Assembly (NCBI GenBank): GCA_937960435.1
Contig: CALGPN010000034.1
Span: 1 to 64,000, forward strand
Direction: 5' to 3'
Origin: an uncultured Desulfosoma sp.
Lineage (GTDB): Bacteria > Desulfobacterota > Syntrophobacteria > Syntrophobacterales > DSM-9756
Length of the DNA: 64,000 bases
Shown: positions 1-64,000 of the stretch, piece after piece
Layout of the letters: every line of letters starts with the position of its first letter
How positions within the stretch are numbered: position 1 is the first letter of the stretch
Program-made: the position numbers and the translations under genes
Notes under the pieces: generated by a model
What the model was told of the DNA's origin: nothing
The model's database searches: none
The model's input: the letters and a program-made list of their open reading frames with translations, nothing else

Positions 1-250
1 GGCCTAAACCGCCGCGGCCCCATTGAAGCGCGGAAAGGGCAAATCGCAACAGCGCTCGGAGTGTCGTTTCCGCGGCCTAAACCGCCGCGGCCCCATTGAA
101 GCTGACCGGTTGCGGCCTCGATGTGATGAGCCCGCGTTGGATTTCCGCGATCTAAATCGCCGCGGCCCCATTGAAGCAGTCGTCGTTCGGCTCGGCCCTT
201 ACCACGTCAACGGATTTCCGCGGCCTAAATCGCCGCGGTGCTGTTGAAGC
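1..250 (+). CRISPR. CRISPR array, trailer end (3 full repeats plus 1 cut by the window edge)
   Basis: Repeats of 37 nt lie at 66-102, 141-177 and 214-250. The last 29 nt of a fourth repeat are at 1-29. Spacers are at 30-65 (36 nt), 103-140 (38 nt) and 178-213 (36 nt). The repeat starts GTTTCCGCGG and ends CCCCATTGAAGC. Its middle holds two CCGCGG blocks that can pair around a 9-nt loop. The 3' end ATTGAAGC resembles the 8-nt crRNA handle of many type I and III repeats, so the array probably runs left to right. Repeats 3 and 4 carry substitutions, and the last copy is changed near its end (CGGTGCTG in place of CGGCCCCA), as expected of the trailer. The leader and any cas genes would lie left of the window. 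The subtype cannot be set from this. Confidence 0.93.
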
Positions 251-475
251 GGGATGAAAGGGTGGGGGCACCGCCGACGGCGATTGTCCTATGTCGGTAA
301 GACGAGGCACAGAGGAATGCAGGCCGAACTTTCTTGACTCATCAACGGGGATGGCCTTCCCGGGCCCTCTGCCGCGCCTCGAGGCTTGTGTGCCGGGCCG
401 GGGGTTGATATAGACAAGGGGAGCCGGAAACGGCAGCCGGCGTTTGCCGCGACGAACAAAAAGGGAAAGGCCAAC
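251..475. other. non-coding stretch between CRISPR trailer and nitrilase gene
   Basis: No convincing gene, RNA or terminator is seen here. The nitrilase frame stays open upstream to 386, but the protein family alignment and ribosome binding site favour the GTG at 476. Confidence 0.5.
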
Positions 476-1270
476 GTGACCGCGACACTCACCGTGGCTC
501 TGGCGCAAGTGGAGGGAAGCGGCGATCCCGCCCGAAATCTGGAAAAGGCCCGGCGATTCGCCCAATGCGCCCACGAAAGGGGGGCGGACCTCCTCGTTTT
601 CCCCGAAATGTTCATGGGGCTTCCTTCTCAGGATCACCCACCCGTGCGCTTTGTGCGCGAGCCTAAGACGGACTTTGTGGGCGAGCTGGCCGCCATCGCC
701 GCAGACTTCCACACGGCCGTCGTGGCAGGCGTCTGGGAGCCGTCGCCCGACATCGATCGCGTGTTCAACACCGCCGTCTTCTTTGACGCCGACGGAAGGC
801 TGCTGGCCAAATACCGAAAACTCCACCTCTTCGATGCCCTTAGCGTCCGAGAGTCGGACACCATGGTCCCGGGGGCCGCCCCCCCGCCCATTGTGTCCCT
901 CAAGGGCTTCCGCGTGGGTCTGGCCCTATGCTACGATCTTCGCTTCCCAGAATTGTTTCGCTTTTTGGCTGATAACGAAGCCGAATTGGTCATAATCCCT
1001 TCGGCCTGGTACCAAGGGTCCATGAAAGAAGAGCACTGGCTGACGCTGCTTCGAGCCCGGGCCATCGAGAACACCTTCTACACCGCGGGCTGCAATCTCA
1101 TCGGAAAGGCGTTCTGCGGCCGAAGCACCGTCTTCGACCCCTTCGGCGTCCCCGTCGCCAGCGCCACCGAAGACGAAGACTGCCTCATCGCCCCGGTGTC
1201 CGCCGAACGCGTCCGGGCGGTTCGCGCCAAACTCCCGTCGCTTCGGCATCGTCGAAAGGATTTGTTTTGA
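476..1270 (+). CDS. carbon-nitrogen hydrolase (nitrilase superfamily, omega-amidase-like)
   Basis: A 264-residue protein of the usual nitrilase/omega-amidase length. The Glu-Lys-Cys triad is visible: E44 in LVFPEMF, K115 in YRKLHLF and C152 in ALCYDLRFPE. Such enzymes hydrolyse the C-N bond of amides such as 2-oxoglutaramate in the cytoplasm. The exact substrate cannot be read from sequence. The GTG start at 476 follows an AAGGGAAAGG ribosome binding site, and the family's conserved beginning (LTVALAQ) starts a few residues later. It overlaps the next gene by 4 nt and heads a four-gene group with an ADP-ribosylglycohydrolase and an ABC exporter. Confidence 0.9.
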   Translation: MTATLTVALAQVEGSGDPARNLEKARRFAQCAHERGADLLVFPEMFMGLPSQDHPPVRFVREPKTDFVGELAAIAADFHTAVVAGVWEPSPDIDRVFNTAVFFDADGRLLAKYRKLHLFDALSVRESDTMVPGAAPPPIVSLKGFRVGLALCYDLRFPELFRFLADNEAELVIIPSAWYQGSMKEEHWLTLLRARAIENTFYTAGCNLIGKAFCGRSTVFDPFGVPVASATEDEDCLIAPVSAERVRAVRAKLPSLRHRRKDLF

Positions 1271-2265
1271 ACGAGAAAAAAAAGATCTTCTCCGCCCCAG
1301 GCCCGGAAGGCCACGGCGTCGAAACCAAAGATCGATTCGCGGGTTGCCTCCTGGGGCTCGCCTGCGGGGATGCCGTAGGAACCACCGTGGAATTCCACTC
1401 CCGAGGCACCTTCGAACCCCTCACGGATATGGTGGGCGGCGGTCCGTTCCGTCTCGAAGCGGGCCGGTGGACCGACGATACCTCCATGGCCCTGTGCCTC
1501 GCGGAAAGCCTCCTGGTATGCGACGGCTTCGACCCCCGGGACCAGATGGAGCGCTATCGGCGTTGGTACGACGAAGGCTACTGGAGTTCCACCGGGAGGT
1601 GTTTCGATATCGGCAATACCGTGCGGCGGGCTCTGGAACACTTTCGCCAAACGGGCGAACCGTTCTCGGGACCCGAGGATCCCCGTTCGGCCGGAAACGG
1701 CTGCATCATGCGATTGGCTCCCGTGCCGCTTTTTTATTTCCCCGATAAGCCCACGGCGATCCATTACGCCGGGGAAAGTTCCCGAACGACCCACGGGGCG
1801 GCCGAATGCGTGGAGGCGTGCCGCTTGTTGGCCGATATCTTGGTGAGGGCTTTGGCCGGCGAGGCGAAGGAAAAGCTTCTGCACCTGCCCGAAGACGATG
1901 TAAGGCGCCCGCCCCTTGAGCTCCAGTGCGAAAAAATTATCGCCATCGCGCGGGGCGACTTTCTCGAAAAACCCGTGGACCGGATTCGCGGCTCGGGCTA
2001 TGTGGTCGAATGCCTGGAAGCCGCTCTCTATTGTTTCGCCCGGACGGAAAGCTTCGAAAAAGCCGTGCTCATGGCGGCAAACCTCGGCGATGATGCCGAC
2101 ACCACGGCGGCCGTCTGCGGCCAAATCGCCGGCGCCCACTACGGCGCCTCGGCCATTCCCGAGCGGTGGCTCCAACGGCTGGCCATGGCCGACCAGATCC
2201 GATCCATGGCCGAAGAGCTTTTTCAAAGATCGAACAATAGAACCGGGCCCCGAGGAAGGCCATGA
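1267..2265 (+). CDS. ADP-ribosylglycohydrolase family protein (DraG-like)
   Basis: A 332-residue protein that removes ADP-ribose from a protein, nucleic acid or small molecule using a binuclear metal site. Family signatures are the N-terminal GLACGDAVG, the metal-binding WTDDTSMA near residue 73 and the C-terminal GDDADTTAAVCGQ. DraG reactivates dinitrogenase reductase in some nitrogen fixers, but no draT or nif gene is nearby, so that role is not supported. The start appears to be TTG at 1267, preceded by AAAGGA and overlapping the nitrilase stop. The stop overlaps the next gene by 4 nt, which suggests translational coupling. Confidence 0.88.
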   Translation: MNEKKKIFSAPGPEGHGVETKDRFAGCLLGLACGDAVGTTVEFHSRGTFEPLTDMVGGGPFRLEAGRWTDDTSMALCLAESLLVCDGFDPRDQMERYRRWYDEGYWSSTGRCFDIGNTVRRALEHFRQTGEPFSGPEDPRSAGNGCIMRLAPVPLFYFPDKPTAIHYAGESSRTTHGAAECVEACRLLADILVRALAGEAKEKLLHLPEDDVRRPPLELQCEKIIAIARGDFLEKPVDRIRGSGYVVECLEAALYCFARTESFEKAVLMAANLGDDADTTAAVCGQIAGAHYGASAIPERWLQRLAMADQIRSMAEELFQRSNNRTGPRGRP

Positions 2266-3098
2266 TCGAAATTTTGGATTTGAAAAAGCGCTACAAAACG
2301 GTCGAGGCCCTCAAAGGGGTCAGTCTTTCCGTCTCGGCCGGGGAACTTTTTGCCTACCTCGGGCCCAACGGCGCCGGCAAGACAACCACCATCCGGATCC
2401 TTACGGGACTCACCCGGCCGAGCGGCGGCCGCGCTCTCGTCGGCGGCCACGATGTGGAAAAGGAACCGCTCATGGCGAAACGGCACCAAGGGCTCGTGCC
2501 GCAGCACATCAACCTGGATGCGGAACTCACCGTGGAAGAAAACCTCCTCATCCACGGACGACTCCACAGGATGCGCACCGACGACATTCGGCATCGCATC
2601 GACGAGCTTCTGGGCTACGTGGGGCTGGACGAAAAACGCACAAGCCCGGTCAAACGCCTCTCCGGCGGTATGAAACGGCGCCTCATGATCGCCCGGGCTT
2701 TGCTCCATCGGCCCGGGGTCCTCTTTCTCGATGAACCCACCGTGGGGCTGGATCCCGCCATCCGGCGACGCATCTGGACCCTCATTAAAAAGATCCAGCA
2801 AGACGGCGTAACGGTCTTTCTCACCACCCATTACATCGAGGAGGCGGAATTTCTGGCGGATCGGGTGGCCTTCGTCGACGAGGGGCGGATTGTGGCTCTG
2901 GACGCCCCGCGGCGGCTCATGGACGCCTTGGGCCAATGGGCCGTGGATACCTACCGAGAAAACGAAATGGACACCCGATATTTTCCCGACAGGGAATCGG
3001 CCCGCCTCTACGGCGAGGAACAGCCCAACGGCTACACGCTGCGCCGCGTCAACCTGGAAGATGTCTTCCTCACCTACACGGGAAAGAAAGTCGCATGA
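2262..3098 (+). CDS. ABC transporter ATP-binding protein (DrrA/CcmA-like exporter type)
   Basis: A 278-residue ATPase with Walker A GPNGAGKTT, signature LSGGMKRR, Walker B VLFLDEP and a switch His in LTTHYIEEAE. The C-terminal extension of about 70 residues is typical of the DrrA/NodI/NatA group, which pairs with ABC-2 permeases. The permease follows immediately with an ATGA overlap, so the two form one export system. The substrate is unknown. Close coupling to a nitrilase and an ADP-ribosylglycohydrolase is seen, but its meaning is not clear. Confidence 0.92.
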   Translation: MIEILDLKKRYKTVEALKGVSLSVSAGELFAYLGPNGAGKTTTIRILTGLTRPSGGRALVGGHDVEKEPLMAKRHQGLVPQHINLDAELTVEENLLIHGRLHRMRTDDIRHRIDELLGYVGLDEKRTSPVKRLSGGMKRRLMIARALLHRPGVLFLDEPTVGLDPAIRRRIWTLIKKIQQDGVTVFLTTHYIEEAEFLADRVAFVDEGRIVALDAPRRLMDALGQWAVDTYRENEMDTRYFPDRESARLYGEEQPNGYTLRRVNLEDVFLTYTGKKVA

Positions 3099-3832
3099 AC
3101 CGTCCGTGGCTCGCCGTCTATCTTCGGGAGATGCTCATCCTGCGCCGCCGCTTTTTTCGGCAACTCTTTTCGTGGTCCGTCGCCCCGCTCCTCTACCTTA
3201 TCGCCTTCGGGTACGGCATGGGCCGTCATGTGACGATCCAAGGCGTGGATTATCTGGACTTTCTCATCCCGGGTCTGGCGGCCATGACGAGCATGACGCA
3301 GGCTTTCGCCATCGGGAGCGAAATCAACATCGCGCGGTTTTACTGGCACATTTTCGAGGAGTTCCAAGCGGCGCCCATGAGCCATGTGGAATATGTGCTC
3401 GGGGAGGTGCTCGCCGGGGTGAGCCGGGCCGTGCTGGCCGGCGGCGTCATCATCGGGTTGGGGGCCGTGTTCGGGGTGGTCTTGTCTTACAACGTGGCCT
3501 TTTGGGGCGCGTTCGTTCTGAACAGTCTGTTTTTTTCGGGGCTGGCCGTCTCCTTGGCCATGGTGGTCAAGTCCCATGCGGACCAGGCTTTCATGAACAA
3601 TTTCATCATCACCCCCATGGCGTTTCTCGGAGGGACCTTTTTCCCCTTGGCCCATTTGCCGGCGTGGGCGCAGAAGATCCTTGAGTTCCTGCCCATCACC
3701 CATGCCTCTTCGGCCATGCGAACGGCCGCCCTCGGGGGCACGCCGGATGGGTTTGCGTATCTCCTTTTGGGGGCCTTGGGGGCGGCGGCCTTTGTGGGAG
3801 CCGTGTTGACCGTGGATCGGGCACGGGATTAA
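3095..3832 (+). CDS. ABC-2 type transporter permease
   Basis: A 245-residue integral membrane protein with about six hydrophobic segments, the ABC-2 layout. The conserved region FFPLAHLPAWAQKILEFLP near residue 187 is typical of this family. The ATG overlaps the stop of the ATPase gene, and the upstream extension of the frame (from 2936) lies inside that gene and is not used. It is the last gene of the group; a 200-nt repeat-bearing gap follows. Confidence 0.9.
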   Translation: MNRPWLAVYLREMLILRRRFFRQLFSWSVAPLLYLIAFGYGMGRHVTIQGVDYLDFLIPGLAAMTSMTQAFAIGSEINIARFYWHIFEEFQAAPMSHVEYVLGEVLAGVSRAVLAGGVIIGLGAVFGVVLSYNVAFWGAFVLNSLFFSGLAVSLAMVVKSHADQAFMNNFIITPMAFLGGTFFPLAHLPAWAQKILEFLPITHASSAMRTAALGGTPDGFAYLLLGALGAAAFVGAVLTVDRARD

Positions 3833-3868
3833 CGGGCGGGTTTTTAGAGTCCGCGACGCCGCACCCTC

Positions 3869-3974
3869 GTAGGTTGGGGTGAGCGCAGCGAACCCCAACA
3901 CAAAATTACCCAGCCGGGCAAACCGCCCGCGCGGGGGGAGCCGATGCCGGGCGGGCCAAGGCCCGCCCCTACAA
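3869..3974. repeat. intergenic palindromic repeat cassette
   Basis: Two hairpin-forming units lie between genes. The first, at 873-880 and 892-899 within the 3,000s, pairs GTTGGGGT with ACCCCAAC. The second pairs GGGCGGGCC (3949-3957) with GGCCCGCCC (3960-3968) around AA. The left flank GTAGGTTGGGG and the right end CCCCTAC are typical of dispersed REP- or MITE-like elements in environmental bacterial genomes. No T-tract follows either hairpin, so a terminator role is unlikely. Copy number in the genome is not visible from one window. Confidence 0.6.
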
Positions 3975-4032
3975 CAAAAATGTGCGATGCCGCCCCAACC
4001 GATGGTGGGACGAGCACACAAGGGAAAACGTC

Positions 4033-5169
4033 ATGTCGGACCGTCATTTTGCCGGGCCGGACGGCGACGGAGGCGACGGGGCCGCTTTTGAAGCAAAGGC
4101 CCTCGTAGATGGCTGCACCATGTGCCGCGCCTGCGTTCGCGAATGCGCTTTTTTGCAGCGCTACGGCACGCCCGGAGATCTCGCCGGGCGATTCCTTGCG
4201 GCACAGGCCCCCCAGGAAGCGGTCAACCCCTACGCCTGCAGCCTTTGCGCCTTGTGCGGCGCAGTCTGCCCGGAAGGGCTTTCCCCCGAAAGGTTCTTTT
4301 TGGAACTGCGCCGCATGGCGGTGAGGCGCGGCTCTGTAAGCCTGCGCCCCTACGGCCGGCTCCTCGCCTATGAGGCCCGAGGCCGTTCCCCGTGGCTCGC
4401 CTGGCGCCGGATCCCTTCGGGGTGCCGGACGGTTTTTTTCCCCGGCTGCGCGCTCCCTGGAACCCATTCCCAGGCGGTCCGGCGCCTTGTGCGGGCCCTG
4501 CGCGAAGCCGACCCCTCCGTGGGAATCGTCTTGGATTGCTGCATTAAACCCTCCCACGATTTGGGACGGCACGAGTTTTTTCAAAGCGCTTTTCTTCCTC
4601 TCGTGGCCTTTCTTGAAAAACAGGGCGTCCGAAGGGTGCTCACCGCCTGCCCGAGCTGCCACAAAGTTTTTCGGACTTACGCCACGGGCCTGGAAACGGT
4701 CACCGTCTGGGAAACCGAGGGCTTAGGCCGGCTTTTGGCCGCGGGGACCGTCTCCGGCGACGTGCTCGTTCACGACCCGTGCCCGTACCGGGAGGTGCCC
4801 GAAGCTCGGGAGGCCGTCCGAAGGGCCGTGCGCCGTCTGGGTTTATCGGTTCGTGAACCGAAGAGGGCAGGTGATCGCACCCTATGTTGCGGGGAAGGCG
4901 GCGCCGTCGGTTCCGTCTCGCCGGATCTGGCCCGGCGGTGGGCTGAGCGCCGAAAGGCTGAGGCCGACGGGGGCGTCGTCGTCACGGCCTGCGCGGGATG
5001 CACCGCGTTTTTGCGGCGTTCCGGGCTGAAAGCCGTCCACCTTGCGGACTTTATCCAGGACCCGGTCCGGGCGGCCCACGGTCGGACCCTTGCGGCCGGG
5101 TCGCCCCGAACCTACTGGAACCGGTGGCGCCTCAAAAAGAGCCTCATAAAGATTTACGGCGCGCCCTGA
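4033..5169 (+). CDS. (Fe-S)-binding protein, HdrD/GlpC-like, with 4Fe-4S and CCG domains
   Basis: A 378-residue cytoplasmic electron carrier. Two ferredoxin-type clusters are visible near the N-terminus (CTMCRACVREC and CSLCALCGAVCPEG). Two CCG domains of the HdrB/GlpC/LutA type follow: FFPGCAL with DCCIKP, then HDPCPYRE with LCCGEGG and CAGC. Such proteins transfer electrons to or from quinones, thiols or disulfides. The start at ATG 4033 is placed after AGGGAAA and just before MSDRHF. The 3' end overlaps the convergent selB end by 16 nt. No catalytic partner is adjacent on this strand. The nearest related module is the MvhD-like gene at 7762. Confidence 0.88.
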   Translation: MSDRHFAGPDGDGGDGAAFEAKALVDGCTMCRACVRECAFLQRYGTPGDLAGRFLAAQAPQEAVNPYACSLCALCGAVCPEGLSPERFFLELRRMAVRRGSVSLRPYGRLLAYEARGRSPWLAWRRIPSGCRTVFFPGCALPGTHSQAVRRLVRALREADPSVGIVLDCCIKPSHDLGRHEFFQSAFLPLVAFLEKQGVRRVLTACPSCHKVFRTYATGLETVTVWETEGLGRLLAAGTVSGDVLVHDPCPYREVPEAREAVRRAVRRLGLSVREPKRAGDRTLCCGEGGAVGSVSPDLARRWAERRKAEADGGVVVTACAGCTAFLRRSGLKAVHLADFIQDPVRAAHGRTLAAGSPRTYWNRWRLKKSLIKIYGAP

Positions 5170-7118
5170 TCTTTGCTGCGGCCGTTCCAGAACGTTTTGG
5201 CGTATTGTTCCGAAAGGACCCTTCGATCCCCCACGCGGATGGTCATGCCGATGGAATCCAAATAATCGAGGATACTGATCCCACGGGTGCGACCGAAACC
5301 GAAAAGCGCCGTGCAGTCGGCGATGGTCACGCTTCCGTCTCGGAGGATTTTGGTTCGAACAATCTCTTTGACTTCTTCCAAGGCTTCCCGGGTCATGTAT
5401 CGGCCGTCCCGGAGGCGCACGAGAGTTTTTTGCGCCGTGAGGTAATCCGCGATCTTTTGGACTTCCGGCCGCGGATATCGTTCGCCGTGATCGTCGCAAA
5501 AGGTGCCCACGGCGAAGGTGCGCCACCCCAGCTTCTTGGCGTAACTCAGGACTTTGTCGACGATTTCCTGCTGACGCCGCGGAAGGGCCGTCACGCGGTC
5601 CGGCAGACGGTACCCGGTGGGGTCCCGGGCTACCGTGCCGCGCGCTTCCAAATCGGCCAGAATGGATTCAGCCGTGGCGTCATCCATGGCCGTATCGACC
5701 CGGTGCCGGATTTCCTGAGGGCTTACGGCGGTTTTCAAGGGGTTTTCCGCCAGAATTTCCGAAAGGGCCCGAAAAACTTCCCGGGCGAGATGACTGTAGG
5801 AAGCCTTGGGCAGGAGGCGGTTTTCCCCGACCCGCACATAACGGCCGTCCCGGCACGCCCGTTCCACATGCTCGGCCACGGCTCGGCTCGGGAATCCCGT
5901 CGCCCGCGTGATCTCGGTGAGGCTCACGGCGCGATGCCCCGTGCGATCAAAGAGCATGTCCACGGCCCCGGGCACGTCTTCCTGCATGAGGCACCGGAGA
6001 AACGGGATGACTTTCGGGGCCTTGCGTTCCCGAAATTTTTGTCCCGAAACCTCCAGAACGACCCCTCCGCCGAGGACGGCCTCCAGGTCCACGGAGCACA
6101 TGACGAAGGGGTCTCGAGATAAAGCCGCCACGGGTTTTTCCAGGCGCAGCTGGGCCAAACCCGTTTCCCCGGGGGCCAGCATGTCCCGGTCCATGAGAAC
6201 GACTAGGGCGTTGTGGCAACCCGTGCCCACATGGATCTTGACCCGTGTCCGCGTGGCCAGCGGCCGGGGGGCGTGTCGCGAGATGTCCAGACAGACGTTG
6301 AGATAGAAAGCCGACGCGGCGTAGTTCGGCGTCACCAGCGCCATGCCGTGATCCAACGCGTCGGTCGGCACACCGCGCAGATTGATGCCGGCCCGCATGC
6401 CCGCTTCCACCTTGGGAACCCTTTCGTGATGGGTTTCGAGAAAGCGGGCCGTGGCCACGAGCCCGGCCGGAAGGATTTCCACGGAGTCACCTTCCGTGAG
6501 CGTTCCCGAAAGCACTGTGCCCGAGACCACCGTGCCGAATCCGGCCGCGTGGATCACGCGATCGATCCACAAACGAAAGACGGGGTGGACGGCTTCCGGT
6601 CGAGACGTTTCGGCGAGTTGTTCCAGAGCCGACAGAATTTCGCGCAGTCCGCGAAGATCCACCGCCGAAAAAGGCACAACCGGGCAGCCTTCGAGAAAGG
6701 TGCCGCGCACCAGCTCCCGGATTTCCAACTCGGCCAGTTCCAGGGTTTCCGAATCCACCAGGTCGGCTTTACTGAGCACCGTAAAGCCGGTTCCGGCGCC
6801 CATATAGCGAAGAATTTCCAGATGATCCAACGTCTGGGGCATCACGCCGTCGTCGGCGGCGACCACCAAGACCGCCGCCCCCACGGCACTCAAGCCTCGA
6901 ATGGTGTTCTTTCGGAAATCCCTGTGTCCGGGCACGTCCACCAAGGCCACTCGGCGGCCGCTGGGCAAAACCAAGGGGGCTACCCCCGGTTCGATGGTCA
7001 ACCCCCGGCGTTTTTCTTCCTCCAGCCGATCCGTGTCCCAGCCCGTGAGGGCCTTCACCAGGGTTGTTTTGCCGTGGTCCACATGGCCGGCGATCCCGAT
7101 GGGGCATGGAACGCTCAT
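5154..7118 (-). CDS. selB: selenocysteine-specific translation elongation factor SelB
   Basis: A 654-residue protein that carries Sec-tRNA(Sec) to the ribosome at UGA codons marked by a SECIS hairpin. The N-terminus has the GTPase motifs GHVDHGKT, DVPGH (in LVDVPGHRD) and SKAD. EF-Tu-like domains 2 and 3 follow, then a roughly 250-residue C-terminal part made of winged helices, the SECIS-binding region (end motif KILRDG...TALFGFGRTRGISILDYLD). ATG 7118 is preferred because GGAAGGAG lies 5 nt upstream; an in-frame GTG at 7124 is the alternative. It is the last of a minus-strand series that starts with a tRNA-Sec-like gene at 8331. A UGA-containing gene at 62956-63285 supports a working Sec system. 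Confidence 0.96.
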   Translation of the reverse strand: MSVPCPIGIAGHVDHGKTTLVKALTGWDTDRLEEEKRRGLTIEPGVAPLVLPSGRRVALVDVPGHRDFRKNTIRGLSAVGAAVLVVAADDGVMPQTLDHLEILRYMGAGTGFTVLSKADLVDSETLELAELEIRELVRGTFLEGCPVVPFSAVDLRGLREILSALEQLAETSRPEAVHPVFRLWIDRVIHAAGFGTVVSGTVLSGTLTEGDSVEILPAGLVATARFLETHHERVPKVEAGMRAGINLRGVPTDALDHGMALVTPNYAASAFYLNVCLDISRHAPRPLATRTRVKIHVGTGCHNALVVLMDRDMLAPGETGLAQLRLEKPVAALSRDPFVMCSVDLEAVLGGGVVLEVSGQKFRERKAPKVIPFLRCLMQEDVPGAVDMLFDRTGHRAVSLTEITRATGFPSRAVAEHVERACRDGRYVRVGENRLLPKASYSHLAREVFRALSEILAENPLKTAVSPQEIRHRVDTAMDDATAESILADLEARGTVARDPTGYRLPDRVTALPRRQQEIVDKVLSYAKKLGWRTFAVGTFCDDHGERYPRPEVQKIADYLTAQKTLVRLRDGRYMTREALEEVKEIVRTKILRDGSVTIADCTALFGFGRTRGISILDYLDSIGMTIRVGDRRVLSEQYAKTFWNGRSKDQGAP

Positions 7119-7134
7119 GGTCACTCCTTCCCGG

Positions 7135-7689
7135 TCAGCAGCCCGTTCGACGTTCCAGCCGAGATTTCATTCGGCGGATCGCTTCGGGCACGGCTTTACG
7201 CACAATCACGGCACGCTCCATGCCGTTCCCCTGGCGGTCTTCGTCGTAACCCGGATGGTCGAGGCGGGGGACCGGAAGGTCCGCCATGGCGGCGGGTTCG
7301 TAGATGAACGGGTGCCGCGCCAGATCCAGGATCGGTTTCCGTGTCCCTTCCGAGCGATCCACCCAGCCCAGGCGGGCCATGATTTCGAACCGCGCCTGGT
7401 CCATAAGGTAAAAGTAGCCGTTCAGGAGCCGGCAAAAGCTTTCGAAAGCCTGCGCCTCAAAATCCTCTCCCCGGCCGCGTTCCTGACAGACCATGATCAA
7501 ATCATGGAGCGCCGTTTGCGCTTCAGGAGTTTCCGCGCCGAAAGCCAGAAGGACGGCATCGCTCACGTCCTTCCAGGCGGTGCCGGCGTTCCATGAAGGA
7601 TGTTCCGGAAAGAAACGACGCCAGGTGCGAAAGGCTCGATCCGCCAATTTTTGCCTCTTGAAATCCTCGATGAGGACGACTCGGCCCAT
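7135..7689 (-). CDS. hypothetical protein between mvhD-like gene and selB
   Basis: A 184-residue soluble protein with no membrane segment or signal peptide, and I recognise no domain. It is rich in charged and aromatic residues and ends in a basic region (RRMKSRLERRTGC). Its ATG follows a GGGGGAA ribosome binding site, and its stop lies 16 nt before the selB start, so the two are probably co-transcribed. The spacing from the upstream mvhD-like gene is 72 nt. Conservation of this neighbour next to selB in related genomes would hint at a role, but that cannot be judged here. Confidence 0.75.
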   Translation of the reverse strand: MGRVVLIEDFKRQKLADRAFRTWRRFFPEHPSWNAGTAWKDVSDAVLLAFGAETPEAQTALHDLIMVCQERGRGEDFEAQAFESFCRLLNGYFYLMDQARFEIMARLGWVDRSEGTRKPILDLARHPFIYEPAAMADLPVPRLDHPGYDEDRQGNGMERAVIVRKAVPEAIRRMKSRLERRTGC

Positions 7690-7761
7690 GGGTTCCCCCG
7701 TGTCTTGGTCTATGGGGTTTGAGCCGCGGGCGGCATGCAGGAATCGGCGGAATGGGCTCTC

Positions 7762-8223
7762 TTACTGGGCTGCGGCTTCAAGGGGGACAGGTTCCTTGTC
7801 GGAGGGTGCAGACCCGTAGAGGGGGCCCAAGGCTCGAATGCGCTCGGTGATGTCCCGGCAGCATTGGGCGAACTGGGGTCCCATGGAGGCGGAATTGTAC
7901 ACCATGCCGACCCGTTCCGGATCGATCCCCAGCTCTTGGAGGATTTTTTGGACTCGGGCCACGCGCTTGGCGGCTTTGAGGTTGCCCGAAACGTAATGGC
8001 ATTCCCCAGGGAGGCATCCCGACACATAGACGGCATCGGCCCCCTCTTCCAAGGGCTTCAGCAGATGCAACATGTCCACCCGTCCGGTGCAGGGCACGCG
8101 CACGATATAGACATTGGGGGGGTAGGACAACCGCATGGCGCCGGCAAGATCCGCCGCCGTGTACGAACACCATTGGCAGCAATAGAGAAGGATTCTGGGT
8201 TCGAAGTCCTGGGTGTCCGGCAT
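7762..8223 (-). CDS. hydrogenase iron-sulfur subunit, MvhD/FrhD-like
   Basis: A 153-residue protein of the MvhD family, which passes electrons between a hydrogenase or formate dehydrogenase and heterodisulfide reductase HdrA. The cluster ligands are visible in LLYCCQWCSY, in VPCTGRVD, in SGCLPGECHY and in the C-terminal QCCRDI. In many anaerobes the first motif has selenocysteine in place of one cysteine; here all positions are TGC or TGT cysteine codons. No hdrABC or hydrogenase gene is adjacent, so it is an orphan module. Its ATG lies only 16 nt after the CCA end of the upstream tRNA gene on the same strand. Confidence 0.87.
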   Translation of the reverse strand: MPDTQDFEPRILLYCCQWCSYTAADLAGAMRLSYPPNVYIVRVPCTGRVDMLHLLKPLEEGADAVYVSGCLPGECHYVSGNLKAAKRVARVQKILQELGIDPERVGMVYNSASMGPQFAQCCRDITERIRALGPLYGSAPSDKEPVPLEAAAQ

Positions 8224-8239
8224 GGAGGGTACTCCCGAT

Positions 8240-8331
8240 TGGAGGGGGCAAGGGGAATCGAACCTCCTCCCGGTTGATGAGACCGGGCCGACGGGTTTGC
8301 AGCCCGCGGGGCGCCCAGCGCCGTTGCCCCC
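8240..8331 (-). tRNA. tRNA-Cys(GCA) with tRNA-Sec-like architecture (8/4 arm, long variable arm)
   Basis: The minus strand folds into a class II cloverleaf of 89 nt plus an encoded CCA (8242-8240). The acceptor stem is 8 bp (GGGGGCAA at 8331-8324 with TTGCCCCC at 8251-8244). The T arm is GGAGG/CCCC with a bulged A around loop TTCGATT. The D stem is GGCGC/GCGCC with a very short loop. The variable arm is a 6-bp stem (CCCGGT/ACCGGG) with a 7-nt loop. These are tRNA-Sec hallmarks. Yet the anticodon at 8300-8298 is GCA (Cys) and the discriminator base is U (8243), the identity elements of cysteinyl-tRNA synthetase, whereas tRNA-Sec has UCA and G73. Minor delta-proteobacterial cysteine tRNAs with a bulged 8/4 arm that mimic tRNA-Sec have been described. 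A gene caller may label it tRNA-Sec, tRNA-Cys or miss it. Confidence 0.9.
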
Positions 8332-8383
8332 GAAAACCGTCGTCCGCTTCAGTGGGCCTTAGCGATCCCTTGCGCGCAAATGG

Positions 8384-8413
8384 TGCTTACGACCGAACAG
8401 ACCCATATGTCAA
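8384..8413 (-). promoter_or_regulatory. possible promoter of the tRNA-mvhD-selB group
   Basis: On the minus strand a perfect TTGACA lies at 8413-8408. With 18-nt spacing the -10 would be TAAGCA at 8389-8384, which is a poor match. The tRNA begins about 50 nt further on. The -35 is convincing by itself; the -10 is weak. Confidence 0.35.
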
Positions 8414-8546
8414 ATAGGTATTTTCGATGATCCTCGGGCGGCCTCTTCGGTTTTGGGATGGGCGGGTTTTTTCGATTCTTGCAGAGCGGCCTTGGGTGGC
8501 GTATGGTGTAGGCGAAAGATGTTTGCAAACGCAGGTGGGGAGGCAC

Positions 8547-9314
8547 ATGAGAGAGGCGACTTCGGCCGTGGAGCCGGCGATGCCCATGATTCTTTTTCGG
8601 GGCGTGAACAAGTGGTTCGGTCCTTTGCATGTGCTGAAAGACATCGATTTCACGGTGGATCCCGGCGAAGTGGTCGTCGTCTGCGGTCCCAGCGGGTCGG
8701 GCAAGAGCACCATGATCCGGTGCATCAACAAGCTGGAGCCCATTCAGAAGGGAACCATCATCGTGGACGGGATGGATCTCGCGGACCCCAAAACGGACAT
8801 CACGAAGCTTCGGGCCGAGATCGGCTTCGTCTTCCAGCAATTTAACCTTTACCCGCACATGACGGCCTTGGAAAACATCACCCTGGCGCCCATGAAGGTC
8901 CGCAAGATGTCCAGACAGGATGCCGAGGACTTGGCGTTGGAAATCCTGGACAAGGTGGGGATTCGCGACAAGGCGCATCACTATCCCGCGCAGCTTTCCG
9001 GGGGCCAGCAGCAGCGTGTGGCCATCGCCCGGGGCCTGGCCATGCGGCCGAAGATCATGCTGTTCGATGAACCCACTTCGGCCTTGGACCCGGAGATGAT
9101 CAACGAAGTTTTGGATGTCATGAAGAATCTGGCCAAGGAAGGCATGACCATGGTGGTGGTCACCCACGAAATGGGGTTTGCCCGGGAGGTGGCCCATCGG
9201 GTGGTGTTTATGGATGAGGGGCGTCTCATCGAAAGTGCGCCCCCGCAGGATTTCTTTTCCAACCCGCAAAACGAGCGGACCCGGTTGTTCCTGAGCAAGA
9301 TTTTGTCCCATTAG
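8547..9314 (+). CDS. amino acid ABC transporter ATP-binding protein (GlnQ-like)
   Basis: A 255-residue polar amino acid uptake ATPase. Walker [11 protein letters not shown]-loop [10 protein letters not shown], signature LSGGQQQR, Walker [15 protein letters not shown] and the switch [14 protein letters not shown] are all present and typical of the GlnQ/HisP class. The chosen ATG follows GGGGAGG; the frame is open further up to 8427 but has no better start. No permease or binding protein gene is beside it, so it is an orphan ATPase or serves a transporter encoded elsewhere. The aminotransferase gene follows after 79 nt on the same strand. Confidence 0.92.
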
Positions 9315-9393
9315 AGTGGTTCGGCTTTCGGGCGCGGGGCCCGGAGCTTTGGGATGGCAGCGGTTGTTCGAGGCAACGTGGGGGAGGGATTCG

Positions 9394-10467
9394 ATGGAGA
9401 TCGCCATTCATGCGGTGGCGCCGGGACAGAGAAAAACACGGCCGGCGGATGCGGATTTGGTTTTCGGCAGAGTTTTTACCGACCACATGTTCATCATGGA
9501 TTACCAAACGGGCAACGGTTGGGGAAACGCCAGGATTGTTCCCTATGGGCCTTTGTCTCTGGATCCGGCGGCCATGGTGCTCCACTACGGCCAGGGCATT
9601 TTCGAGGGTCTCAAGGCGTACCGGTGCTCCGACGGGCGCATCCACCTCTTTCGTCCTTTGGAAAACATGAAGCGGTTCAATCGGTCCGCGAAGCGCCTGT
9701 GCATGCCGGAAGTGGACGTTCAGTTTCATCTTCAGGCCATTGAGACGCTCATCCGGTTGGACGTGGACTGGGTGCCGCGAAGCAAGGGAGCGTCCCTGTA
9801 CATCCGCCCCACCATGATCGCTTCCGAACCCCACTTGGGGGTGCGGCCGGCTGCGGAATACATCCACTATGTCATCACGGGCCCCGTGGGGGCGTACTAC
9901 CCGGAAGGGTTTAACCCGGTCAAAATTTACGTCACGGATGAGTACGTGCGGGCCGTGCGCGGCGGTGTGGGGGAAGCCAAGACCATGGCCAACTATGCGG
10001 CGAGCCTCTACGCTCAGGAAGTGGCCAAGAAGAAAGGCTACACCCAGGTGTTGTGGCTGGACGCCGTGGAACGTCGCTACGTGGAAGAAGTGGGCACCAT
10101 GAACATCTTTTTCCTCATCAAGGAGGAACTGGTCACCCCGCCCCTCGCCGGTTCCATCCTTCCCGGCGTGACGCGCGATTCCGTCATCCATTTGGCCAGA
10201 CACTGGGGCCTGACGGTCCATGAACGGCCCATCACCATCGACGAAGTCATCGAAGCTGTGGCGTCGGGCGCCATGAAAGAAATCTTCGGCACGGGCACGG
10301 CCGCCGTCATTTCCCCCGTGGGCGAAGTGTGCTTCAAAGACAAGACGTACAGGGTAGCCGACGGTGGCGTCGGGGAATGGTCGAAGCGTTTTTACGACGA
10401 AATCACCGGAATCCAATACGGGGAAAAGGACGATCCCTTCGGCTGGGTCCACCGCGTGAGTCTCTGA
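9394..10467 (+). CDS. ilvE: branched-chain amino acid aminotransferase
   Basis: A 357-residue PLP enzyme that interconverts Leu, Ile and Val with their 2-oxo acids. This is the longer branched-chain aminotransferase type II form of roughly 350 residues. Conserved parts are LHYGQGIFEGLKAYR near residue 66, the Lys-containing GEAKTMANYAAS region, EEVGTMNIFF, LPGVTRDS and the GTGTAAVISPV segment. ATG 9394 has GGGGAGGG just upstream. The liv uptake operon lies close by on the opposite strand. An intrinsic terminator follows at 10592. Confidence 0.93.
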   Translation: MEIAIHAVAPGQRKTRPADADLVFGRVFTDHMFIMDYQTGNGWGNARIVPYGPLSLDPAAMVLHYGQGIFEGLKAYRCSDGRIHLFRPLENMKRFNRSAKRLCMPEVDVQFHLQAIETLIRLDVDWVPRSKGASLYIRPTMIASEPHLGVRPAAEYIHYVITGPVGAYYPEGFNPVKIYVTDEYVRAVRGGVGEAKTMANYAASLYAQEVAKKKGYTQVLWLDAVERRYVEEVGTMNIFFLIKEELVTPPLAGSILPGVTRDSVIHLARHWGLTVHERPITIDEVIEAVASGAMKEIFGTGTAAVISPVGEVCFKDKTYRVADGGVGEWSKRFYDEITGIQYGEKDDPFGWVHRVSL

Positions 10468-10591
10468 TGCGGTCGGCAAAAGAAATGTCACAAAAGATGT
10501 GGATCCGAAGGGGTTGAATTCCGTTCAGGGCGTCGTTATCATCGCATCAGGTAGGCTGACGCGATGTCGCCTTCTCCTAACCCCTCCTTGG

Positions 10592-10631
10592 CCTGCCCGG
10601 CTCCCCCCTCCGGCCGGGCAGGTTCTTTTTT
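10592..10631 (+). terminator. intrinsic terminator after ilvE
   Basis: CCTGCCCGGC (10592-10601) pairs with GCCGGGCAGG (10613-10622), followed by TTCTTTTTT. It ends the plus-strand transcript just before the convergent serA stop at 10639. On the minus strand the hairpin has no T-tract. Confidence 0.88.
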
Positions 10632-10638
10632 GGCCCTG

Positions 10639-12219
10639 TTACAACCGCACCTGTTCCACGGAAAGAATGGCGGCATGAGCCTTCAGGGCGTTCAAGGCCT
10701 CCGGGGGCGCTTCGGTGTCCACGCGGATGATGGCCACGGCCTTGTCCCGCTCCGGCGTGCGGCTCAGGTGCATGTTGGCGATGTTCACCTGGAAATTGCC
10801 GAGGGTCGTGCCGATGAAGCCGATCACGCCGGGGATGTCTTTGTTTTGGATGATGAGGTTGATGCCTTCCAGTTCGGCTTCCAGACGGTACGAGTGCAGG
10901 CGGATGAGACGGATTTCGTTTCCGGGGAAGACGGCGCCCGTGGCCGAATGCTTTCGGCCCTTGCTTTCCACGGTGACCCGGATGAGCCCTGTGTAGCCGC
11001 GGGCTTCCGAGGTTCGGGTGGCGGTGAGCCGGATCTGGCGCTCCTGCAAGAGCATGGGGGCGTTGACCAGATTGACCTTTTCCGCCAAGATGGGATCCAA
11101 AAGCCCTTTGGCGATGCTCTGGGTCAAGGGATCCAAAGGCAACTCTTGAAGTTCCGGTCCGCTGTATTCGATCTCCACCCGTTCGATGGGCGTGCTCAGT
11201 TGGCCGTGCAGATGGCCGAGCCGTTCGGCCAGGATCATGTAGGGCCGGATGCGGTCGTATTCCCGGGCGCTGATGGACGGGAAGTTCACGGCGTTTCGGA
11301 TGATGCCTCGTTTGAGGTAGTCGACGATTTGCGAGGCGATGGCTCTGGAGACATTTTCCTGGGCTTGGTAGCTGGACGCCCCCAGGTGCGGGGTGAAGAT
11401 GACGTTGGGCAGAGACAGCAGGGGGCTGCCTTCGGGAGGTTCCTTGGCGAAAACGTCCAAGGCCGCCCCGCCCACGTGCCCGGAGACGAGCGCTTCGTAG
11501 AGAGCCTCTTCGTCGATGAGGCCGCCGCGGGCGCAGTTGATGATCCGCACCCCGGGTTTCATCTTGGCCAGCGTTTCCCGATTGATGAGGTTTCGGGTTT
11601 CCGCCGTCAGGGGCGTGTGAAGGGTGATGAAATCGGACTTCCGCCACAATTCGTCCAAGGGCACCCATTCGGTGCCGAGGATGGCCGCCGTTTCCGGCGT
11701 GATGTGCGGGTCGTGGGCGAGGACGTTCATTTTGAACCCCAGGGCCCGATCGGCCACGATGGTGCCGATTTTCCCTAGGCCCACGACGCCTAGGGTTTGC
11801 TGGTAAAGCTCGGTGCCCATGAAGCGCTTTTTGTCCCAGCGGCCTTCGCGCATGGACTGGGTGGCCTGGGGCACATGGCGGGCCAGGGCCAGCATCAGCG
11901 CCATGGTGTGTTCGGCCGCCGCCATGGCGTTGGCTCCGGGGGTGTTCATCACAAGGATGCCGCGCGCGCTGGCGGCCGGGACGTCGATATTGTCCACACC
12001 GGTGCCGGCCCGGCCCACGACTTTCAACCGCGGGGCGTGATCCAACAGGGCCGCGGTGACTTTGGTTCGGCTTCGCACCACCATGGCGTCACATTCCGGG
12101 AGGATTTCTCGGATTTCCTCCGGGCTGGGCTGATCCGGCGCCAGAACTTCCACATCCGGTTCGGCGCGCAGAATCTCCAAACCCTTGGCGTGCATCCCAT
12201 CGCAAATGAGGATCTTCAT
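10639..12219 (-). CDS. serA: D-3-phosphoglycerate dehydrogenase
   Basis: A 526-residue enzyme of the long SerA form, oxidising 3-phosphoglycerate to 3-phosphohydroxypyruvate with NAD+, the first step of serine synthesis. Substrate and NAD-binding domains are recognisable: RAGTGVDNID, the Rossmann motif GVVGLGKIGTIVA, the catalytic region with NCARGGLIDEEAL and PHLGASSYQAQENV. An intervening domain and a C-terminal ACT domain (LIIQNKDIPGVIGFIGT...) follow, the latter the usual serine feedback site. It lies 18 nt after livF in the same direction, so it appears to belong to the liv operon, an unusual neighbour. Confidence 0.95.
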   Translation of the reverse strand: MKILICDGMHAKGLEILRAEPDVEVLAPDQPSPEEIREILPECDAMVVRSRTKVTAALLDHAPRLKVVGRAGTGVDNIDVPAASARGILVMNTPGANAMAAAEHTMALMLALARHVPQATQSMREGRWDKKRFMGTELYQQTLGVVGLGKIGTIVADRALGFKMNVLAHDPHITPETAAILGTEWVPLDELWRKSDFITLHTPLTAETRNLINRETLAKMKPGVRIINCARGGLIDEEALYEALVSGHVGGAALDVFAKEPPEGSPLLSLPNVIFTPHLGASSYQAQENVSRAIASQIVDYLKRGIIRNAVNFPSISAREYDRIRPYMILAERLGHLHGQLSTPIERVEIEYSGPELQELPLDPLTQSIAKGLLDPILAEKVNLVNAPMLLQERQIRLTATRTSEARGYTGLIRVTVESKGRKHSATGAVFPGNEIRLIRLHSYRLEAELEGINLIIQNKDIPGVIGFIGTTLGNFQVNIANMHLSRTPERDKAVAIIRVDTEAPPEALNALKAHAAILSVEQVRL

Positions 12220-12237
12220 CGGTGCGCTCTCCCCGCT

Positions 12238-12957
12238 TCAGCCCAGATAGGCCCTCTTGATTTCGGGATTTTGGGCCAGTTCGTGGGCCGGTCCTTCCAT
12301 GACGATTCGTCCCGTTTCCAACACGTAAGCCCGATGCGCGTAGCGCAGGGCCAGATGGGCGTTTTGTTCCACCACGAGGATTGTCGTGCCCGTTTCGTTG
12401 AGTTCCTTGAGGACCCGAAACAGTTCCTGCATCAGGAGGGGAGACAAACCCATGGACGGCTCGTCCAAAAGGATCCACCGCACGCCGCTCATGAACGCCC
12501 GGCCCATGGCGAGCATCTGCTGTTCGCCGCCGCTCAGGGTGTCCGCTCTTTGATTCTTTCGGTCGGCCAGCCGGGGAAACAGGGCGAAGACCCGATCCAG
12601 GTCCTGCTTGATGGCCGCCCGGTCCTTGCGGGCGAAAGTGGCGATGTGGAGGTTTTCCATCACGGTGAGGTTTCCGAAAATGTGGCGGCCTTCCGGAACC
12701 AGCCCGATCCCGTGTGCGGCGACGACCTCGTGGGCCGGCGCGCCGATGAGGTCCGCGCCGCGAAACCGGATCGTTCCTTTGGTGACGACGGGGCCTTCCG
12801 GCGGAGGCAGCCGCATGAGGGTGTGCAGGGTGGTGGTTTTTCCGGCGCCGTTGGCGCCCAGCAAGGCCACCATCTCCCCTTCCCGCACGGTAAAGGAGAT
12901 GCCGTGGAGGGCTTCGATGTTGCCGTAGCGCACGTGCAGGTCGATCACCTCAAGCAT
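12238..12957 (-). CDS. livF: branched-chain amino acid ABC transporter ATPase LivF
   Basis: A 239-residue ATPase: Walker A GANGAGKTTT, signature LSGGEQQM, Walker B ILLDEPSMGLSP and the end VVEQNAHLAL. The phrase GLVPEGRHIFGNLTV is characteristic of LivF. It overlaps the end of livG by 8 nt and is fourth of the membrane-complex genes of the minus-strand transporter encoded from 17230 down. Confidence 0.94.
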   Translation of the reverse strand: MLEVIDLHVRYGNIEALHGISFTVREGEMVALLGANGAGKTTTLHTLMRLPPPEGPVVTKGTIRFRGADLIGAPAHEVVAAHGIGLVPEGRHIFGNLTVMENLHIATFARKDRAAIKQDLDRVFALFPRLADRKNQRADTLSGGEQQMLAMGRAFMSGVRWILLDEPSMGLSPLLMQELFRVLKELNETGTTILVVEQNAHLALRYAHRAYVLETGRIVMEGPAHELAQNPEIKRAYLG

Positions 12958-13726
12958 GACTCAGCTCTTCACTCCCCAGGTAGGCCTGGATCACCCTCGG
13001 GTCCTGTTTGATGGCTTCGGGCGGGCCGTCGGCGATGGTTTGCCCGAAATCCAACACCTGCACGCGTTCGCACACGCTCATCACCACCCGCATGTGATGT
13101 TCGATGAGCCAGATGGTCAAGGTGAAGGATTCGCGGATCCATCGGATGGTTTCCACCAGTTGGTCGATTTCGCCAGGGTTCATGCCGGCCGCCGGCTCAT
13201 CGAGCAAAAGCAGCTTGGGCTGCGTCGCCAAAGCCCGGGCGATTTCCAACCGTCGCTGCATGCCGTAGGGAAGGTTTCCAGGCCGTTCCTGGGCGTAATG
13301 GCGCAAGCCCATGATTTCCAGAAGTTCTTCGGCGGTGCGGCGCACATGACGTTCCCGCGTCACAAAGCGGCCCGTGCGCAGCACGACGTCTCCCAGGCCG
13401 TATCCCAACCGAAAATGCTGGGCGATGCATAAGTTGTCGAAAACGGACAGGGTGTTCCACAATCGGATGTTCTGAAAGGTGCGGGCGATGCCCATGGCCG
13501 TCACGGCATGAGGGCGCAGGCCGGCGATGTCTTTATCGAGAAAGAAGATGTCGCCTTCCGTGGGTTTGTAGAAGCCGCACACCAGGTTGAACACGGTGGT
13601 TTTGCCGGCTCCGTTGGGGCCGATGAGGCCCAGGAGTTCGCCGCCTTCCAATCGGAGGTTGAAGTCGGCCACAGCCCGGAGGCCGCCGAAAAAGTGCGTG
13701 AGCCTGCGAATTTCAAGGAGCGCCAT
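12950..13726 (-). CDS. livG: branched-chain amino acid ABC transporter ATPase LivG
   Basis: A 258-residue ATPase: Walker A GPNGAGKTTVFN, the LivG-specific IARTFQNIRLW, signature NLPYGMQRRLEIARAL, Walker B LLLDEPAAGMNPGE and the closing WLIEHHMRVVMSVCERV. It overlaps livM by 14 nt upstream and livF by 8 nt downstream, consistent with translational coupling. Confidence 0.95.
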   Translation of the reverse strand: MALLEIRRLTHFFGGLRAVADFNLRLEGGELLGLIGPNGAGKTTVFNLVCGFYKPTEGDIFFLDKDIAGLRPHAVTAMGIARTFQNIRLWNTLSVFDNLCIAQHFRLGYGLGDVVLRTGRFVTRERHVRRTAEELLEIMGLRHYAQERPGNLPYGMQRRLEIARALATQPKLLLLDEPAAGMNPGEIDQLVETIRWIRESFTLTIWLIEHHMRVVMSVCERVQVLDFGQTIADGPPEAIKQDPRVIQAYLGSEELSHA

Positions 13727-14750
13727 GGACGTCCCCTTTGTCCGCCGAAAACCATCGGCGCAGTCTGGGAAACACGTCGGTGAGTTCCCGGTCGCCCATG
13801 ATGCCTTCCGGTCGCCACAGCATGAGCAAGATGAGCAGAAGGGGGATGACGACCCACTTGATGACCTGGAGAGGGCGAAGAACCTCCAGGATCAGGGTGA
13901 ACAAAACGGCGCTCAGCACCGACCCGCTCAAAGACCCCATGCCGCCGAGATAGACCATGACCATGACTTCCGTGGATTTCATGATGGTGAAGGTGCCGGG
14001 GTTGATATAGCCCAGGATGTGGGCGAACAGGCCGCCGGCCAAACCGGCCATGCCGGAAGAAAGCATAAAGGCGGCGAGCTTCATGCGGCGCGTGTCCACC
14101 CCCATGATTTCCGCGGCGATTTCGTCGTCCCGGATGGCCACGATCCCCTTGCCGTAGGAAGACGACACGAACCGGTGCAGGACCCACACGGTAAGGCCCG
14201 TAAAGACGAGAATCCACAACATGATCCACGGGATGCGCCACACCGCTTCCATCTCTTCGATGACCTTGCGCATGCCCATGAAGCCTCGAGCGCCGCCGAT
14301 GGCCTGGATGTTTTCCACCGAACTCTTGACGATGTAGTTGACCGCCAGGGTGATGATGGCCAGATAGTCCCCGCGGGTGCGAAAGGAAGGGAAGGCGACG
14401 AGCAGCCCCGCCAGGGCGGCGGCACATGCCCCGGCCAAAAGGGTCAAGGGGAAAAGATACACGGCCGAGGACGGGGAAAGCACAGGCGGACCGAACACCT
14501 TGTGGGACGTGAAAAGCCACACGTTGAGAATGGAGGACACATAGGCTCCGACGGCCATGAATCCGGCATGACCGCAGGAAAACTCCCCCATGTACCCGTT
14601 GATGAGGTTCAGCGAGCTGGACAGGATGATGTTGATGCCGATGAACATGAGGACAAGCTGGGCGTAGGCCGTGAGCATCTCATGCCCGCACACCCAAAGA
14701 ATCGCCAAGGAAAACGCCGCATAAAGCCAAAGCCCGCGGTGACGTCGCAT
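13713..14750 (-). CDS. livM: branched-chain amino acid ABC transporter permease LivM
   Basis: A 345-residue inner-membrane permease with multiple hydrophobic segments. The family motifs NLINGYMGEFSCGHAGFMAVGAY near residue 50 and the EAA-like region ending GGMGSLSGSVLSAVLF are visible. ATG 14750 follows AGGA at 7 nt; an in-frame TTG at 14756 is the alternative. It starts 15 nt after the livH stop. Confidence 0.93.
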   Translation of the reverse strand: MRRHRGLWLYAAFSLAILWVCGHEMLTAYAQLVLMFIGINIILSSSLNLINGYMGEFSCGHAGFMAVGAYVSSILNVWLFTSHKVFGPPVLSPSSAVYLFPLTLLAGACAAALAGLLVAFPSFRTRGDYLAIITLAVNYIVKSSVENIQAIGGARGFMGMRKVIEEMEAVWRIPWIMLWILVFTGLTVWVLHRFVSSSYGKGIVAIRDDEIAAEIMGVDTRRMKLAAFMLSSGMAGLAGGLFAHILGYINPGTFTIMKSTEVMVMVYLGGMGSLSGSVLSAVLFTLILEVLRPLQVIKWVVIPLLLILLMLWRPEGIMGDRELTDVFPRLRRWFSADKGDVHGAP

Positions 14751-14765
14751 GCTCAAGTCCTGCCG

Positions 14766-15692
14766 TTAAATCTTGGTGGCACGGGCGACCCCGAAGAAGC
14801 CCGTGGGACGGAAGCTCAAGAAAACCAGAAGGATGCTGAAAGCGATCAAATCGCGCAGCGTGGACGGGAAGAAAGCCGCAACGAAGATTTCCACGAAACC
14901 CAAAAGGAAGCCGCCCACAAAGGCCCCTCGGATTTCGCCGATGCCGCCGATGACCGCGGCGATGAAAGCCTTCCAGCCGATGAGCGCCCCCATGTAGGGC
15001 TCCAGAACCGGATAGGCCGAGGCGAAAAGAACGCCGCCCAGGGCCGCCATGGAAGAGCCGAGGATGAACGTGAAGACGATGACGCGGTCCACGGGAATGC
15101 CCATGAGCGGCACGGCCATGCGATCGTAAGAGATGGCGCGCATGGCCATGCCCAATTTGGTTTTTCGGACCACGGCTTCCAGAAAGAAAAACACCAGCAC
15201 CGTGGCGATGATGACGAGGATTTTCACGTTGGTGACCAGCACGCCGCCTAGGTCATAGACCGCAGGGGGAATCAAGGTGGGAAAACTCCGGCGGCTGGCG
15301 CCCAAAAGGGCCAGGTTGCCATTTTCCAGAAGGAGGCCGCACATGAGGGCGGTGATGACCACATAAAGGCGGGGGGCTCCCCGGCGGCGCAGCGGCCGAT
15401 AGGCCACCCGTTCCAGCGTGACGCCCACAAGAGCGGTCAAGGCCATGGTGAGCAGGATGGTGAGGGCGAAGACCAGAGGGGGAGACAGGTTCGCGGGGAT
15501 TTTGAAAGCGTAGGCCCCCAAGAGAAAATTGGCGACAAAGAAGCCGATATAGGCGCCCACCATGAAGATGTCCCCGTGGGCGAAATTGATGAGGAGCAAA
15601 ACGCCGTAGACCAGGGTGTAGCCGAGAGCGATGAGGGCGTAAAAGCTGCCCCACTGGAGGGCGTTGAGAATGTTTTGAAGAAGCGTGTCCAC
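14766..15692 (-). CDS. livH: branched-chain amino acid ABC transporter permease LivH
   Basis: A 308-residue permease. The typical LivH start GSFYALIALGYTLVYGVLLLINFAHGD is split across the first two membrane segments, and the C-terminal part has the GGIGEIRGAFVGG loop. The GTG at 15692 is preferred: AGCAGGG precedes it and the conserved protein starts there. The frame is open up to 15752 without homology. Confidence 0.92.
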   Translation of the reverse strand: MDTLLQNILNALQWGSFYALIALGYTLVYGVLLLINFAHGDIFMVGAYIGFFVANFLLGAYAFKIPANLSPPLVFALTILLTMALTALVGVTLERVAYRPLRRRGAPRLYVVITALMCGLLLENGNLALLGASRRSFPTLIPPAVYDLGGVLVTNVKILVIIATVLVFFFLEAVVRKTKLGMAMRAISYDRMAVPLMGIPVDRVIVFTFILGSSMAALGGVLFASAYPVLEPYMGALIGWKAFIAAVIGGIGEIRGAFVGGFLLGFVEIFVAAFFPSTLRDLIAFSILLVFLSFRPTGFFGVARATKI

Positions 15693-16057
15693 AAAAACCC
15701 TGCTTTCTTGACGTTCGCGATCCCGCCATCGGCTTGGCCCCCTCCCGCTCATGAAGGCCGCCTGTTTCTTGACGGGGAGCCTCTTCTCTCAGGGGGCGGC
15801 TCGGCGCGGTGAGCATGTCCCCGTGACGGGCCGGGCGGTCCCGGACGAAGCGGGAACGCCTCTGGGGATTGGAACCGCGTCACTCCTGTTTGGGGTCGGG
15901 CTGTTTGTTCTTACGAGCCCACGGTTGAAAGCCCATGGCGAAGGGGCACGGCATGCCGTGCCCCCCAATACGCCTTCGGAATTGCTCTTTCAGGTCCCTC
16001 GAAACCCAGCGCGAAAAGGACCTGCTTCCCTTTACCGTTTTCTTTCGTCCGTCCCCG
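15693..16057. other. 365-nt gap between livK and livH
   Basis: No gene is supported here. The gap holds a perfect palindrome (listed separately) and lies inside an operon between the binding protein and the permease genes, where such structures often dampen downstream expression. Confidence 0.5.
15943..15964. repeat. 22-nt perfect palindrome, REP-like
   Basis: GGGGCACGGCA is followed directly by its reverse complement TGCCGTGCCCC. The element matches a palindrome type that is dispersed between genes in many environmental genomes. Being 3' of livK, it could protect the livK mRNA end. Confidence 0.65.
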
Positions 16058-17230
16058 TTACGGGCACACGGACTTATAGAATTCGAAGTCGCCCTTGTCG
16101 CTGATCTTCACCACCACGGCGCATTTGATGGGATCGCCTTCGGGCGTAAAGGTCATCATGCCGGTGATGCCGTCAAAGTCTTTGATCTGGGCCAAAGCGT
16201 TTTTGACGTTTTCCCGGTCTTTTTCGAGGTTGCCGGTGAGTCCGCCCGTGTTTTGAATGGCCTGGAGAAGCAACCGGATGGCATCCCACGTGAGGGCCGC
16301 CACATCGTCCGGGATGTAGCCGTATTTGGCGTGATACTTATCGATGAATTCCTTCGTGGCGCCCTTGGCTCCCGCGGCGGCGTAATGGGTGGTGAAATAC
16401 AGTCCCTTGCAGTCATCCCCGCACAGCTTCATGAGTTCCGCCGATCCCCAGCTGTCGCTGCCCATGATGGGTTTTTTCCAGCCGAGCTGATGGGCCTGTT
16501 TCACGATGAGGGGCACTTCGTCGTAGTATTGCGGCGTGAAAAGCACATCGGCGCCGGATTTGATGATGTTCGTCAACTGAGCGCTGAAATCCCGGTCTTT
16601 GGTGGTGAAGGTTTCAAAAGCCACCACGGATCCGGAACCGTGGATTTTTTCGAAGGCCTCCTTGAAATACTCGGCCAGGCCCTTGGGGTAGTCGCTGGCG
16701 ATGTCATAAAGCACGGCCGCCTTTTGGGCTTGAAATTCCTCGGTGGCGAACTTGGCCGCCACAGGGCCCTGGAAAGGATCCAAGAAGCAAGCCCGGAACA
16801 CATACGGGCGGTCCTTGGTCGTCTGCGGGTTGGTGGACCACGGGGAGATCATGGGGGTCTTGTACGAATTGCACACTTCGCCGGCGGGGATGGCCTGCTT
16901 GCTGGCCTGAGGGCCGATGACGGCCAGGACCTGATCCTGCGTGATGAGCTTCAAGGCGGCGGCGGTGGCCGATTCCGCCTTGGACTCGTTGTCTTCGTAG
17001 ATGAACTGCAGCTTGTAGGTTTTGTCCCCGACTTTGATGCCGCCTGCGGCGTTTACTTCCGCCAAAAGGATTTCCGCCGCGTATTTCGAGCCTTCGCCGA
17101 CTTTGGGAATATCGCCCGTGAGAGGGATGTTGAAACCGATTTTGATGGTGTCTGCGGCCCAGACGGCGGACACACAGCACACGACGGCCATTATGAGGAA
17201 CACAAAAGACAGCGGCTTTCGTTTCGACAT
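16058..17230 (-). CDS. livK: branched-chain amino acid ABC transporter substrate-binding protein
   Basis: A 390-residue periplasmic binding protein with a Sec signal peptide (MSKRKPLSFVFLIMAVVC..., cut probably after VWA). The mature part begins DTIKIGFNIPLTGDIPKVGEG, the Peripla_BP_6 pattern of LivK/AmiC-like proteins. GPQASKQAIPAGEVC forms the ligand-pocket region. ATG 17230 follows AAGGAGGG; the upstream extension to 17284 has no better site. As in other liv systems, the binding protein is first in the operon. Its ligand is inferred to be branched-chain amino acids by gene order. Confidence 0.93.
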   Translation of the reverse strand: MSKRKPLSFVFLIMAVVCCVSAVWAADTIKIGFNIPLTGDIPKVGEGSKYAAEILLAEVNAAGGIKVGDKTYKLQFIYEDNESKAESATAAALKLITQDQVLAVIGPQASKQAIPAGEVCNSYKTPMISPWSTNPQTTKDRPYVFRACFLDPFQGPVAAKFATEEFQAQKAAVLYDIASDYPKGLAEYFKEAFEKIHGSGSVVAFETFTTKDRDFSAQLTNIIKSGADVLFTPQYYDEVPLIVKQAHQLGWKKPIMGSDSWGSAELMKLCGDDCKGLYFTTHYAAAGAKGATKEFIDKYHAKYGYIPDDVAALTWDAIRLLLQAIQNTGGLTGNLEKDRENVKNALAQIKDFDGITGMMTFTPEGDPIKCAVVVKISDKGDFEFYKSVCP

Positions 17231-17361
17231 GGCGGACCCTCCTTGGCTTGAAAACTGACGGCATTTATGGGACATCTCCCACACGGCTCAAAACCTTGGG
17301 CTCTATAGCATAGGCGCGTACGTGCTTTCAATCACAAAGATTTTCGTTCAAAGGAGTTTCC

Positions 17362-17949
17362 ATGCGCATTCTTGGGATTTACGGATCACCACGACCGGGC
17401 GGCAATACGGACAGAATGTTGGACGCGTTCTTGGAAGGCGCTCGGGAGGCCGGGGCCGAGGTGGACACGGTTTACGCGAGGAAACTGGCCATGCAAGGCT
17501 GCATCGGCTGCGGCGGCTGCGATGAGACGGGCCGATGCGTGGTCCAGGACGGCATGCAGGAAGTCTACCCGCTGCTGGAAGCGGCCGAGGGCATCGTCCT
17601 GGCGTCCCCGGTGTATTTTTACAATGTAACCGGCCAGGTAAAGCTCCTGATCGACCGCAGCCAGGCCTTGTTCATGCGAAAGATCCTTGCCGAGAAGGCT
17701 CAACCCCCTTCAGCCGGCCGATCTTCTTCGGCAGGAAAGCGCGGTTTTCTTCTGAGCGCGGCGGCCACCCGAGGAAAGCGCCTTTTCGATTGCGCTCGGC
17801 TCACCTTCACCTATTTCATGGATGCGCTGGGGGGGGAGATGGTCGGCGAGCTATGCTTTCGGGAACTGGAAGGGAAAAAGGACGTGGAAAAGGACCCGCA
17901 GCTCCTGGCTCGATGCCGGGCCGAAGGAACCCGCTTCGCCACACCCTGA
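17362..17949 (+). CDS. flavodoxin-fold NAD(P)H-dependent oxidoreductase
   Basis: A 195-residue protein of the NADPH-dependent FMN reductase / iron-sulfur flavoprotein-like fold. The FMN phosphate loop GSPRPGGNTD sits at residues 8-17. A compact cysteine cluster MQGCIGCGGCDETGRC follows near residue 44, as in the Isf-like family that may carry a 4Fe-4S cluster. ASPVYFYNVTGQVKLLIDR contacts the flavin. The ATG follows AAAGGAG. It is divergent from livK and followed by pyrD on the opposite strand, so it stands alone. Confidence 0.85.
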   Translation: MRILGIYGSPRPGGNTDRMLDAFLEGAREAGAEVDTVYARKLAMQGCIGCGGCDETGRCVVQDGMQEVYPLLEAAEGIVLASPVYFYNVTGQVKLLIDRSQALFMRKILAEKAQPPSAGRSSSAGKRGFLLSAAATRGKRLFDCARLTFTYFMDALGGEMVGELCFRELEGKKDVEKDPQLLARCRAEGTRFATP

Positions 17950-17984
17950 TGCCCCCCTTGCGAGGGCGACGGCCCGGGAGTCCT

Positions 17985-18965
17985 TCATACCGGGCAGGCT
18001 TCCTCGGCGAAAGGAAATCGGCATTGGGTGTCCAGGGTGCCGATGTAGTCGGTTACGGCGCGAAGTCCTTGGGTGCGAAGAAACCTTTCGATGCCGTCCA
18101 AAATTTCCAAGGCGGCCGTAGGGCGGACGAAATTGGCGGTGCCCACCTGAACGGCGCACGCGCCCACGACCAGAAACTCCAGGGCGTCCAGAGCCGTCCG
18201 GATGCCCCCGATGCCGATGACGGGACACGAGACGGCCCGAACCACTTCGTAAACGCAGCGCAGCGCAATGGGCTTGACGGCCGGCCCGGAAAGCCCGCCG
18301 ATGATGTTGGCCAGCTTGGGCCGACGGCTGAACGGATCCACCGCCATGGCGGACACCGTGTTGATGCACGAGACAATGTCGGTTCCGGCTTCCACGACGG
18401 CCCGGGCGATCTCGGCGATGGAGGTGACATTGGGGCTGAGCTTGGTGATCAGGGGCAAGGACGTGTTCTTGCGCACTTCGGCGACCACGCGGGCGGCCGC
18501 AGCCGCGTCGGTCCCGAAGGCCATGCCGCCTTCTTTGACGTTGGGACAGCTGATGTTGATTTCCAAAGCGGCGATGCCCGCCTCAGCCGAAAGAATTCGA
18601 GCCAGCTCGCCGTATTCTTCGACGCTCTCTCCCAAAATATTGACGAGAACCACGGCGCCGCGTTTGAGAAGCGGCGGGAGTTTGTCCGTGAGGAACTTTT
18701 CCACGCCCACGTTTTCCAAACCGATGGCGTTGAGCAGCCCCGACGGGGTTTCGGCCAGCCGTGGCGGCGGATTGCCCGGGCGGGGCCTGAGGGAGATGCC
18801 TTTGACGATGACGCCGCCCAGGCGTGACAGATCCACAAAGTCGCCGAATTCCAGCCCGTAGCCGAAGGTCCCCGACGCCGTAAGCACCGGGTTGGCGAGC
18901 TTCAGAGGCCCGAGGGTGACGCGGAGGTCAGGGGCCGAGCCATGACCGGTTGGATTTTGTCCCAT
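17985..18965 (-). CDS. pyrD: dihydroorotate dehydrogenase B (NAD+), catalytic subunit
   Basis: A 326-residue class 1B enzyme that oxidises dihydroorotate to orotate in pyrimidine synthesis. The start GPLKLANPVLTASGTFGYG, the active-site Cys loop EINISCPNVKEGG and the FMN-binding GIGGIRTALDALEF are present. ATG 18965 follows AAGGA; longer starts to 19175 lie fully inside pyrK. It overlaps pyrK by 64 nt in another frame and works with it as a two-subunit enzyme. Confidence 0.94.
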   Translation of the reverse strand: MGQNPTGHGSAPDLRVTLGPLKLANPVLTASGTFGYGLEFGDFVDLSRLGGVIVKGISLRPRPGNPPPRLAETPSGLLNAIGLENVGVEKFLTDKLPPLLKRGAVVLVNILGESVEEYGELARILSAEAGIAALEINISCPNVKEGGMAFGTDAAAAARVVAEVRKNTSLPLITKLSPNVTSIAEIARAVVEAGTDIVSCINTVSAMAVDPFSRRPKLANIIGGLSGPAVKPIALRCVYEVVRAVSCPVIGIGGIRTALDALEFLVVGACAVQVGTANFVRPTAALEILDGIERFLRTQGLRAVTDYIGTLDTQCRFPFAEEACPV

Positions 18966-19783
18966 CGTATCCTTCCCGGATCGAACACAGGGCCGTCGGT
19001 GCACACATGGACGTAGCGTTCCGCCTGGGGGTCTTCCGGGTCCACGGCCGGAAGGGCGCATCCCAGACAGGCACCGATCCCGCAGGCCATCATGGACTCC
19101 AAAGACATTTCCACAAGGATGCCCCGGCCCGAAGCCCACCGGGCCAGGCTGACCTGCATGGGAAGGGAGCCGCACGCATAGAGGCGGTCGAGCGGCACCA
19201 TGCCGGTTTCATGCCGGCGCGCCAAGGCTTCGACGACCGTGGCCTGTTCGCCGGCCGAGCCGTCGTCCGTGCTCACCACGAGGGAAACGCCGAGGCGTTT
19301 GAGCGGGCTCAGGGGAACGAGTTCCGTGCGCGTCCGAGCTCCGTAAAACACGTAAAGCTGGTCCCGGTGGTTCTTGTGGGTCTTGGCGGTGAGCTCGTCC
19401 AGCAGAGCCCAAAGGGGGGCGATGCCGATGCCGCCGGCCACCAGGGCCACGGTTTCGCCGGGCCCGGAAGGCGGTGTGAAGCCGCGCCCTAGGGGGCCCA
19501 CCACGTCCAGGGTGCTTCCCGGGGGCCGCTGGGAGAGGATCCGCGTGCCTGTGCCCACAACCCGCAGCAGGATTTCGAAGAGGCCGTCGTCCTTGTGCAG
19601 GCGGTGAAAGGAAAAGGGCCGAGACAGGAGAGGATCGGAGCCTTCCGAGGCGACCCGGATCATGACGAACTGGCCCGGTCGCGCCGTGGGAACGATGCGG
19701 GGAGCGTAGAGCACCAGCCGATGGATGCCCTCGGCTTCCCTCTGTGTTTCCAAAATCTTCGCCTTTTCCAAAACCCTGGGCAC
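18902..19783 (-). CDS. pyrK: dihydroorotate dehydrogenase B, electron transfer subunit
   Basis: A 293-residue FAD and 2Fe-2S protein that passes electrons from PyrD to NAD+. FAD-binding SRPFSFHRL, the NAD-binding VALVAGGIGIAPLWALL and the cluster ligands CGIGACLGCALP with a fourth cysteine in YVHVCTDGPVFD are visible. It starts with GTG at 19783. The C-terminus extends about 20 residues into the pyrD coding region. The gene lies 21 nt after pgeF. Confidence 0.94.
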   Translation of the reverse strand: MPRVLEKAKILETQREAEGIHRLVLYAPRIVPTARPGQFVMIRVASEGSDPLLSRPFSFHRLHKDDGLFEILLRVVGTGTRILSQRPPGSTLDVVGPLGRGFTPPSGPGETVALVAGGIGIAPLWALLDELTAKTHKNHRDQLYVFYGARTRTELVPLSPLKRLGVSLVVSTDDGSAGEQATVVEALARRHETGMVPLDRLYACGSLPMQVSLARWASGRGILVEMSLESMMACGIGACLGCALPAVDPEDPQAERYVHVCTDGPVFDPGRIRWDKIQPVMARPLTSASPSGL

Positions 19784-19804
19784 GCGTGCTTACCTTCGCC
19801 GAGA

Positions 19805-20626
19805 TCAGGTGAGGCCCACGACGGCCGCCATGCGGCCCGTGGTCTTCTCCCCGCGGTAACTGAAGTATTTATCGCGCCGGCACACGGTGCACTCCCCCGC
19901 CGTGTGAATGTTTTCGGGCCGCACGCCGCAGGCCGTGAGCTGGTGCCGGCTGACGGCCCAAAAATCAAAGTAGGTGGGCCGCACCTGAAAAGTCCAGAGG
20001 TCTCGGGGAATCTCCCTCTCGAAATGGCGGAATTCGGCGCAGCAGGGCCCGAGAGACGGGCTGATGGCGGCCAGAAGATCGGCCGGACGGCACCGAAACC
20101 GCTCCGCCATCACCCGCACGGTTGCCGCCAGGATGTTTTGGACGCTCCCGCGCCAACCGCAATGGACATTGGCGATCACCCGCCGCACCGGATCCACGAG
20201 AAACACCGCTTGGCAGTCGGCGATCTTGATCATGAGGCCCACCCCGCGAGAGGCCGTCACCATGGCGTCGGCCTGGGGGCCCAGGGCGAGACGAAAGCCG
20301 TTCTCGCACCTTGTGCGGGCCTGGCCCAGGAACGCCTCATCAACGACCACCACATGGGTGCCGTGCACTTGAGAGACGGCGACCAGGGACTCCAGCCCGA
20401 CCCACGCGGCGATGCGCCGCAAGTTTTCCGTAACGGCCTCGTGGCGGTCTCCGTTGCTCAAGCCGGCGTTGAGGCTCTCATAAGGAGGCTGGCTCACGCC
20501 GCCGTGGCGCGTAAAAACCGCATGGGTGAGCCCGGGCACCGCTTCCAATGCCGGCCAAACAATAGGGTTCAACTCTCGCGGACACTCCTTTATGCGTTCC
20601 ATAGATTCTGCGTTCAGCCGATCCAT
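19805..20626 (-). CDS. pgeF: multi-copper polyphenol oxidase / peptidoglycan editing factor PgeF (YfiH family)
   Basis: A 273-residue YfiH-family protein. Diagnostic parts are TRHGGVSQPPYESLN, SQVHGTHV, KIADCQAVFLVDP and NVHCGWRGSVQNIL, with SLGPCCAEF near the C-terminal third. Homologues remove mis-incorporated L-Ser from the peptidoglycan precursor, and some act on purine nucleosides. ATG 20626 follows AAGGG; a second ATG lies eight codons further in. It is upstream of pyrK in the same direction. Confidence 0.9.
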   Translation of the reverse strand: MDRLNAESMERIKECPRELNPIVWPALEAVPGLTHAVFTRHGGVSQPPYESLNAGLSNGDRHEAVTENLRRIAAWVGLESLVAVSQVHGTHVVVVDEAFLGQARTRCENGFRLALGPQADAMVTASRGVGLMIKIADCQAVFLVDPVRRVIANVHCGWRGSVQNILAATVRVMAERFRCRPADLLAAISPSLGPCCAEFRHFEREIPRDLWTFQVRPTYFDFWAVSRHQLTACGVRPENIHTAGECTVCRRDKYFSYRGEKTTGRMAAVVGLT

Positions 20627-20826
20627 CCGGCACCCTTAGGATAGTGAGGCGCCCTCCGTTGTCCACTCAAAAATCGAGCAGTGCCCGCCCGGGGCCCCAT
20701 TGGAAGGGCGCCGGGTCGTCGGGGAAAGATCGGCCGAGGTGGACAGGGACCGCGCGAAGTCTTAAGAGGAACGTGCGGGTAAGCATGTCGAATGTCTCCC
20801 GATTAGGGGAAAAGGAGCAGGAAGAG

Positions 20827-21333
20827 ATGACCGAAGGATTGCAAGTGAAACCGTGCATGAAGGTGACCATCGCTTTTCAACTGAAGACCGTCTCGCCGGA
20901 CGGGACGGTGAGGGAGGCGCCTCCCGGGTCCTGCACGTTCGTCTACGGCGTGGATGTGCAATACCCTTCTGTGGAAGCCGCGCTGATGAACAAGCGGGTG
21001 GGGGATCGGGTCTCGGTTTATGTGCCGCCGGAAGAGATTTTCGGTCCCTACGACCCGGAGCTGGTGCGGGAATTGCCCCGCAGCGACTACAAACCGGAGC
21101 GGCTCAAGGTCGGCAAGGTCTATCGAGAGATGCGCAATCGATCCCTGGTGGAATTCCTAGTGCGGGATCTTCGAGACGATGTCGTCGTCGCGGACTTCAA
21201 CCGGCCGGGGGCGGGCACCTATGCGGAATTCGACATCGAGGTCACCGACATTTGTGAAGCCTCTCAAAAAGAATTGCGGCCGTCGTGCGCCGGGGGCGGA
21301 CGGTTGGTGTTTTACCCCCAAAATTCGGCTTGA
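20827..21333 (+). CDS. FKBP-type peptidyl-prolyl cis-trans isomerase, SlyD-like
   Basis: A 168-residue protein of the SlyD-type FKBP family. The FKBP core starts KVTIAFQLKTVSPDGTV, and the insert-in-flap region PEEIFGPYDPELVRELPRSDY is SlyD-like. The SlyD metal-binding His-rich tail is absent. ATG 20827 is preferred because GGAGCAGGAAGAG precedes it; an in-frame ATG at 20785 lacks a good site. The attenuator-controlled operon starts right after its stop. Confidence 0.82.
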   Translation: MTEGLQVKPCMKVTIAFQLKTVSPDGTVREAPPGSCTFVYGVDVQYPSVEAALMNKRVGDRVSVYVPPEEIFGPYDPELVRELPRSDYKPERLKVGKVYREMRNRSLVEFLVRDLRDDVVVADFNRPGAGTYAEFDIEVTDICEASQKELRPSCAGGGRLVFYPQNSA

Positions 21334-21357
21334 CACATCGAGAAACGTCCCTGTAAA
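21330..21357 (+). promoter_or_regulatory. sigma-70-like promoter of the aromatic compound operon
   Basis: TTGACA at 21330-21335 and TGTAAA at 21352-21357 are separated by 16 nt. Transcription would start near 21364, giving a leader of about 250 nt before the first structural gene. The -35 is perfect and the -10 matches at 4 of 6 positions. Confidence 0.65.
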
Positions 21358-21411
21358 CAGGGTGCTGAAGCAATCCGCGGGCAGCGGAACCGACAGGGCC
21401 GGAGGGCGAGC

Positions 21412-21486
21412 GTGAAAAATCGGATCGAATGCTGCTATTCCTATTATTACGGCTACGGCTACCTGAGGCGGTCTGCCCGTCGATAA
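21412..21486 (+). CDS. tyrosine-rich leader peptide (attenuation)
   Basis: A 24-codon ORF starts with GTG, 5 nt after the strong ribosome binding site GGAGGG (21401-21406), and stops at TAA 21484-21486. Residues 7-17 read CCYSYYYGYGY: six Tyr codons in nine (21436-21462), preceded by two Cys codons. The peptide then reads LRRSARR. Such short, codon-biased ORFs before a terminator are the hallmark of ribosome-mediated attenuation (trp, his, phe, leu leaders). The Tyr run ends 6 nt before the antiterminator segment at 21468, so a ribosome stalled for Tyr-tRNA would leave that segment free, while one reaching the stop would cover it. The GTG frame is chosen over a Leu-rich shifted frame because it has both the ribosome binding site and the stop. 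Confidence 0.82.
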   Translation: MKNRIECCYSYYYGYGYLRRSARR

Positions 21487-21550
21487 TGTCGACGATCCGC
21501 CGAGTCGGCCGTGGGCAGACCGCAGAGCAGGGTTTGCCCACGGCTTTTTT
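21467..21550 (+). promoter_or_regulatory. attenuator: pause hairpin, antiterminator and terminator T1
   Basis: Three exclusive structures are visible. A pause hairpin pairs GGCGG (21467-21471) with CCGCC (21497-21501), with inner GTCGA/TCGAC (21479-21483 and 21489-21493). The antiterminator pairs GCGGTCTGCCC (21468-21478) with GGGCAGACCGC (21513-21523), a perfect 11-bp match. The terminator pairs GCCGTGGGCAGACC (21508-21521) with GGTTTGCCCACGGC (21531-21544), 14 bp with one G-U, followed by six T. Antiterminator and terminator share 21513-21521 and cannot form together. Confidence 0.85.
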
Positions 21551-21555
21551 GTTGG

Positions 21556-21586
21556 GGTCGTGGGATGTTCCCACGACCTTTTTTTT
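21556..21586 (+). terminator. second tandem intrinsic terminator T2 in the leader
   Basis: GGTCGTGGGA (21556-21565) pairs perfectly with TCCCACGACC (21569-21578) around a 3-nt loop and is followed by eight T. It lies only 26 nt before the ATG of the binding protein gene. The 3' arm of T1 (CCCACGGC, 21537-21544) can also pair with its 5' arm (GTCGTGGG, 21557-21564). Confidence 0.85.
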
Positions 21587-21612
21587 CACTCTGGGTGCAG
21601 GAGGAGGACGGC

Positions 21613-22794
21613 ATGAAGGCGAAGTCTCGATGGGTTGCAGGTGTGGTGGGCATGGCGATGGCGTTGTCCTGGGCCGCAGGCGTTTTCGCTCCGGCGCGCG
21701 CCCAAGCCGGCACGGAGCCCTACAAGGTGGGGGCGGTTTTTGCCATCACGGGAACAGCCTCTTTCCTCGGGGAACCGGAAAAGAAGACGGCTGAAATGAT
21801 CGCCGAGGAGATCAACGCCCAAGGGGGGATCAACGGCCATCCTTTGCAGCTGATCATCTACGATGACGAAAGCGATGCGACCAAGAGCACCTTGGCGGTC
21901 AAAAAACTTATCAAGACGGATCAAGTGCCGGTCATCATCGGGCCGACTCAGAGCGACGCCAGCTTGGCCGTGGCCCCCATCGCCGAAGAGGCGCAAGTGC
22001 CCCTCATTTCCTGCGCCGCCAGCTACAAGATCGTGGAACCCGTCTCGGAACGCCGCTGGGTCTTCAAAGTGGCCGGATCGGACAAGCACGTGGTGGGCAA
22101 GATGTACGACTACATGAAAGCCAAAGGCATCACCAAGATCGGCATCATGACGGCTTCCACGGGATTCGGGGCCAGCGGCCGTGAGGAGCTCTTGCGTCTC
22201 GCCCCCGAATATGGCATCACCGTGCTCGCCGACGAACGCTACGGCCCCAAAGACACGGACCTCACCGCCCAGCTGACCAAGATGCGGGAAGCCAAGGTGG
22301 AAGCCATCGTCAATTGGTCCGTCGGGCCGACTCAGGTGCTGGCCGTCAAGGCGTGGCGGGACCTTAAGATGGACAACATCCCGCTGTACCAGAGCCATGG
22401 TTTCGGCAGTCGGAAAAACATCGAGCTGGCCGGCGGGGCGGCGGAGGGCGTGTTGTTGCCCTTGGCGCGCGTCAATGTGGGGCCGCTCCTTCCCGACACG
22501 CAACCGCAAAAGAAGGTGATCATGGCCTACACTCAGGCCTATGAAAAGAAGTACAACGAGCCGGTCTCCTCTTTCGGCGGTCATGCCTGGGATTCCTTGC
22601 ACCTGGCCGTGGCGGCGCTCAAAGCCGTGGGACCGGACCCGGCGAAGATCCGGGACTTTCTGGAAAACACCAAGGGGTTCGTGGGGCAGCACGGCATCTT
22701 CAATTTCTCGCCCCAGGACCATAACGGGTTGAGCAAAGACGATTTGGAAATGGTCGTGGTGAAAAACGGCGATTGGGCTCTCGCCCCCTGGTAA
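21613..22794 (+). CDS. ABC transporter substrate-binding protein (LivJ/Peripla_BP_6 family), first gene of the attenuated operon
   Basis: A 393-residue periplasmic binding protein with a signal peptide ending near ARAQA. The mature part starts YKVGAVFAITGTASFLGEPEKKTAEM, the Peripla_BP_6 pattern. IIGPTQSDASLAVAPIAEE and GFGASGREEL line the ligand cleft. The ATG at 21613 follows CAGGAGGAGG. By family it would bind a hydrophobic or aromatic amino acid or carboxylate. Its place behind a Tyr-codon attenuator and before phenylacetate-CoA ligase and iorAB suggests aromatic amino acids or arylacetates rather than branched-chain amino acids. That assignment is inference. Confidence 0.9.
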   Translation: MKAKSRWVAGVVGMAMALSWAAGVFAPARAQAGTEPYKVGAVFAITGTASFLGEPEKKTAEMIAEEINAQGGINGHPLQLIIYDDESDATKSTLAVKKLIKTDQVPVIIGPTQSDASLAVAPIAEEAQVPLISCAASYKIVEPVSERRWVFKVAGSDKHVVGKMYDYMKAKGITKIGIMTASTGFGASGREELLRLAPEYGITVLADERYGPKDTDLTAQLTKMREAKVEAIVNWSVGPTQVLAVKAWRDLKMDNIPLYQSHGFGSRKNIELAGGAAEGVLLPLARVNVGPLLPDTQPQKKVIMAYTQAYEKKYNEPVSSFGGHAWDSLHLAVAALKAVGPDPAKIRDFLENTKGFVGQHGIFNFSPQDHNGLSKDDLEMVVVKNGDWALAPW

Positions 22795-22892
22795 CCTGAA
22801 TTCTGCGGCAAACGGAGCCGGCGTGGGGGCTGTCGCCGTGCCCGCACGCCGGCTCCAGGCCTGAATAGGCCGACGAAAGGACGCACCTTTCC

Positions 22893-23795
22893 ATGGCGGA
22901 TATTTTTCACGGCGCGGCGTGGCTCCAATACGCCCTAGGCGGTTTGACCATCGGCGCCATCTACGCCCTTGTGGCCCTCGGCTACAACATCATTTACAAC
23001 GTGACGGAAATCATCAATTTCGCCCAAGGCGAATTCGTCATGTTGGGGGGGTTGTTCGGGGTTTTCTATTACCAAACCTGCGGACTGCCCCTCGGGCCGG
23101 CGTTGCTCGCAGCCGTGGCGACGGTGGCCCTCGTGGGGCTGCTCCTGGAACGCTATGTCATCCGCCGGGCACGGCACGCCACGGTTCTTTCCATGATCAT
23201 CGTCACCATCGCCTTTTCCATTCTTCTCAAAGGCGGCGCCATGCTGGCCTGGGGAAAAGACCCTTACCGGCTGCCGCCCTTCAGCCGAAGCGGCGCGTTC
23301 TTGTGGCACGGCGTGGCCGTGCAACCCCAGGCGCTATGGGTCTTGGGGATCGGCGCCGTGGTCGTGGGCGCACTTACGGTGTTCTTCCGCACCTCCTTTT
23401 ACGGCAAGGCCATGTTGGCCTGCGCGGACAATGCCGACGCCGCCCGTCTGACGGGCATTCCCGTGCGGACCATGGTGCTCCTGTCCTTCGGGTTGAGCGC
23501 CGCCGTGGGGGCTGTGGCCGGCGTGTCCATTTGTCCCATCACCTTGATGGAATACGACCGCGGTGCGCTTCTGGGGCTCAAAGGCTTCGGCGCGGCCGTG
23601 CTGGGCGGACTGGGCCAGTTCTACGGGGCCCTCGTGGCGGGCATCGTCCTGGGTTTGGCCGAGTCGTTCTGCGCCGGGTACGTCTCCTCAGGGTACAAGG
23701 ACGCCGTCGCCCTCGTTCTTCTGATGCTGGCCTTGTTCTTCAAGCCGGAGGGCCTTTTCGGGAGTAAAGAAGCCGCCGGGCTCAAGAGGTTCTAG
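22893..23795 (+). CDS. ABC transporter permease, LivH-like
   Basis: A 300-residue inner-membrane permease. The LivH motif GAIYALVALGYNIIYNVTEIINFAQGEF is split over residues 21-48, and the loop GLGQFYGALVAGI near residue 245 marks the ATPase-coupling region. It lies 98 nt after the binding protein gene and 5 nt before livM. It is clearly diverged from the LivH encoded at 14766, so the two transporters are not a recent duplication. Confidence 0.92.
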   Translation: MADIFHGAAWLQYALGGLTIGAIYALVALGYNIIYNVTEIINFAQGEFVMLGGLFGVFYYQTCGLPLGPALLAAVATVALVGLLLERYVIRRARHATVLSMIIVTIAFSILLKGGAMLAWGKDPYRLPPFSRSGAFLWHGVAVQPQALWVLGIGAVVVGALTVFFRTSFYGKAMLACADNADAARLTGIPVRTMVLLSFGLSAAVGAVAGVSICPITLMEYDRGALLGLKGFGAAVLGGLGQFYGALVAGIVLGLAESFCAGYVSSGYKDAVALVLLMLALFFKPEGLFGSKEAAGLKRF

Positions 23796-23800
23796 GGGTC

Positions 23801-24784
23801 ATGAGTTCGCGAGAAAAGACGGCTTTTGTCGGCCTGACGGTTTTCCTGGCGGTGTTTCCGTGGGTGTCCGCCCTGTCCCGATCCTTCAGCCATTATGTGG
23901 ACGTCATGATTTTTGCCGGCATTTTCAGCCTGGTGACCATCGGGTTGAGCCTCCTGATGGGGTTTGCGGGGCAGATTTCCTTGGCGCAGGCCGCTTTTTT
24001 CGGTATCGGCGCTTACGGGTCGGGGATCCTCACCGGTCACTTCCACTGGAACCCGTGGGCGGCCATGCTCGCGGGGGTGTGCGTCGCCGCCGCGGTGGCC
24101 TGGGTCGTGGGGGTGCCGGCTTTGCGGCTGAAGGGCCATTACCTGGCCATGGCCACGTTGGGCTTCGGGGTCATTGTGCACATCGTCATGAACGAAGAAG
24201 TGGACTGGACCGGCGGTCCCTCGGGGCTCGGCGGCATCCCGGGGATTCGTCTGGCCGGGCGCAAAATTTCCGGTGACGCCGCCTGGTTTTATTTGGTTTG
24301 GGCCTTTGTGCTCGCCGCCTTTCTTTTCTCCCGCCACGTGCTCCATTCACGGGTGGGCCGGGCTTTGCGGGCCATTCACGACGATGAAAAAGCCGCCGAA
24401 GCCATGGGCGTCCCCGTCTCTTCCCTCAAGGTGCAGGTTTTCGTCTACAGCGCCGTTCTGGCCGCCGTCGCCGGAAGTCTCTACGCGCACTACGTCTCCT
24501 TTCTCTCCCCCGGCTCCTTCGACCTCATGTGGTCCATCCGGTTCGTGCTGATGGTCGTCTTCGGCGGCATGCAGAGCCTGTGGGGCGCCCTGGTCGGCAC
24601 GGTGCTTTTGACGTTTGTCGGCAACGAGTGGCTGCAGGTTTTTGCCGACTTCGAGATTTTGGTCTACGGCGGCATCCTTTTGGTCATGGCCCTTTTCGTC
24701 CCCCAAGGGCTGGTGGTTTGGATGGACGCTTTTTTCCGTCGAAGATCCCGCCTTCAGCCCACCCCTTCGGACGGCGGGTCGTGA
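23801..24784 (+). CDS. ABC transporter permease, LivM-like
   Basis: A 327-residue permease. The LivM motif SLLMGFAGQISLAQAAFFGIGAY, split near residues 50-70, and the C-terminal FGGMQSLWGALVG are present. The C-terminus is basic (FFRRRSRLQP). The start follows a short 5-nt gap after livH, and livG begins 3 nt after its stop. Confidence 0.92.
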   Translation: MSSREKTAFVGLTVFLAVFPWVSALSRSFSHYVDVMIFAGIFSLVTIGLSLLMGFAGQISLAQAAFFGIGAYGSGILTGHFHWNPWAAMLAGVCVAAAVAWVVGVPALRLKGHYLAMATLGFGVIVHIVMNEEVDWTGGPSGLGGIPGIRLAGRKISGDAAWFYLVWAFVLAAFLFSRHVLHSRVGRALRAIHDDEKAAEAMGVPVSSLKVQVFVYSAVLAAVAGSLYAHYVSFLSPGSFDLMWSIRFVLMVVFGGMQSLWGALVGTVLLTFVGNEWLQVFADFEILVYGGILLVMALFVPQGLVVWMDAFFRRRSRLQPTPSDGGS

Positions 24785-24787
24785 ACC

Positions 24788-25639
24788 ATGGGGGACCGTG
24801 CCGTGCCGGATGCCTCTCCCGTTCTGGAATTTCATGACGTGCGCATGCACTTCGGCGGCGTGACGGCCCTCAAAGGGGTTTCCTCACGGATCCCTAAGGG
24901 CATCATCCAATCCGTCATCGGGCCCAACGGCGCCGGCAAGACGACCCTGCTCAATTGCATCAGCGGCCTGCTGACCCCTTCTTCCGGGAGCGTGGTCTTC
25001 CGGGGGGAAGCCGTCCAGGGAAAACCCCCGCATGAGATCGCCCGGCGAGGTTTGTCCCGCACGTTCCAGCATGTGGCCCTTTTCCCGCGCATGAGCGTCT
25101 GGGAAAACGTCATGGTGGGGCGTCACGCGCGGACCCGCGCGGGTTTTTGGGCGGCGGGGTTTCGGCTGCCGTTCATGCGTGCGGAGGAACGCCGCATCCG
25201 GGAAGACGCCGAAAGGTGGCTGGAATTTGTGGGCCTGCATCCCGAAAAGGACCTGCCCGCCGGAGCCCTGCCTTTGGGCAAGCAGAAAATTCTGGAAATC
25301 GCCCGAGCTCTGGCCACCGACCCCGTCCTCATTCTCTTGGACGAGCCCGCAGGAGGCCTCAACACGAGAGAGACGGAGGAACTGGGGGATTTGCTGAAAA
25401 AGATCCAAGCCAAAGGGGTGACCGTCGTTCTTGTGGAACACGACATGAATCTGGTGATGGACATTTCGGACCGCGTGCTGGTGCTCCATTTCGGTCAGGT
25501 GCTCGCCTGCGGCTCCCCCTCGGAAATCAAAGACAACCCCGAGGTCATCCAGGCCTATCTGGGAGAGGACTGGGCAGAGGCCGGCGGCGGGCTCACCGGC
25601 AATTCTTTGTCAGGCGACAGGGAAGACACGCCGTGCTGA
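24788..25639 (+). CDS. ABC transporter ATPase, LivG-like
   Basis: A 283-residue ATPase: Walker A GPNGAGKTTLLN, the LivG phrase LSRTFQHVALFP, ALPLGKQKILEIARAL in place of the classical LSGGQ, Walker B LILLDEPAGGLNTRE and LVEHDMNLVMDISDRV. The C-terminal tail is about 20 residues longer than usual. It overlaps livF by 7 nt. Confidence 0.93.
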   Translation: MGDRAVPDASPVLEFHDVRMHFGGVTALKGVSSRIPKGIIQSVIGPNGAGKTTLLNCISGLLTPSSGSVVFRGEAVQGKPPHEIARRGLSRTFQHVALFPRMSVWENVMVGRHARTRAGFWAAGFRLPFMRAEERRIREDAERWLEFVGLHPEKDLPAGALPLGKQKILEIARALATDPVLILLDEPAGGLNTRETEELGDLLKKIQAKGVTVVLVEHDMNLVMDISDRVLVLHFGQVLACGSPSEIKDNPEVIQAYLGEDWAEAGGGLTGNSLSGDREDTPC

Positions 25640-26364
25640 CCGTAAAAAGTCTCCATGCCCATTACGGCAACATCCACGCGCTCAAAGGGGTGTCGCTGCA
25701 CGTGCGTTCCGGCGAAATCGTGGCCTTGATCGGCGCCAACGGCGCGGGCAAGACGACACTGGTCCACAGCATCTGCGGGCTCCTCAAACCCACCAAAGGA
25801 TCAATCCTTTTCGAAGACAACGATTTGACCCGGTTGCCTCCCGAGACCATTGTCCGCCGAGGCATCTCGCTGGTGCCCGAGGGGCGCCAAATTTTCGCCA
25901 CATTGAGCGTGGAAGCCAATCTGGAAATGGGAGCCTTCATCCATCGCAAGGATCGGGCGGGGCTGCGCCGGGACATGGACAGACTCTTGGAACGGTTTCC
26001 CGTGCTTCGCCAAAGGCGGCGCCAGCTGGCGGGGACGCTCAGCGGCGGCGAACAACAGATGCTCGCCATCTGCCGGGCCCTGATGGCCAGGCCTCGGTTT
26101 CTTCTTCTCGATGAGCCTTCCATGGGGCTGGCCCCCTTGATTGTGCGGGAAATCTTCGACATTATCCAAGAGCTGCGAGGGGAGGGGCGCACCATCCTGC
26201 TCATCGAACAGAACGCCCGCGCGGCTTTGCAAATTGCGGACCGGGGTTACGTCCTGGAAACCGGCAAGATCGTGCTCCAAGGCGAAGGCCGCGAACTCTT
26301 GGCCCATCGCGAAGTCCAGAGGGCCTATCTGGGCAAGGGGGCCAAACCCATCTGGGATGCTTAA
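25633..26364 (+). CDS. ABC transporter ATPase, LivF-like
   Basis: A 243-residue ATPase: Walker A GANGAGKTT, GISLVPEGRQIFATLSV, signature LSGGEQQML, Walker B LLLDEPSMGLAP and LIEQNARAAL. The start is GTG at 25633, overlapping the livG stop. The frame is open far upstream inside livG, which is a shadow. It completes the five-gene transporter; phenylacetate-CoA ligase begins 53 nt later. Confidence 0.93.
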   Translation: MLTVKSLHAHYGNIHALKGVSLHVRSGEIVALIGANGAGKTTLVHSICGLLKPTKGSILFEDNDLTRLPPETIVRRGISLVPEGRQIFATLSVEANLEMGAFIHRKDRAGLRRDMDRLLERFPVLRQRRRQLAGTLSGGEQQMLAICRALMARPRFLLLDEPSMGLAPLIVREIFDIIQELRGEGRTILLIEQNARAALQIADRGYVLETGKIVLQGEGRELLAHREVQRAYLGKGAKPIWDA

Positions 26365-26417
26365 AGACGAGGTGAGTCTTTTGAAGCCGACAGGCAACGG
26401 CCGTTGAGGGTGCAGCC

Positions 26418-27743
26418 ATGAAACCGGAAGGGGTTTCGATTTGGGAACCGGACAAAGAATGCATGGGCGTCGAAGAGCTGCGGCAACTCCAGCTGGAGCG
26501 GCTCCAGGCGACCCTGAACCGGGTGGATCGCCACGTGGCCTTCTACCGCAAGATGTTCCGGGACATCGGCTTCGTGCCGGAAAACGACCTGGCGGACCTG
26601 GACGATCTCAAGAGGCTTCCCTTTACGACCCGAGACGACGTGAGCAACAGCTACCCTTATGAGATGTTTGCCGTCCCTTTGCGGGAGGTGGTCCGGGTCC
26701 ACTCGTCTTCCGGAACATCGGTCAACCCCAGGGTTGTGGGCTACACGAAGCGGGATCTCAAGAACTGGGCCCAGTTGGTGGCGCGCATCCTGGCCTCGGC
26801 GGGCCTGACCCACGACGACGTGATCCAGGTGACCTTCGCCTACGGATTGCTCACCGGGGGTCTCGGCATTCACTACGGCGCGGAACGGTTGGGCGCGTCG
26901 GTCCTCCCCACCTCCGTGGGTCGCACCGAGCGGCAGATCAAGATCATGCAGGATTTTCGCACCACCGCCCTTGTATGCACGCCGTCCTACGCCCTCATCA
27001 TTGCCGACAAGATGGACGAGCTGGGCGTGGACCCCAAGCGGCTGAGCCTGCGCCACGCCGTCTGCGCGGGAGAACCCTGGACGGAAGCCATGAGGCGGGA
27101 AATCCAGGAAAGACTTTTCGTCACGGCCACGGACAACTACGGCATCAGCGAAGTCATGGGCCCAGGCGTGGCGGGCGAATGTCTGGCGCAGCAGGGCATG
27201 CACGTCCAAGAAGACCACTTCCTCGTGGAGATCGTGGACCCCAAGACGGGCGCGCCGTGTGAGCCCGGCGAGCTGGGGGAACTGGTGATCACCACGCTGA
27301 CCAAAGAAGCCTTTCCGGTCATCCGCTACCGCACGGGCGACCTGGCCCGCCTTCTGCCGGAACCGTGTGTGTGCGGGCGCACTTTCCGGCGCATCTCGCG
27401 CATTGAAGGCCGATGCGACGATGTGGTGGTCATCAAAGGCATCAACATCATCCCGGAACGCATCGGGGACGTCCTGGAACAGGTCAAGGGGGAAAGGCCC
27501 GTTTACCAGGTGGTGGTCACCCGCCAAGGCAATCTGGACCAATTGGAAATTTGGATCGAAGTGACGGAAAGGCTCTTTTTCGACAAGATGCGGGAGCAGC
27601 GCACCCTCGTGGACGACATGCGCCAGAAGGTGGCCAATTTCATCGGCATCGTCCCTCGCATCAAGCTCGTGGAAAGAGGTTCTTTGGAACGGATCGACGG
27701 GAAAGTGAAACCCTTTGTGGATCATCGACGCACATCGCAATGA
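26418..27743 (+). CDS. paaK: phenylacetate-CoA ligase (arylacetate-CoA ligase, AMP-forming)
   Basis: A 441-residue PaaK-type adenylate-forming enzyme, about the usual 430-440. It activates phenylacetate or a relative to its CoA ester with ATP, or works in reverse. Visible motifs: the N-terminal QLQLERLQATLNR, the P-loop SSSGTSVNPRVVGYT, TFAYGLLTGGLGIHYG, YGISEVMGPGVAGEC, RYRTGDLARLL and the C-terminal RCDDVVVIKGINIIP. The substrate is inferred from iorAB next door, whose products are indoleacetyl-, phenylacetyl- or 4-hydroxyphenylacetyl-CoA. The gene lies between livF and iorA with short gaps on both sides. Confidence 0.93.
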   Translation: MKPEGVSIWEPDKECMGVEELRQLQLERLQATLNRVDRHVAFYRKMFRDIGFVPENDLADLDDLKRLPFTTRDDVSNSYPYEMFAVPLREVVRVHSSSGTSVNPRVVGYTKRDLKNWAQLVARILASAGLTHDDVIQVTFAYGLLTGGLGIHYGAERLGASVLPTSVGRTERQIKIMQDFRTTALVCTPSYALIIADKMDELGVDPKRLSLRHAVCAGEPWTEAMRREIQERLFVTATDNYGISEVMGPGVAGECLAQQGMHVQEDHFLVEIVDPKTGAPCEPGELGELVITTLTKEAFPVIRYRTGDLARLLPEPCVCGRTFRRISRIEGRCDDVVVIKGINIIPERIGDVLEQVKGERPVYQVVVTRQGNLDQLEIWIEVTERLFFDKMREQRTLVDDMRQKVANFIGIVPRIKLVERGSLERIDGKVKPFVDHRRTSQ

Positions 27744-27760
27744 CGGGGAGGACGGTCGAC

Positions 27761-29620
27761 ATGCATGAATTGCTCACCGGGACTCGGGGCGAAAAGAGAT
27801 TTCTTCTCGGAAACGAAGCCATTATCCGCGCGGCTCTGGAATCCGGGGTGCGGTTTGTGGCCGCCTACCCGGGAACGCCGTCTTCGGAGATCATTGACGG
27901 CTTCGCGGCCCTGGGCCCGGAAATCGGGGCCGAGGTGGAATATTCGGTCAACGAGAAGGTGTCCGTGGAAACGGCCTGCGCGGCGGCCCAGTGCGGGGTG
28001 CGCAGCCTCTGTTCCATGAAACACGTCGGATTGAATGTGGCGGCCGACGCCTTCATGACCCTGGCCTATGTGGGCGTCAAAGCCGGCATGGTCATCGTCT
28101 GCGCCGACGACCCATCGCTTCATTCCAGCCAAAACGAACAGGACAACCGCTATTACGCCAAAATGGCCGGAGTGCCCATGCTGGAACCGGCCACCCCCCA
28201 AGAAGCGAAGGACATGGTGCGGGCGGGTTACGAGTTGTCCGAGCGATACGGGATTCCCGTCCTGCTGCGCACCACCACCCGGGTCAACCATTGCCGCGGG
28301 CCGGTGTCCTTGGGCGAGATCCCTCAGGCGTCCCTGAAGGGATCTTTTACCAAAGACCCCATGAACCTGGTGGTGGTTCCCATGGTGGGGCGAAAACTGC
28401 ATCTGAAACTCCTGGAAAAGCTCTCGGCGCTCCAGGAAGAAGTGGAACGCAGCCCGTTCAACACGGTGGAGGGCACCGGCCCGTGGGGTATTGTCGCCAG
28501 CGGGGTTTCCGCCCTCTATGTGCAGGACGCGGTGGACGAACTGGGAATTGCCGACCGTGTGGGGATCCTCAAACTGGGCATGACCCATCCCGTGCCGGAA
28601 AGACTCATCGGCGACTTTTTGAGCCGCATGGATGCGGTGCTTGTGGTGGAAGAATTGGAGCCGTATCTGGAAGAGGCCGTTCGGGTGAGCGCCCAAAAAT
28701 GCGGGTTCCGGGGACGGATCGCCGGCAAAGAGTTCGTGCCTAGGGCCTTTGAGCTGGATACGGTCAAGGTCAAAGAGGCGCTCAGTCGGTTTTTCGGCGT
28801 TTCTTATGAGCCGCCCGAGATTTTCGCCGTGCCCGAAGATTTGCCCGCTCGACCGCCCAACCTGTGTCCCGGATGCCCCCATCGGGCGACGTTTTTCAGC
28901 GTAAGGGAGGTCTTCGGAGAGGAGGCGGTCTACCCTACGGACATCGGCTGCTATACGCTGGGGCTTCTGCCGCCTCTGCGGATGGCCGATTTTCTCATCT
29001 GCATGGGGTCCAGCGTGTCCACGGCCGGAGGGTTCAGCCGCGTGCTGGATCGGCCCGTTGTGGCCTTCATCGGGGATTCCACCTTTTTCCACAGCGGCAT
29101 CACGGGGCTGATCAACGCGGTGAGCCACGACCGGAAACTGCTTCTGGTGCTCCTGGATAACGGCACCACGGCCATGACCGGCCATCAGCCTCACCCCGGC
29201 GTGTGGCTTTCGCGTGACGGCAAACAACCGCCCAAGGTGGAACTGGAGACGCTGGTGCGGGGGTGCGGCGTGCAAAACGTCGCCGTGGTCAACCCTTTGC
29301 AGGTCAAAAAGACCCAACAGGTGCTCCAAGAGATGAAAGCCGCCATGAAAGACAGGGGAGTGTCGGTGCTCATCAGCCGTTCGCCATGCCCCTTGTTCGA
29401 ACGCCGAGTGCTCGGCACCAAACAGAAAGTGGTATTCCAGGTCGTGGGCGATTGCCGTCCGTGCCGGGACGACCTGGCCCGGCTGGGATGCACGGCCTTT
29501 GTGTGGACCCCGGACGATGCAGGGGAAGCCTGCGTGCGGATCAACGAAGTGCTCTGCGGGGGATGCTCCGTCTGTGCCCAGCTCTGTGACGGCATCAAAC
29601 CGAAAAAGCTCACCGCCTGA
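27761..29620 (+). CDS. iorA: indolepyruvate:ferredoxin oxidoreductase, alpha subunit
   Basis: A 619-residue thiamine diphosphate and Fe-S enzyme subunit, close to the usual 600-620. It interconverts aryl-2-oxoacids and aryl-acetyl-CoA with ferredoxin. N-terminal pyrimidine-binding part: NEAIIRAALESGVRF and YPGTPSSEI. C-terminal ThDP part: LCPGCPHRATF near residue 367, then FIGDSTFFHSGITGLINA and LDNGTTAMTGHQPHPG. It ends with a shortened Fe-S region, CRPCRDD and CGGCSVCAQLCDGIKP; a typical IorA has two complete CxxCxxC...C sets, and here the first set is reduced to two cysteines. ATG 27761 follows GGGGAGG; ATG 27740 overlaps the paaK stop. Confidence 0.94.
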   Translation: MHELLTGTRGEKRFLLGNEAIIRAALESGVRFVAAYPGTPSSEIIDGFAALGPEIGAEVEYSVNEKVSVETACAAAQCGVRSLCSMKHVGLNVAADAFMTLAYVGVKAGMVIVCADDPSLHSSQNEQDNRYYAKMAGVPMLEPATPQEAKDMVRAGYELSERYGIPVLLRTTTRVNHCRGPVSLGEIPQASLKGSFTKDPMNLVVVPMVGRKLHLKLLEKLSALQEEVERSPFNTVEGTGPWGIVASGVSALYVQDAVDELGIADRVGILKLGMTHPVPERLIGDFLSRMDAVLVVEELEPYLEEAVRVSAQKCGFRGRIAGKEFVPRAFELDTVKVKEALSRFFGVSYEPPEIFAVPEDLPARPPNLCPGCPHRATFFSVREVFGEEAVYPTDIGCYTLGLLPPLRMADFLICMGSSVSTAGGFSRVLDRPVVAFIGDSTFFHSGITGLINAVSHDRKLLLVLLDNGTTAMTGHQPHPGVWLSRDGKQPPKVELETLVRGCGVQNVAVVNPLQVKKTQQVLQEMKAAMKDRGVSVLISRSPCPLFERRVLGTKQKVVFQVVGDCRPCRDDLARLGCTAFVWTPDDAGEACVRINEVLCGGCSVCAQLCDGIKPKKLTA

Positions 29621-29658
29621 AAAAGCGTTCCAGGCACGAAGGCCCGAATTGTCGGGAG

Positions 29659-30288
29659 ATGGAGGACGATGTGGTGAAGACGAGCGAAAAAGCGCACCGA
29701 AACGGTGTGCGCCTTTTTTTTACCGGAGTCGGGGGACAGGGAACGCTCTTGGCCACTCGCCTTGTGGGGGAAGCGGCCCTGGCGGAAGGCTTGTCCGCGT
29801 TCATGAGTGAAATCCACGGCATGGCTCAGCGGGGCGGCGTGGTGGAATCGTCCGTCGTGGTCGGAAGGATTCATGCGCCCATTGTGGGTGAGGGCCAGGC
29901 GGATGTGTTGGTGGCCTTTGAGCCCCTAGAAGCGCTCAGGGCCTTGAACCGGTGCCATGCGCACACCAAAGCCGTGGTGAGCACCTCGCCCATCGTTCCG
30001 TTCACCGTGGCCGCGGGCCAAGGGACGTACCCGAACCTTGCCGATGTGCTCAAAACATTGAAAGAAAAGCTGGCGGGCGTCGTGGCCCTGGACGCGGAGG
30101 CCCTGGCCCGCGAGGCGGGTTCGGTGCGCGCCGCCAACATGGTGGTCATGGGGGCCGTGGCCGCCATGGAGGTCCTGCCGATCGGCAAGTCCACGTGGGA
30201 CGCCTGCCTAAAAAAACTCTTCCCGCCAAAGCTCTACGATCTCAACCAAAAAGCCTTCGACGCGGGTTACGCCAAGGGCCGGCTGTGA
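29659..30288 (+). CDS. iorB: indolepyruvate:ferredoxin oxidoreductase, beta subunit
   Basis: A 209-residue gamma-domain-type subunit, partner of IorA. FTGVGGQGTLLATRLVGEAAL near the N-terminus and SEIHGMAQRGGVVESSVVVG are the family signatures. The C-terminal part (PKLYDLNQKAFDAGYA) is typical. The ATG lies 38 nt after iorA. It is the last gene of the attenuated operon; no clear intrinsic terminator follows. Confidence 0.95.
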   Translation: MEDDVVKTSEKAHRNGVRLFFTGVGGQGTLLATRLVGEAALAEGLSAFMSEIHGMAQRGGVVESSVVVGRIHAPIVGEGQADVLVAFEPLEALRALNRCHAHTKAVVSTSPIVPFTVAAGQGTYPNLADVLKTLKEKLAGVVALDAEALAREAGSVRAANMVVMGAVAAMEVLPIGKSTWDACLKKLFPPKLYDLNQKAFDAGYAKGRL

Positions 30289-30644
30289 GCCCCGCTGTGC
30301 GCAAAGGACGGCATCACTGTGACACACTTTGCACACCCCCTGTGCAAAAAGGGTGTTCCGCCTAGACCGCACAGCGTGTTCTCGGGTTTCAGGCCGCCGT
30401 CTCGCGGCACGGCGGCGAGCCTGGGGCGTGCCTCCTACCCTGGAATGATCTGGAATTTTAAGAAGTTAAAGTTGTACGCCCGGCTCGGGCGCCGATGGGG
30501 GCGGAAAGCTCTCTTTTCGGCATGGAATATGCTCTCTACTCAGTGTGCGGGAAGTGCTTATTGACGCCGTGAAAATTTCCGACTACATAATGGGACTTTG
30601 AAAAAGCGGGATCTTGAAATCTTCCCCATGAAGGGTCGAAAGGC
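30289..30644. other. 356-nt intergenic region after iorB
   Basis: No gene is supported. A perfect 8-bp hairpin, TTTGCACA (30328-30335) with TGTGCAAA (30341-30348) around CCCCC, is present but followed by AAGGG rather than T, so it is not a classical terminator. The small open frames here have no ribosome binding site. The promoter of the next gene must lie here but I cannot place it. Confidence 0.5.
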
Positions 30645-32045
30645 ATGATCATCAGTCACGAGCTTCTTGAAAAAACCTGCAAGGACATGATTGAGACGAT
30701 CTTGCTGTGTTTGGATCATGCCACCAAAGGAACCGTCTACCGAATCGGTCCCATGCCGGAATTGCGTTCGGTGCGGGTGACTTCGGGGATTCGGGAACAC
30801 GGCAACGGCACCATCCACTGGGGGCTTCCTGCGGTTTCCGACTACAACCCTCCCGGAAAAACCTGGGAACAGTATCGAGACCGTCCGGGCCGGGCTTTGG
30901 AGGCCATGGCGTGGTGTGTGGAGCGTCAAAAAAGCTGGACCGCGGACAACCCCTACGAAGACCAGCGCAGTGTGCGCAAACAGCTAAACGGGGAACCGGA
31001 AGACTGGCATCACATGGAGCCGGTTCTTGTGAAGAAAAGCGATCTTTACGGGGAGGACACGGCCGATCTCCAGTACCCGCTCAATTGGAAAGGTGTGCCC
31101 ATCTGGCAGGACACGGACTATGTGGTGGTGGCCGTCATCAAAATTCATTTCCTGCCCCACTCCATCCAGCGGGGGGATCGGGCCACCAAGGTCATCAAAA
31201 AGCTGTCGCGCATTCTGGGAACGGAGATGTTTTCCCTGCACATTCGGGAAACCCTGAGCCAGGTGCAAAACGAGCTCGCTCAACAAAGGCTGTCGTCCTG
31301 TAACGCTTTGGCCCATGAGTTGCGCAACACCCTGATGAAGTTGAGCTTTATCTTTTCGGCCATCAACGCTGAGGTGGGGTTCCTTCGGGAGCAATGGGAA
31401 GAGGAAATCCGAAGAAGCGTCTCAGAGGTCGTCGACAAGAGCACGCTTCTTCGCCGTCTGAACGAGCTCATCGAGACTCGGCTGGCAAGCCTCAACGGCC
31501 ATGCGGAACTCAAAACGCTGGGGCGCCATCTCCTCGAGGAACAGCAGGAATTCCTCGTCACGCCCCTTCTGCCGGAACAGGCGGAAAACTGGGTCCACAT
31601 GAAGATTCAACCCAAGTGGGAGCGGCTCCTTTCGGAAAGTCCCGTGTGGGACGACGTGCGTGGGGAGGTGGAAGACATCCTTCACCGGCTCAAGAACGCC
31701 GTCTGGATGGGAACCGACCAGCAGGTGGCCAAGCAGTTGAAGCACCTGCCCGAAGAAGTGCGCACCCTGTGGCCTCAACTGGCCTATGTGGAATTTTCTG
31801 CGGACAAGCTGCCCCTTTTGGAACAGGTTCTGGCGCTTTTGAACCATCCCGGCATGGATGTGCCCCACAAGAAGCACACCCAAAAGGTGCTCTCCAGCCT
31901 CAAGGCTCTGGCGGAATTGATCCCGGACATGGAAACCCGCACCAACCGCATTTTGGATTTTATGCGTAACGGCTCGGAAAAAGGGCTACAGGATTATTGG
32001 CGGCCTCTAATGCGTACCGGGCCATCCCCCTCCTCGTCGGAATAA
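30645..32045 (+). CDS. uncharacterised protein with a histidine-kinase-like dimerisation segment
   Basis: A 466-residue soluble protein of no family I can name. Residues 220-245 (CNALAHELRNTLMKLSFIF) look like a histidine-kinase H-box, with His followed by Glu as in HisKA domains. No N, G1, F or G2 box of the ATPase domain follows; the C-terminal half is helical. The N-terminal half (IREHGNGTIHWGLPAVSDYNPPG, split) has a globular look. It stands alone and converges on a nucleotidyl cyclase gene 24 nt away. It could be a phosphotransfer or scaffold protein, but this is a guess from the H-box alone. Confidence 0.7.
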   Translation: MIISHELLEKTCKDMIETILLCLDHATKGTVYRIGPMPELRSVRVTSGIREHGNGTIHWGLPAVSDYNPPGKTWEQYRDRPGRALEAMAWCVERQKSWTADNPYEDQRSVRKQLNGEPEDWHHMEPVLVKKSDLYGEDTADLQYPLNWKGVPIWQDTDYVVVAVIKIHFLPHSIQRGDRATKVIKKLSRILGTEMFSLHIRETLSQVQNELAQQRLSSCNALAHELRNTLMKLSFIFSAINAEVGFLREQWEEEIRRSVSEVVDKSTLLRRLNELIETRLASLNGHAELKTLGRHLLEEQQEFLVTPLLPEQAENWVHMKIQPKWERLLSESPVWDDVRGEVEDILHRLKNAVWMGTDQQVAKQLKHLPEEVRTLWPQLAYVEFSADKLPLLEQVLALLNHPGMDVPHKKHTQKVLSSLKALAELIPDMETRTNRILDFMRNGSEKGLQDYWRPLMRTGPSPSSSE

Positions 32046-32069
32046 CCCCGTCCCTCCCGCAGGGGACCC

Positions 32070-33470
32070 TCAGCCCTTGGAACTCCTTTTTGCTTCAGCC
32101 AAAGCGGCCAACAAGGCCGAAAATTCCCTCATTTTTTCCTCGGGCATCCTGTCCGGGTGCAGAGAAAAAAAGTAGCCGGGCCCCTCTTCAACGACACTAT
32201 GAGAGGCGCCATCGTCGCTTAGGCCGAGGCATTCATAAGCGTGCACGGGATGGTGCAGTCCCTTGAGCGGCACGGGTCCCAAGTCTCGGGCTTGGACCTT
32301 TCCCGCGATGAGGGCGTAGGTTGCGCGGCTGATCAGGAGCTGACCCGGCTGGGCGATCTGTTGCAGCCGAGCGGCCACGTTCACCTGGGATCCGATGGCC
32401 GTGTAGTTCATCCACCGGTCCGAACCGAAACTGCCCACCACGGTGAGTCCCGTGTGAGCGGCCATGCGCACCTGAAGGACGTGCGGGTAGCCTTTGTGCG
32501 TCCATTTGTGGTTGAGTTCCCTGAGCTTGGCCTGCATGGCCGTCGCCATCCGCACACATCGGTAAGCCCCCTCGGCCGGGTCCATTTCATCGGGTGCGCC
32601 GAACAGCACCATCATCCCGTCGCCCATGAGCTTGTCCAGAGTTCCTGTATGTTGCAGGACCAGCGGGATCATCTCCTGAAAGTATTCGTTCAGCTGCTCG
32701 GCCATCTCCTCGGGTTCCATGGTATCGGTGATGGTGCTGAAACGACAGATGTCGGAAAAAAAGATGGTGATTTTCTTTCGGCTGTGACCGAAAAGGGCGC
32801 GGCCGTTGCCTTGGGAGAGATGCCGCACTAGGGGGTCGCTCACAAAAAGGGAAAGTTTTTCGTTGAGGCGCGTGATTTCACGGTCCTTTTCCCGAAGCTG
32901 GGCGAGGGATTCTTTGAGGTGAGCTTTCTGAGAGGCGAATCGATCCAAGAGGACCGCCAAGAAAACACAGACGGCAAGGAAAGCGCCGATACGGACGACT
33001 TCTCGAACGTAGTCGGGCTGGTGTCCGTGGATGCGGCTCATGACCACGAGAAGTCCCAAATACAGAAGCATGTAGTAAGCGGCGGTAAAAAGCACGCACT
33101 GGAACCGCACGTGGCCCGCGAGAAAGAAAAAGCCCATGAGCCAGCCGATGAGCATGAGGTCTCGAGCCGTGCCGACGGCGTAGAAGCCGTAGGCGGCCAC
33201 CGGAGCGAAAAAAAACCAATTGGGGATGAGCACGAAATGGGGGTCGAAGGAAAACCGGGTGTCCCATCGCAAAAGGACCATGGCGCAGCCGACCCCATGG
33301 GCCAGGGTGGCCGCCGCGACAAAAATAGCCAGCTGGACGGGGGTGATGTCACTGTAGCCGAGTTTTTTCAGGAGGAGGATGGTGCCTGAGGCGACGAGCC
33401 ACCCGAGGTAGGCAAGCCACAGGGCGCTGAGCTTTCTCGACCGTGCCTTCTCGGATGGGAAGCTATCCAT
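32070..33470 (-). CDS. membrane-bound class III adenylate/guanylate cyclase
   Basis: A 466-residue protein with about six N-terminal hydrophobic segments (residues 15-190), a helical linker around residues 190-225 and a class III cyclase domain. Metal ligands are in IFFSDICRFSTI and GDGMMVLFG, the Lys of LDKLMGD is the residue that favours adenine, and the transition-state Asn/Arg lie in GSQVNVAARLQ. Adenylate cyclase activity is therefore likely, making cAMP at the inner membrane. ATG 33470 follows GGGAGG; the longer start at 33533 is less likely. It lies 79 nt after the c-di-AMP synthase gene in the same direction. Confidence 0.9.
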   Translation of the reverse strand: MDSFPSEKARSRKLSALWLAYLGWLVASGTILLLKKLGYSDITPVQLAIFVAAATLAHGVGCAMVLLRWDTRFSFDPHFVLIPNWFFFAPVAAYGFYAVGTARDLMLIGWLMGFFFLAGHVRFQCVLFTAAYYMLLYLGLLVVMSRIHGHQPDYVREVVRIGAFLAVCVFLAVLLDRFASQKAHLKESLAQLREKDREITRLNEKLSLFVSDPLVRHLSQGNGRALFGHSRKKITIFFSDICRFSTITDTMEPEEMAEQLNEYFQEMIPLVLQHTGTLDKLMGDGMMVLFGAPDEMDPAEGAYRCVRMATAMQAKLRELNHKWTHKGYPHVLQVRMAAHTGLTVVGSFGSDRWMNYTAIGSQVNVAARLQQIAQPGQLLISRATYALIAGKVQARDLGPVPLKGLHHPVHAYECLGLSDDGASHSVVEEGPGYFFSLHPDRMPEEKMREFSALLAALAEAKRSSKG

Positions 33471-33549
33471 GTTTTGGCCTCCCGTGAATCCCACTCTGAG
33501 AAATCCCCCGAAAGGCTTGCGGCTTTTAGGCACATGGCCTGAAGAGCGC

Positions 33550-35007
33550 TCAGCCTTCCGGTGCCTTCTTGTCCGAGCGTTTGATCACTGTGAAACGAAC
33601 TTCCACACGTTCTTGAGCGGGGTCGGCGAGCTTTAGGGACGCGGGGGTGATGATGAGGGGCACGGTGAGGGATCCGGATTCCGTCAGCGTGTCCACGCGA
33701 AGCGGCGTCGTGTAAAAGGTGTGAATGCCCGCCAAAAGGGTTTTCCCGCCGACCACCTGGACCTGCGCGGGGATGACCTGCACATCGGTGATGAGCACAT
33801 TGTCGGGGAGCTTTCCGGTCCAGTCCACCTGAACGGGAACGATTTTGGTGGCCGGAACGTCCAAGGTGACTTCCAGGGTCGTCGGGTTGACGCTGTTGAG
33901 AAAAAGACCCGGCGGCATCTGGATGGCGTCTTTGGTAATGGGGAAGACGTTCAGGCCTTCCACCGCCTTGGCCAGGTTGATCCGCACGGTGACTTGTTCG
34001 GGGCGCAAAGATTTGACGATGGCGCTGGAGCCGTGGAGCTGTAGATGGACCTTGTTGGCGGAGGTTTCAAGAATTTGAAACTGCGCCGGACGGTTGACGA
34101 ACTCCACCGGAACGTCCATTTCCATCAACGTGTCGCGGCCTCGGGTGAACCCCAGCCAAATGGCGGTGATAATGAAGAGGGACAACACCCCGGCGACCAC
34201 CAGCTTGGTCATCTCCCTTCGACGATACTGCGGGTCCCGCTGATGCAGAAGCCCCAGGTGGCCTTCCAGAATGTGCACCAGGTCCTCGGTTTGGGCGATG
34301 GGCTTGATCCAGGTGTCTTTGGCCGCGGTGACGCGCCCGCGTTCTTCGGAAACGGCCACGACCAGAGCGTCGGAGCGTTCGGCCAGGCCGGCGGCGGCCC
34401 GGTGCCTTGTGCCGTAAAAGGTGGGCAGATCCGTCCTTTGGGACAGAGGCAGGAGGACGCCCACTTCCGTCACTTTGTCTCCTTCGACGATGGCCGCGCC
34501 GTCATGGACGGGGTTTTTGGGCCAGAAGATGCTCATGAGCATCTCCGGGGACACCCGCCCATCCCAAGGGATGCCCCCATGGGTCAGTTCGCGCAGATCC
34601 TCCTTTCCGGGAAAGACCACCAGGGCGCCGATGCGCTTTTTCGCCATTTGGAAAAAAGTGTCCGCAAGAACCTGAACGGGCGATGATCTTTCTTCCAGGG
34701 GCGACCCCCACAGGAAGTTTTTCAGGTTGCGGGCCTGGAGGGCCGTGCGGATTTCGTTACGAAACACCACGATGATGATGATCGCCGCCGCGGCCGTGAT
34801 GGCCTGCAGGGCCCAACTGGTGAGGATCAGCCCCAGGGAGGCGGCCAATTCCTGAATGACCCACAAGGAAGCGATACCCGCCAGGATGCGGAAGGCGTTG
34901 GTGTGCCGGAACAACACATAGACCCGAAAGAGGATGTAGCTGTTGATCAGAATATCCACCACATCCTGCCATCGGATGGAAGAGAGGACGGCGACGATGG
35001 ATTTCAT
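33550..35007 (-). CDS. diadenylate cyclase CdaA fused to YbbR (CdaR-like) domains
   Basis: A 485-residue protein. Residues 1-85 form the CdaA membrane part of about three helices. Residues 100-235 form the DAC domain that makes cyclic di-AMP from two ATP, with the catalytic DGA (169-171, in NPVHDGAAIV) and RHR (201-203, in YGTRHRAAAG). After a cytoplasmic linker comes another membrane helix (266-285), then an extracytoplasmic part with at least two YbbR-like repeats to the end. In Firmicutes, CdaA and its YbbR-domain regulator CdaR are separate neighbouring genes. Here they are one polypeptide. The start lies 5 nt after the DUF2914 stop. Confidence 0.93.
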   Translation of the reverse strand: MKSIVAVLSSIRWQDVVDILINSYILFRVYVLFRHTNAFRILAGIASLWVIQELAASLGLILTSWALQAITAAAAIIIIVVFRNEIRTALQARNLKNFLWGSPLEERSSPVQVLADTFFQMAKKRIGALVVFPGKEDLRELTHGGIPWDGRVSPEMLMSIFWPKNPVHDGAAIVEGDKVTEVGVLLPLSQRTDLPTFYGTRHRAAAGLAERSDALVVAVSEERGRVTAAKDTWIKPIAQTEDLVHILEGHLGLLHQRDPQYRRREMTKLVVAGVLSLFIITAIWLGFTRGRDTLMEMDVPVEFVNRPAQFQILETSANKVHLQLHGSSAIVKSLRPEQVTVRINLAKAVEGLNVFPITKDAIQMPPGLFLNSVNPTTLEVTLDVPATKIVPVQVDWTGKLPDNVLITDVQVIPAQVQVVGGKTLLAGIHTFYTTPLRVDTLTESGSLTVPLIITPASLKLADPAQERVEVRFTVIKRSDKKAPEG

Positions 35008-35012
35008 GAGAT

Positions 35013-35531
35013 TTAATCCACTATGCTGAAGCGCAAAACGCTTAGCACATGCCCTTCCGCGTCAGTGATTTCCACCTTCCAAGGGCCTTTGTCCACTTCA
35101 CGGAGTTTGAGCATGCTGTAAGTGGCCCAGCGCGGGGGATAGATTTTGAGCCGGATTTGGGTGGTCAAGGCGTCCCGGTGGTACCAGCGATGATAGACGA
35201 CCGTCTGGGATCGCACGCCGCCGAAATCGGAAAAGCAGTAAATCTGCCCTTGAGAGACGGAAAACACCACCGCGCTATTGACGGGGTTGAGGTTTTCCAA
35301 CGATTCACAGATGCCGGCTCGGGTGAGCACGAGCCCGGCGGAGGCATTTTGATCGGTGGAGGCTTTTTCTTGACCAAAGGCTGTAGCGGCGAACCCGAAA
35401 AGAAAAACCACCATCAATGGGGTCAATGCCGCGGCCGCGCGCCGCGCCCTGGGCGCGCCCGCTGGACATGGCGAGAAGCGAGCCTTAGAGGTGTCGGCAA
35501 ACGGTCGGTCGCGTAGGGCCTCATGAACCAT
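35013..35531 (-). CDS. DUF2914 domain protein, exported
   Basis: A 172-residue protein with a basic N-terminus and a hydrophobic stretch (residues 36-51, LTPLMVVFLFGFAATAFG) that reads as a long signal peptide cut after AFG or FGQ. The exported part has the DUF2914 pattern: ICESLENLNPVN, GQIYCFSDF, YHRWYHRDALT and the end GPWKVEITDAEGHVL. The function of DUF2914 is not known. ATG 35531 follows AAGGAAG; an in-frame TTG at 35561 is possible. It lies 5 nt upstream of the CdaA-YbbR gene, so the two are probably one transcript. Confidence 0.85.
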   Translation of the reverse strand: MVHEALRDRPFADTSKARFSPCPAGAPRARRAAAALTPLMVVFLFGFAATAFGQEKASTDQNASAGLVLTRAGICESLENLNPVNSAVVFSVSQGQIYCFSDFGGVRSQTVVYHRWYHRDALTTQIRLKIYPPRWATYSMLKLREVDKGPWKVEITDAEGHVLSVLRFSIVD

Positions 35532-35732
35532 GGCGCACTTCCTTATACGAATTTTCCGCAACGACGTGCTTTTTGGATCATTTCACACCCGATGCGGTTG
35601 ACAGGAAAAAGGGCGAAACGGACCCGGACCCTTTCCGATGATGTCTGACGCCGTTCAAGCTGAGCACAAAACATACCATGAAACAGGTCGCGGTCAACCC
35701 GAACGAACCCGAAGAGGGGGAATCTCCACAGG

Positions 35733-36839
35733 TTACAAGGATGTGAGGATGTCCAGATAGATTCGGGCGGCCGCCGCCACTTGCGCAAAAGAGACGGATT
35801 CTTCCGGCGAATGGGCTTTTTCGAGCTGTCCGGGTCCCAAAAGAATGGGTTTGACGCCTGCGCTCCACAGCGTATTGGCGTCGCTGTGGCTTCGAAAAGG
35901 CACGGGATCCCACGGCAGTTTGTGGGCTTCGAGGATCTGCCGGATCTTTTGCACGAAGGGGCTGCGTTCGGGAATATCGTAACCGGAATGGATTTCCGTA
36001 AACCGCAGGCTCGGGCTCACATGAGGGTTGTCTTCCCGGATGGACTCCGTGAGCTGCTCCAGTTCCAGAATGATTTCCCCGAGGGGAAGGGCCGGCGGCA
36101 GATGCACGTCCAGCCAGGCTTCGCAATAGTCCGGCACCACAAAACCTGCCGAGGAGCTGCTGAGGTCCCGGATGTTGGGGATGACGTCCGGCCAGTGTTC
36201 TTCCCAATAGTGAAGGAGGCGCAGCAAGAAATGGAGCAGGCTTTCCGCGGGGTGGGCGGCGCGGTTGGCCATGGAGGCATGCATCCTCTTGCCGCGGATG
36301 ACGAGATGCATTTCCAGGTAGCCGTAATGGGCGAGGGAAACCTTGAGGTCCGTGGGTTCCCCGATGATGGCCCAGGGAAAGTGGTAGTCGCGCACCAGCC
36401 GCCGGGCGCCGTCCCCTTCCTCTTCTTCGCCCACCACCAGGGCCAGGGCCGCCGGAATCGGCTCCGAGGACTGGGCTGCGGCGCTGAGAAAGGCCTCGAC
36501 CATGGCGGCACAGCCCCCTTTCATGTCGGCCGTGCCTAAACCCAACAGATCGCCGTCGTGCTCCTCGCAGCCGAAATCCTCGAGATCGTAAGCCGAAATC
36601 GTGTCCACGTGACCGACCAGGGCCAGTTGGATGTCTTCGTCGGGAGGAAGAACAAGGAGGTTGGAGCGGCGATCGTCCACGGGCTGGCGGATGACGGGCA
36701 CATCATAGCGTTTAAGGAAGGAATAGAGAAAATCCACCACATCCTCTTCCTTCCCCGACGGGCTGTAGATGTTGACCAAGCGTTCCAGAAGACGCCGCAG
36801 TCGCGCCGGTTGGATGTCACGGCGAACGGAATGTTCCAC
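35733..36839 (-). CDS. M20 family metallopeptidase (ArgE/DapE-like)
   Basis: A 368-residue zinc-dependent amidohydrolase of the acetylornithine deacetylase / succinyl-DAP desuccinylase family. Metal ligands lie in LVGHVDTIS, GLGTADMKGG, VVGEEEEGDG and the C-terminal LGPGQLEKAHSPEE. The dimerisation domain is in the middle, with MHASMANRAAHPAESLL. Substrate is not fixed by sequence; LysK-like N2-acyl-lysine or ornithine cleavage is possible. The GTG start at 36839 follows CGGAGG. Confidence 0.88.
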   Translation of the reverse strand: MEHSVRRDIQPARLRRLLERLVNIYSPSGKEEDVVDFLYSFLKRYDVPVIRQPVDDRRSNLLVLPPDEDIQLALVGHVDTISAYDLEDFGCEEHDGDLLGLGTADMKGGCAAMVEAFLSAAAQSSEPIPAALALVVGEEEEGDGARRLVRDYHFPWAIIGEPTDLKVSLAHYGYLEMHLVIRGKRMHASMANRAAHPAESLLHFLLRLLHYWEEHWPDVIPNIRDLSSSSAGFVVPDYCEAWLDVHLPPALPLGEIILELEQLTESIREDNPHVSPSLRFTEIHSGYDIPERSPFVQKIRQILEAHKLPWDPVPFRSHSDANTLWSAGVKPILLGPGQLEKAHSPEESVSFAQVAAAARIYLDILTSL

Positions 36840-37017
36840 GCAAACCTCCGGTCGAGTGGAAATTCACTTCGAAAATCGAGCGTGTTGCGTGTGAAAGAGC
36901 CATGGGTGCAGCCGGTTTCAAGGTCTTGGCCCCGCCGGGCATGCCGACTCCTTCCGAGGAGCGATGGCTTGGGCACGCCCCTTCAGGCATGCGACAGTCC
37001 AGTAATCACCAGGTGCC

Positions 37018-37608
37018 TTAGCCCGGCGGAGAGGTGGCCGGCGGCGCTACAGGCCGTTTCTTGGAAAGATTCACGTCGGACCGGGGTTTTTTCCGCTTTT
37101 CCTTCAGATTCAAACTGAGGTAAATGTGCTCCTTCGGATTGCCGAAGCCCATTTTCTTGAAAAAAGCGAGCGCCGTCTCATTGTCGGCTTCCGAGTCCAC
37201 AAAGAGGATGCGCGCCCCTTCTTCCACGACCGTCTCTTTGAAATGCTCTAAGAGCCGCTCCGCCACGTGGGATCGTCTGAGATCGTCGCGCACGCCGAGC
37301 CACACGAGATGGGCGTATTTCCACGCCGAACGGGGCTTGGAAATGGTTGTTCCCAAGGCGAAGCCCACGATTTGGTCGTTCGTTTCCGCCACGAAACAGT
37401 AGTCCGAGTCGCTCAAGTAGAAGGAGACCACCTCGTAGGGGTCCCACGTGCGGTAGAGATTGGGCACCCGATCCGCCGTAAAGAGCTCCTCCCCCAAATG
37501 AAACACCTCCGGCAGATCGTCGATTTCCATCTGCCGAATGGTCACCGGCGGCCGCTTTTTTTTGCCGTTAGCAGCGACCCGGCTGTCCTTTTCCACTTTT
37601 TCTTTCAT
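37018..37608 (-). CDS. GNAT family N-acetyltransferase
   Basis: A 196-residue acyl-CoA-dependent acetyltransferase similar to RimI. The core is at residues 22-170: VTIRQMEIDDLPEVFHLGEE, the acetyl-CoA-binding loop VRDDLRRSHVAERLLEHF (Q/RxxG/A form is degenerate) and ADNETALAFFKKMGF. Basic tails at both ends are not part of the fold. The acceptor is unknown. ATG follows AAGGATGAAGC. Confidence 0.85.
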   Translation of the reverse strand: MKEKVEKDSRVAANGKKKRPPVTIRQMEIDDLPEVFHLGEELFTADRVPNLYRTWDPYEVVSFYLSDSDYCFVAETNDQIVGFALGTTISKPRSAWKYAHLVWLGVRDDLRRSHVAERLLEHFKETVVEEGARILFVDSEADNETALAFFKKMGFGNPKEHIYLSLNLKEKRKKPRSDVNLSKKRPVAPPATSPPG

Positions 37609-37770
37609 GCTTCATCCTTTCCGCCTTGTGAGAAAACTCATACTTTTGGATAATTCATAAAGGACGGTTTGGTCAAGTGGTTGAATTAAGTTTATTTTTG
37701 AAAAACAGAGGTGGCTCCGGCTAAGGGGACGCTTTCTTCAAAATGCTTTAAGAGGAGAGGGGGGAGAAAC

Positions 37771-38475
37771 ATGGGACGTTGGGAGAGCTTTCGGGTGCAT
37801 CGTTTGATGATGAGAAGACGAAGTTGCGCGGCCTTTCTATGCGGCGCTCTCGTTTTCGTGGAGTTCGTGCACTGTGCCGATGCCAAGTTTGAAAAAAGGT
37901 CCGAAAAGGGAGCGGCCCCAAGGTCGGCCACGGTCGTCGCGGTGTTGGATGGGGATACGGTGGTGCTCGACGATGGGTCAAAGGTCCGCTACCTGGGCGT
38001 GGACACCCCCGAGATGGATCACGAGACGGGCCGTCACGCATGCTATGCCCGGGAAGCCTACGAAAGCAACAAGGCGTGGGTTCTCGGGCGAAGGGTGACC
38101 TTGGCCTACGAGGAGCCGAAGCGGGATGAACACGGCAGGCTCCTGGCTTATGTGCTGACCCCTGAAGGCATGGTGGTGAACGCGGAGCTGGTCCGGCAGG
38201 GCCTGGCTTATGTGTTCCGAGGGGCTCAGGAATTTTCCAAGTTCCCGGAGTTCCTCGCCCTACAGCGGGAAGCGGTGCTCGCGCGACGCGGGATGCATGG
38301 GGCCTGCGCGGTCCGCGAAGAAAAGGCGTATGTCGGCAATCGCCAGTCCTTCATCTTTCATCGTGCGGCCTGCCCTTTCGGCGCCAAGACGCACCCCGCT
38401 CATCGCGTCCTCTTTTCTTCCCGATGGGATGCCCTGATGGAGGGCTTCAGGCCGTGTCGCCGCTGCGCCCCCTGA
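37771..38475 (+). CDS. exported thermonuclease (SNase) family protein with a C-terminal Ada-type zinc motif
   Basis: A 234-residue protein. A basic start and a hydrophobic stretch (RRRSCAAFLCGALVFVEF) suggest a signal peptide. The SNase fold runs from about residue 50 to 175: VLDGDTVVLDDG, the catalytic Arg in VRYLGVDTPE, YEEPKRDEHGRLLAYV and LVRQGLAYVF. The last 45 residues (FIFHRAAC, HRVLFSSRWDALMEGFRPCRRC) match the Ada-like zinc-binding module. It probably cuts nucleic acids outside the cytoplasm. ATG 37771 follows GAGGAGAGGGGGGAG. Confidence 0.88.
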   Translation: MGRWESFRVHRLMMRRRSCAAFLCGALVFVEFVHCADAKFEKRSEKGAAPRSATVVAVLDGDTVVLDDGSKVRYLGVDTPEMDHETGRHACYAREAYESNKAWVLGRRVTLAYEEPKRDEHGRLLAYVLTPEGMVVNAELVRQGLAYVFRGAQEFSKFPEFLALQREAVLARRGMHGACAVREEKAYVGNRQSFIFHRAACPFGAKTHPAHRVLFSSRWDALMEGFRPCRRCAP

Positions 38476-38494
38476 GGGTGGGGAGGAAATCGGG

Positions 38495-38959
38495 ATGACG
38501 CACCGAAAATACCCGGATCGGCCCCTGGTGGGCGTAGGGGCGGTGGTTTTCCGAAACGCCGAGGTGCTCTTGGTGCAAAGAGGGCGAGAGCCCGCCTATG
38601 GGCTCTGGTCGCTCCCAGGAGGGCTCGTCAAAGTGGGGGAGAGCCTTGAAGCGGCCGTCTGCAGGGAAGTCCTTGAAGAAACAGGGGTCGTCGTCAAAGC
38701 GCTGGATGTGGTCGCCTGCCTCGATCGCGTCATCCCGGACGATGAGGGACGGATCGCCTACCATTATGTTCTTGTGGACTTTTTGTGCGAACCGACGCAC
38801 GGTGAGCCCCGGCCGGGAGGCGACGTCTTGGCGTGCGCCTATTTCGCCCTCGAAAGACTGAGTGATCTGAACCTTACCCGAGGTGCGGCAGAAATCATCC
38901 ACAAGGCGCACACGGGGTCTTATCCACGTAAGCCCGCCATCTACGACCCTTCGCTCTAG
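38495..38959 (+). CDS. NUDIX hydrolase
   Basis: A 154-residue Nudix enzyme. The Nudix box is complete: GGLVKVGESLEAAVCREVLEETG, read as G...E...REVLEETG, at residues 39-61. The start PLVGVGAVVF is typical of MutT or ADP-ribose pyrophosphatase-like members. The substrate is unknown. It lies 19 nt after the nuclease gene, so the two may be co-transcribed. Confidence 0.92.
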   Translation: MTHRKYPDRPLVGVGAVVFRNAEVLLVQRGREPAYGLWSLPGGLVKVGESLEAAVCREVLEETGVVVKALDVVACLDRVIPDDEGRIAYHYVLVDFLCEPTHGEPRPGGDVLACAYFALERLSDLNLTRGAAEIIHKAHTGSYPRKPAIYDPSL

Positions 38960-38972
38960 TCTTTCTTTCGAC

Positions 38973-39014
38973 TTGACAGATACGCCTTCGGACATTAAGA
39001 CGGACCGGTCCGTC
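38973..39014 (+). promoter_or_regulatory. promoter and palindromic operator of the tetR-acpP unit
   Basis: TTGACA at 38973-38978 is followed after 17 nt by a weak -10 (TAAGAC at 38996-39001). A perfect 16-nt palindrome, GACGGACC next to GGTCCGTC, spans 38999-39014 over the -10 and start site. Palindromes around GGACCGGTCC are common TetR-family operators, so autorepression by the next gene is likely. Confidence 0.65.
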
Positions 39015-39045
39015 GCGATGAGAACGGGAAAGGATCGGGGCCGTC

Positions 39046-39990
39046 ATGACTAAGGCGTTTCCAAACCTTGCCTTTGCTCTCAAAAGAGCAGGAAAAAAAG
39101 ACAACTCCACGGACTTGGCGCATGTGCTTCGGCACATGATTTCCGCCGTGCCGGGAGACGATGTCTCCGAACGGACCTTGCGGGTTTTTGAGGCGGCCGT
39201 GAATGAGTGGGGCCATCTGCCGGCGGAATCTCGACTGCCCGCATCGGTTCTTGCCCGTACATTTCGCGCCGTGGCCGCAGAACTCGGCGCCTCAGAAGGC
39301 GATTTATTGGAAAAACTTCTTTCGACCGCACTCGAACACGCCGCGGGAGAAAAAGCCGGTCGCCACGGCGGGGAGGCGCGCCGCACGAGAGAGCGCATTC
39401 TCGCGGCGGCCCAGGAGGTCTTTTCCCAGAAGGGCTTTCACCAGGCGACCATGGACGAGATCGCCGAGCGGGCCGATGTGGGCAAAGGCACCATCTACCG
39501 CCATTTCCCCAGCAAAGAGAACCTCTTCCATCAGTTGGTCCAGATCCGCCTCAAGGAATTGGAAGCCGAGGCGGAGCGCATCTTGGACAGCGACGACGAC
39601 GTTTTGTCCATGATCGAAAAATATCTCAAGATTTATTTCGAGTTCTTCGACCGCAACCAGGGATTGTACCGCGTCATGGTCCGTGAGCACCCGGATCTGG
39701 ACGAAAGGCTCCAGGACCTGTACGTGGAAAAGATCATGCGCCGGATCCCGCGTCTCAAGCGCAAGATCCGGGAAGCCCGCCATCAGGACGTGCTCAAGGA
39801 CGTCAACTTCCATACCGTTTTTCACGGCGTGATGGGGTTCATTCACGGCGTGATTCAGCGCTGGCTGGCGCAGGATTGCACCTATTCCCTCGTCGACGAA
39901 CTGCCGACGGTGCGCGACGTGCTTTTTTACGGGTTTGTCAACAAGCCGATCACACGCAAGGAGGAAAAGACATGGACATCAACGCAATGA
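39046..39990 (+). CDS. TetR/AcrR family regulator with an extra N-terminal domain
   Basis: A 314-residue protein, well above the usual 190-220 for TetR. The helix-turn-helix lies at about residues 111-158 ([38 protein letters not shown]). A TetR ligand-binding part follows, with helices containing [19 protein letters not shown]. The first 110 residues ([19 protein letters not shown] and so on) form an additional helical domain that I do not recognise. The gene overlaps acpP by 19 nt, which suggests control of fatty acid or lipid genes as in FabR- or FadR-like TetR proteins. The ATG has GGGAAAGG a few nt upstream. Confidence 0.86.
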
Positions 39991-40217
39991 AGGCCAAAGT
40001 GGTGGATATCATCGCCAATCAACTGGGTGTGGAAAAAGACGTCATCACGCCTCAAGCCCATGTCGTCGATGATCTGGGCGCCGATTCCTTGGACGTGGTG
40101 GAACTCATCATGGCTTTGGAGGAAGCTTTCGATCTCGAAATCCCCGACGAAGAAGCCGAAAAAATCCGAACGGTTCAGGATATCTACGACTACATCGAAA
40201 AGATTCAGGCCGCTTAA
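39972..40217 (+). CDS. acpP: acyl carrier protein
   Basis: An 81-residue acidic protein that carries fatty acyl chains on a phosphopantetheine arm. The attachment serine is in [16 protein letters not shown]. The C-terminal helix [12 protein letters not shown] is typical. ATG 39972 follows GGAGGAAAAGAC and sits inside the end of the tetR gene. No fabF, fabG or fabD gene is beside it, so this is either a displaced housekeeping AcpP or a second, dedicated ACP. Confidence 0.93.
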
Positions 40218-40444
40218 GGTGCGGGCCCGGGGGCGGCGTTCGGCCCCCCCTCGGGCGCCGAGGATGGCGTGTGTGCTGGAGGAGCCCGTTCGGTCTGAGG
40301 GGAAAAAGGCCTTTCCGGATGGGCCCGCGAACTCTTGCGCTCCGACTGTCGAAAGGCGTCCTCCGGGGCGATCCGTTTCAGCGGTTTCTTGGCGTTTTTC
40401 GGGCTTCCGTGCCGGGATGGGGTGGATGTGGCGCTGCGCCGCCC

Positions 40445-40639
40445 CTACGCGTCCCCTGTGTTTTCCAAGAGTTCGCCGCTTAGGGCGGCAGCCCGCGAAT
40501 TGACCAAAGTGTTCTTGATAGCCCAAAAAACGGCGCGAAAAGTGGCCTCGAAATTGGTCGGCGACACCCTGCCCAATTCGATGAACTTGATGACGATTTC
40601 CTTGGCCATCTTGAGGATCATTTCATCGTCGGCGTTCAT
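40445..40639 (-). CDS. small conserved-type hypothetical protein
   Basis: A 64-residue helical protein beginning MNADDEMILKMAKEIVIKF and continuing with IELGRVSPTNFEATFRAVFWAIKNTL, which resembles short proteins seen in other delta-proteobacteria. The ATG has GGGGAAAAAC in front. It lies in the opposite direction to its neighbours, and the plus-strand frame over it (40335-40727) is a shadow. Function is unknown. Confidence 0.7.
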   Translation of the reverse strand: MNADDEMILKMAKEIVIKFIELGRVSPTNFEATFRAVFWAIKNTLVNSRAAALSGELLENTGDA

Positions 40640-40686
40640 TGTTTTTCCCCGTTTTGGTAGAGTGAGCCTGTCGGGACGGCAAAAGA

Positions 40687-40740
40687 AAAAAGCCTCTGCT
40701 GGTTGGAGGGAAGGCCTGACGGTCTGAGCAGAGGCTTTTT
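40687..40740. terminator. bidirectional intrinsic terminator hairpin
   Basis: AAAAAGCCTCTGCT (40687-40700) pairs perfectly with AGCAGAGGCTTTTT (40727-40740), giving a 14-bp stem with an A-tract before and a T-tract after. On the plus strand it can end the tetR-acpP transcript, which would then run antisense through the small gene at 40445. Confidence 0.8.
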
Positions 40741-40863
40741 AGGCCGAAGGGCAATACCCCGGAAGGCATTCCCCCTGGCCCGGAAAACTCTTATCACGAG
40801 AGCCGGGATCAGGGCAAGAGAGGACTTTTGTCCCCCGGGAGGGACGCGACAGGCAGGTGTTCC

Positions 40864-42111
40864 ATGACCGTAGACATCGCGATCATGATCGTGCTTTTGG
40901 CTCTTTCGGCCTTTTTTTCCGGGACGGAAACGGCCTACATGGCGGTGGACCGCATGCGTTTGCGCCAGAGGGCTCGAACCGACAGGCGGGCGCGCTTGGC
41001 GCGAAGCATCCTCAAAGAACCCGAAAAGCTCATCGCCGCCCTGCTGTTTTACAACAACCTCGTCAATGTGGCGCTATCGGCCCTGGCCACGGCCTTAGCC
41101 ATCCGGATTGTGGGCGAAGGCGGAGTCTTGGCGGCCACGGCCGTCACCACCGTCTGTCTCCTTCTTTTTTCGGAAATCACTCCGAAAACCGTGGGCGTCT
41201 ATTATGCGGAAAAGATTGTCCTAAGGGTCGCCCCGGTGCTTTTGTGGGGCATTCGGCTGTGCTTGCCTTTGGTCCACCTCTTGTCCCTAGCTTCCAACGG
41301 TCTCATTCGGATGGCGGGAATCCGAAAGCCCGCGCGGCGCACTCGACTGACGGAAGAAGAAATCGCCATGATCATCAAAGCCGGCACGGAAGAAGGCGCC
41401 TTGGATCAGGACAAGCAGGACATGCTCCTGGGGGTTTTGTCTTTGGAAAAGACTCAGGTGGGCGACATCGCCGTCCCCCTCCGCGATGTGGTGAGCGTGC
41501 CCCTTGATGCTTCTTATGAAGAGGTGTATCGCACCATCGCCACCCACAAATACGCCCGATACCCCGTGTATCGAGGGGATCCGGCCAACATCGTGGGATT
41601 TTTTCACGAACGGGATTTTTTCCTCAGCCCGAACGAGGAGACTTTTCAGCTCAAGGCCATCCTCCGAGCCCCGAATTTCGTCCCGGAACTGCGCAGCATC
41701 CGCCAGCAATTGCTCAATTTTAAAAAAGATCGCGCCCACCTGAGCATCGTGGTCGATGAATACGGCGCCATCACCGGTATCGTCACCATGGAAGATGTGT
41801 TGGAAGAAATCGTCGGAGAGATTGACGACGAGCATGATCCCCAGCGCCGATGGGTGCGCAAAATCGGGGACACGACCTATGTTGTGGAAGGGCGCACCCT
41901 GGTGCGGGACGTCAATCGTTGGCTCCGGATCTCGCTTCCGGAAGAGGATGTGAAGACCATCGGCGGGTTAGTCCAAAAGGAACTGGGTCGGATTCCTCAG
42001 CCGGGAGACGAGATCGTCATCCAGCCCTACCGCCTGCTTGTCCTGGAAATGCGAGGAAAGAGCGTCAAGAAAGTCCGCCTGGACGTTTTTTTCACTCCCC
42101 TGGCTTCGTAG
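40864..42111 (+). CDS. CNNM/CorC family transporter or regulator (DUF21, tandem CBS, CorC domain)
   Basis: A 415-residue inner-membrane protein. The N-terminal CNNM (DUF21) part has about four hydrophobic segments and the phrase LSAFFSGTETAYMAVD; LFSEITPKTVGVYYAEK follows. Two CBS domains lie at about residues 200-325, and the C-terminal CorC/HlyC domain has GDTTYVVEGRTLVRDVNRWL. Homologues take part in magnesium or cobalt efflux. The ATG at 40864 (MTVDIAIMIV) is used; an upstream in-frame start at 40828 is less likely. It stands alone before the dcw cluster. Confidence 0.9.
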   Translation: MTVDIAIMIVLLALSAFFSGTETAYMAVDRMRLRQRARTDRRARLARSILKEPEKLIAALLFYNNLVNVALSALATALAIRIVGEGGVLAATAVTTVCLLLFSEITPKTVGVYYAEKIVLRVAPVLLWGIRLCLPLVHLLSLASNGLIRMAGIRKPARRTRLTEEEIAMIIKAGTEEGALDQDKQDMLLGVLSLEKTQVGDIAVPLRDVVSVPLDASYEEVYRTIATHKYARYPVYRGDPANIVGFFHERDFFLSPNEETFQLKAILRAPNFVPELRSIRQQLLNFKKDRAHLSIVVDEYGAITGIVTMEDVLEEIVGEIDDEHDPQRRWVRKIGDTTYVVEGRTLVRDVNRWLRISLPEEDVKTIGGLVQKELGRIPQPGDEIVIQPYRLLVLEMRGKSVKKVRLDVFFTPLAS

Positions 42112-42438
42112 CCGCCTGAGCTGGAATGGCCGTCGGTCCGGAAAGGCAGGCGGCTCAATCCCCACATCGGCCGACGCGGCCTCACTCTTGATAAAAAAGC
42201 GAGCCGTGCCGGAGACAAGTTCAGTTCGATTCTTTTGCCCGACCCACTGTGCATTGGATGCGGCGTGGCGCATTCCACAATTTTTTCCGGGTCTTGTATG
42301 GGCCTCAAAGGGAGTTTTTTGAATTCGAGCCGCCCCCGCGACCGAACCCTTGGGGTTCTATCGGCCAAGCCTTTGAAAAAACATGATGTTTTTGCGACAA
42401 AAAATTTTTTGAGAAAAGATTTTGGGTGCTCTTTGTGT
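42112..42438. other. 327-nt upstream region of the dcw cluster
   Basis: No gene is supported. The stretch becomes AT-richer toward mraZ (around 42350-42430) than its surroundings, as is common for a strong promoter region. No terminator for the CorC-like gene could be assigned. Confidence 0.5.
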
Positions 42439-42512
42439 TTGACAGAGGGGAAGGGGGGTGATAGAAGGCGCTGAGGTGGGAAAAAGTGGGCATATAGGGG
42501 GAAAAAGTGGGA
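42439..42512 (+). promoter_or_regulatory. dcw promoter and MraZ operator
   Basis: TTGACA (42439-42444) and TAGAAG (42462-42467) are 17 nt apart, a good promoter with start near 42474. Then come MraZ-type boxes at 10-nt spacing: TGGGA (42477), TGGGC (42487), GGGGG (42497, degenerate) and TGGGA (42508, one base out of step). MraZ binds such TGGGN repeats to repress its own cluster. The third box doubles as the mraZ ribosome binding site and the fourth overlaps its GTG start. Confidence 0.8.
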
Positions 42513-42959
42513 CTCCTCAAGACGCCGCGATTCCGAGGCCAATTCGTGGTGCGCCTGGATGAAAAAGGCCGCTTGCGGATTCCCACCAAGCTTCGGGAAA
42601 CGCTCCAACAAAACTTCACCGACGGGCTGATTTTGGCCGCCGGTCCTCGGCGTCTGGACGCCTACCCTCCCGAAATCTGGGAAGTCCTGGAAGAAAAAAT
42701 CTTGGCGAAGGCCGGCCTCCACGAAGACTACCGCGCCCTGATTCGCTACTACATCGCCAGCGGCGTGGAATCCGAAATCGACAAGCACGGCCGTATCCTC
42801 ATCCCCACCGTGCACCGAGAACGGGCCAAGATCCAGCAAGAAGTTTTGGTGGTGGGCAGTTTGGACCACATCGAGATCTGGGACATGAACCAGTGGCGGG
42901 ACCATGACAAGTGGGCCGAGAACAATTTCGAGCGTCTTACCAAGGAGGCTTTCTCTTAA
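42507..42959 (+). CDS. mraZ: transcriptional regulator MraZ
   Basis: A 150-residue protein with two AbrB/SpoVT-like halves: RGQFVVRLDEKGRLRIPTKLR and GVESEIDKHGRILIPTVHRE. MraZ forms rings and binds TGGGN repeats upstream of itself. Its start is GTG at 42507 with GGGGG 5 nt upstream. It is first in the division and cell-wall cluster and 10 nt before rsmH. Confidence 0.95.
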   Translation: MGLLKTPRFRGQFVVRLDEKGRLRIPTKLRETLQQNFTDGLILAAGPRRLDAYPPEIWEVLEEKILAKAGLHEDYRALIRYYIASGVESEIDKHGRILIPTVHRERAKIQQEVLVVGSLDHIEIWDMNQWRDHDKWAENNFERLTKEAFS

Positions 42960-42969
42960 GGGGCGCGCC

Positions 42970-43926
42970 GTGAAGGACTATTCCACGCCCGCGAGTCGCC
43001 ATCGTCCCGTGTTGATGAAGGAAGCTCTGGATTTTCTCCGATGCCGATCCGGCGGCCGTTACGTAGACGTCACGGTGGGTGGCGGGGGGTATGCAGAAGC
43101 GATTCTCCAAGCCTCGGCCCCCGACGGCCTCTTGTTAGGCGTGGACTGGGACCAGGAAGCCGTGGATCGAGCTCGGCGCCGGCTCTCCGTTTATGGAAAC
43201 CGCGTCATCCTCGAAAGGGCTCCCTTCGACGCGGTGCCCGATCTTTTGGCCTGGCACGGGTGGCGCGCCGTGGACGGCATTGTGGCCGACCTGGGCGTCT
43301 CTTCCGACCAACTGGACGATCCCGAGCGGGGTTTGAGTTTCCTCGAGGAGGGGCCGCTGGACATGAGATTGGATCGCACACAGCCCGTGACCGCAGCCCA
43401 TCTGGTGAACACCCTTCCGGAGGAGGAGCTGGCGAGCCTGATCCGCCGGCTGGGAGAAGAGCGTTTCGCGCCGAGGATTGCGGCGGCCATCGGGGTGCGA
43501 CGTCGCCAGCGGCCTTTTGAGACGACGACGGATCTGGCTCGCGTGGTGTCGGCGGTGGTTCCCCAGAGCGCCGACACACGACGCATTCATCCGGCGACTC
43601 GAACGTTTTTGGCGTTGCGGCTGGCCGTGAACCGCGAGTTGGAGGTCCTGGAGCGATTCTTGGATCGTGCCCTTGCTCTTCTTGAGCCCGGCGGGCGCTT
43701 TGTGGTGGTCACGTTCCATTCCCTGGAGGACCGGCTGGTGAAGAACGCCTTTCAGCAGTGGGCCAAATCGTGCCGTTGTCCCGCGCACGTTCCGATCTGC
43801 CGCTGCGAAGGCCGTCCCTTGGCGCGAAGCCTTACCCGAAAGCCGGTCCGTCCGGGAGACGAAGAACTGGCGGAAAATCCGAGAGCTCGAAGCGCCAAGC
43901 TTCGGGCCGTGGAAAAGCTTTCTTAG
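42970..43926 (+). CDS. rsmH: 16S rRNA (cytosine-1402-N4)-methyltransferase
   Basis: A 318-residue SAM-dependent enzyme. Motifs HRPVLMKEALDFL, DVTVGGGGYAEAIL, GVDWDQEAVDRA, VADLGVSSDQLD, GPLDMRLDR and the C-terminal VVTFHSLEDRLVK are all typical. It starts with GTG at 42970 after AAGGGG. It is the second gene of the cluster, as in most bacteria. Confidence 0.96.
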   Translation: MKDYSTPASRHRPVLMKEALDFLRCRSGGRYVDVTVGGGGYAEAILQASAPDGLLLGVDWDQEAVDRARRRLSVYGNRVILERAPFDAVPDLLAWHGWRAVDGIVADLGVSSDQLDDPERGLSFLEEGPLDMRLDRTQPVTAAHLVNTLPEEELASLIRRLGEERFAPRIAAAIGVRRRQRPFETTTDLARVVSAVVPQSADTRRIHPATRTFLALRLAVNRELEVLERFLDRALALLEPGGRFVVVTFHSLEDRLVKNAFQQWAKSCRCPAHVPICRCEGRPLARSLTRKPVRPGDEELAENPRARSAKLRAVEKLS

Positions 43927-44063
43927 CAAGTGCGTCGTCCGAGGGTTCTCGGCAGGGCTTGCCGGGCGTCGACTCCGGAAGGCAGACGGTTCGAAAGCGT
44001 GCGTGTCCGGCTTCCGGGACGGGTTCCGACGGATTGGGACGGCGGCGGGAGGCTGACCGGATC

Positions 44064-44327
44064 ATGCGATTCCTGGCGGTGCTTTTGGGGCTTTTCGGTG
44101 CGGGGCTTGCGGCACTTAACCTGTGGGTCCAGAGCCGGCAGGTGAGCGACAGCTACCGCATCATGCAATTGCAGCAAGAATACGCCACGTGGTTTGAAAT
44201 CAAGCGACGCGTGGAATTGGAATGGGGGAGGCTGCAGGCCCCGGATCGTTTGCAGACGCTCGCTCACGGTCGTTTTCGGCTTCGGGAGGCGGGGGAGAGC
44301 GAGCGATGGTTTCTTGAAGAGCGTTGA
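44064..44327 (+). CDS. ftsL: cell division protein FtsL (putative)
   Basis: An 87-residue bitopic membrane protein: a hydrophobic helix at residues 3-22 and then a leucine-zipper-like coiled coil (SYRIMQLQQEYATWFEIKRRVELEW). The end RLQTLAHGRFRL resembles the A...G form of FtsL before PBP genes. FtsL sequences are poorly conserved, so the call rests on size, topology and its position between rsmH and the PBP gene. A 137-nt stretch after rsmH has no other supported gene; a longer N-terminus is possible. Confidence 0.8.
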   Translation: MRFLAVLLGLFGAGLAALNLWVQSRQVSDSYRIMQLQQEYATWFEIKRRVELEWGRLQAPDRLQTLAHGRFRLREAGESERWFLEER

Positions 44328-44379
44328 CGGCACGGGACCTTAGGGGTTTTCGAGGATTATCAGACGAAGCGGGTGCGCC

Positions 44380-46374
44380 ATGGGTTCGTGGGAGCAGCGG
44401 ACGGAAAAGAAAAGACCGGGATTTCGGTTCTGGTTGACGTGTCGTTTGCTGCAGGGCCTGGGCCTTGTGCTGTGCAGCGCCGTCCTTGGCCGTGCGTTGT
44501 ACCTCCAGGTATTGGACAGCGCCAGGTGGAGAGAGATCCACATCGGTCAGGCCCAAAGCGTGGTGGACGTGCCGGTGTATCGGGGCAAGATTGTGGATCG
44601 CCGAGGTCATGACATGGCCTTGTCCATAAAATCCCCTTGTCTTTTTGCCGACGGCACGCTCGTTTCCGACCCTAAGGCGGTGGCCGAGCGGGTTGCTGCC
44701 ATTGTGGGAGAGTCCGCTGCCCGAGTGGAGGAAAAGCTTCGGCAGAACAAGAAGTTCATCCGGCTTCGACGGGGACTTTCTTTGGAGGAAGTCCGGCAGG
44801 TGCAGGCGTTGAACCTTCCGGGTGTGAACATCGCTCCGGAATGGCGTCGGTTCTACCCTTTTCGACATGCCGGCGCCCATGTGGTGGGTTTTGTGGGGAT
44901 CGACGGCGTTGGTTTGGAAGGGATCGAAAAGGCCTACGACGGGTTGCTGCGCCAGTCTCCGCGATCCACCACGGCGTTTCGGGACGGGGGCCGCCGCAAG
45001 ATTTGGCTCAGGGAAACGCCGCCCCCTGTTCCCGAAGAACGCTATGGCTTGCAGTTGGCTTTGGACGGGTATCTCCAGTCGTTGTGTGAGCAGGCGCTGC
45101 AAAAAGCCGTGGAGAAGCATCAGGCCGCCGCCGGCCAGGTGATCCTCATGGATCCGGAAACTTTTGAAATCTTGGCCTTGGCGGTATGGCCGACGTTCGA
45201 TCCCAATACTTACTCCATGCATCAGCCAGCGGAATGGCGCAACAGGGCCATCGCCGACGCTTTTGAACCGGGCAGTTCTTTTAAGACCTTTTTGTTGGCG
45301 GCCGTGCTGGATGTCCGGACGGCCAAGCCCGAAGACCGCATCTTTTGTGAAAACGGACGAATTCAGGTGGCCTCCCACACCATTCGGGACGTGCATCCTC
45401 ACGGGTGGCTGACCGTCGCGGAGGTGCTCAAGTATTCGAGTAACATTGGTGCCCTGAAGTTGGCCGAGGGTCTCGGGGCCGAGCGATTTTATCGCTACCT
45501 GGACGGGCTGGGATTCGGTAAAAAGACCGGCGTCGATCTCCCCGGGGAAGTGTCGGGGATGCTTCGGCCGTTGGCGTCGTGGCGCCCCATCGACTTGGCG
45601 GTGACGGCCTTCGGACAGGGGATCGCCGTGACGAACATGCAGCTGACCGGCGCCGTGGCGGCCATCGCCAATGGGGGTGTGCTGAAGACGCCGAAAGTGG
45701 CCAAAGCCGTCGTCGGCCCTCAGGGCCGTGTGGTCAAAGTTCTCGGCCAGGATGAAGGCCGGCGCGTGTTGGCCCCGGCGACGGCGGCGAAGATGCGGGA
45801 ACTCATGCAGGGCGTGGTGGAACCCGGAGGCACGGGGACCAAGGCGGCTCTCGCCCAATACACCACAGCGGGCAAGACGGGCACGGCTCAGGTGGTGGAG
45901 CCGGGGTCCCGTCACTATTCGGCGGACAAGTACACGTCCGTCTTTGTGGGTTTTGCGCCGGTCAACCGCCCTCGGCTGGTTCTATCGGTCGTGATTCATG
46001 AACCCCAGCCCGAACATTACGGCGGCGTGGTGGCGGCGCCCGTGTTTCGGGATGTGATGGAAAAGGCGCTCCCTTACCTTGGGGTGCTGCCCGACAAGAA
46101 ACCGCAAGAGTTGCCGCCCACGGTGCGGATGGTTTCCACGGCGTCGGGCGAAACGGCCGCCGAAGGATCGCCGATGGCGCCGGCGGAAGACGGCTTGGTC
46201 CTGGTGCCCGATCTCCATGGGCTGTCGCTCAAGGCGGCGGTTTCCCTCTTGAAGGAATCCGGCCTGGGTGTGACCCCGCTGGGGCGGGGCCGGGTCGTGC
46301 GCCAACAGCCTGCGGGCGGAGTCTGGGTGCCGAAAGGTTCGGCCGTCAAAATTCAACTGGAAGAGGTGTCGTGA
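44380..46374 (+). CDS. ftsI: division-type penicillin-binding protein with PASTA domain (FtsI/PBP2-3 class)
   Basis: A 664-residue class B transpeptidase that crosslinks septal peptidoglycan. One N-terminal membrane helix (residues 18-42), a dimerisation domain (VVDVPVYRGKIVDRRGHDMA) and the transpeptidase domain with SxxK (PGSSFK), SxN (YSSNIG) and KTG (AGKTGTAQ). The C-terminus, from about residue 605 (LVLVPDLHGLSLKAAVSLL), is a PASTA domain, a feature more usual in Gram-positive PBPs but common in delta-proteobacterial FtsI/SpoVD-like proteins. It overlaps murE by 4 nt. Confidence 0.94.
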   Translation: MGSWEQRTEKKRPGFRFWLTCRLLQGLGLVLCSAVLGRALYLQVLDSARWREIHIGQAQSVVDVPVYRGKIVDRRGHDMALSIKSPCLFADGTLVSDPKAVAERVAAIVGESAARVEEKLRQNKKFIRLRRGLSLEEVRQVQALNLPGVNIAPEWRRFYPFRHAGAHVVGFVGIDGVGLEGIEKAYDGLLRQSPRSTTAFRDGGRRKIWLRETPPPVPEERYGLQLALDGYLQSLCEQALQKAVEKHQAAAGQVILMDPETFEILALAVWPTFDPNTYSMHQPAEWRNRAIADAFEPGSSFKTFLLAAVLDVRTAKPEDRIFCENGRIQVASHTIRDVHPHGWLTVAEVLKYSSNIGALKLAEGLGAERFYRYLDGLGFGKKTGVDLPGEVSGMLRPLASWRPIDLAVTAFGQGIAVTNMQLTGAVAAIANGGVLKTPKVAKAVVGPQGRVVKVLGQDEGRRVLAPATAAKMRELMQGVVEPGGTGTKAALAQYTTAGKTGTAQVVEPGSRHYSADKYTSVFVGFAPVNRPRLVLSVVIHEPQPEHYGGVVAAPVFRDVMEKALPYLGVLPDKKPQELPPTVRMVSTASGETAAEGSPMAPAEDGLVLVPDLHGLSLKAAVSLLKESGLGVTPLGRGRVVRQQPAGGVWVPKGSAVKIQLEEVS

Positions 46375-47957
46375 AGTCTCAGGAATCCCGAAAATACCCT
46401 GTCAAACCGCTGAGGGCATTGTTTGCCGATGTTCCGGGTGTGCGCCTCATGGCAGCGCAGGATGTGGTCGTGAGCGGACTGGTCACAGACAGTCGCAAAG
46501 TGCGCCCGGGTGACCTTTTCATCGCCTTGAGCGGGTCCCGCACGGACGGTCATCGTTTCCTCGGCGATGCCGTAAGCCGTGGAGCCAGCGCCGTGTTGGT
46601 GGAAAAGATCCCCGAAGTTTCCCTCGCCGTTCCGGTGGTCGTGGCGGAAAACACCCGAAAGGCCGCGGCGGCTGCTGCGGCTTCCTTCTTCGGCCGGCCT
46701 GTCGATCGTCTGGTCCTTGTGGGCGTCACCGGCACAAACGGCAAGACGACAACCACTCGGCTTGTGGAAAGCATCCTGAGCCATGCGGGGTTTCGTGTGG
46801 GAGTGATCGGCACCTTGGGCTATCGTTGGGGCGACGTCCACGAAAAGGCGGACATGACCACGCCGGATGCGGTGGATCTTCAGCGCATCTTTTACCGGAT
46901 GGTTCGGGAGGGGGTGAGCCATGGGGTCATGGAAGTGTCGTCCCATGCTTTGGAGCTGTGCCGAGTGGACGGCGTCTTCTACGATGTGGGGGTCTTTACC
47001 AATCTGTCGCAAGACCATCTGGACTTTCACGGGTCCATGGACGCTTACTTTGCGGCCAAAAGGCGCCTTTTTTCCGACCACATCAAAGGACGACCGCTCA
47101 GGTCATGGGCCGTGGTTTTTAACAGCGACGACCCTTACGGGAAAAGGCTTGCCCGGGATTTTGGAAGCGTGGCGTGCACCTATGGCGTCGAAGACCCGGA
47201 GGCGTGCGTGCGACCCAGCCGTTGGCGGCTCGGCCCTCGCGGCATCGAAGCTACGGTGGAGACGCCTTCGGGACCTGTGTCCATCGCCTCACCCCTCATG
47301 GGCCGCCTCAATCTTTACAACATTCTGGCAGCCGTCGGCGCCGTCCAGGCCTTGGGAATCCCGCGGGAGGTCGTAGAAAAAGGCATCGGCGCCGTGACGA
47401 GCGTGGAGGGCCGACTCCAAAGGGTGGAAAATGATTGCGGCTTCGAGGTCATCGTCGATTTTGCTCATACGCCGGACGCCATGGAAAAGGCTTTGGAGTG
47501 CCTCCGCGAGTTGACGTCGGGCCGGCTGTGGGTGGTTTTCGGCTGCGGCGGCGACAGGGACCGAACCAAGCGGCCGCTCATGGGGGCCGTGGCGGGCCGA
47601 TACGGCGATGTGGTGGTGATCACCAGCGACAATCCCCGAACGGAAAGCCCCGAAGCCATTGTGCGGGAAATCGAGCCGGGTGTGCGATCGACGGGAAAGG
47701 TGCCGTTTTCGTTCCAAGACCCCGTCATTCCAAAGAACGGCTACACGGTGGAAGTGGACCGCCGAAAGGCCATTGAAGCGACCATTCAGCGAGCTGAACC
47801 CGGAGACCTGGTGTTCATTGGCGGCAAAGGCCACGAGACCTACCAAATTGTGGGAACGCAGGTGCGACCTTTCGATGATCGGGTGGTGGCTCGGGACGCT
47901 TTGGCGCGCCGCAAAGAGACGGGCTCGCCGCGTTGCGCGGCGGGAGGGGGTGTGTGA
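46371..47957 (+). CDS. murE: UDP-MurNAc-tripeptide synthetase (meso-diaminopimelate adding)
   Basis: A 528-residue Mur ligase that adds the third amino acid to the peptidoglycan precursor. The ATP loop is GVTGTNGKTTTT; also visible are MEVSSHALEL, FTNLSQDHLDFHG and DFAHTPDAMEK. The motif DNPR (in TSDNPRTE) selects meso-diaminopimelate over lysine. It starts GTG at 46371 overlapping the PBP stop. The stop overlaps murF by 1 nt. Confidence 0.96.
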   Translation: MKSQESRKYPVKPLRALFADVPGVRLMAAQDVVVSGLVTDSRKVRPGDLFIALSGSRTDGHRFLGDAVSRGASAVLVEKIPEVSLAVPVVVAENTRKAAAAAAASFFGRPVDRLVLVGVTGTNGKTTTTRLVESILSHAGFRVGVIGTLGYRWGDVHEKADMTTPDAVDLQRIFYRMVREGVSHGVMEVSSHALELCRVDGVFYDVGVFTNLSQDHLDFHGSMDAYFAAKRRLFSDHIKGRPLRSWAVVFNSDDPYGKRLARDFGSVACTYGVEDPEACVRPSRWRLGPRGIEATVETPSGPVSIASPLMGRLNLYNILAAVGAVQALGIPREVVEKGIGAVTSVEGRLQRVENDCGFEVIVDFAHTPDAMEKALECLRELTSGRLWVVFGCGGDRDRTKRPLMGAVAGRYGDVVVITSDNPRTESPEAIVREIEPGVRSTGKVPFSFQDPVIPKNGYTVEVDRRKAIEATIQRAEPGDLVFIGGKGHETYQIVGTQVRPFDDRVVARDALARRKETGSPRCAAGGGV

Positions 47958-49372
47958 TGTGGACACTCGCGGAGATGGTCGAGGCCGTCCATGGGGAGGT
48001 TATGGGAATTTCCCCCAAAGAGCCTCTGGGTCGAGTGGTCACGGACACAAGAACCCTCTTGCCCAGAGATGTCTTTGTGGCCCTCAGAGGGGAGCGTTTC
48101 GACGGGCATGATTTTGTGGAACAGGCCGTGGAGCGCGGGGCTTCGGCGGTTGTCGTTCACGCGCTGGGAGGCCCGGAAAGGGTAAAAGACCGCGCCGCGG
48201 TCGTCGTCGTCTCGGACACGCTCCGGGCGCTTGGGGATTTGGCGCGTTGGGTTCGGAGGCGGTTTTCCGCCCCCGTCATCGGGATCACGGGGAGCAACGG
48301 CAAGACGAGCACCAAAGAGATGACGGCGTCGATCCTTTCCCGGAGGTTCAAGATTTTGAAAAGCCCGGGGAATTTCAACAACCTCATCGGCGTCCCGCTG
48401 ACGCTTTTGGAGTTGACGGCCGATCATCAAGCGGCGGTCATCGAAATGGGCATCAACGTGGTTGGGGAAATGGAGCGGCTGGCATCCATCGCACAGCCCA
48501 CCGTGGGGATCATCACCAACATTCATCCCGCCCATTTGGAAGGCCTAGGCTCGGTGCACACCATCCTTTCGGAAAAGGGAAAACTTTGGGAAGCCCTCGG
48601 CGAAAACGGCACGGCGGTGGTGAACGCCGACGACGAGCACTTGGCTTCTTTTGCCCGAACCTTGAAGTGTCGCTCCGTTCGTTATTCCGCCGTCGGGACT
48701 TCGGCGGAATTTTTTGTCGACGGCCCTGTGGCTGTCTTTGCGGGGGAAAGCTCCTTTCGCCTGGCGACCCCTTCGGGCGTGGCACCCATCCGTCTCCAGG
48801 CCATGGGGACGCATCATGTAAGAAACGCCTTGGCGGCGGCCGCGGCCGCCCATGTCCTGGGATTCTCGCTGGAAGAAATCCGAAGCGGCCTGGAAGCCTA
48901 TCGCCCGGTCAAACAACGTATGAACGTGGTGGTGTTGGAAGACGGGGTGAGTCTCGTGGACGACACCTATAACGCCAACCCCGCTTCCATGGCGGAAGCC
49001 TTCCGAGCGGTCAAGGCCGCGGCTCAAGGAAAACCGCTCGCTTTGGTTCTCGGCGAAATGCGGGAACTGGGCGAAGCTTCTTCCCGCTGGCACCGCTGGG
49101 TGGGGGAGCAAGCGGCGGCGACGGAGCCGTCTCTTTTGGTCGCCCTAGGGGCGCACGCCGCCGACCTCCTTGAGGGGGCTCGAAGCGCCGGTCTTTCTTC
49201 AAACCGGTGCTTTCTCGTTTCCGACCATGAAGAAGCGGCCGGCGTGGTGCTCCGAAGGCTTCAACCGAGCCAATGGGTTCTTGTAAAGGGGTCGCGCGGC
49301 ATGACCATGGAGCGGGTGGTGGAAAAAATCATGGCGGAAAAAGGGATGCAAAGGGTGGTGTCCCCATGCTGA
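47957..49372 (+). CDS. murF: UDP-MurNAc-tripeptide D-alanyl-D-alanine ligase
   Basis: A 471-residue Mur ligase adding D-Ala-D-Ala. ATP loop GITGSNGKTSTKE, then FNNLIGVPLTLL, EMGINVVGEMERLA, NIHPAHLEGLGS and VDDTYNANPASM, all MurF-specific. It overlaps murE by 1 nt and murD by 7 nt. In most bacteria mraY lies between murF and murD; here there is no room for it. Confidence 0.96.
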   Translation: MWTLAEMVEAVHGEVMGISPKEPLGRVVTDTRTLLPRDVFVALRGERFDGHDFVEQAVERGASAVVVHALGGPERVKDRAAVVVVSDTLRALGDLARWVRRRFSAPVIGITGSNGKTSTKEMTASILSRRFKILKSPGNFNNLIGVPLTLLELTADHQAAVIEMGINVVGEMERLASIAQPTVGIITNIHPAHLEGLGSVHTILSEKGKLWEALGENGTAVVNADDEHLASFARTLKCRSVRYSAVGTSAEFFVDGPVAVFAGESSFRLATPSGVAPIRLQAMGTHHVRNALAAAAAAHVLGFSLEEIRSGLEAYRPVKQRMNVVVLEDGVSLVDDTYNANPASMAEAFRAVKAAAQGKPLALVLGEMRELGEASSRWHRWVGEQAAATEPSLLVALGAHAADLLEGARSAGLSSNRCFLVSDHEEAAGVVLRRLQPSQWVLVKGSRGMTMERVVEKIMAEKGMQRVVSPC

Positions 49373-50817
49373 AGCAGGAAGCGATCACCATGCGCCATGG
49401 GGAATCTTCTGAGGGACGGTCTCGAGTCGTTGTGGTGGGGCTCGGGGTGTCAGGCCAGGCGGCGTGCCAGTGGGGGCTTCGTCAGGGCTATCGTGTTTTG
49501 GGAACGGATCTTTCTCGGGACCCGCGTCTTCAGGCGGTGGTGGCGTCCCTCGAGGCCGAAGGGGTGATCGTCCGGCTGGGGGAGCACCGCTGGGAGGATT
49601 TTGTCGAGGCCGACCTTGTGGTGGTCAGCCCCGGCGTGCCGTTGGACACGGGTGTTTTGGTCGCGGCCCGAGACCGAGGCATTCCGGTCATCGGGGAATT
49701 GGAATGGGCGTGGCGTTCTCTTAGAGTTCCGACCGTTGCCGTGACGGGCACAAACGGCAAAACCACCACCACGGAACTTGTCGGCAGTCTCCTGGAAAAC
49801 GCGGGCCTAAAAGTTTTCGTGGGCGGAAACATCGGCACGCCCTTAAGCGGATGGCTCGCGGACCACCACCCTGACGGGAGAATCGCCCCGTCCCTGGGGG
49901 CGGCGCTCGACTGGTGTGTTCTTGAGGTGAGCAGCTTTCAGTTGGACAGTGCACCGACTTTTGCCCCGGACATTGGAATCGTCTTAAATGTCACGCAGGA
50001 TCATCTGGACCGCTACCCGGATTTTGAAGCCTATGCCGCGTCGAAGTTTTCGCTGTTTCGAGAAAACGCGCCCGTTCCCCAGACGGCCGTGATCAATGCC
50101 GACGACCCGGTGTGTCGACGATGGGCGTCGAAACTCAAGGTGCCCACGCTTTTCTTTTCCCGGCAAGATGCTTCGGCTCAGGCCTTCACGGATGGGCGTA
50201 CCTTGACGGTTCGGACGCCTCACGGGGAGCCTCGCCGATTTGATCTCAGCCGCTGGGCGCTTCGAGGGGGGCATAACCTAGAAAACCTCATGGCGGCCTC
50301 TTTGGCGGCGTTGCGCTGCGGAGTCGATCCCGCCGTCGTTCAACAAACCATCGACACGTTTCGACCGTCCCCGCATCGCATGGAATGGCTGGGGACCGTC
50401 GACGGTGTGAGCTTCATCAACGATTCCAAAGGAACCAACGTCGGGGCCGTAATGAAGGCCTTGGAAAGCTGCACGTCGCCGGTGGTGCTTCTTCTTGGGG
50501 GGCGTTCCAAGAAAACGGATTTTCGCGAACTGCAACCCCTGTGCGCTGAGAAGGTGAAAGTGGTCATCGGCTTTGGAGAAACGGGGCCGCAGGCAGCCGC
50601 CGAGCTCTCGGGCTGTGTGCCGACGGTCGTCGTCAAAGACTTGGACGAAGCCTTCCAGGAGGCGGTGGCGCGCACGCGGCCTGGCGATGTGGTGCTTTTG
50701 TCGCCGGCCTGTGCTTCATTTGATCAGTATCCCAATTACGGGGCGCGAGGGGACCATTTCCGCGCCTTGTTCCAACGGTATGCGGAAAAAGCCGCGCAAA
50801 GCGGGGGCGGGCGGTAA
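49366..50817 (+). CDS. murD: UDP-MurNAc-L-alanine:D-glutamate ligase
   Basis: A 483-residue Mur ligase adding D-Glu. N-terminal VVVGLGVSGQAACQWG, the SPGVP motif, ATP loop AVTGTNGKTTTTEL, LEVSSFQLD, LNVTQDHLDRYPDFE, NDSKGTNVGA and LSPACASFDQYPNYGARG are all present. It starts at ATG 49366 inside the murF end; a second ATG at 49390 is possible. The stop lies 7 nt before ftsW. Confidence 0.95.
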   Translation: MLKQEAITMRHGESSEGRSRVVVVGLGVSGQAACQWGLRQGYRVLGTDLSRDPRLQAVVASLEAEGVIVRLGEHRWEDFVEADLVVVSPGVPLDTGVLVAARDRGIPVIGELEWAWRSLRVPTVAVTGTNGKTTTTELVGSLLENAGLKVFVGGNIGTPLSGWLADHHPDGRIAPSLGAALDWCVLEVSSFQLDSAPTFAPDIGIVLNVTQDHLDRYPDFEAYAASKFSLFRENAPVPQTAVINADDPVCRRWASKLKVPTLFFSRQDASAQAFTDGRTLTVRTPHGEPRRFDLSRWALRGGHNLENLMAASLAALRCGVDPAVVQQTIDTFRPSPHRMEWLGTVDGVSFINDSKGTNVGAVMKALESCTSPVVLLLGGRSKKTDFRELQPLCAEKVKVVIGFGETGPQAAAELSGCVPTVVVKDLDEAFQEAVARTRPGDVVLLSPACASFDQYPNYGARGDHFRALFQRYAEKAAQSGGGR

Positions 50818-50824
50818 CGAGGTC

Positions 50825-52003
50825 ATGGGTGTGGAGCGAGAGGAAGCCATCACAGGGATAGGGCCTTACGGGCCGCCCGAACGGCCTGTGGAGGAAGCGC
50901 CGTCTTTGTGGAGCTTGTCCGGGCAGATCTGGGCCGTCGTTTTGATGCTCATCGCCTTCGGCATCCTCATGATCTGGAGTGCCAGCGTGTCCACGGCGTT
51001 GCGTCAGGGCGGGGTTTTCGGCAGTGTGCCCGTCTACCCCTTGAAGCAAATGCTGTATGCCGTGGCCGGGGTGGGCTTGATCCTCTTTTTTGAGCGGTTT
51101 TCTTATCGGTTCTATCTGCCCCTGTCCAAACTCATCCTCATGGGAATGATCGTGGCCCTCTCCCTCGTGTGGATTCCGGGAATCGGGGTGGAAATCAACA
51201 AGGCGAGGCGGTGGTTCGGCATCGGATCTTTTCTGCTGCAGCCTTCCGAATACGCCAAGGTCGGCTGGGTGATTTACCTCAGCACCTACCTGACCCGAAA
51301 GAAGGACCGGCTGGATCGGATTCTTTCGGGCCTGCTCCCGTCGCTTTTGGCTCTCGGGGTGCTGTGTCTTCTCTTGCTCATGGAGCCGGACTTCGGAAGC
51401 TGCGCCATCCTGACGGCGGTCAGTTTCGTCCTGTGGACCGCGGGCGGTGTGCCTTGGCGGCATCTTTTTCTTTTCGTTCCTTTGGCAGGGGCCGGGTTGG
51501 CCGCTTTGGTGATCCATTCACCGTACCGCTTGGCTCGATTGATGGCTTTTCTGGATCCTTGGACCGATCCTTTGGACAGCGGCTACAACCTCATCCAATC
51601 CCTTATCGCCGTGGGATCCGGCGGACTTTGGGGCAAAGGGCTGGGCTCCGGCCAGCAGAAGCTCTTTTACCTGCCGGAACCGTTTACCGATTTCATCGTG
51701 GCCGTCATGGCCGAGGAACTGGGTTTTATCGGGCTTTTGTTCCTCATCGCTCTCGTCATGTTTTTCTTCTGGAGAGGCCTGCATGTGGCCTTGAAGGCCG
51801 TTGACGATCTGGGAGGCCTGCTCGCCCTGGGCATGACTTTTCTTATTGTGTTTCAAGCGTGGTTCAACATCGGGGTTGTCTTGGGTTTGTTCCCCACCAA
51901 GGGTCTGACGTGTCCTTTTTTGTCTTACGGGGGGAGTTCTCTGACGGCCAATTGCATTGCCGTGGGGATCCTCCTCAACGTCGCCCGACGAGCGAGTTCA
52001 TGA
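50825..52003 (+). CDS. ftsW: septal peptidoglycan polymerase FtsW (SEDS family)
   Basis: A 392-residue integral membrane protein with about ten hydrophobic segments. SEDS signatures: ARRWFGIGSFLLQPSEYAKVG near residue 135, VGSGGLWGKGLGSGQQKLFYLPEPFTDFI (split) near residue 265 and GLFPTKGLTCPFLSYGGSS near the end. It polymerises glycan strands together with the PBP encoded at 44380. ATG 50825 follows GAGG. murG, which normally follows, is absent; murC begins after 9 nt. Confidence 0.95.
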   Translation: MGVEREEAITGIGPYGPPERPVEEAPSLWSLSGQIWAVVLMLIAFGILMIWSASVSTALRQGGVFGSVPVYPLKQMLYAVAGVGLILFFERFSYRFYLPLSKLILMGMIVALSLVWIPGIGVEINKARRWFGIGSFLLQPSEYAKVGWVIYLSTYLTRKKDRLDRILSGLLPSLLALGVLCLLLLMEPDFGSCAILTAVSFVLWTAGGVPWRHLFLFVPLAGAGLAALVIHSPYRLARLMAFLDPWTDPLDSGYNLIQSLIAVGSGGLWGKGLGSGQQKLFYLPEPFTDFIVAVMAEELGFIGLLFLIALVMFFFWRGLHVALKAVDDLGGLLALGMTFLIVFQAWFNIGVVLGLFPTKGLTCPFLSYGGSSLTANCIAVGILLNVARRASS

Positions 52004-52012
52004 GGCAACAAC

Positions 52013-53418
<1,406 letters not shown>

Positions 53419-53422
<4 letters not shown>

Positions 53423-54330
53423 GGGATTGGAAGCGCTTGACGGGCACCGTCGCGGATGTGGACGTGGAATGGGATGTGCCGGCATCCCGTTTAAACACCT
53501 TTCGCGTCGGCGGGACCGTGCGCTGCGTTGCACATCCTCGAACCGAAGGCTCTTTGAAAAACCTTCTCAAAGCCCTCAAAGCTGAAGGTCTTCCATGGTC
53601 GATTTTGGGCAACGGCAGCAATGTCCTTTTGCCCGACGGCGTTTGGGATCACATGGTGGTCCTTTTGGATCGATGCTCCGGCCGTCTCGAGTGGCCTCAA
53701 AGGGACGGACGGTCTGGGACTGTGCGGGTGGGGGCCGGGATGAAACTGGCGCAGCTTCTGAGGATGTGTGTTCGTCACGGCTGGAGCGGGTTGGAATTTC
53801 TCGCGGGGATCCCGGCCACGGTCGGCGGGGCGGTGATCATGAACGCAGGGACTCGAACCGGCTCTGTGGAAGACGTTTTGGAGCGGGTGCGGTTCCTGGA
53901 CGAGACGCTTGACGAGCGGACGGCGACGCGCTCGGAGCTGTCCATGGGCTATCGGTCGGGAGGGATCCCTGGAGGCGCCGTGGTTCTGGAGGCGGAATTT
54001 CGGGTCGTGGCAGAGCATCCCCGTCTCATCGCCCAAAAGATCGCCGGGCTCATGCGGGAACGTCACCGCAGCCAACCCTGGCGGTGGCCTTCCGCAGGTT
54101 GTGTGTTCAAGAATCCGCCGGGCCGATCGGCCGGAGCGCTCATTGACCAGGCGGGATTTAAGGGGTACCGGGTCGGCGACGCAGAAGTTTCGCTGCTCCA
54201 TGCCAACTGGATCGTCAACCGGGGTCGGGCCACCCGTGACGATGTGCTTTGTGTCATCCGAACTGTTCGGGACGGGGTCCGCGATCGATTCGGCGTGGAT
54301 TTGGAGCTTGAAGTGCGGGTTTTGGAATGA
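53419..54330 (+). CDS. murB: UDP-N-acetylenolpyruvoylglucosamine reductase
   Basis: A 303-residue FAD enzyme reducing UDP-GlcNAc-enolpyruvate to UDP-MurNAc with NADPH. FAD-binding NTFRVGGTV, ILGNGSNVLLPD, GLEFLAGIPATVGGAVIMNAG and SMGYRSGGI are seen. The proton donor position reads SAGCVFKNPPG, with Cys where E. coli has Ser, as in the shorter type II MurB group. The start is GTG at 53419, overlapping the murC stop; longer starts inside murC are rejected. Confidence 0.95.
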
Positions 54331-55151
54331 TGAGGCCCAAGAGGAACCGGTACCGCAGAGACCCGCGCCGTGTGGGCGGCCCGATTCATTGGATGTTGTT
54401 TGTCCTGGCGCTGGCGCTTCTCATGGGGGGAGTTTTGGGGCTGAGTGCCGCTTTGGCCCGAGCTTACAACGCCTTGTTGGATGCCCCTGTGCTTACGGTG
54501 GACGCCGTGGAGATCCGCGGTACGAGCAAGCTGGAGCGCAAAGTGATCTTGGACGCGCTGGGCGTACCCAAGGGGGTCAACATGCTCCGGCTGCGCTTGG
54601 ATGTCCTGGCCGCTCGTCTGGAGAAACTGCCTTGGGTGCGATCCGCCCGGGTGGATTTGCAACCCAGCGGTCGACTCATCGTCACCATTGACGAACGCAA
54701 ACCGAAAGCGGTGATCATGGGACAGCGCCCTCTTCTCATGGACGACGAGGGGGTTTTGTTTCTCGAGGTCAAGCCGGAAGCCTACACGGATCTTCCGTAT
54801 GTGACCAAAGTGGGCGACAAAAAACCCGCTTGCGGCGACCGCCTCCCGGCCTCTTTCCTCCAGGCTTTTCAAGAACTCCTGAAAGCCCTGGAGAACTCCC
54901 CGGGCCTGAGTGTGGGGTTTGTTTCGGAAATTCTTTGGGATCCCGTGGAAGGTATCACCATTTTTGCCAACCCCAAAGGGACCCGGATTCATTTCGGCAC
55001 GGGGGATTACATGCGAAAAATCCAACGCCTGCGCGCGGTGCTCAAGGCGGTGGAGCGCCGCACGGGGCTGGATGTGTTGGAGGCCGTGGATTTGTCGTAT
55101 CCCGATCGGGCGTATATCCAAGGTCGGTTTCCGAAACCGCAGGGAGTTTGA
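54327..55151 (+). CDS. ftsQ: cell division protein FtsQ
   Basis: A 274-residue bitopic protein: a basic cytoplasmic tail (PKRNRYRRDPRRVGG), one membrane helix at residues 20-45, a POTRA domain (LTVDAVEIRGTSKLERKVIL) and the FtsQ beta domain (LPWVRSARVDLQPSGRLIVTIDERKP, split). It links FtsA/FtsZ to the septal synthases. It overlaps murB by 4 nt. ddl, often between murB and ftsQ, is absent. Confidence 0.93.
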   Translation: MMRPKRNRYRRDPRRVGGPIHWMLFVLALALLMGGVLGLSAALARAYNALLDAPVLTVDAVEIRGTSKLERKVILDALGVPKGVNMLRLRLDVLAARLEKLPWVRSARVDLQPSGRLIVTIDERKPKAVIMGQRPLLMDDEGVLFLEVKPEAYTDLPYVTKVGDKKPACGDRLPASFLQAFQELLKALENSPGLSVGFVSEILWDPVEGITIFANPKGTRIHFGTGDYMRKIQRLRAVLKAVERRTGLDVLEAVDLSYPDRAYIQGRFPKPQGV

Positions 55152-55202
55152 ACCGAGGCTTGCCTCGGGAACCTTCGGGGTCCTGAGGAGCAAGAGGGGA
55201 CC

Positions 55203-56426
55203 ATGGCGAGAAGAGATGACCTGATCGTGGGGTTGGATCTGGGGACCACCAAGGTGTGCGTCGTTGTCGGGGAGGTGACCGCCGAGGGCATCGACATTGT
55301 CGGGGTAGGCACGACGCCGTCGGTGGGCATGCGCGGCGGCGTGGTGGTGAACATCGATCAAACGGTCAATGCCATTCGCAAGGCCGTAAGCGAAGCTGAA
55401 AGAATGGCGGGGTGCCAGATCTCCTCGGTTTATGCCAGCGTCGGCGGGACGCACATCACGAGCCTCAACAGCCACGGGGTCATTGCCATCAAGAGCCGCG
55501 AGGTGACTCGAACGGATGTGGAGCGGGTTTTGGAGGCGGCCAAGGCCATTGCCATGCCTTTTGACCGGAGGGTGCTGCACGTTTTGCCGCAACAATTCAT
55601 CGTGGACGATCAGGAGGGGATTCAGGATCCCTTGGGCATGTCCGGCGTTCGGCTGGAGGCCAAAGTGCACATCGTCACGGGGGCAGCCAGCGCCGTGCAG
55701 AACATTGTCAAGTGCTGCGAACGGGCGGGTCTGCATGTGTTGGACATCGTCATGGAATCTCTGGCGTCCAGTGAATCGGTTCTGGATCCCGACGAAAAGC
55801 ACCTAGGGGTGGCCTTGGTGGACATGGGCGGAGGCACCACGGATGTGGCGGTGTTTCGCGAGGAGGCCATTCGGTATTCATCGGTAATCGGCCTGGGCGG
55901 CAACCACGTCACGTCGGACATTTCCGTGGGCTTGCGCACCGCCATCGACGAAGCGGAAAAAATTAAACGCCAATACGGCTGCGCCCTGATCGATCGGGTG
56001 GACCCCCAGGAAGTGATTGCCGTGGGGTCTGTGGGGGGGCAAAAACCTCGAGAGTTGGCCCGGTCCATCCTGGCGGAAATCATTGAAGCCCGCGTGGAGG
56101 AAATCCTGAAGGTCACGGAACTGGAGCTTATTCGCTCGGGCTACATGGAGTTCTTGCATGCGGGCGTCGTGCTCACAGGAGGCGTATCGTTGCTGCCGGG
56201 AATACGGGATCTGGCCGAACGAGTCTTCGACCTTCCCGTGCGTGTAGGGGTGCCTTATCGCTTTGGCGGGTTGGGGGATGTGGTGAAAAACCCCGTTTAC
56301 GCCACGGCTACGGGTCTTCTGCTCTACGGACGCCGCCACGGTCCCACTGTGCGTCCGAGATCGTCGGAAGGCACGTGGTGGCAGAGGGTGTGGGGAGGCA
56401 TCAAACGGCTGGTTCGAGAGTTCTAG
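55203..56426 (+). CDS. ftsA: cell division protein FtsA
   Basis: A 407-residue actin-like ATPase that tethers FtsZ to the membrane. Phosphate 1 LIVGLDLGTTKVCVVV, the 1C domain with SVGGTHITSLNSHG, phosphate 2 ALVDMGGGTTDVAVF and adenosine-binding VVLTGGVSLLPGI are visible. The C-terminal amphipathic membrane anchor is WWQRVWGGIKRLVREF. The ATG follows AGAGGGGACC. ftsZ starts 89 nt later. Confidence 0.96.
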   Translation: MARRDDLIVGLDLGTTKVCVVVGEVTAEGIDIVGVGTTPSVGMRGGVVVNIDQTVNAIRKAVSEAERMAGCQISSVYASVGGTHITSLNSHGVIAIKSREVTRTDVERVLEAAKAIAMPFDRRVLHVLPQQFIVDDQEGIQDPLGMSGVRLEAKVHIVTGAASAVQNIVKCCERAGLHVLDIVMESLASSESVLDPDEKHLGVALVDMGGGTTDVAVFREEAIRYSSVIGLGGNHVTSDISVGLRTAIDEAEKIKRQYGCALIDRVDPQEVIAVGSVGGQKPRELARSILAEIIEARVEEILKVTELELIRSGYMEFLHAGVVLTGGVSLLPGIRDLAERVFDLPVRVGVPYRFGGLGDVVKNPVYATATGLLLYGRRHGPTVRPRSSEGTWWQRVWGGIKRLVREF

Positions 56427-56515
56427 GCGTCGGGAAAGGTCGACAGAGGCTTTAAGAACCCGCGACGCGGGCGAGTTTGGACGGGGAAACGTCAACATCA
56501 CAAGGGGGAGTCGCT

Positions 56516-57709
56516 ATGGAAAGCAAGCCGATGAATGGAGCCAAAATCAAAGTCTTAGGAATCGGGGGTGGGGGCGGCAACGCCATCAACAACATGATCG
56601 CGGCGGGCATGGAAGGCGTGGAATTCATCGCCGCCAACACCGACTTTCAAGTTCTCGAAAGAAGCAAGGCACCCGTGCGCATCCAGCTAGGGACCAACCT
56701 GACCAAAGGTTTGGGCGCCGGTGGCGATCCGGAAAAGGGGGCCAAGGCTACCGAAGAGGACCTGGACAAGGTTCGAGAGGCTCTGCAGGATAGCGATATG
56801 GTGTTCATCACGGCGGGTCTCGGCGGAGGAACCGGGACGGGTGGAGCTCCGATCATCGCCAGGGTGTGCAAAGAACTTGGGGCTTTGACGGTGGCGGTGG
56901 TGACGAAACCTTTCAGCTTCGAGGGCAAGGTGCGGCAGCGCAATGCCGAGCAAGGCCTCAAAGCTCTCGGCGAAGTGGTGGACACGCTCATCAGCATCCC
57001 TAACAACCGCCTGACCAGCCTGGCCGACCGTCGGGCGACGCTCCTTGAGATGTTCCGCAAGGCGGACGACGTGCTGCTTCATGCCGTCAAGGGCATTTCG
57101 GATCTCATCATGAATCCGGGGCTGATCAACGTGGATTTCGCCGATGTCAAGACGGTCATGAGCGAAATGGGGCTGGCCATGATGGGCACGGGGGTGGCCA
57201 AAGGAGAAAACCGCGCGGCCATGGCGGCCCAGATGGCCATTTCCAGTCCTCTGCTGGAAGACATTTCCATCCACGGGGCACGAGCCGCCCTCATCAACAT
57301 TTGTGCAGGCCCGGATCTTGCCATGTACGAGTTTGAAGAAGCGTCCACGATCATTTATAACGAGGTGGACAACGAGGCGCAGATCATTCTCGGCACGACC
57401 ATCGACGAATCCATGGGCGATGAGCTGCGGGTGACGGTCATCGCCACAGGCATCGGGCAGCCGAAGCAGCAGGCCAAACGCGAGATGTCTCGGATGGCGC
57501 GAATCCGACCGGAACCGGCGACGGAACCCGTGATGCCCCATGTGCCCGAGACCATGGTGCTGCCCACGGCGGCGAACGCGCCGATTCGGGATGACCTGAT
57601 CCTGGAAGAGCGGCCCAAGAGGCGCAGCTTTTTCAAAAGACTCACGGGAGGAGCGGTCGACGAGGAAGACTGGAACATTCCCACCTTCATTCGCAAGCAA
57701 GCCGACTGA
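56516..57709 (+). CDS. ftsZ: cell division protein FtsZ
   Basis: A 397-residue tubulin-like GTPase that forms the division ring. GIGGGGGNAINNMI, the tubulin signature GLGGGTGTGGAP and the T7 loop NVDFADVKTVM are present. A variable linker of about 60 residues leads to the C-terminal peptide DWNIPTFIRKQAD, which binds FtsA. ATG 56516 follows AAGGGGGAG. It is the last gene of the dcw cluster. Confidence 0.98.
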   Translation: MESKPMNGAKIKVLGIGGGGGNAINNMIAAGMEGVEFIAANTDFQVLERSKAPVRIQLGTNLTKGLGAGGDPEKGAKATEEDLDKVREALQDSDMVFITAGLGGGTGTGGAPIIARVCKELGALTVAVVTKPFSFEGKVRQRNAEQGLKALGEVVDTLISIPNNRLTSLADRRATLLEMFRKADDVLLHAVKGISDLIMNPGLINVDFADVKTVMSEMGLAMMGTGVAKGENRAAMAAQMAISSPLLEDISIHGARAALINICAGPDLAMYEFEEASTIIYNEVDNEAQIILGTTIDESMGDELRVTVIATGIGQPKQQAKREMSRMARIRPEPATEPVMPHVPETMVLPTAANAPIRDDLILEERPKRRSFFKRLTGGAVDEEDWNIPTFIRKQAD

Positions 57710-57926
57710 GGTCGTTCGGCTTTCCGTGGCATGACTCCCCGTCCTGCATGACCGAGGGCGGCGACGGCGCGGCGAGCGCTCTGGGTTCGCGGTGTCGTCC
57801 CGTCTCTCGGAAACGGGTCCATGAGACCCTCTCTTTCGGGCAGGGGGTACAGCGCGGGTTGGGCTTCCGGCTGCCGAGGGCTTGGCGCGGGAGTGTTCCC
57901 TTCGGGATCGTCGGCCCCGCACGGCC

Positions 57927-59726
57927 ATGAGCTGGAAGCAAAGGCGTCTGTCCCAGCAACGGCTTTCCAAAGAGAAATCCATCCTCTCCTGGAACGCGGG
58001 AGGATCGGTCCGCATCGTCCTCGCTTTTCCCAACACCTATTGGGTTGGGATGTCCAACCTTGGCTTCCAAACAGCCTACCGCCTCTTTAACCGAATTCCT
58101 GACGTGACGTGTGAAAGGGTCTTTTATCCCGACCCCGAGGTCATCCCGGCATGTCGCTCCGGCCGGGAACGACTGGCGTCTTTCGAGTCTGCGCGCCCTC
58201 TGACGGACTTTCATTTGATCGCCTTTTCGGTCTCTTTTGAAAACGACTACCCGGCGGTTCTTGAAATGCTCCATTGGGCGGGACTCGCCCTGAGAAGCGC
58301 GGAGCGGCACCCGAGAGACCCTCTGGTCGCTGCAGGCGGTGTCGCCGTCTTCCTCAACCCGGAGCCTTTGGCCCCCTTTATGGATTTTTTCTTCATTGGA
58401 GAAGCGGAAGGCCTGGTGGAGCCGTTCGTGCGGACGTGGAAGGATGCGGGGGGGGGGCGGGAGCTTTCGCGGGAGGACGTGGGGCAAGCGCTTGCGGAAC
58501 GGTGTGCCGGCATTTACGTGCCGCGGTTTTACACGCCGCGCTACGGCCCGAGCGGCGTCCTCGAGGCGGTGGAACGAACGGGGAAGGTCCCTCGCCGAAT
58601 CCACGCCCTCAAGGCCCATCCCGGCACGACACTCCCGGCTCATTCGGTCATCGTGACGGAAGAAACCGAATTTTCCGACACCGCCCTCATCGAAATCGGT
58701 CGAGGATGCGGCCGCGGATGCCGTTTTTGTGCGGCCGGCTTTGTCTATCGACCTCCTCGTTTTCATGACGTCTCCTCGATCGAATCCATCGTGGACAGGT
58801 GGCTGCCGCACACCTCGAGGATCGGCCTTGTCAGCCCTGCCGTCTCCGACCATCCACAGATGGACGTGTTGTGCCGACGCCTTGTGGAACGCGGCGTCCA
58901 GGTGCATTTTTCCTCCTTGAGGGCCGACAAGGTGTCTCCGGATATCGTGACGGCTTTGGGAGAAAGCGCTCTCAAAGGGGCGGCCGTGGCGCCTGAGGCG
59001 GGATCCGAGCGCCTGCGGGCGGTCATCGGCAAGAGTCTTACGGACGAGGATGTTCTTACGGCGGCGGAACGCCTCACCGATTACGGCATTGCTCAACTCA
59101 AGCTCTATTTTATGATCGGGTTGCCTTCGGAGACGCGTGAAGATTTGGCGGCTATCGTCGATCTTATCAAAAGGCTCAAACATCGTGTGCTGGAGCGCAG
59201 CCGAGGGCGGAAAAAGATGGGGGTGATCACCCTAAGCATCCACTCTTTTGTGCCCAAGCCTTTTACGCCTTTTCAATGGGCGGCCTTCGCCGGCGTCGGG
59301 GAGCTCAAGACCAAGGCAAAATGGCTGCAACAGGCTTTGGGCAAAGTGCCCAATGTGCGGGTGCACTTCGATCTGCCCAAATGGTCCTACATCCAGGCGC
59401 TTCTTGCGCGGGGGGACCGGAGGGTGGCGGACCTCTTGGAGAAAACGGTCTTGGGGAACATGAGTTGGGCTCAAGCCGCAAAGACCTCGGTGCTCAACCC
59501 GGATTTCTGGGTGATGCGGGAAAGGGGCTCTGAGGAACTCTTTCCGTGGGAGATCGTGGACCACGGGCTGAAGAGATCCTTTCTCCGGGCCCAGTACGAA
59601 CAAGCGCTCCAGGGTCTTCCTTCCGAACCGTGTCCCCAAGAGCCTGAGTGCCGCACCTGCGGCGTCTGTGTGCGTTCGGCCGCGCCATCAGCGACTCAAG
59701 GGGGTCAAGAGGGGACGTCGTCTTGA
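57927..59726 (+). CDS. B12-binding-type radical SAM protein (TIGR03960-like)
   Basis: A 599-residue protein. The N-terminal part (VRIVLAFPNTYWVGMSNLGFQ, split) resembles a degenerate cobalamin-binding domain. The radical SAM CxxxCxxC is in RGCGRGCRFCAAGFVYRPPR at about residue 255. The SAM-contact strands (LKLYFMIGLPSETREDL) and a C-terminal domain follow, ending in a cysteine cluster CPQEPECRTCGVC. Related proteins lie beside cell division or RNase G genes and have no proven function. It begins about 217 nt after ftsZ. Confidence 0.88.
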   Translation: MSWKQRRLSQQRLSKEKSILSWNAGGSVRIVLAFPNTYWVGMSNLGFQTAYRLFNRIPDVTCERVFYPDPEVIPACRSGRERLASFESARPLTDFHLIAFSVSFENDYPAVLEMLHWAGLALRSAERHPRDPLVAAGGVAVFLNPEPLAPFMDFFFIGEAEGLVEPFVRTWKDAGGGRELSREDVGQALAERCAGIYVPRFYTPRYGPSGVLEAVERTGKVPRRIHALKAHPGTTLPAHSVIVTEETEFSDTALIEIGRGCGRGCRFCAAGFVYRPPRFHDVSSIESIVDRWLPHTSRIGLVSPAVSDHPQMDVLCRRLVERGVQVHFSSLRADKVSPDIVTALGESALKGAAVAPEAGSERLRAVIGKSLTDEDVLTAAERLTDYGIAQLKLYFMIGLPSETREDLAAIVDLIKRLKHRVLERSRGRKKMGVITLSIHSFVPKPFTPFQWAAFAGVGELKTKAKWLQQALGKVPNVRVHFDLPKWSYIQALLARGDRRVADLLEKTVLGNMSWAQAAKTSVLNPDFWVMRERGSEELFPWEIVDHGLKRSFLRAQYEQALQGLPSEPCPQEPECRTCGVCVRSAAPSATQGGQEGTSS

Positions 59727-59857
59727 CGATTTCTGTGCCGGGTTTTCACGGACAATGATAAAGTGTTCGATGCGGTGCCCCTGAATGCCCGCAAAAACGC
59801 CCGGCGGCATGAATGTGCGCAGGACGTGGAAATTTTCAGCGTTGGAAGGGAAAGACC

Positions 59858-60766
59858 ATGGCATCAGAGCGCAATGACTATTACGCGATCCTAGGGGTTT
59901 CCCCCGAGGCGTCTCCGGAAGAGATCAAAAAGGCTTTCCGAAAGTTGGCTCTGGAAACCCACCCCGACCGAAACCCGGGGGATCCTGCGGCGGAAGAACG
60001 GTTCAAAAAAATCAACGAAGCCTACGGTGTGTTGTCCGATCCCCAGAAAAGGGCCGAATACGATCGGTATCGGTCCATGGGGTTCCATAGTGGGGCAGCG
60101 TATGGACCTTCGGGGTTCGGCTACAGCCAGGAAGACATCTTCCGCGATTTTTTCACAAGCCGCCAGGCTCAGGAAATTTTTGCGGAAATGCGACGAGAAT
60201 TCGAGCGAATGGGATTTCGTTTCGATGACGGTTTCCTGAACAACATGTTTTTCGGGGGAAAAACCTTTGTCTTTCGCACCACCATGTGGAGTGGGCCCGA
60301 AGGTGTACGCATGTCCCGCTACACCACTCGCTCTGAAAGCCCATTCGGCGGGCGTCCGGGCACCGGCGACACCTCATCGCCGCAAAAGGCTTCCTTGGTT
60401 GTTCCCATCCTCAAAATGGGCGCCTCGCTGCTCTTTCAAGCGGGTAAGAGTCTGGGGCGTCGTCTGGCGCGCAAGGCTCTGGAATGGGTGGGGCTTGACG
60501 GCAAGGACACCCCGGGAACTCTGAACGGCGCCGGGGGAGCCGATGTGGTCTATCGGCTGACCATCGATCTCGAGGAGGCCCTTCACGGGACGGTCATGGA
60601 AGTGGCCTTGCCCCATCTCAACAACAAGCGGGTGGCCGTCAGGATTCCGCCAGGCGTTTCCAGCGGAACCCGGCTGAGGTTGAAAAATCTCGGGAAAACA
60701 GTGGAACGCCGGGGCGCTCCGATCCGGGGGGACGCGTACATCGAGCTTCGGGTTGAGGGCCAGTAG
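59858..60766 (+). CDS. DnaJ-like co-chaperone (J domain plus C-terminal substrate-binding domain)
   Basis: A 302-residue protein. J domain at residues 6-70 ([21 protein letters not shown], split, with HPD in [10 protein letters not shown]). A glycine- and phenylalanine-rich middle follows ([14 protein letters not shown]). The C-terminal part (residues 220-302) carries only one DnaJ CTD-like domain ([19 protein letters not shown] and [14 protein letters not shown]). There is no zinc finger, so it is CbpA-like but with a shortened C-terminal region. ATG 59858 follows GGAAGGGAAAGACC. Confidence 0.88.
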
Positions 60767-60830
60767 AGGGAGCGGTTCAGAGCGCGGGTCACAGGGGTGA
60801 GGAGTGTTCTAGACGAAAGGAGCGAGTCCG

Positions 60831-61151
60831 ATGCTGGAACTTATCCGAAAGGGTCTCCTGGCCAGTTTGGGGGCTGTGGTCATGACGAAAGAAAGGGTGG
60901 AAAAAGCCACCAAGTCTTTGGTCGAGGAAGGCAAACTTTCCAGGGAAGAGGCTGACAATCTGGCCGAGGAACTCATCCGCAGCGGTGAGCGCCAGTGGGA
61001 GGAGATCCAGACCTCATTGAGCGAAAACCTCAAGAAAGCTGTGGAACGGGTGGATGTGGCGCGGCGCAGCGAACTCGATGCGTTGAAAGATCGCGTCGAG
61101 AACCTGGAAAAGCGTCTGGCCATGCTGGAAGAACGCCTGGGTGGGGCGTAA
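60831..61151 (+). CDS. phasin-like coiled-coil protein
   Basis: A 106-residue protein resembling the short phasin family (PhaF N-terminal-like). It starts LIRKGLLASLGAVVMTKERVEKATKSL, split, then LVEEGKLSREEADNLAEELI, and ends with a heptad coiled coil (LKDRVENLEKRLAMLEERL). No polyhydroxyalkanoate synthase is nearby. In many bacteria this gene sits just before a UbiB/AarF kinase gene, as here, suggesting a joint role at membranes or lipid granules. The ATG follows AAAGGAG. Confidence 0.84.
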   Translation: MLELIRKGLLASLGAVVMTKERVEKATKSLVEEGKLSREEADNLAEELIRSGERQWEEIQTSLSENLKKAVERVDVARRSELDALKDRVENLEKRLAMLEERLGGA

Positions 61152-61194
61152 AGCCGCCAGGTCGCAAAACACCCGGCGCCTGTGAGGGGGCGGT

Positions 61195-62850
61195 GTGGAT
61201 TTCAAAACCATCATGCACCTGGGGCGTTTCAAGGACATCGCCGTCATCCTTTTCCGGTACGGGTTTGACGATGTCTTGAACCGGCTCGGCTTTCCCACGC
61301 GCTATTTGCCGGGATCCCGCCATCCCTTGGACGCCGAAACGACCACTTTCGAAAGAATTCGTCGAGCCCTGGAAGACTTGGGGCCGACGTTCGTCAAGTT
61401 CGGCCAGATGATGAGTCTTCGGCCGGATCTCCTGCCCTATCCCCTCATTCAAGAATTGAGAAAGCTCCGGGAAGATGTCGCCCCTGTGCCTTTCCCGGGA
61501 ATCTGCTCGGTGGTCGAGAAATCCCTGGAAAGCCCCCTGGAGGAAATTTTCTCCCACTTCGAAGAAGAACCTTTAGCTTCGGCGTCCATGGCCCAAGTCC
61601 ACCGGGCCGTGTTGGCCTCGTCGAAACAACCCGTGGCGGTCAAGGTGCAGAGGCCCGGGATCGGCCAAATCATCCGCAAGGACTTGTATATCCTGGAGGT
61701 TGTGGCCCACGAAATCCACGAAAGGCTGGAGGATTTTCGGGTCTATGAGCTTCCCAACCTGGCCCGGGAGCTGCGGCGCACCATGATGCGCGAGCTGGAT
61801 TTCACGCGGGAGGCGCGAAACATCCGCATCTTCCGCGCCAACTTTCGAAACCTCACCCGTTGTTTCGCCCCCCGTGTTTTTGATGCCTATGTGCGGCGTC
61901 ACGTCCTCACCATGGAACTCATCCAGGGCCGGCGTCTTTCCCATGTCATGGCTGAAGCCGAGGACGCCGAGCGGCACGATCTGGCCCGTCTCGGCTTGCA
62001 GGCCATGGTCAAGCAGATCTTGGAAGATGGGTTCTTCCATGCGGATCCCCACCCCGGAAACATCCTGGTGACCGGCGACCGGTCCATCTGTTTGTTGGAT
62101 TGGGGCATGGTGGGACGGTTGAGTCGGGACATCCGCTATGAGCTGATCGATCTCATCCATGCCATTGTGGAGAAGGACAGCGAGCGGGTTTTGGAGATCG
62201 TTTTGGACTTTGCCCGGGGCAGTTCCCTCGAACACCGCTCTTTGATCCACCGCGAGATTTTGGATCTTCTCGATGCCTACCACGGCCTCCCGTTGGAACA
62301 GATCGACCTCGGCTCGCTTTTGATGGACATAGCCACCATGCTGCGGGAATACAAACTCCATTTGCCTTCGGACCTGGCCATGATGATCCGCGCGCTCATC
62401 ACCGCCGAAGGCACGGCTCGGGAGTTGTGCCCCGATCTCAATGTCATCGAGGAGGCCGAGGATCTCGTGAAGCGCCTCGCCATGGAGCGCTGGAGGCCGC
62501 CCGAGCTGCTTCGAGGGCTTCGGCGCACGCTGCGCCATTTGGCCATGATGCAACGCGACGTTCCCCCGCGGGTTCTCCAGATTTTGGACAAGATGCAGCG
62601 AGGGGAATTGAACGTGCGTTTTCAGCATGAAAACTTGGGGGATCTGCGGCGCACGCTGGACAGCATTTCCAACCGGCTGACCCTGGGGCTCATCATCGCC
62701 GCCATGATTATCGGCTCCTCCATGATCATCACAACGGGTGTGGCGCCCTTTCTATTCGGCTATCCCGCTCTGGGCATCATCGGCTATCTCGTCTCCGGCC
62801 TCTTTGGTCTGTGGCTCATCGTGACCATTCTTCGTTCCCGCCGCTATTGA
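61195..62850 (+). CDS. ABC1/UbiB/AarF family atypical kinase
   Basis: A 551-residue protein. It starts with GTG at 61195 after GAGGGGGC. The family KxGQ motif lies in FVKFGQMMSLRPDLLP, the Ala-rich loop in PLASASMAQVHRA, the lysine in PVAVKVQRPG, and the catalytic and metal-binding parts in DGFFHADPHPGNILV and LLDWGMVGRL. Two C-terminal hydrophobic helices (GLIIAAMIIGSSMIITTG, then YLVSGLFGLWLIVTIL) anchor it in the membrane. Homologues support quinone synthesis or lipid homeostasis. Confidence 0.93.
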   Translation: MDFKTIMHLGRFKDIAVILFRYGFDDVLNRLGFPTRYLPGSRHPLDAETTTFERIRRALEDLGPTFVKFGQMMSLRPDLLPYPLIQELRKLREDVAPVPFPGICSVVEKSLESPLEEIFSHFEEEPLASASMAQVHRAVLASSKQPVAVKVQRPGIGQIIRKDLYILEVVAHEIHERLEDFRVYELPNLARELRRTMMRELDFTREARNIRIFRANFRNLTRCFAPRVFDAYVRRHVLTMELIQGRRLSHVMAEAEDAERHDLARLGLQAMVKQILEDGFFHADPHPGNILVTGDRSICLLDWGMVGRLSRDIRYELIDLIHAIVEKDSERVLEIVLDFARGSSLEHRSLIHREILDLLDAYHGLPLEQIDLGSLLMDIATMLREYKLHLPSDLAMMIRALITAEGTARELCPDLNVIEEAEDLVKRLAMERWRPPELLRGLRRTLRHLAMMQRDVPPRVLQILDKMQRGELNVRFQHENLGDLRRTLDSISNRLTLGLIIAAMIIGSSMIITTGVAPFLFGYPALGIIGYLVSGLFGLWLIVTILRSRRY

Positions 62851-62889
62851 GCCCCGATCGAGCGCGTGCCTCATGAAACTTCAGCCGGC

Positions 62890-62920
62890 TCAAACGAAAG
62901 AGGGCCCTTCCGGGCCCTCT
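62890..62920 (-). terminator. terminator of the HesB-like gene
   Basis: A perfect 9-bp hairpin, AGAGGGCCC (62899-62907) with GGGCCCTCT (62912-62920). Read on the minus strand it is followed by TTCGTTTG, so it fits the end of the minus-strand gene that stops at 62956. On the plus strand no T-run follows. Confidence 0.65.
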
Positions 62921-62955
62921 GCCTGAGAATCATTTCGGGGACGTCCCGGGATCTT

Positions 62956-63285
62956 TCAGTAACTGCAGGATGAGCCGCAGGAACTGCCGCACCCGCCCCC
63001 ACCGCCGATGGGAACTTCGGAAAGAACTCGAAATCCCGAAACCATGCCCTGATCGATAAAATCCACCGTGATCGACTTGGTGAGCTCAAGCAATTGGCGG
63101 TTCACGACCATCGTGAAGCCGTTGATCTTGAAAACCTCATCCGCGTTCGTAGGTTCATCCAGAACCATGGCCAGAGCGGGGCCGCTTCACCCGCCCTGCT
63201 GAAGAAAGATTCGAATGGGATGAATCGCCTTGTCCTGAAAGTACTCCTTGAGAACTTGTTCCGCTTTCGGTGTCATGTGAACCAT
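62956..63285 (-). CDS. HesB/IscA-like selenoprotein (UGA-encoded Sec33)
   Basis: Read through one UGA, the frame gives 109 residues. It starts at ATG 63285 (MVHMTPKAEQVLKEYF), with AGGAG 6 nt upstream. The UGA is codon 33 (63189-63187) in QQGG-UGA-SGPALAM, exactly where IscA/HesB proteins have the first cluster cysteine in GGCSG. After it comes VLDEPTNADEVFKINGF and a cysteine-rich tail, GGGGGCGSSCGSSCSY. HesB-like selenoproteins are a known family. selB is in this window, which supports decoding as selenocysteine. Automatic callers will report only the part after the UGA (62956-63168). Confidence 0.9.
63152..63166 (-). promoter_or_regulatory. candidate bacterial SECIS hairpin for Sec33
   Basis: On the minus strand GGTTC (63166-63162) pairs with GAACC (63156-63152) around TGGAT. 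The loop begins 25 nt after the UGA, inside the usual window for bacterial SECIS elements, and has two G residues. CCGC and GCGG further out can add a lower stem. Confidence 0.6.
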
Positions 63286-63515
63286 TGGCCGCTCCTTTTG
63301 CTTAAAGGCTTTTTCTTTCACCTAGGCACGCCGTGAGGCGGTGTCAATTGACGTGAGGGCGCACCTTAGCAACAAATGGTCAATTTGAGAAGCCTGATGC
63401 GGGACGATTCACCGGTTCGGCGCCGATGCCGCGGAGGTTGTCTCCGCCGGGCCCGTGGAGCTAGGATGGCACGGTCGGAGGACAACGCGCCGGGAAGCGA
63501 CAAAGAGCTTTGGGG
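63286..63515. other. intergenic region between divergent hesB-like and MFS genes
   Basis: No gene is supported in these 230 nt. Promoters for both directions should lie here. A TTGACG at 63349-63354 is seen on the plus strand without a clear -10. Confidence 0.4.
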
Positions 63516-64000
63516 GTGTCGGTGGAAGACGTTGAGTGGAAGCGCACGTTATGGATCATGTTCACGGCTCAGCTGCTTTCTGCCGTGGGATTCTCGGTGA
63601 TCTTTCCTTTTCTGCCGCTTTACGTGCAGGCCTTGGGCTCGGTCTGGCACTGGGATGTCAAGCTCCTGGCGGGGTTGGTCTTTTCTTCCCAGGCCCTGAC
63701 CATGATGGTCGCCTCCCCCGTGTGGGGCGGCTTGGCCGACCGGTTCGGGCGCAAACTCATGGTGGAGCGATCCCTTTTCGGGGGCGCCGTGGTCCTGGCG
63801 GCCATGGCGTTTGTCCGTTCCGCCGAGGAGCTGGTGGCCCTGCGGGCTCTTCAAGGCTTGATCACCGGAACCATTTCCGCCGCCAACGCGTTGGTGGCGG
63901 CCGCGGTCCCGCGCCAACGCATCGGGTATGCCATGGGCGTCATGCAATTGGGATTGACCGGCGGCATTGCTGTGGGCCCGCTTCTGGGGGGAGTGCTTGC
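63516..64000 (+). CDS. MFS transporter, N-terminal part (cut by window end)
   Basis: The frame starts at GTG 63516 (or GTG 63522) and stays open to the window end, 161 codons. It reads VEWKRTLWIMFTAQLLSAVG and continues with several hydrophobic segments. The MFS loop 2-3 signature is clear: GGLADRFGRKLMVERSLFGG. ALQGLITGTISAANALVA and LTGGIAVGPLLGG follow in helices 4 and 5, a pattern of drug:H+ antiporters. The substrate is unknown. Confidence 0.88.
   Translation, partial: MSVEDVEWKRTLWIMFTAQLLSAVGFSVIFPFLPLYVQALGSVWHWDVKLLAGLVFSSQALTMMVASPVWGGLADRFGRKLMVERSLFGGAVVLAAMAFVRSAEELVALRALQGLITGTISAANALVAAAVPRQRIGYAMGVMQLGLTGGIAVGPLLGGVL

Follow-up and report, generated by a model that had tools for sequence, protein, structure and literature searches.

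Several transcription attenuators that read a leader peptide or sense tRNA are known in bacteria, and the closest in design to the leader described here is the his attenuator of Salmonella and E. coli. It works through a chain of mutually exclusive pairings among strands A-F, in which starvation leads to the pairings B:C and D:E, and plenty to the terminator E:F (PMC4046918). The proteobacterial trp, pheA and pheST attenuators likewise have a short open reading frame (ORF) with codons for the regulated amino acid and an antiterminator set against a terminator (PMC11802643). The published leader peptides that we found in the open literature read Trp, Phe or His, and tyrosine is the aromatic amino acid for which no leader-peptide attenuator is described there. 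The aroR leader of Corynebacterium glutamicum has the run Phe-Tyr-Phe ahead of aroF, and transcription is reported to be unaffected by Tyr availability (PMC11802643). Tyr is also given as a T-box-regulated case (PMC1262725), and the Tyr T-box leaders of the Firmicutes, which bind tRNA directly and have no leader peptide, act by antitermination responding to tRNA-Tyr charging. Tandem terminators with an antiterminator occur in the rimP-leader (Naville and Gautheret 2010, PMC2965389), for which the available part of that source describes no amino-acid leader peptide.

Here, we analyze a leader within a 64,000-nucleotide stretch of DNA from an uncultured Desulfosoma sp. (the window). It is probably a Tyr-specific ribosome-mediated transcription attenuator of a livKHMGF-paaK-iorAB operon, in which the pairings form a chain that links a pair of serial terminators. 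The whole leader is housed in the spacer between the end of an FKBP-type gene (20644-21333) and the livK ATG at 21613, and has the following parts:

21330..21357, plus strand: promoter-like TTGACA-N16-TGTAAA, read from the sequence (-35 TTGACA at 21330-21335, 16-nt spacer, -10 TGTAAA at 21352-21357), sharing nucleotides with the stop of the FKBP-type gene that precedes it
21401..21406, plus strand: Shine-Dalgarno GGAGGG of the leader ORF, read from the sequence, with similar ones in leaders L033-L035
21412..21486, plus strand: leader peptide ORF with GTG start, VKNRIECCYSYYYGYGYLRRSARR and stop, from its translation, shuffles and conserved Tyr-rich ORFs
21468..21478, plus strand: strand 2, the 5' arm of antiterminator 2:3, within the ORF just 5' of its stop, from the fold and comparative pairing
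21508..21523, plus strand: strand 3, partner of strand 2 (antiterminator) or of strand 4 (terminator 1), from the fold and comparative pairing
21531..21550, plus strand: strand 4 and six T (3' arm of terminator 1 at 21531-21544, T run at 21545-21550)
21537..21564, plus strand: relay hairpin 4:5, from the fold, the covariation of strands 4 and 5, and loci with no T run after hairpin 1
21555..21586, plus strand: terminator 2 (5:6) and T8, from a terminator scan, the fold and four pairs changed on both sides

A first-pass annotation had proposed the promoter, the GGAGGG and a GTG-started ORF of 24 codons with six Tyr codons in nine and a stop at 21484, all of which are confirmed in the sequence. 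The -10 element is weak (4 of 6 consensus positions) and the promoter is absent from the output of a sigma-70 consensus scan; TTGACA-N16-TGTAA recurs in four leaders of the same family (L031, L033, L034 and L035). The ORF extends from the GTG at 21412 to a TAA at 21484-21486, and its Tyr codons start at 21436, 21442, 21445, 21448, 21454 and 21460. After 1,500 rounds of dinucleotide shuffling of 21334-21612, no short ORF contained more than three Tyr per nine codons, against the six observed. The end of the last Tyr codon is separated from strand 2 by 5 nt – rather than 6 nt, as first noted – and the stop codon at 21484 is 6 nt 3' of that strand, a position that is similar in relatives.

Folding places the antiterminator and terminator 1 where they had been proposed. 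Antiterminator 2:3 is a perfect 11-bp pairing (21468-21478 with 21513-21523; -35.4 kcal/mol including an inner hairpin), and terminator 1 (3:4) has 14 bp, one of them G-U (21508-21521 with 21531-21544), followed by six T (-31.1 kcal/mol). The attenuator logic of the first-pass annotation is supported; its single terminator is not, as a second hairpin with T8 and the 4:5 pairing that links it to the first had been missed. Terminator 2 begins 4 nt past the first T run (21555-21565 with 21569-21579, T8 at 21579-21586; -20.0 kcal/mol), is the top-ranked terminator-like site within 19-33 kb in a terminator scan, and is retained in nearly all relatives. The relay pairing 4:5 (11 bp, 21537-21547 with 21554-21564; -17.2 kcal/mol) uses strand 4 and part of its T run, and is incompatible with both terminators.

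The leader RNA (a 201-nt segment) is 4.3 sd more stable than shuffles, and its predicted fold depends on which region is masked. With the Tyr region masked, 2:3 is predicted and then 2:3 with 4:5 (RNA ending at 21570), and with the stop region masked, 3:4 and then 3:4 with 5:6. Because 5:6 is still predicted at equilibrium in the complete RNA with a stalled ribosome, the relay must act during transcription, and such kinetic action is usual for attenuators. The leader fold offers no clear candidate for a strand 1 that would shield strand 2 in untranslated RNA; without translation, the predicted fold contains 2:3, where a his-type A:B pairing would give termination by default, and the untranslated leader may therefore read through.

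We propose that the attenuator gauges the supply of charged tRNA-Tyr. The proposal is built on an observed ORF, pairings, conservation and covariation, from which we infer stalling, termination, read-through and the kinetics of the relay. With ample Tyr, the ribosome would reach the stop codon and mask strand 2, such that 3:4 forms as terminator 1; polymerases escaping it would meet 5:6, which can form because strand 3 holds strand 4. With scarce Tyr, the ribosome would stall in the Tyr run and leave strand 2 free to pair with strand 3, and the freed strand 4 would pair with strand 5, blocking terminator 2 too and allowing the operon to be read. With a footprint of the usual size, a ribosome stalled anywhere from the first to the fourth or fifth Tyr codon would leave strand 2 free, and one stalled at the sixth would partly mask it. 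A single stalled ribosome could in this way govern both terminators through an exclusive chain, 2:3 and 4:5 versus 3:4 and 5:6. Release of terminator 1 alone would not express the operon, because terminator 2 follows in series.

The correspondence with the his attenuator is close in that 2:3, 4:5 and 5:6 correspond to his B:C, D:E and E:F (PMC4046918), and equivalents of B:C, C:D, D:E and E:F are all present in an exclusive chain. The livK leader differs in reading Tyr instead of His, in preceding a different operon, in having a T run of its own on the C:D-equivalent hairpin – and thus two terminators in series – and in having no clear A:B equivalent and no sequence relation by Rfam. It shares with the trp, pheA and pheST attenuators the short ORF of regulated-amino-acid codons and the choice between antiterminator and terminator, and differs from them in its Tyr codons, its transporter-paaK-ior operon, its second terminator and the 4:5 link. 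The aroR leader resembles it in placing a Tyr codon in a leader peptide 5' of an aromatic-pathway gene, but has only one, whereas the livK run is Tyr-dominated. The proposed response to tRNA-Tyr charging by antitermination is shared with the T-box leaders, but Rfam searches with the entire window and with the leader by itself gave no match at the gathering score to leader families or the T-box, and only two unrelated weak sRNA matches on the leader (E 0.13 and 2.2). The tandem terminators and antiterminator are shared with the rimP-leader, as far as the available part of its description goes, and the genes and phylum differ. The kind of attenuator is thus already known, and the novelty lies in terminator 2 and its 4:5 link to terminator 1; searches of the open-access literature turned up no description of Tyr leaders, deltaproteobacterial aromatic attenuators or tandem-terminator leaders of this build.

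The livK ortholog is present in 43 of 56 genomes of the class Syntrophobacteria, and 32 of 48 upstream regions of these orthologs contain a short ORF with at least four Tyr in nine codons (e.g. YYYYGYLRRSAL, YYCYYGYLRRSAP, YYLYIYFGRSVP, YYYYYYYY and YYYFFYYYNGEGSVH). Four families of the class keep the Tyr run, and operon synteny is kept in same-class relatives, including Syntrophobacteraceae and other Syntrophobacteria such as Desulfacinum. TAT and TAC exchange freely in the conserved runs (82:65), and it is therefore the amino acid and not the DNA that is conserved. The first-pass annotation had named hairpins kept without Tyr codons as an observation that would overturn its reading; relatives generally keep Tyr, and there is one clear case to the contrary (G003/L048, about 210 nt 5' of livK), in which the hairpins are kept and the core of the ORF MNWGRGGAMTCYFPGGTQWRPAR has only a single residue each of Tyr, Phe and Trp. 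Members of another family (f2) have livK copies whose leaders are rich in Phe or of mixed residues (FSGFCFYFFS, FYFYFYFFT), and in one instance NYYYYYYV. Genome G016 has an adjacent livK pair (L177), one copy after a Phe/Tyr leader (FYFYFYFF) and the other after the pure Tyr run NYYYYYYV, a possible recent switch of the residue read. No recognisable leader lies 5' of livK in G033 and G038, and the leader is absent from livK orthologs outside the class (Desulfobacterales, Geobacter).

The pairings were compared in an alignment of 21 leaders retrieved through gene homology, independently of RNA structure. The proportion of paired cells is 95.6% for 2:3 and 95.2% for 3:4, and 89.8% for 5:6 and 89.7% for 4:5, the latter two being lowered because one family is known to have its hairpin 2 misaligned. 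All four pairings show changes on both sides, with three pairs so changed in 2:3 and four in 5:6. The Tyr run, a stop just past strand 2, and the 2:3 and 3:4 pairings thus persist in related operons, the comparison that the first-pass annotation had proposed as its check, and its suggestion of ribosome-mediated Tyr attenuation gains comparative support from the Tyr run, the stop position and compensatory changes in both pairings. Four hallmarks of a leader-peptide attenuator are seen in the sequences: a short ORF with a Shine-Dalgarno sequence 5' of the operon, a codon run tied to the operon with its amino acid conserved (with the exception of G003), a stop placed such that a terminating ribosome would cover strand 2, and an antiterminator and intrinsic terminator that exclude each other and carry compensatory changes.

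A classical attenuator, in which terminator 1 is the sole regulated part and 5:6 an incidental or constitutive backup, would need only 2:3 and 3:4 for the textbook logic; tandem terminators are common, and the similarity of the arms could stem from local duplication. The two designs predict different covariation, in that a required 4:5 pairing should make strands 4 and 5 covary, and a hairpin 2 that is a mere copy should make strands 3 and 6 covary equally. The leaders' own 4:5 pairs are stronger than those with swapped partners (0 of 5,000 swaps). Over 154 leaders there are 24 mismatches in 4:5 and 49 in the control 3:6, with 10 in 3:4 and 17 in 5:6. Locus by locus, 4:5 is favoured over 3:6 by 37 to 17 (p = 0.009); the first set alone gives a non-significant 19 to 11 (p = 0.20) and an independent second set alone 18 to 6 (p = 0.023). 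Permutation among the 106 loci of the main core type, which controls for column make-up, predicts 26.7 (sd 1.4) mismatches in 4:5, and 17 are observed (0 of 20,000); for 3:6 the prediction is 38.9 (sd 1.7) and the observed number 37, which is non-significant. All these covariation statistics ignore phylogeny, with the 3:6 control lying on the same tree. Plain duplication as the source of the tandem arm likeness was rejected for this core type, where 4:5 covaries and 3:6 does not. The ATG core type has no variation of the kind needed for the 4:5 test, and an 8-nt core energy comparison of 4:5 with 3:6 was discarded because of unequally cut arms. In L093, L137, L149, L152 and similar loci a palindromic core (GCCATGG/CCATGGC) is present in both hairpins, such that any arm can pair with any other.

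At 10 of 169 loci, in several families, hairpin 1 has three or fewer T in the next 8 nt, and 4:5 is kept, as is terminator 2 with its T run (L056, L174, L090, L095, L101, L131, L139, L099, L120 and L146); hairpin 1 cannot terminate there, and the leader can act only through 4:5. Two of these, L056 and L174, are Tyr leaders of the livK operon itself. These loci with a T run after hairpin 2 only, the covariation of strands 4 and 5 without that of 3 and 6 – contrary to what duplication predicts – and the consideration that the operon would stay off behind an unregulated terminator as strong as this (-20.0 kcal/mol, T8) make the classical design unlikely. A search for the hairpin-core pattern gave 39 matches in both orientations versus 8 for the reversed pattern, and part of this enrichment may be generic, with the cores serving as a general terminator in this genome.

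A covariance model built from these leaders was used to search the genome and phylum, and identified three further clear leaders of like design elsewhere in this genome:

Trp-rich leader (FWWCWWWC) before a DAHP synthase, covariance-model match
Phe/Tyr/Trp leader (FYFYYGWYY) before a second DAHP synthase, covariance-model match
Phe-rich leader before another paaK, covariance-model match

The three sites are at about 55246 of contig C10 (L108/L072), about 4347 of C45 (L109/L073) and about 17151 of C6 (L110/L074) of this genome (G000). Short direct repeats of GACTTCACGATTTAC lie about 100-180 nt past the paaK leader (L110), ahead of the second paaK. The coded residue follows the pathway of the downstream genes in this genome, with Trp and Phe/Tyr/Trp before DAHP synthases and Phe before paaK. 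The model matches 234 of 395 genomes of the phylum at E <= 0.01, and 141 of 155 genomes of one other class at 1e-8; it favours the 3:4 and 5:6 consensus, such that those hairpins in its hits are not independent evidence, and 4:5 and 3:6 are outside the model. The leaders have runs of Phe, Tyr, Trp or mixtures and stand before genes for DAHP synthase, 2-amino-3,7-dideoxy-hept-6-ulosonate synthase, aminotransferases and other liv-type binding proteins. Throughout one other class, many leaders (within L268-L336) with a Phe-rich FFSFFGFF and tandem terminators precede another liv-type binding protein (KVGAAINxTGPASTWGQ). The livK leader had been rightly recognized and wrongly treated as a lone case, as Trp, Phe and mixed Phe/Tyr/Trp leaders are present in the genome and many more in the phylum; it is best read as one of four aromatic-amino-acid leaders in the genome, within a phylum-wide set.

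The operon has the order livK, livH, livM, livG, livF, paaK, iorA, iorB:

21613..22794, plus strand: livK-type substrate-binding protein (Peripla_BP_6), the first operon gene, from a family match
22893..26364, plus strand: livH, livM, livG and livF-type ABC transporter genes, from family matches and a conserved order, with livF inside ORF 25147-26364
26418..27743, plus strand: paaK-type arylacetate-CoA ligase (TIGR02155, 492.6 bits, under the cut-off of 646.3)
27413..30288, plus strand: iorA and iorB, indolepyruvate:ferredoxin oxidoreductase (iorA TIGR03336, 735.7 bits, above the cut-off; iorB just under its cut-offs)

Both paaK and iorB score below their NCBIfam cut-offs, and are therefore assigned to a type of enzyme and not to an exact substrate. 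The long iorA ORF overlaps the paaK 3' end at 27413-27743 and its family matches begin at residue 128; the true iorA start is probably near 27740. Elsewhere in the window, a selenocysteine tRNA gene (RF01852) lies at 8244-8331 on the minus strand.

The operon probably takes up and activates aryl acids. Since shortage of Tyr would turn it on, it probably serves Tyr supply: an aromatic compound (e.g. an arylacetate) would be taken up, activated by PaaK and reductively carboxylated by IorAB, giving an arylpyruvate, the Tyr precursor; both the substrate and the direction of the pathway are inferred. A biosynthetic role has been argued for indolepyruvate oxidoreductase (IOR) beside arylacetate-CoA ligase and compared with methanogens, and the enzyme is oxidative in amino-acid fermenters (PMC13285125). 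The latter would suit a catabolic operon, converting Tyr to 4-hydroxyphenylacetate for export, with the leader tuning it for some other reason. We regard this as improbable, as an attenuator that is on when Tyr is scarce makes no sense for catabolism, and other leaders of the same type in this genome stand before DAHP synthases.

That the operon handles aromatic compounds, and that the segment past the Tyr run is partly conserved (LRRSA, FGRSV, GEGSVH), would also fit a TnaC-like arrest peptide, whose nascent chain senses a small molecule (aryl acid or Tyr) and not charged tRNA. This is very unlikely, because the conserved segment is encoded by strand 2 and RNA pairing accounts for its conservation, and because the peptides otherwise vary freely and repeat Tyr, Phe or Trp according to the gene that follows, which fits codon reading. 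The shortness and GTG start of the ORF might suggest that the spacer is non-coding, its Tyr codons being due to chance and its terminators ordinary, but the shuffles speak against this and the conservation of frame, Tyr run and pairings already refutes it, leaving it a negligible probability.

With the Tyr-specific attenuator as our reading of the livK leader, the wider set probably represents a phylum-wide family of aromatic leader peptides in the Thermodesulfobacteriota/Desulfobacterota, in which one ribosome would control two serial terminators through a pairing domino (2:3 then 4:5, versus 3:4 then 5:6), hairpin 1 can become a pure switch, and the residue is re-coded for each operon (Tyr, Phe, Trp or mixtures), including the first mainly-Tyr leaders known. 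Two linked serial terminators vary the his chain in a natural way and make for a sharply testable design, and the phylum-wide set supplies reporters of regulation, each specific to its amino acids, for organisms in which genetics is little developed. Operons with paaK and iorAB are usually annotated as aromatic degradation; if the reading given here is right, those found here would instead serve Tyr supply, which bears on aryl-acid salvage by sulfate-reducing and syntrophic bacteria.
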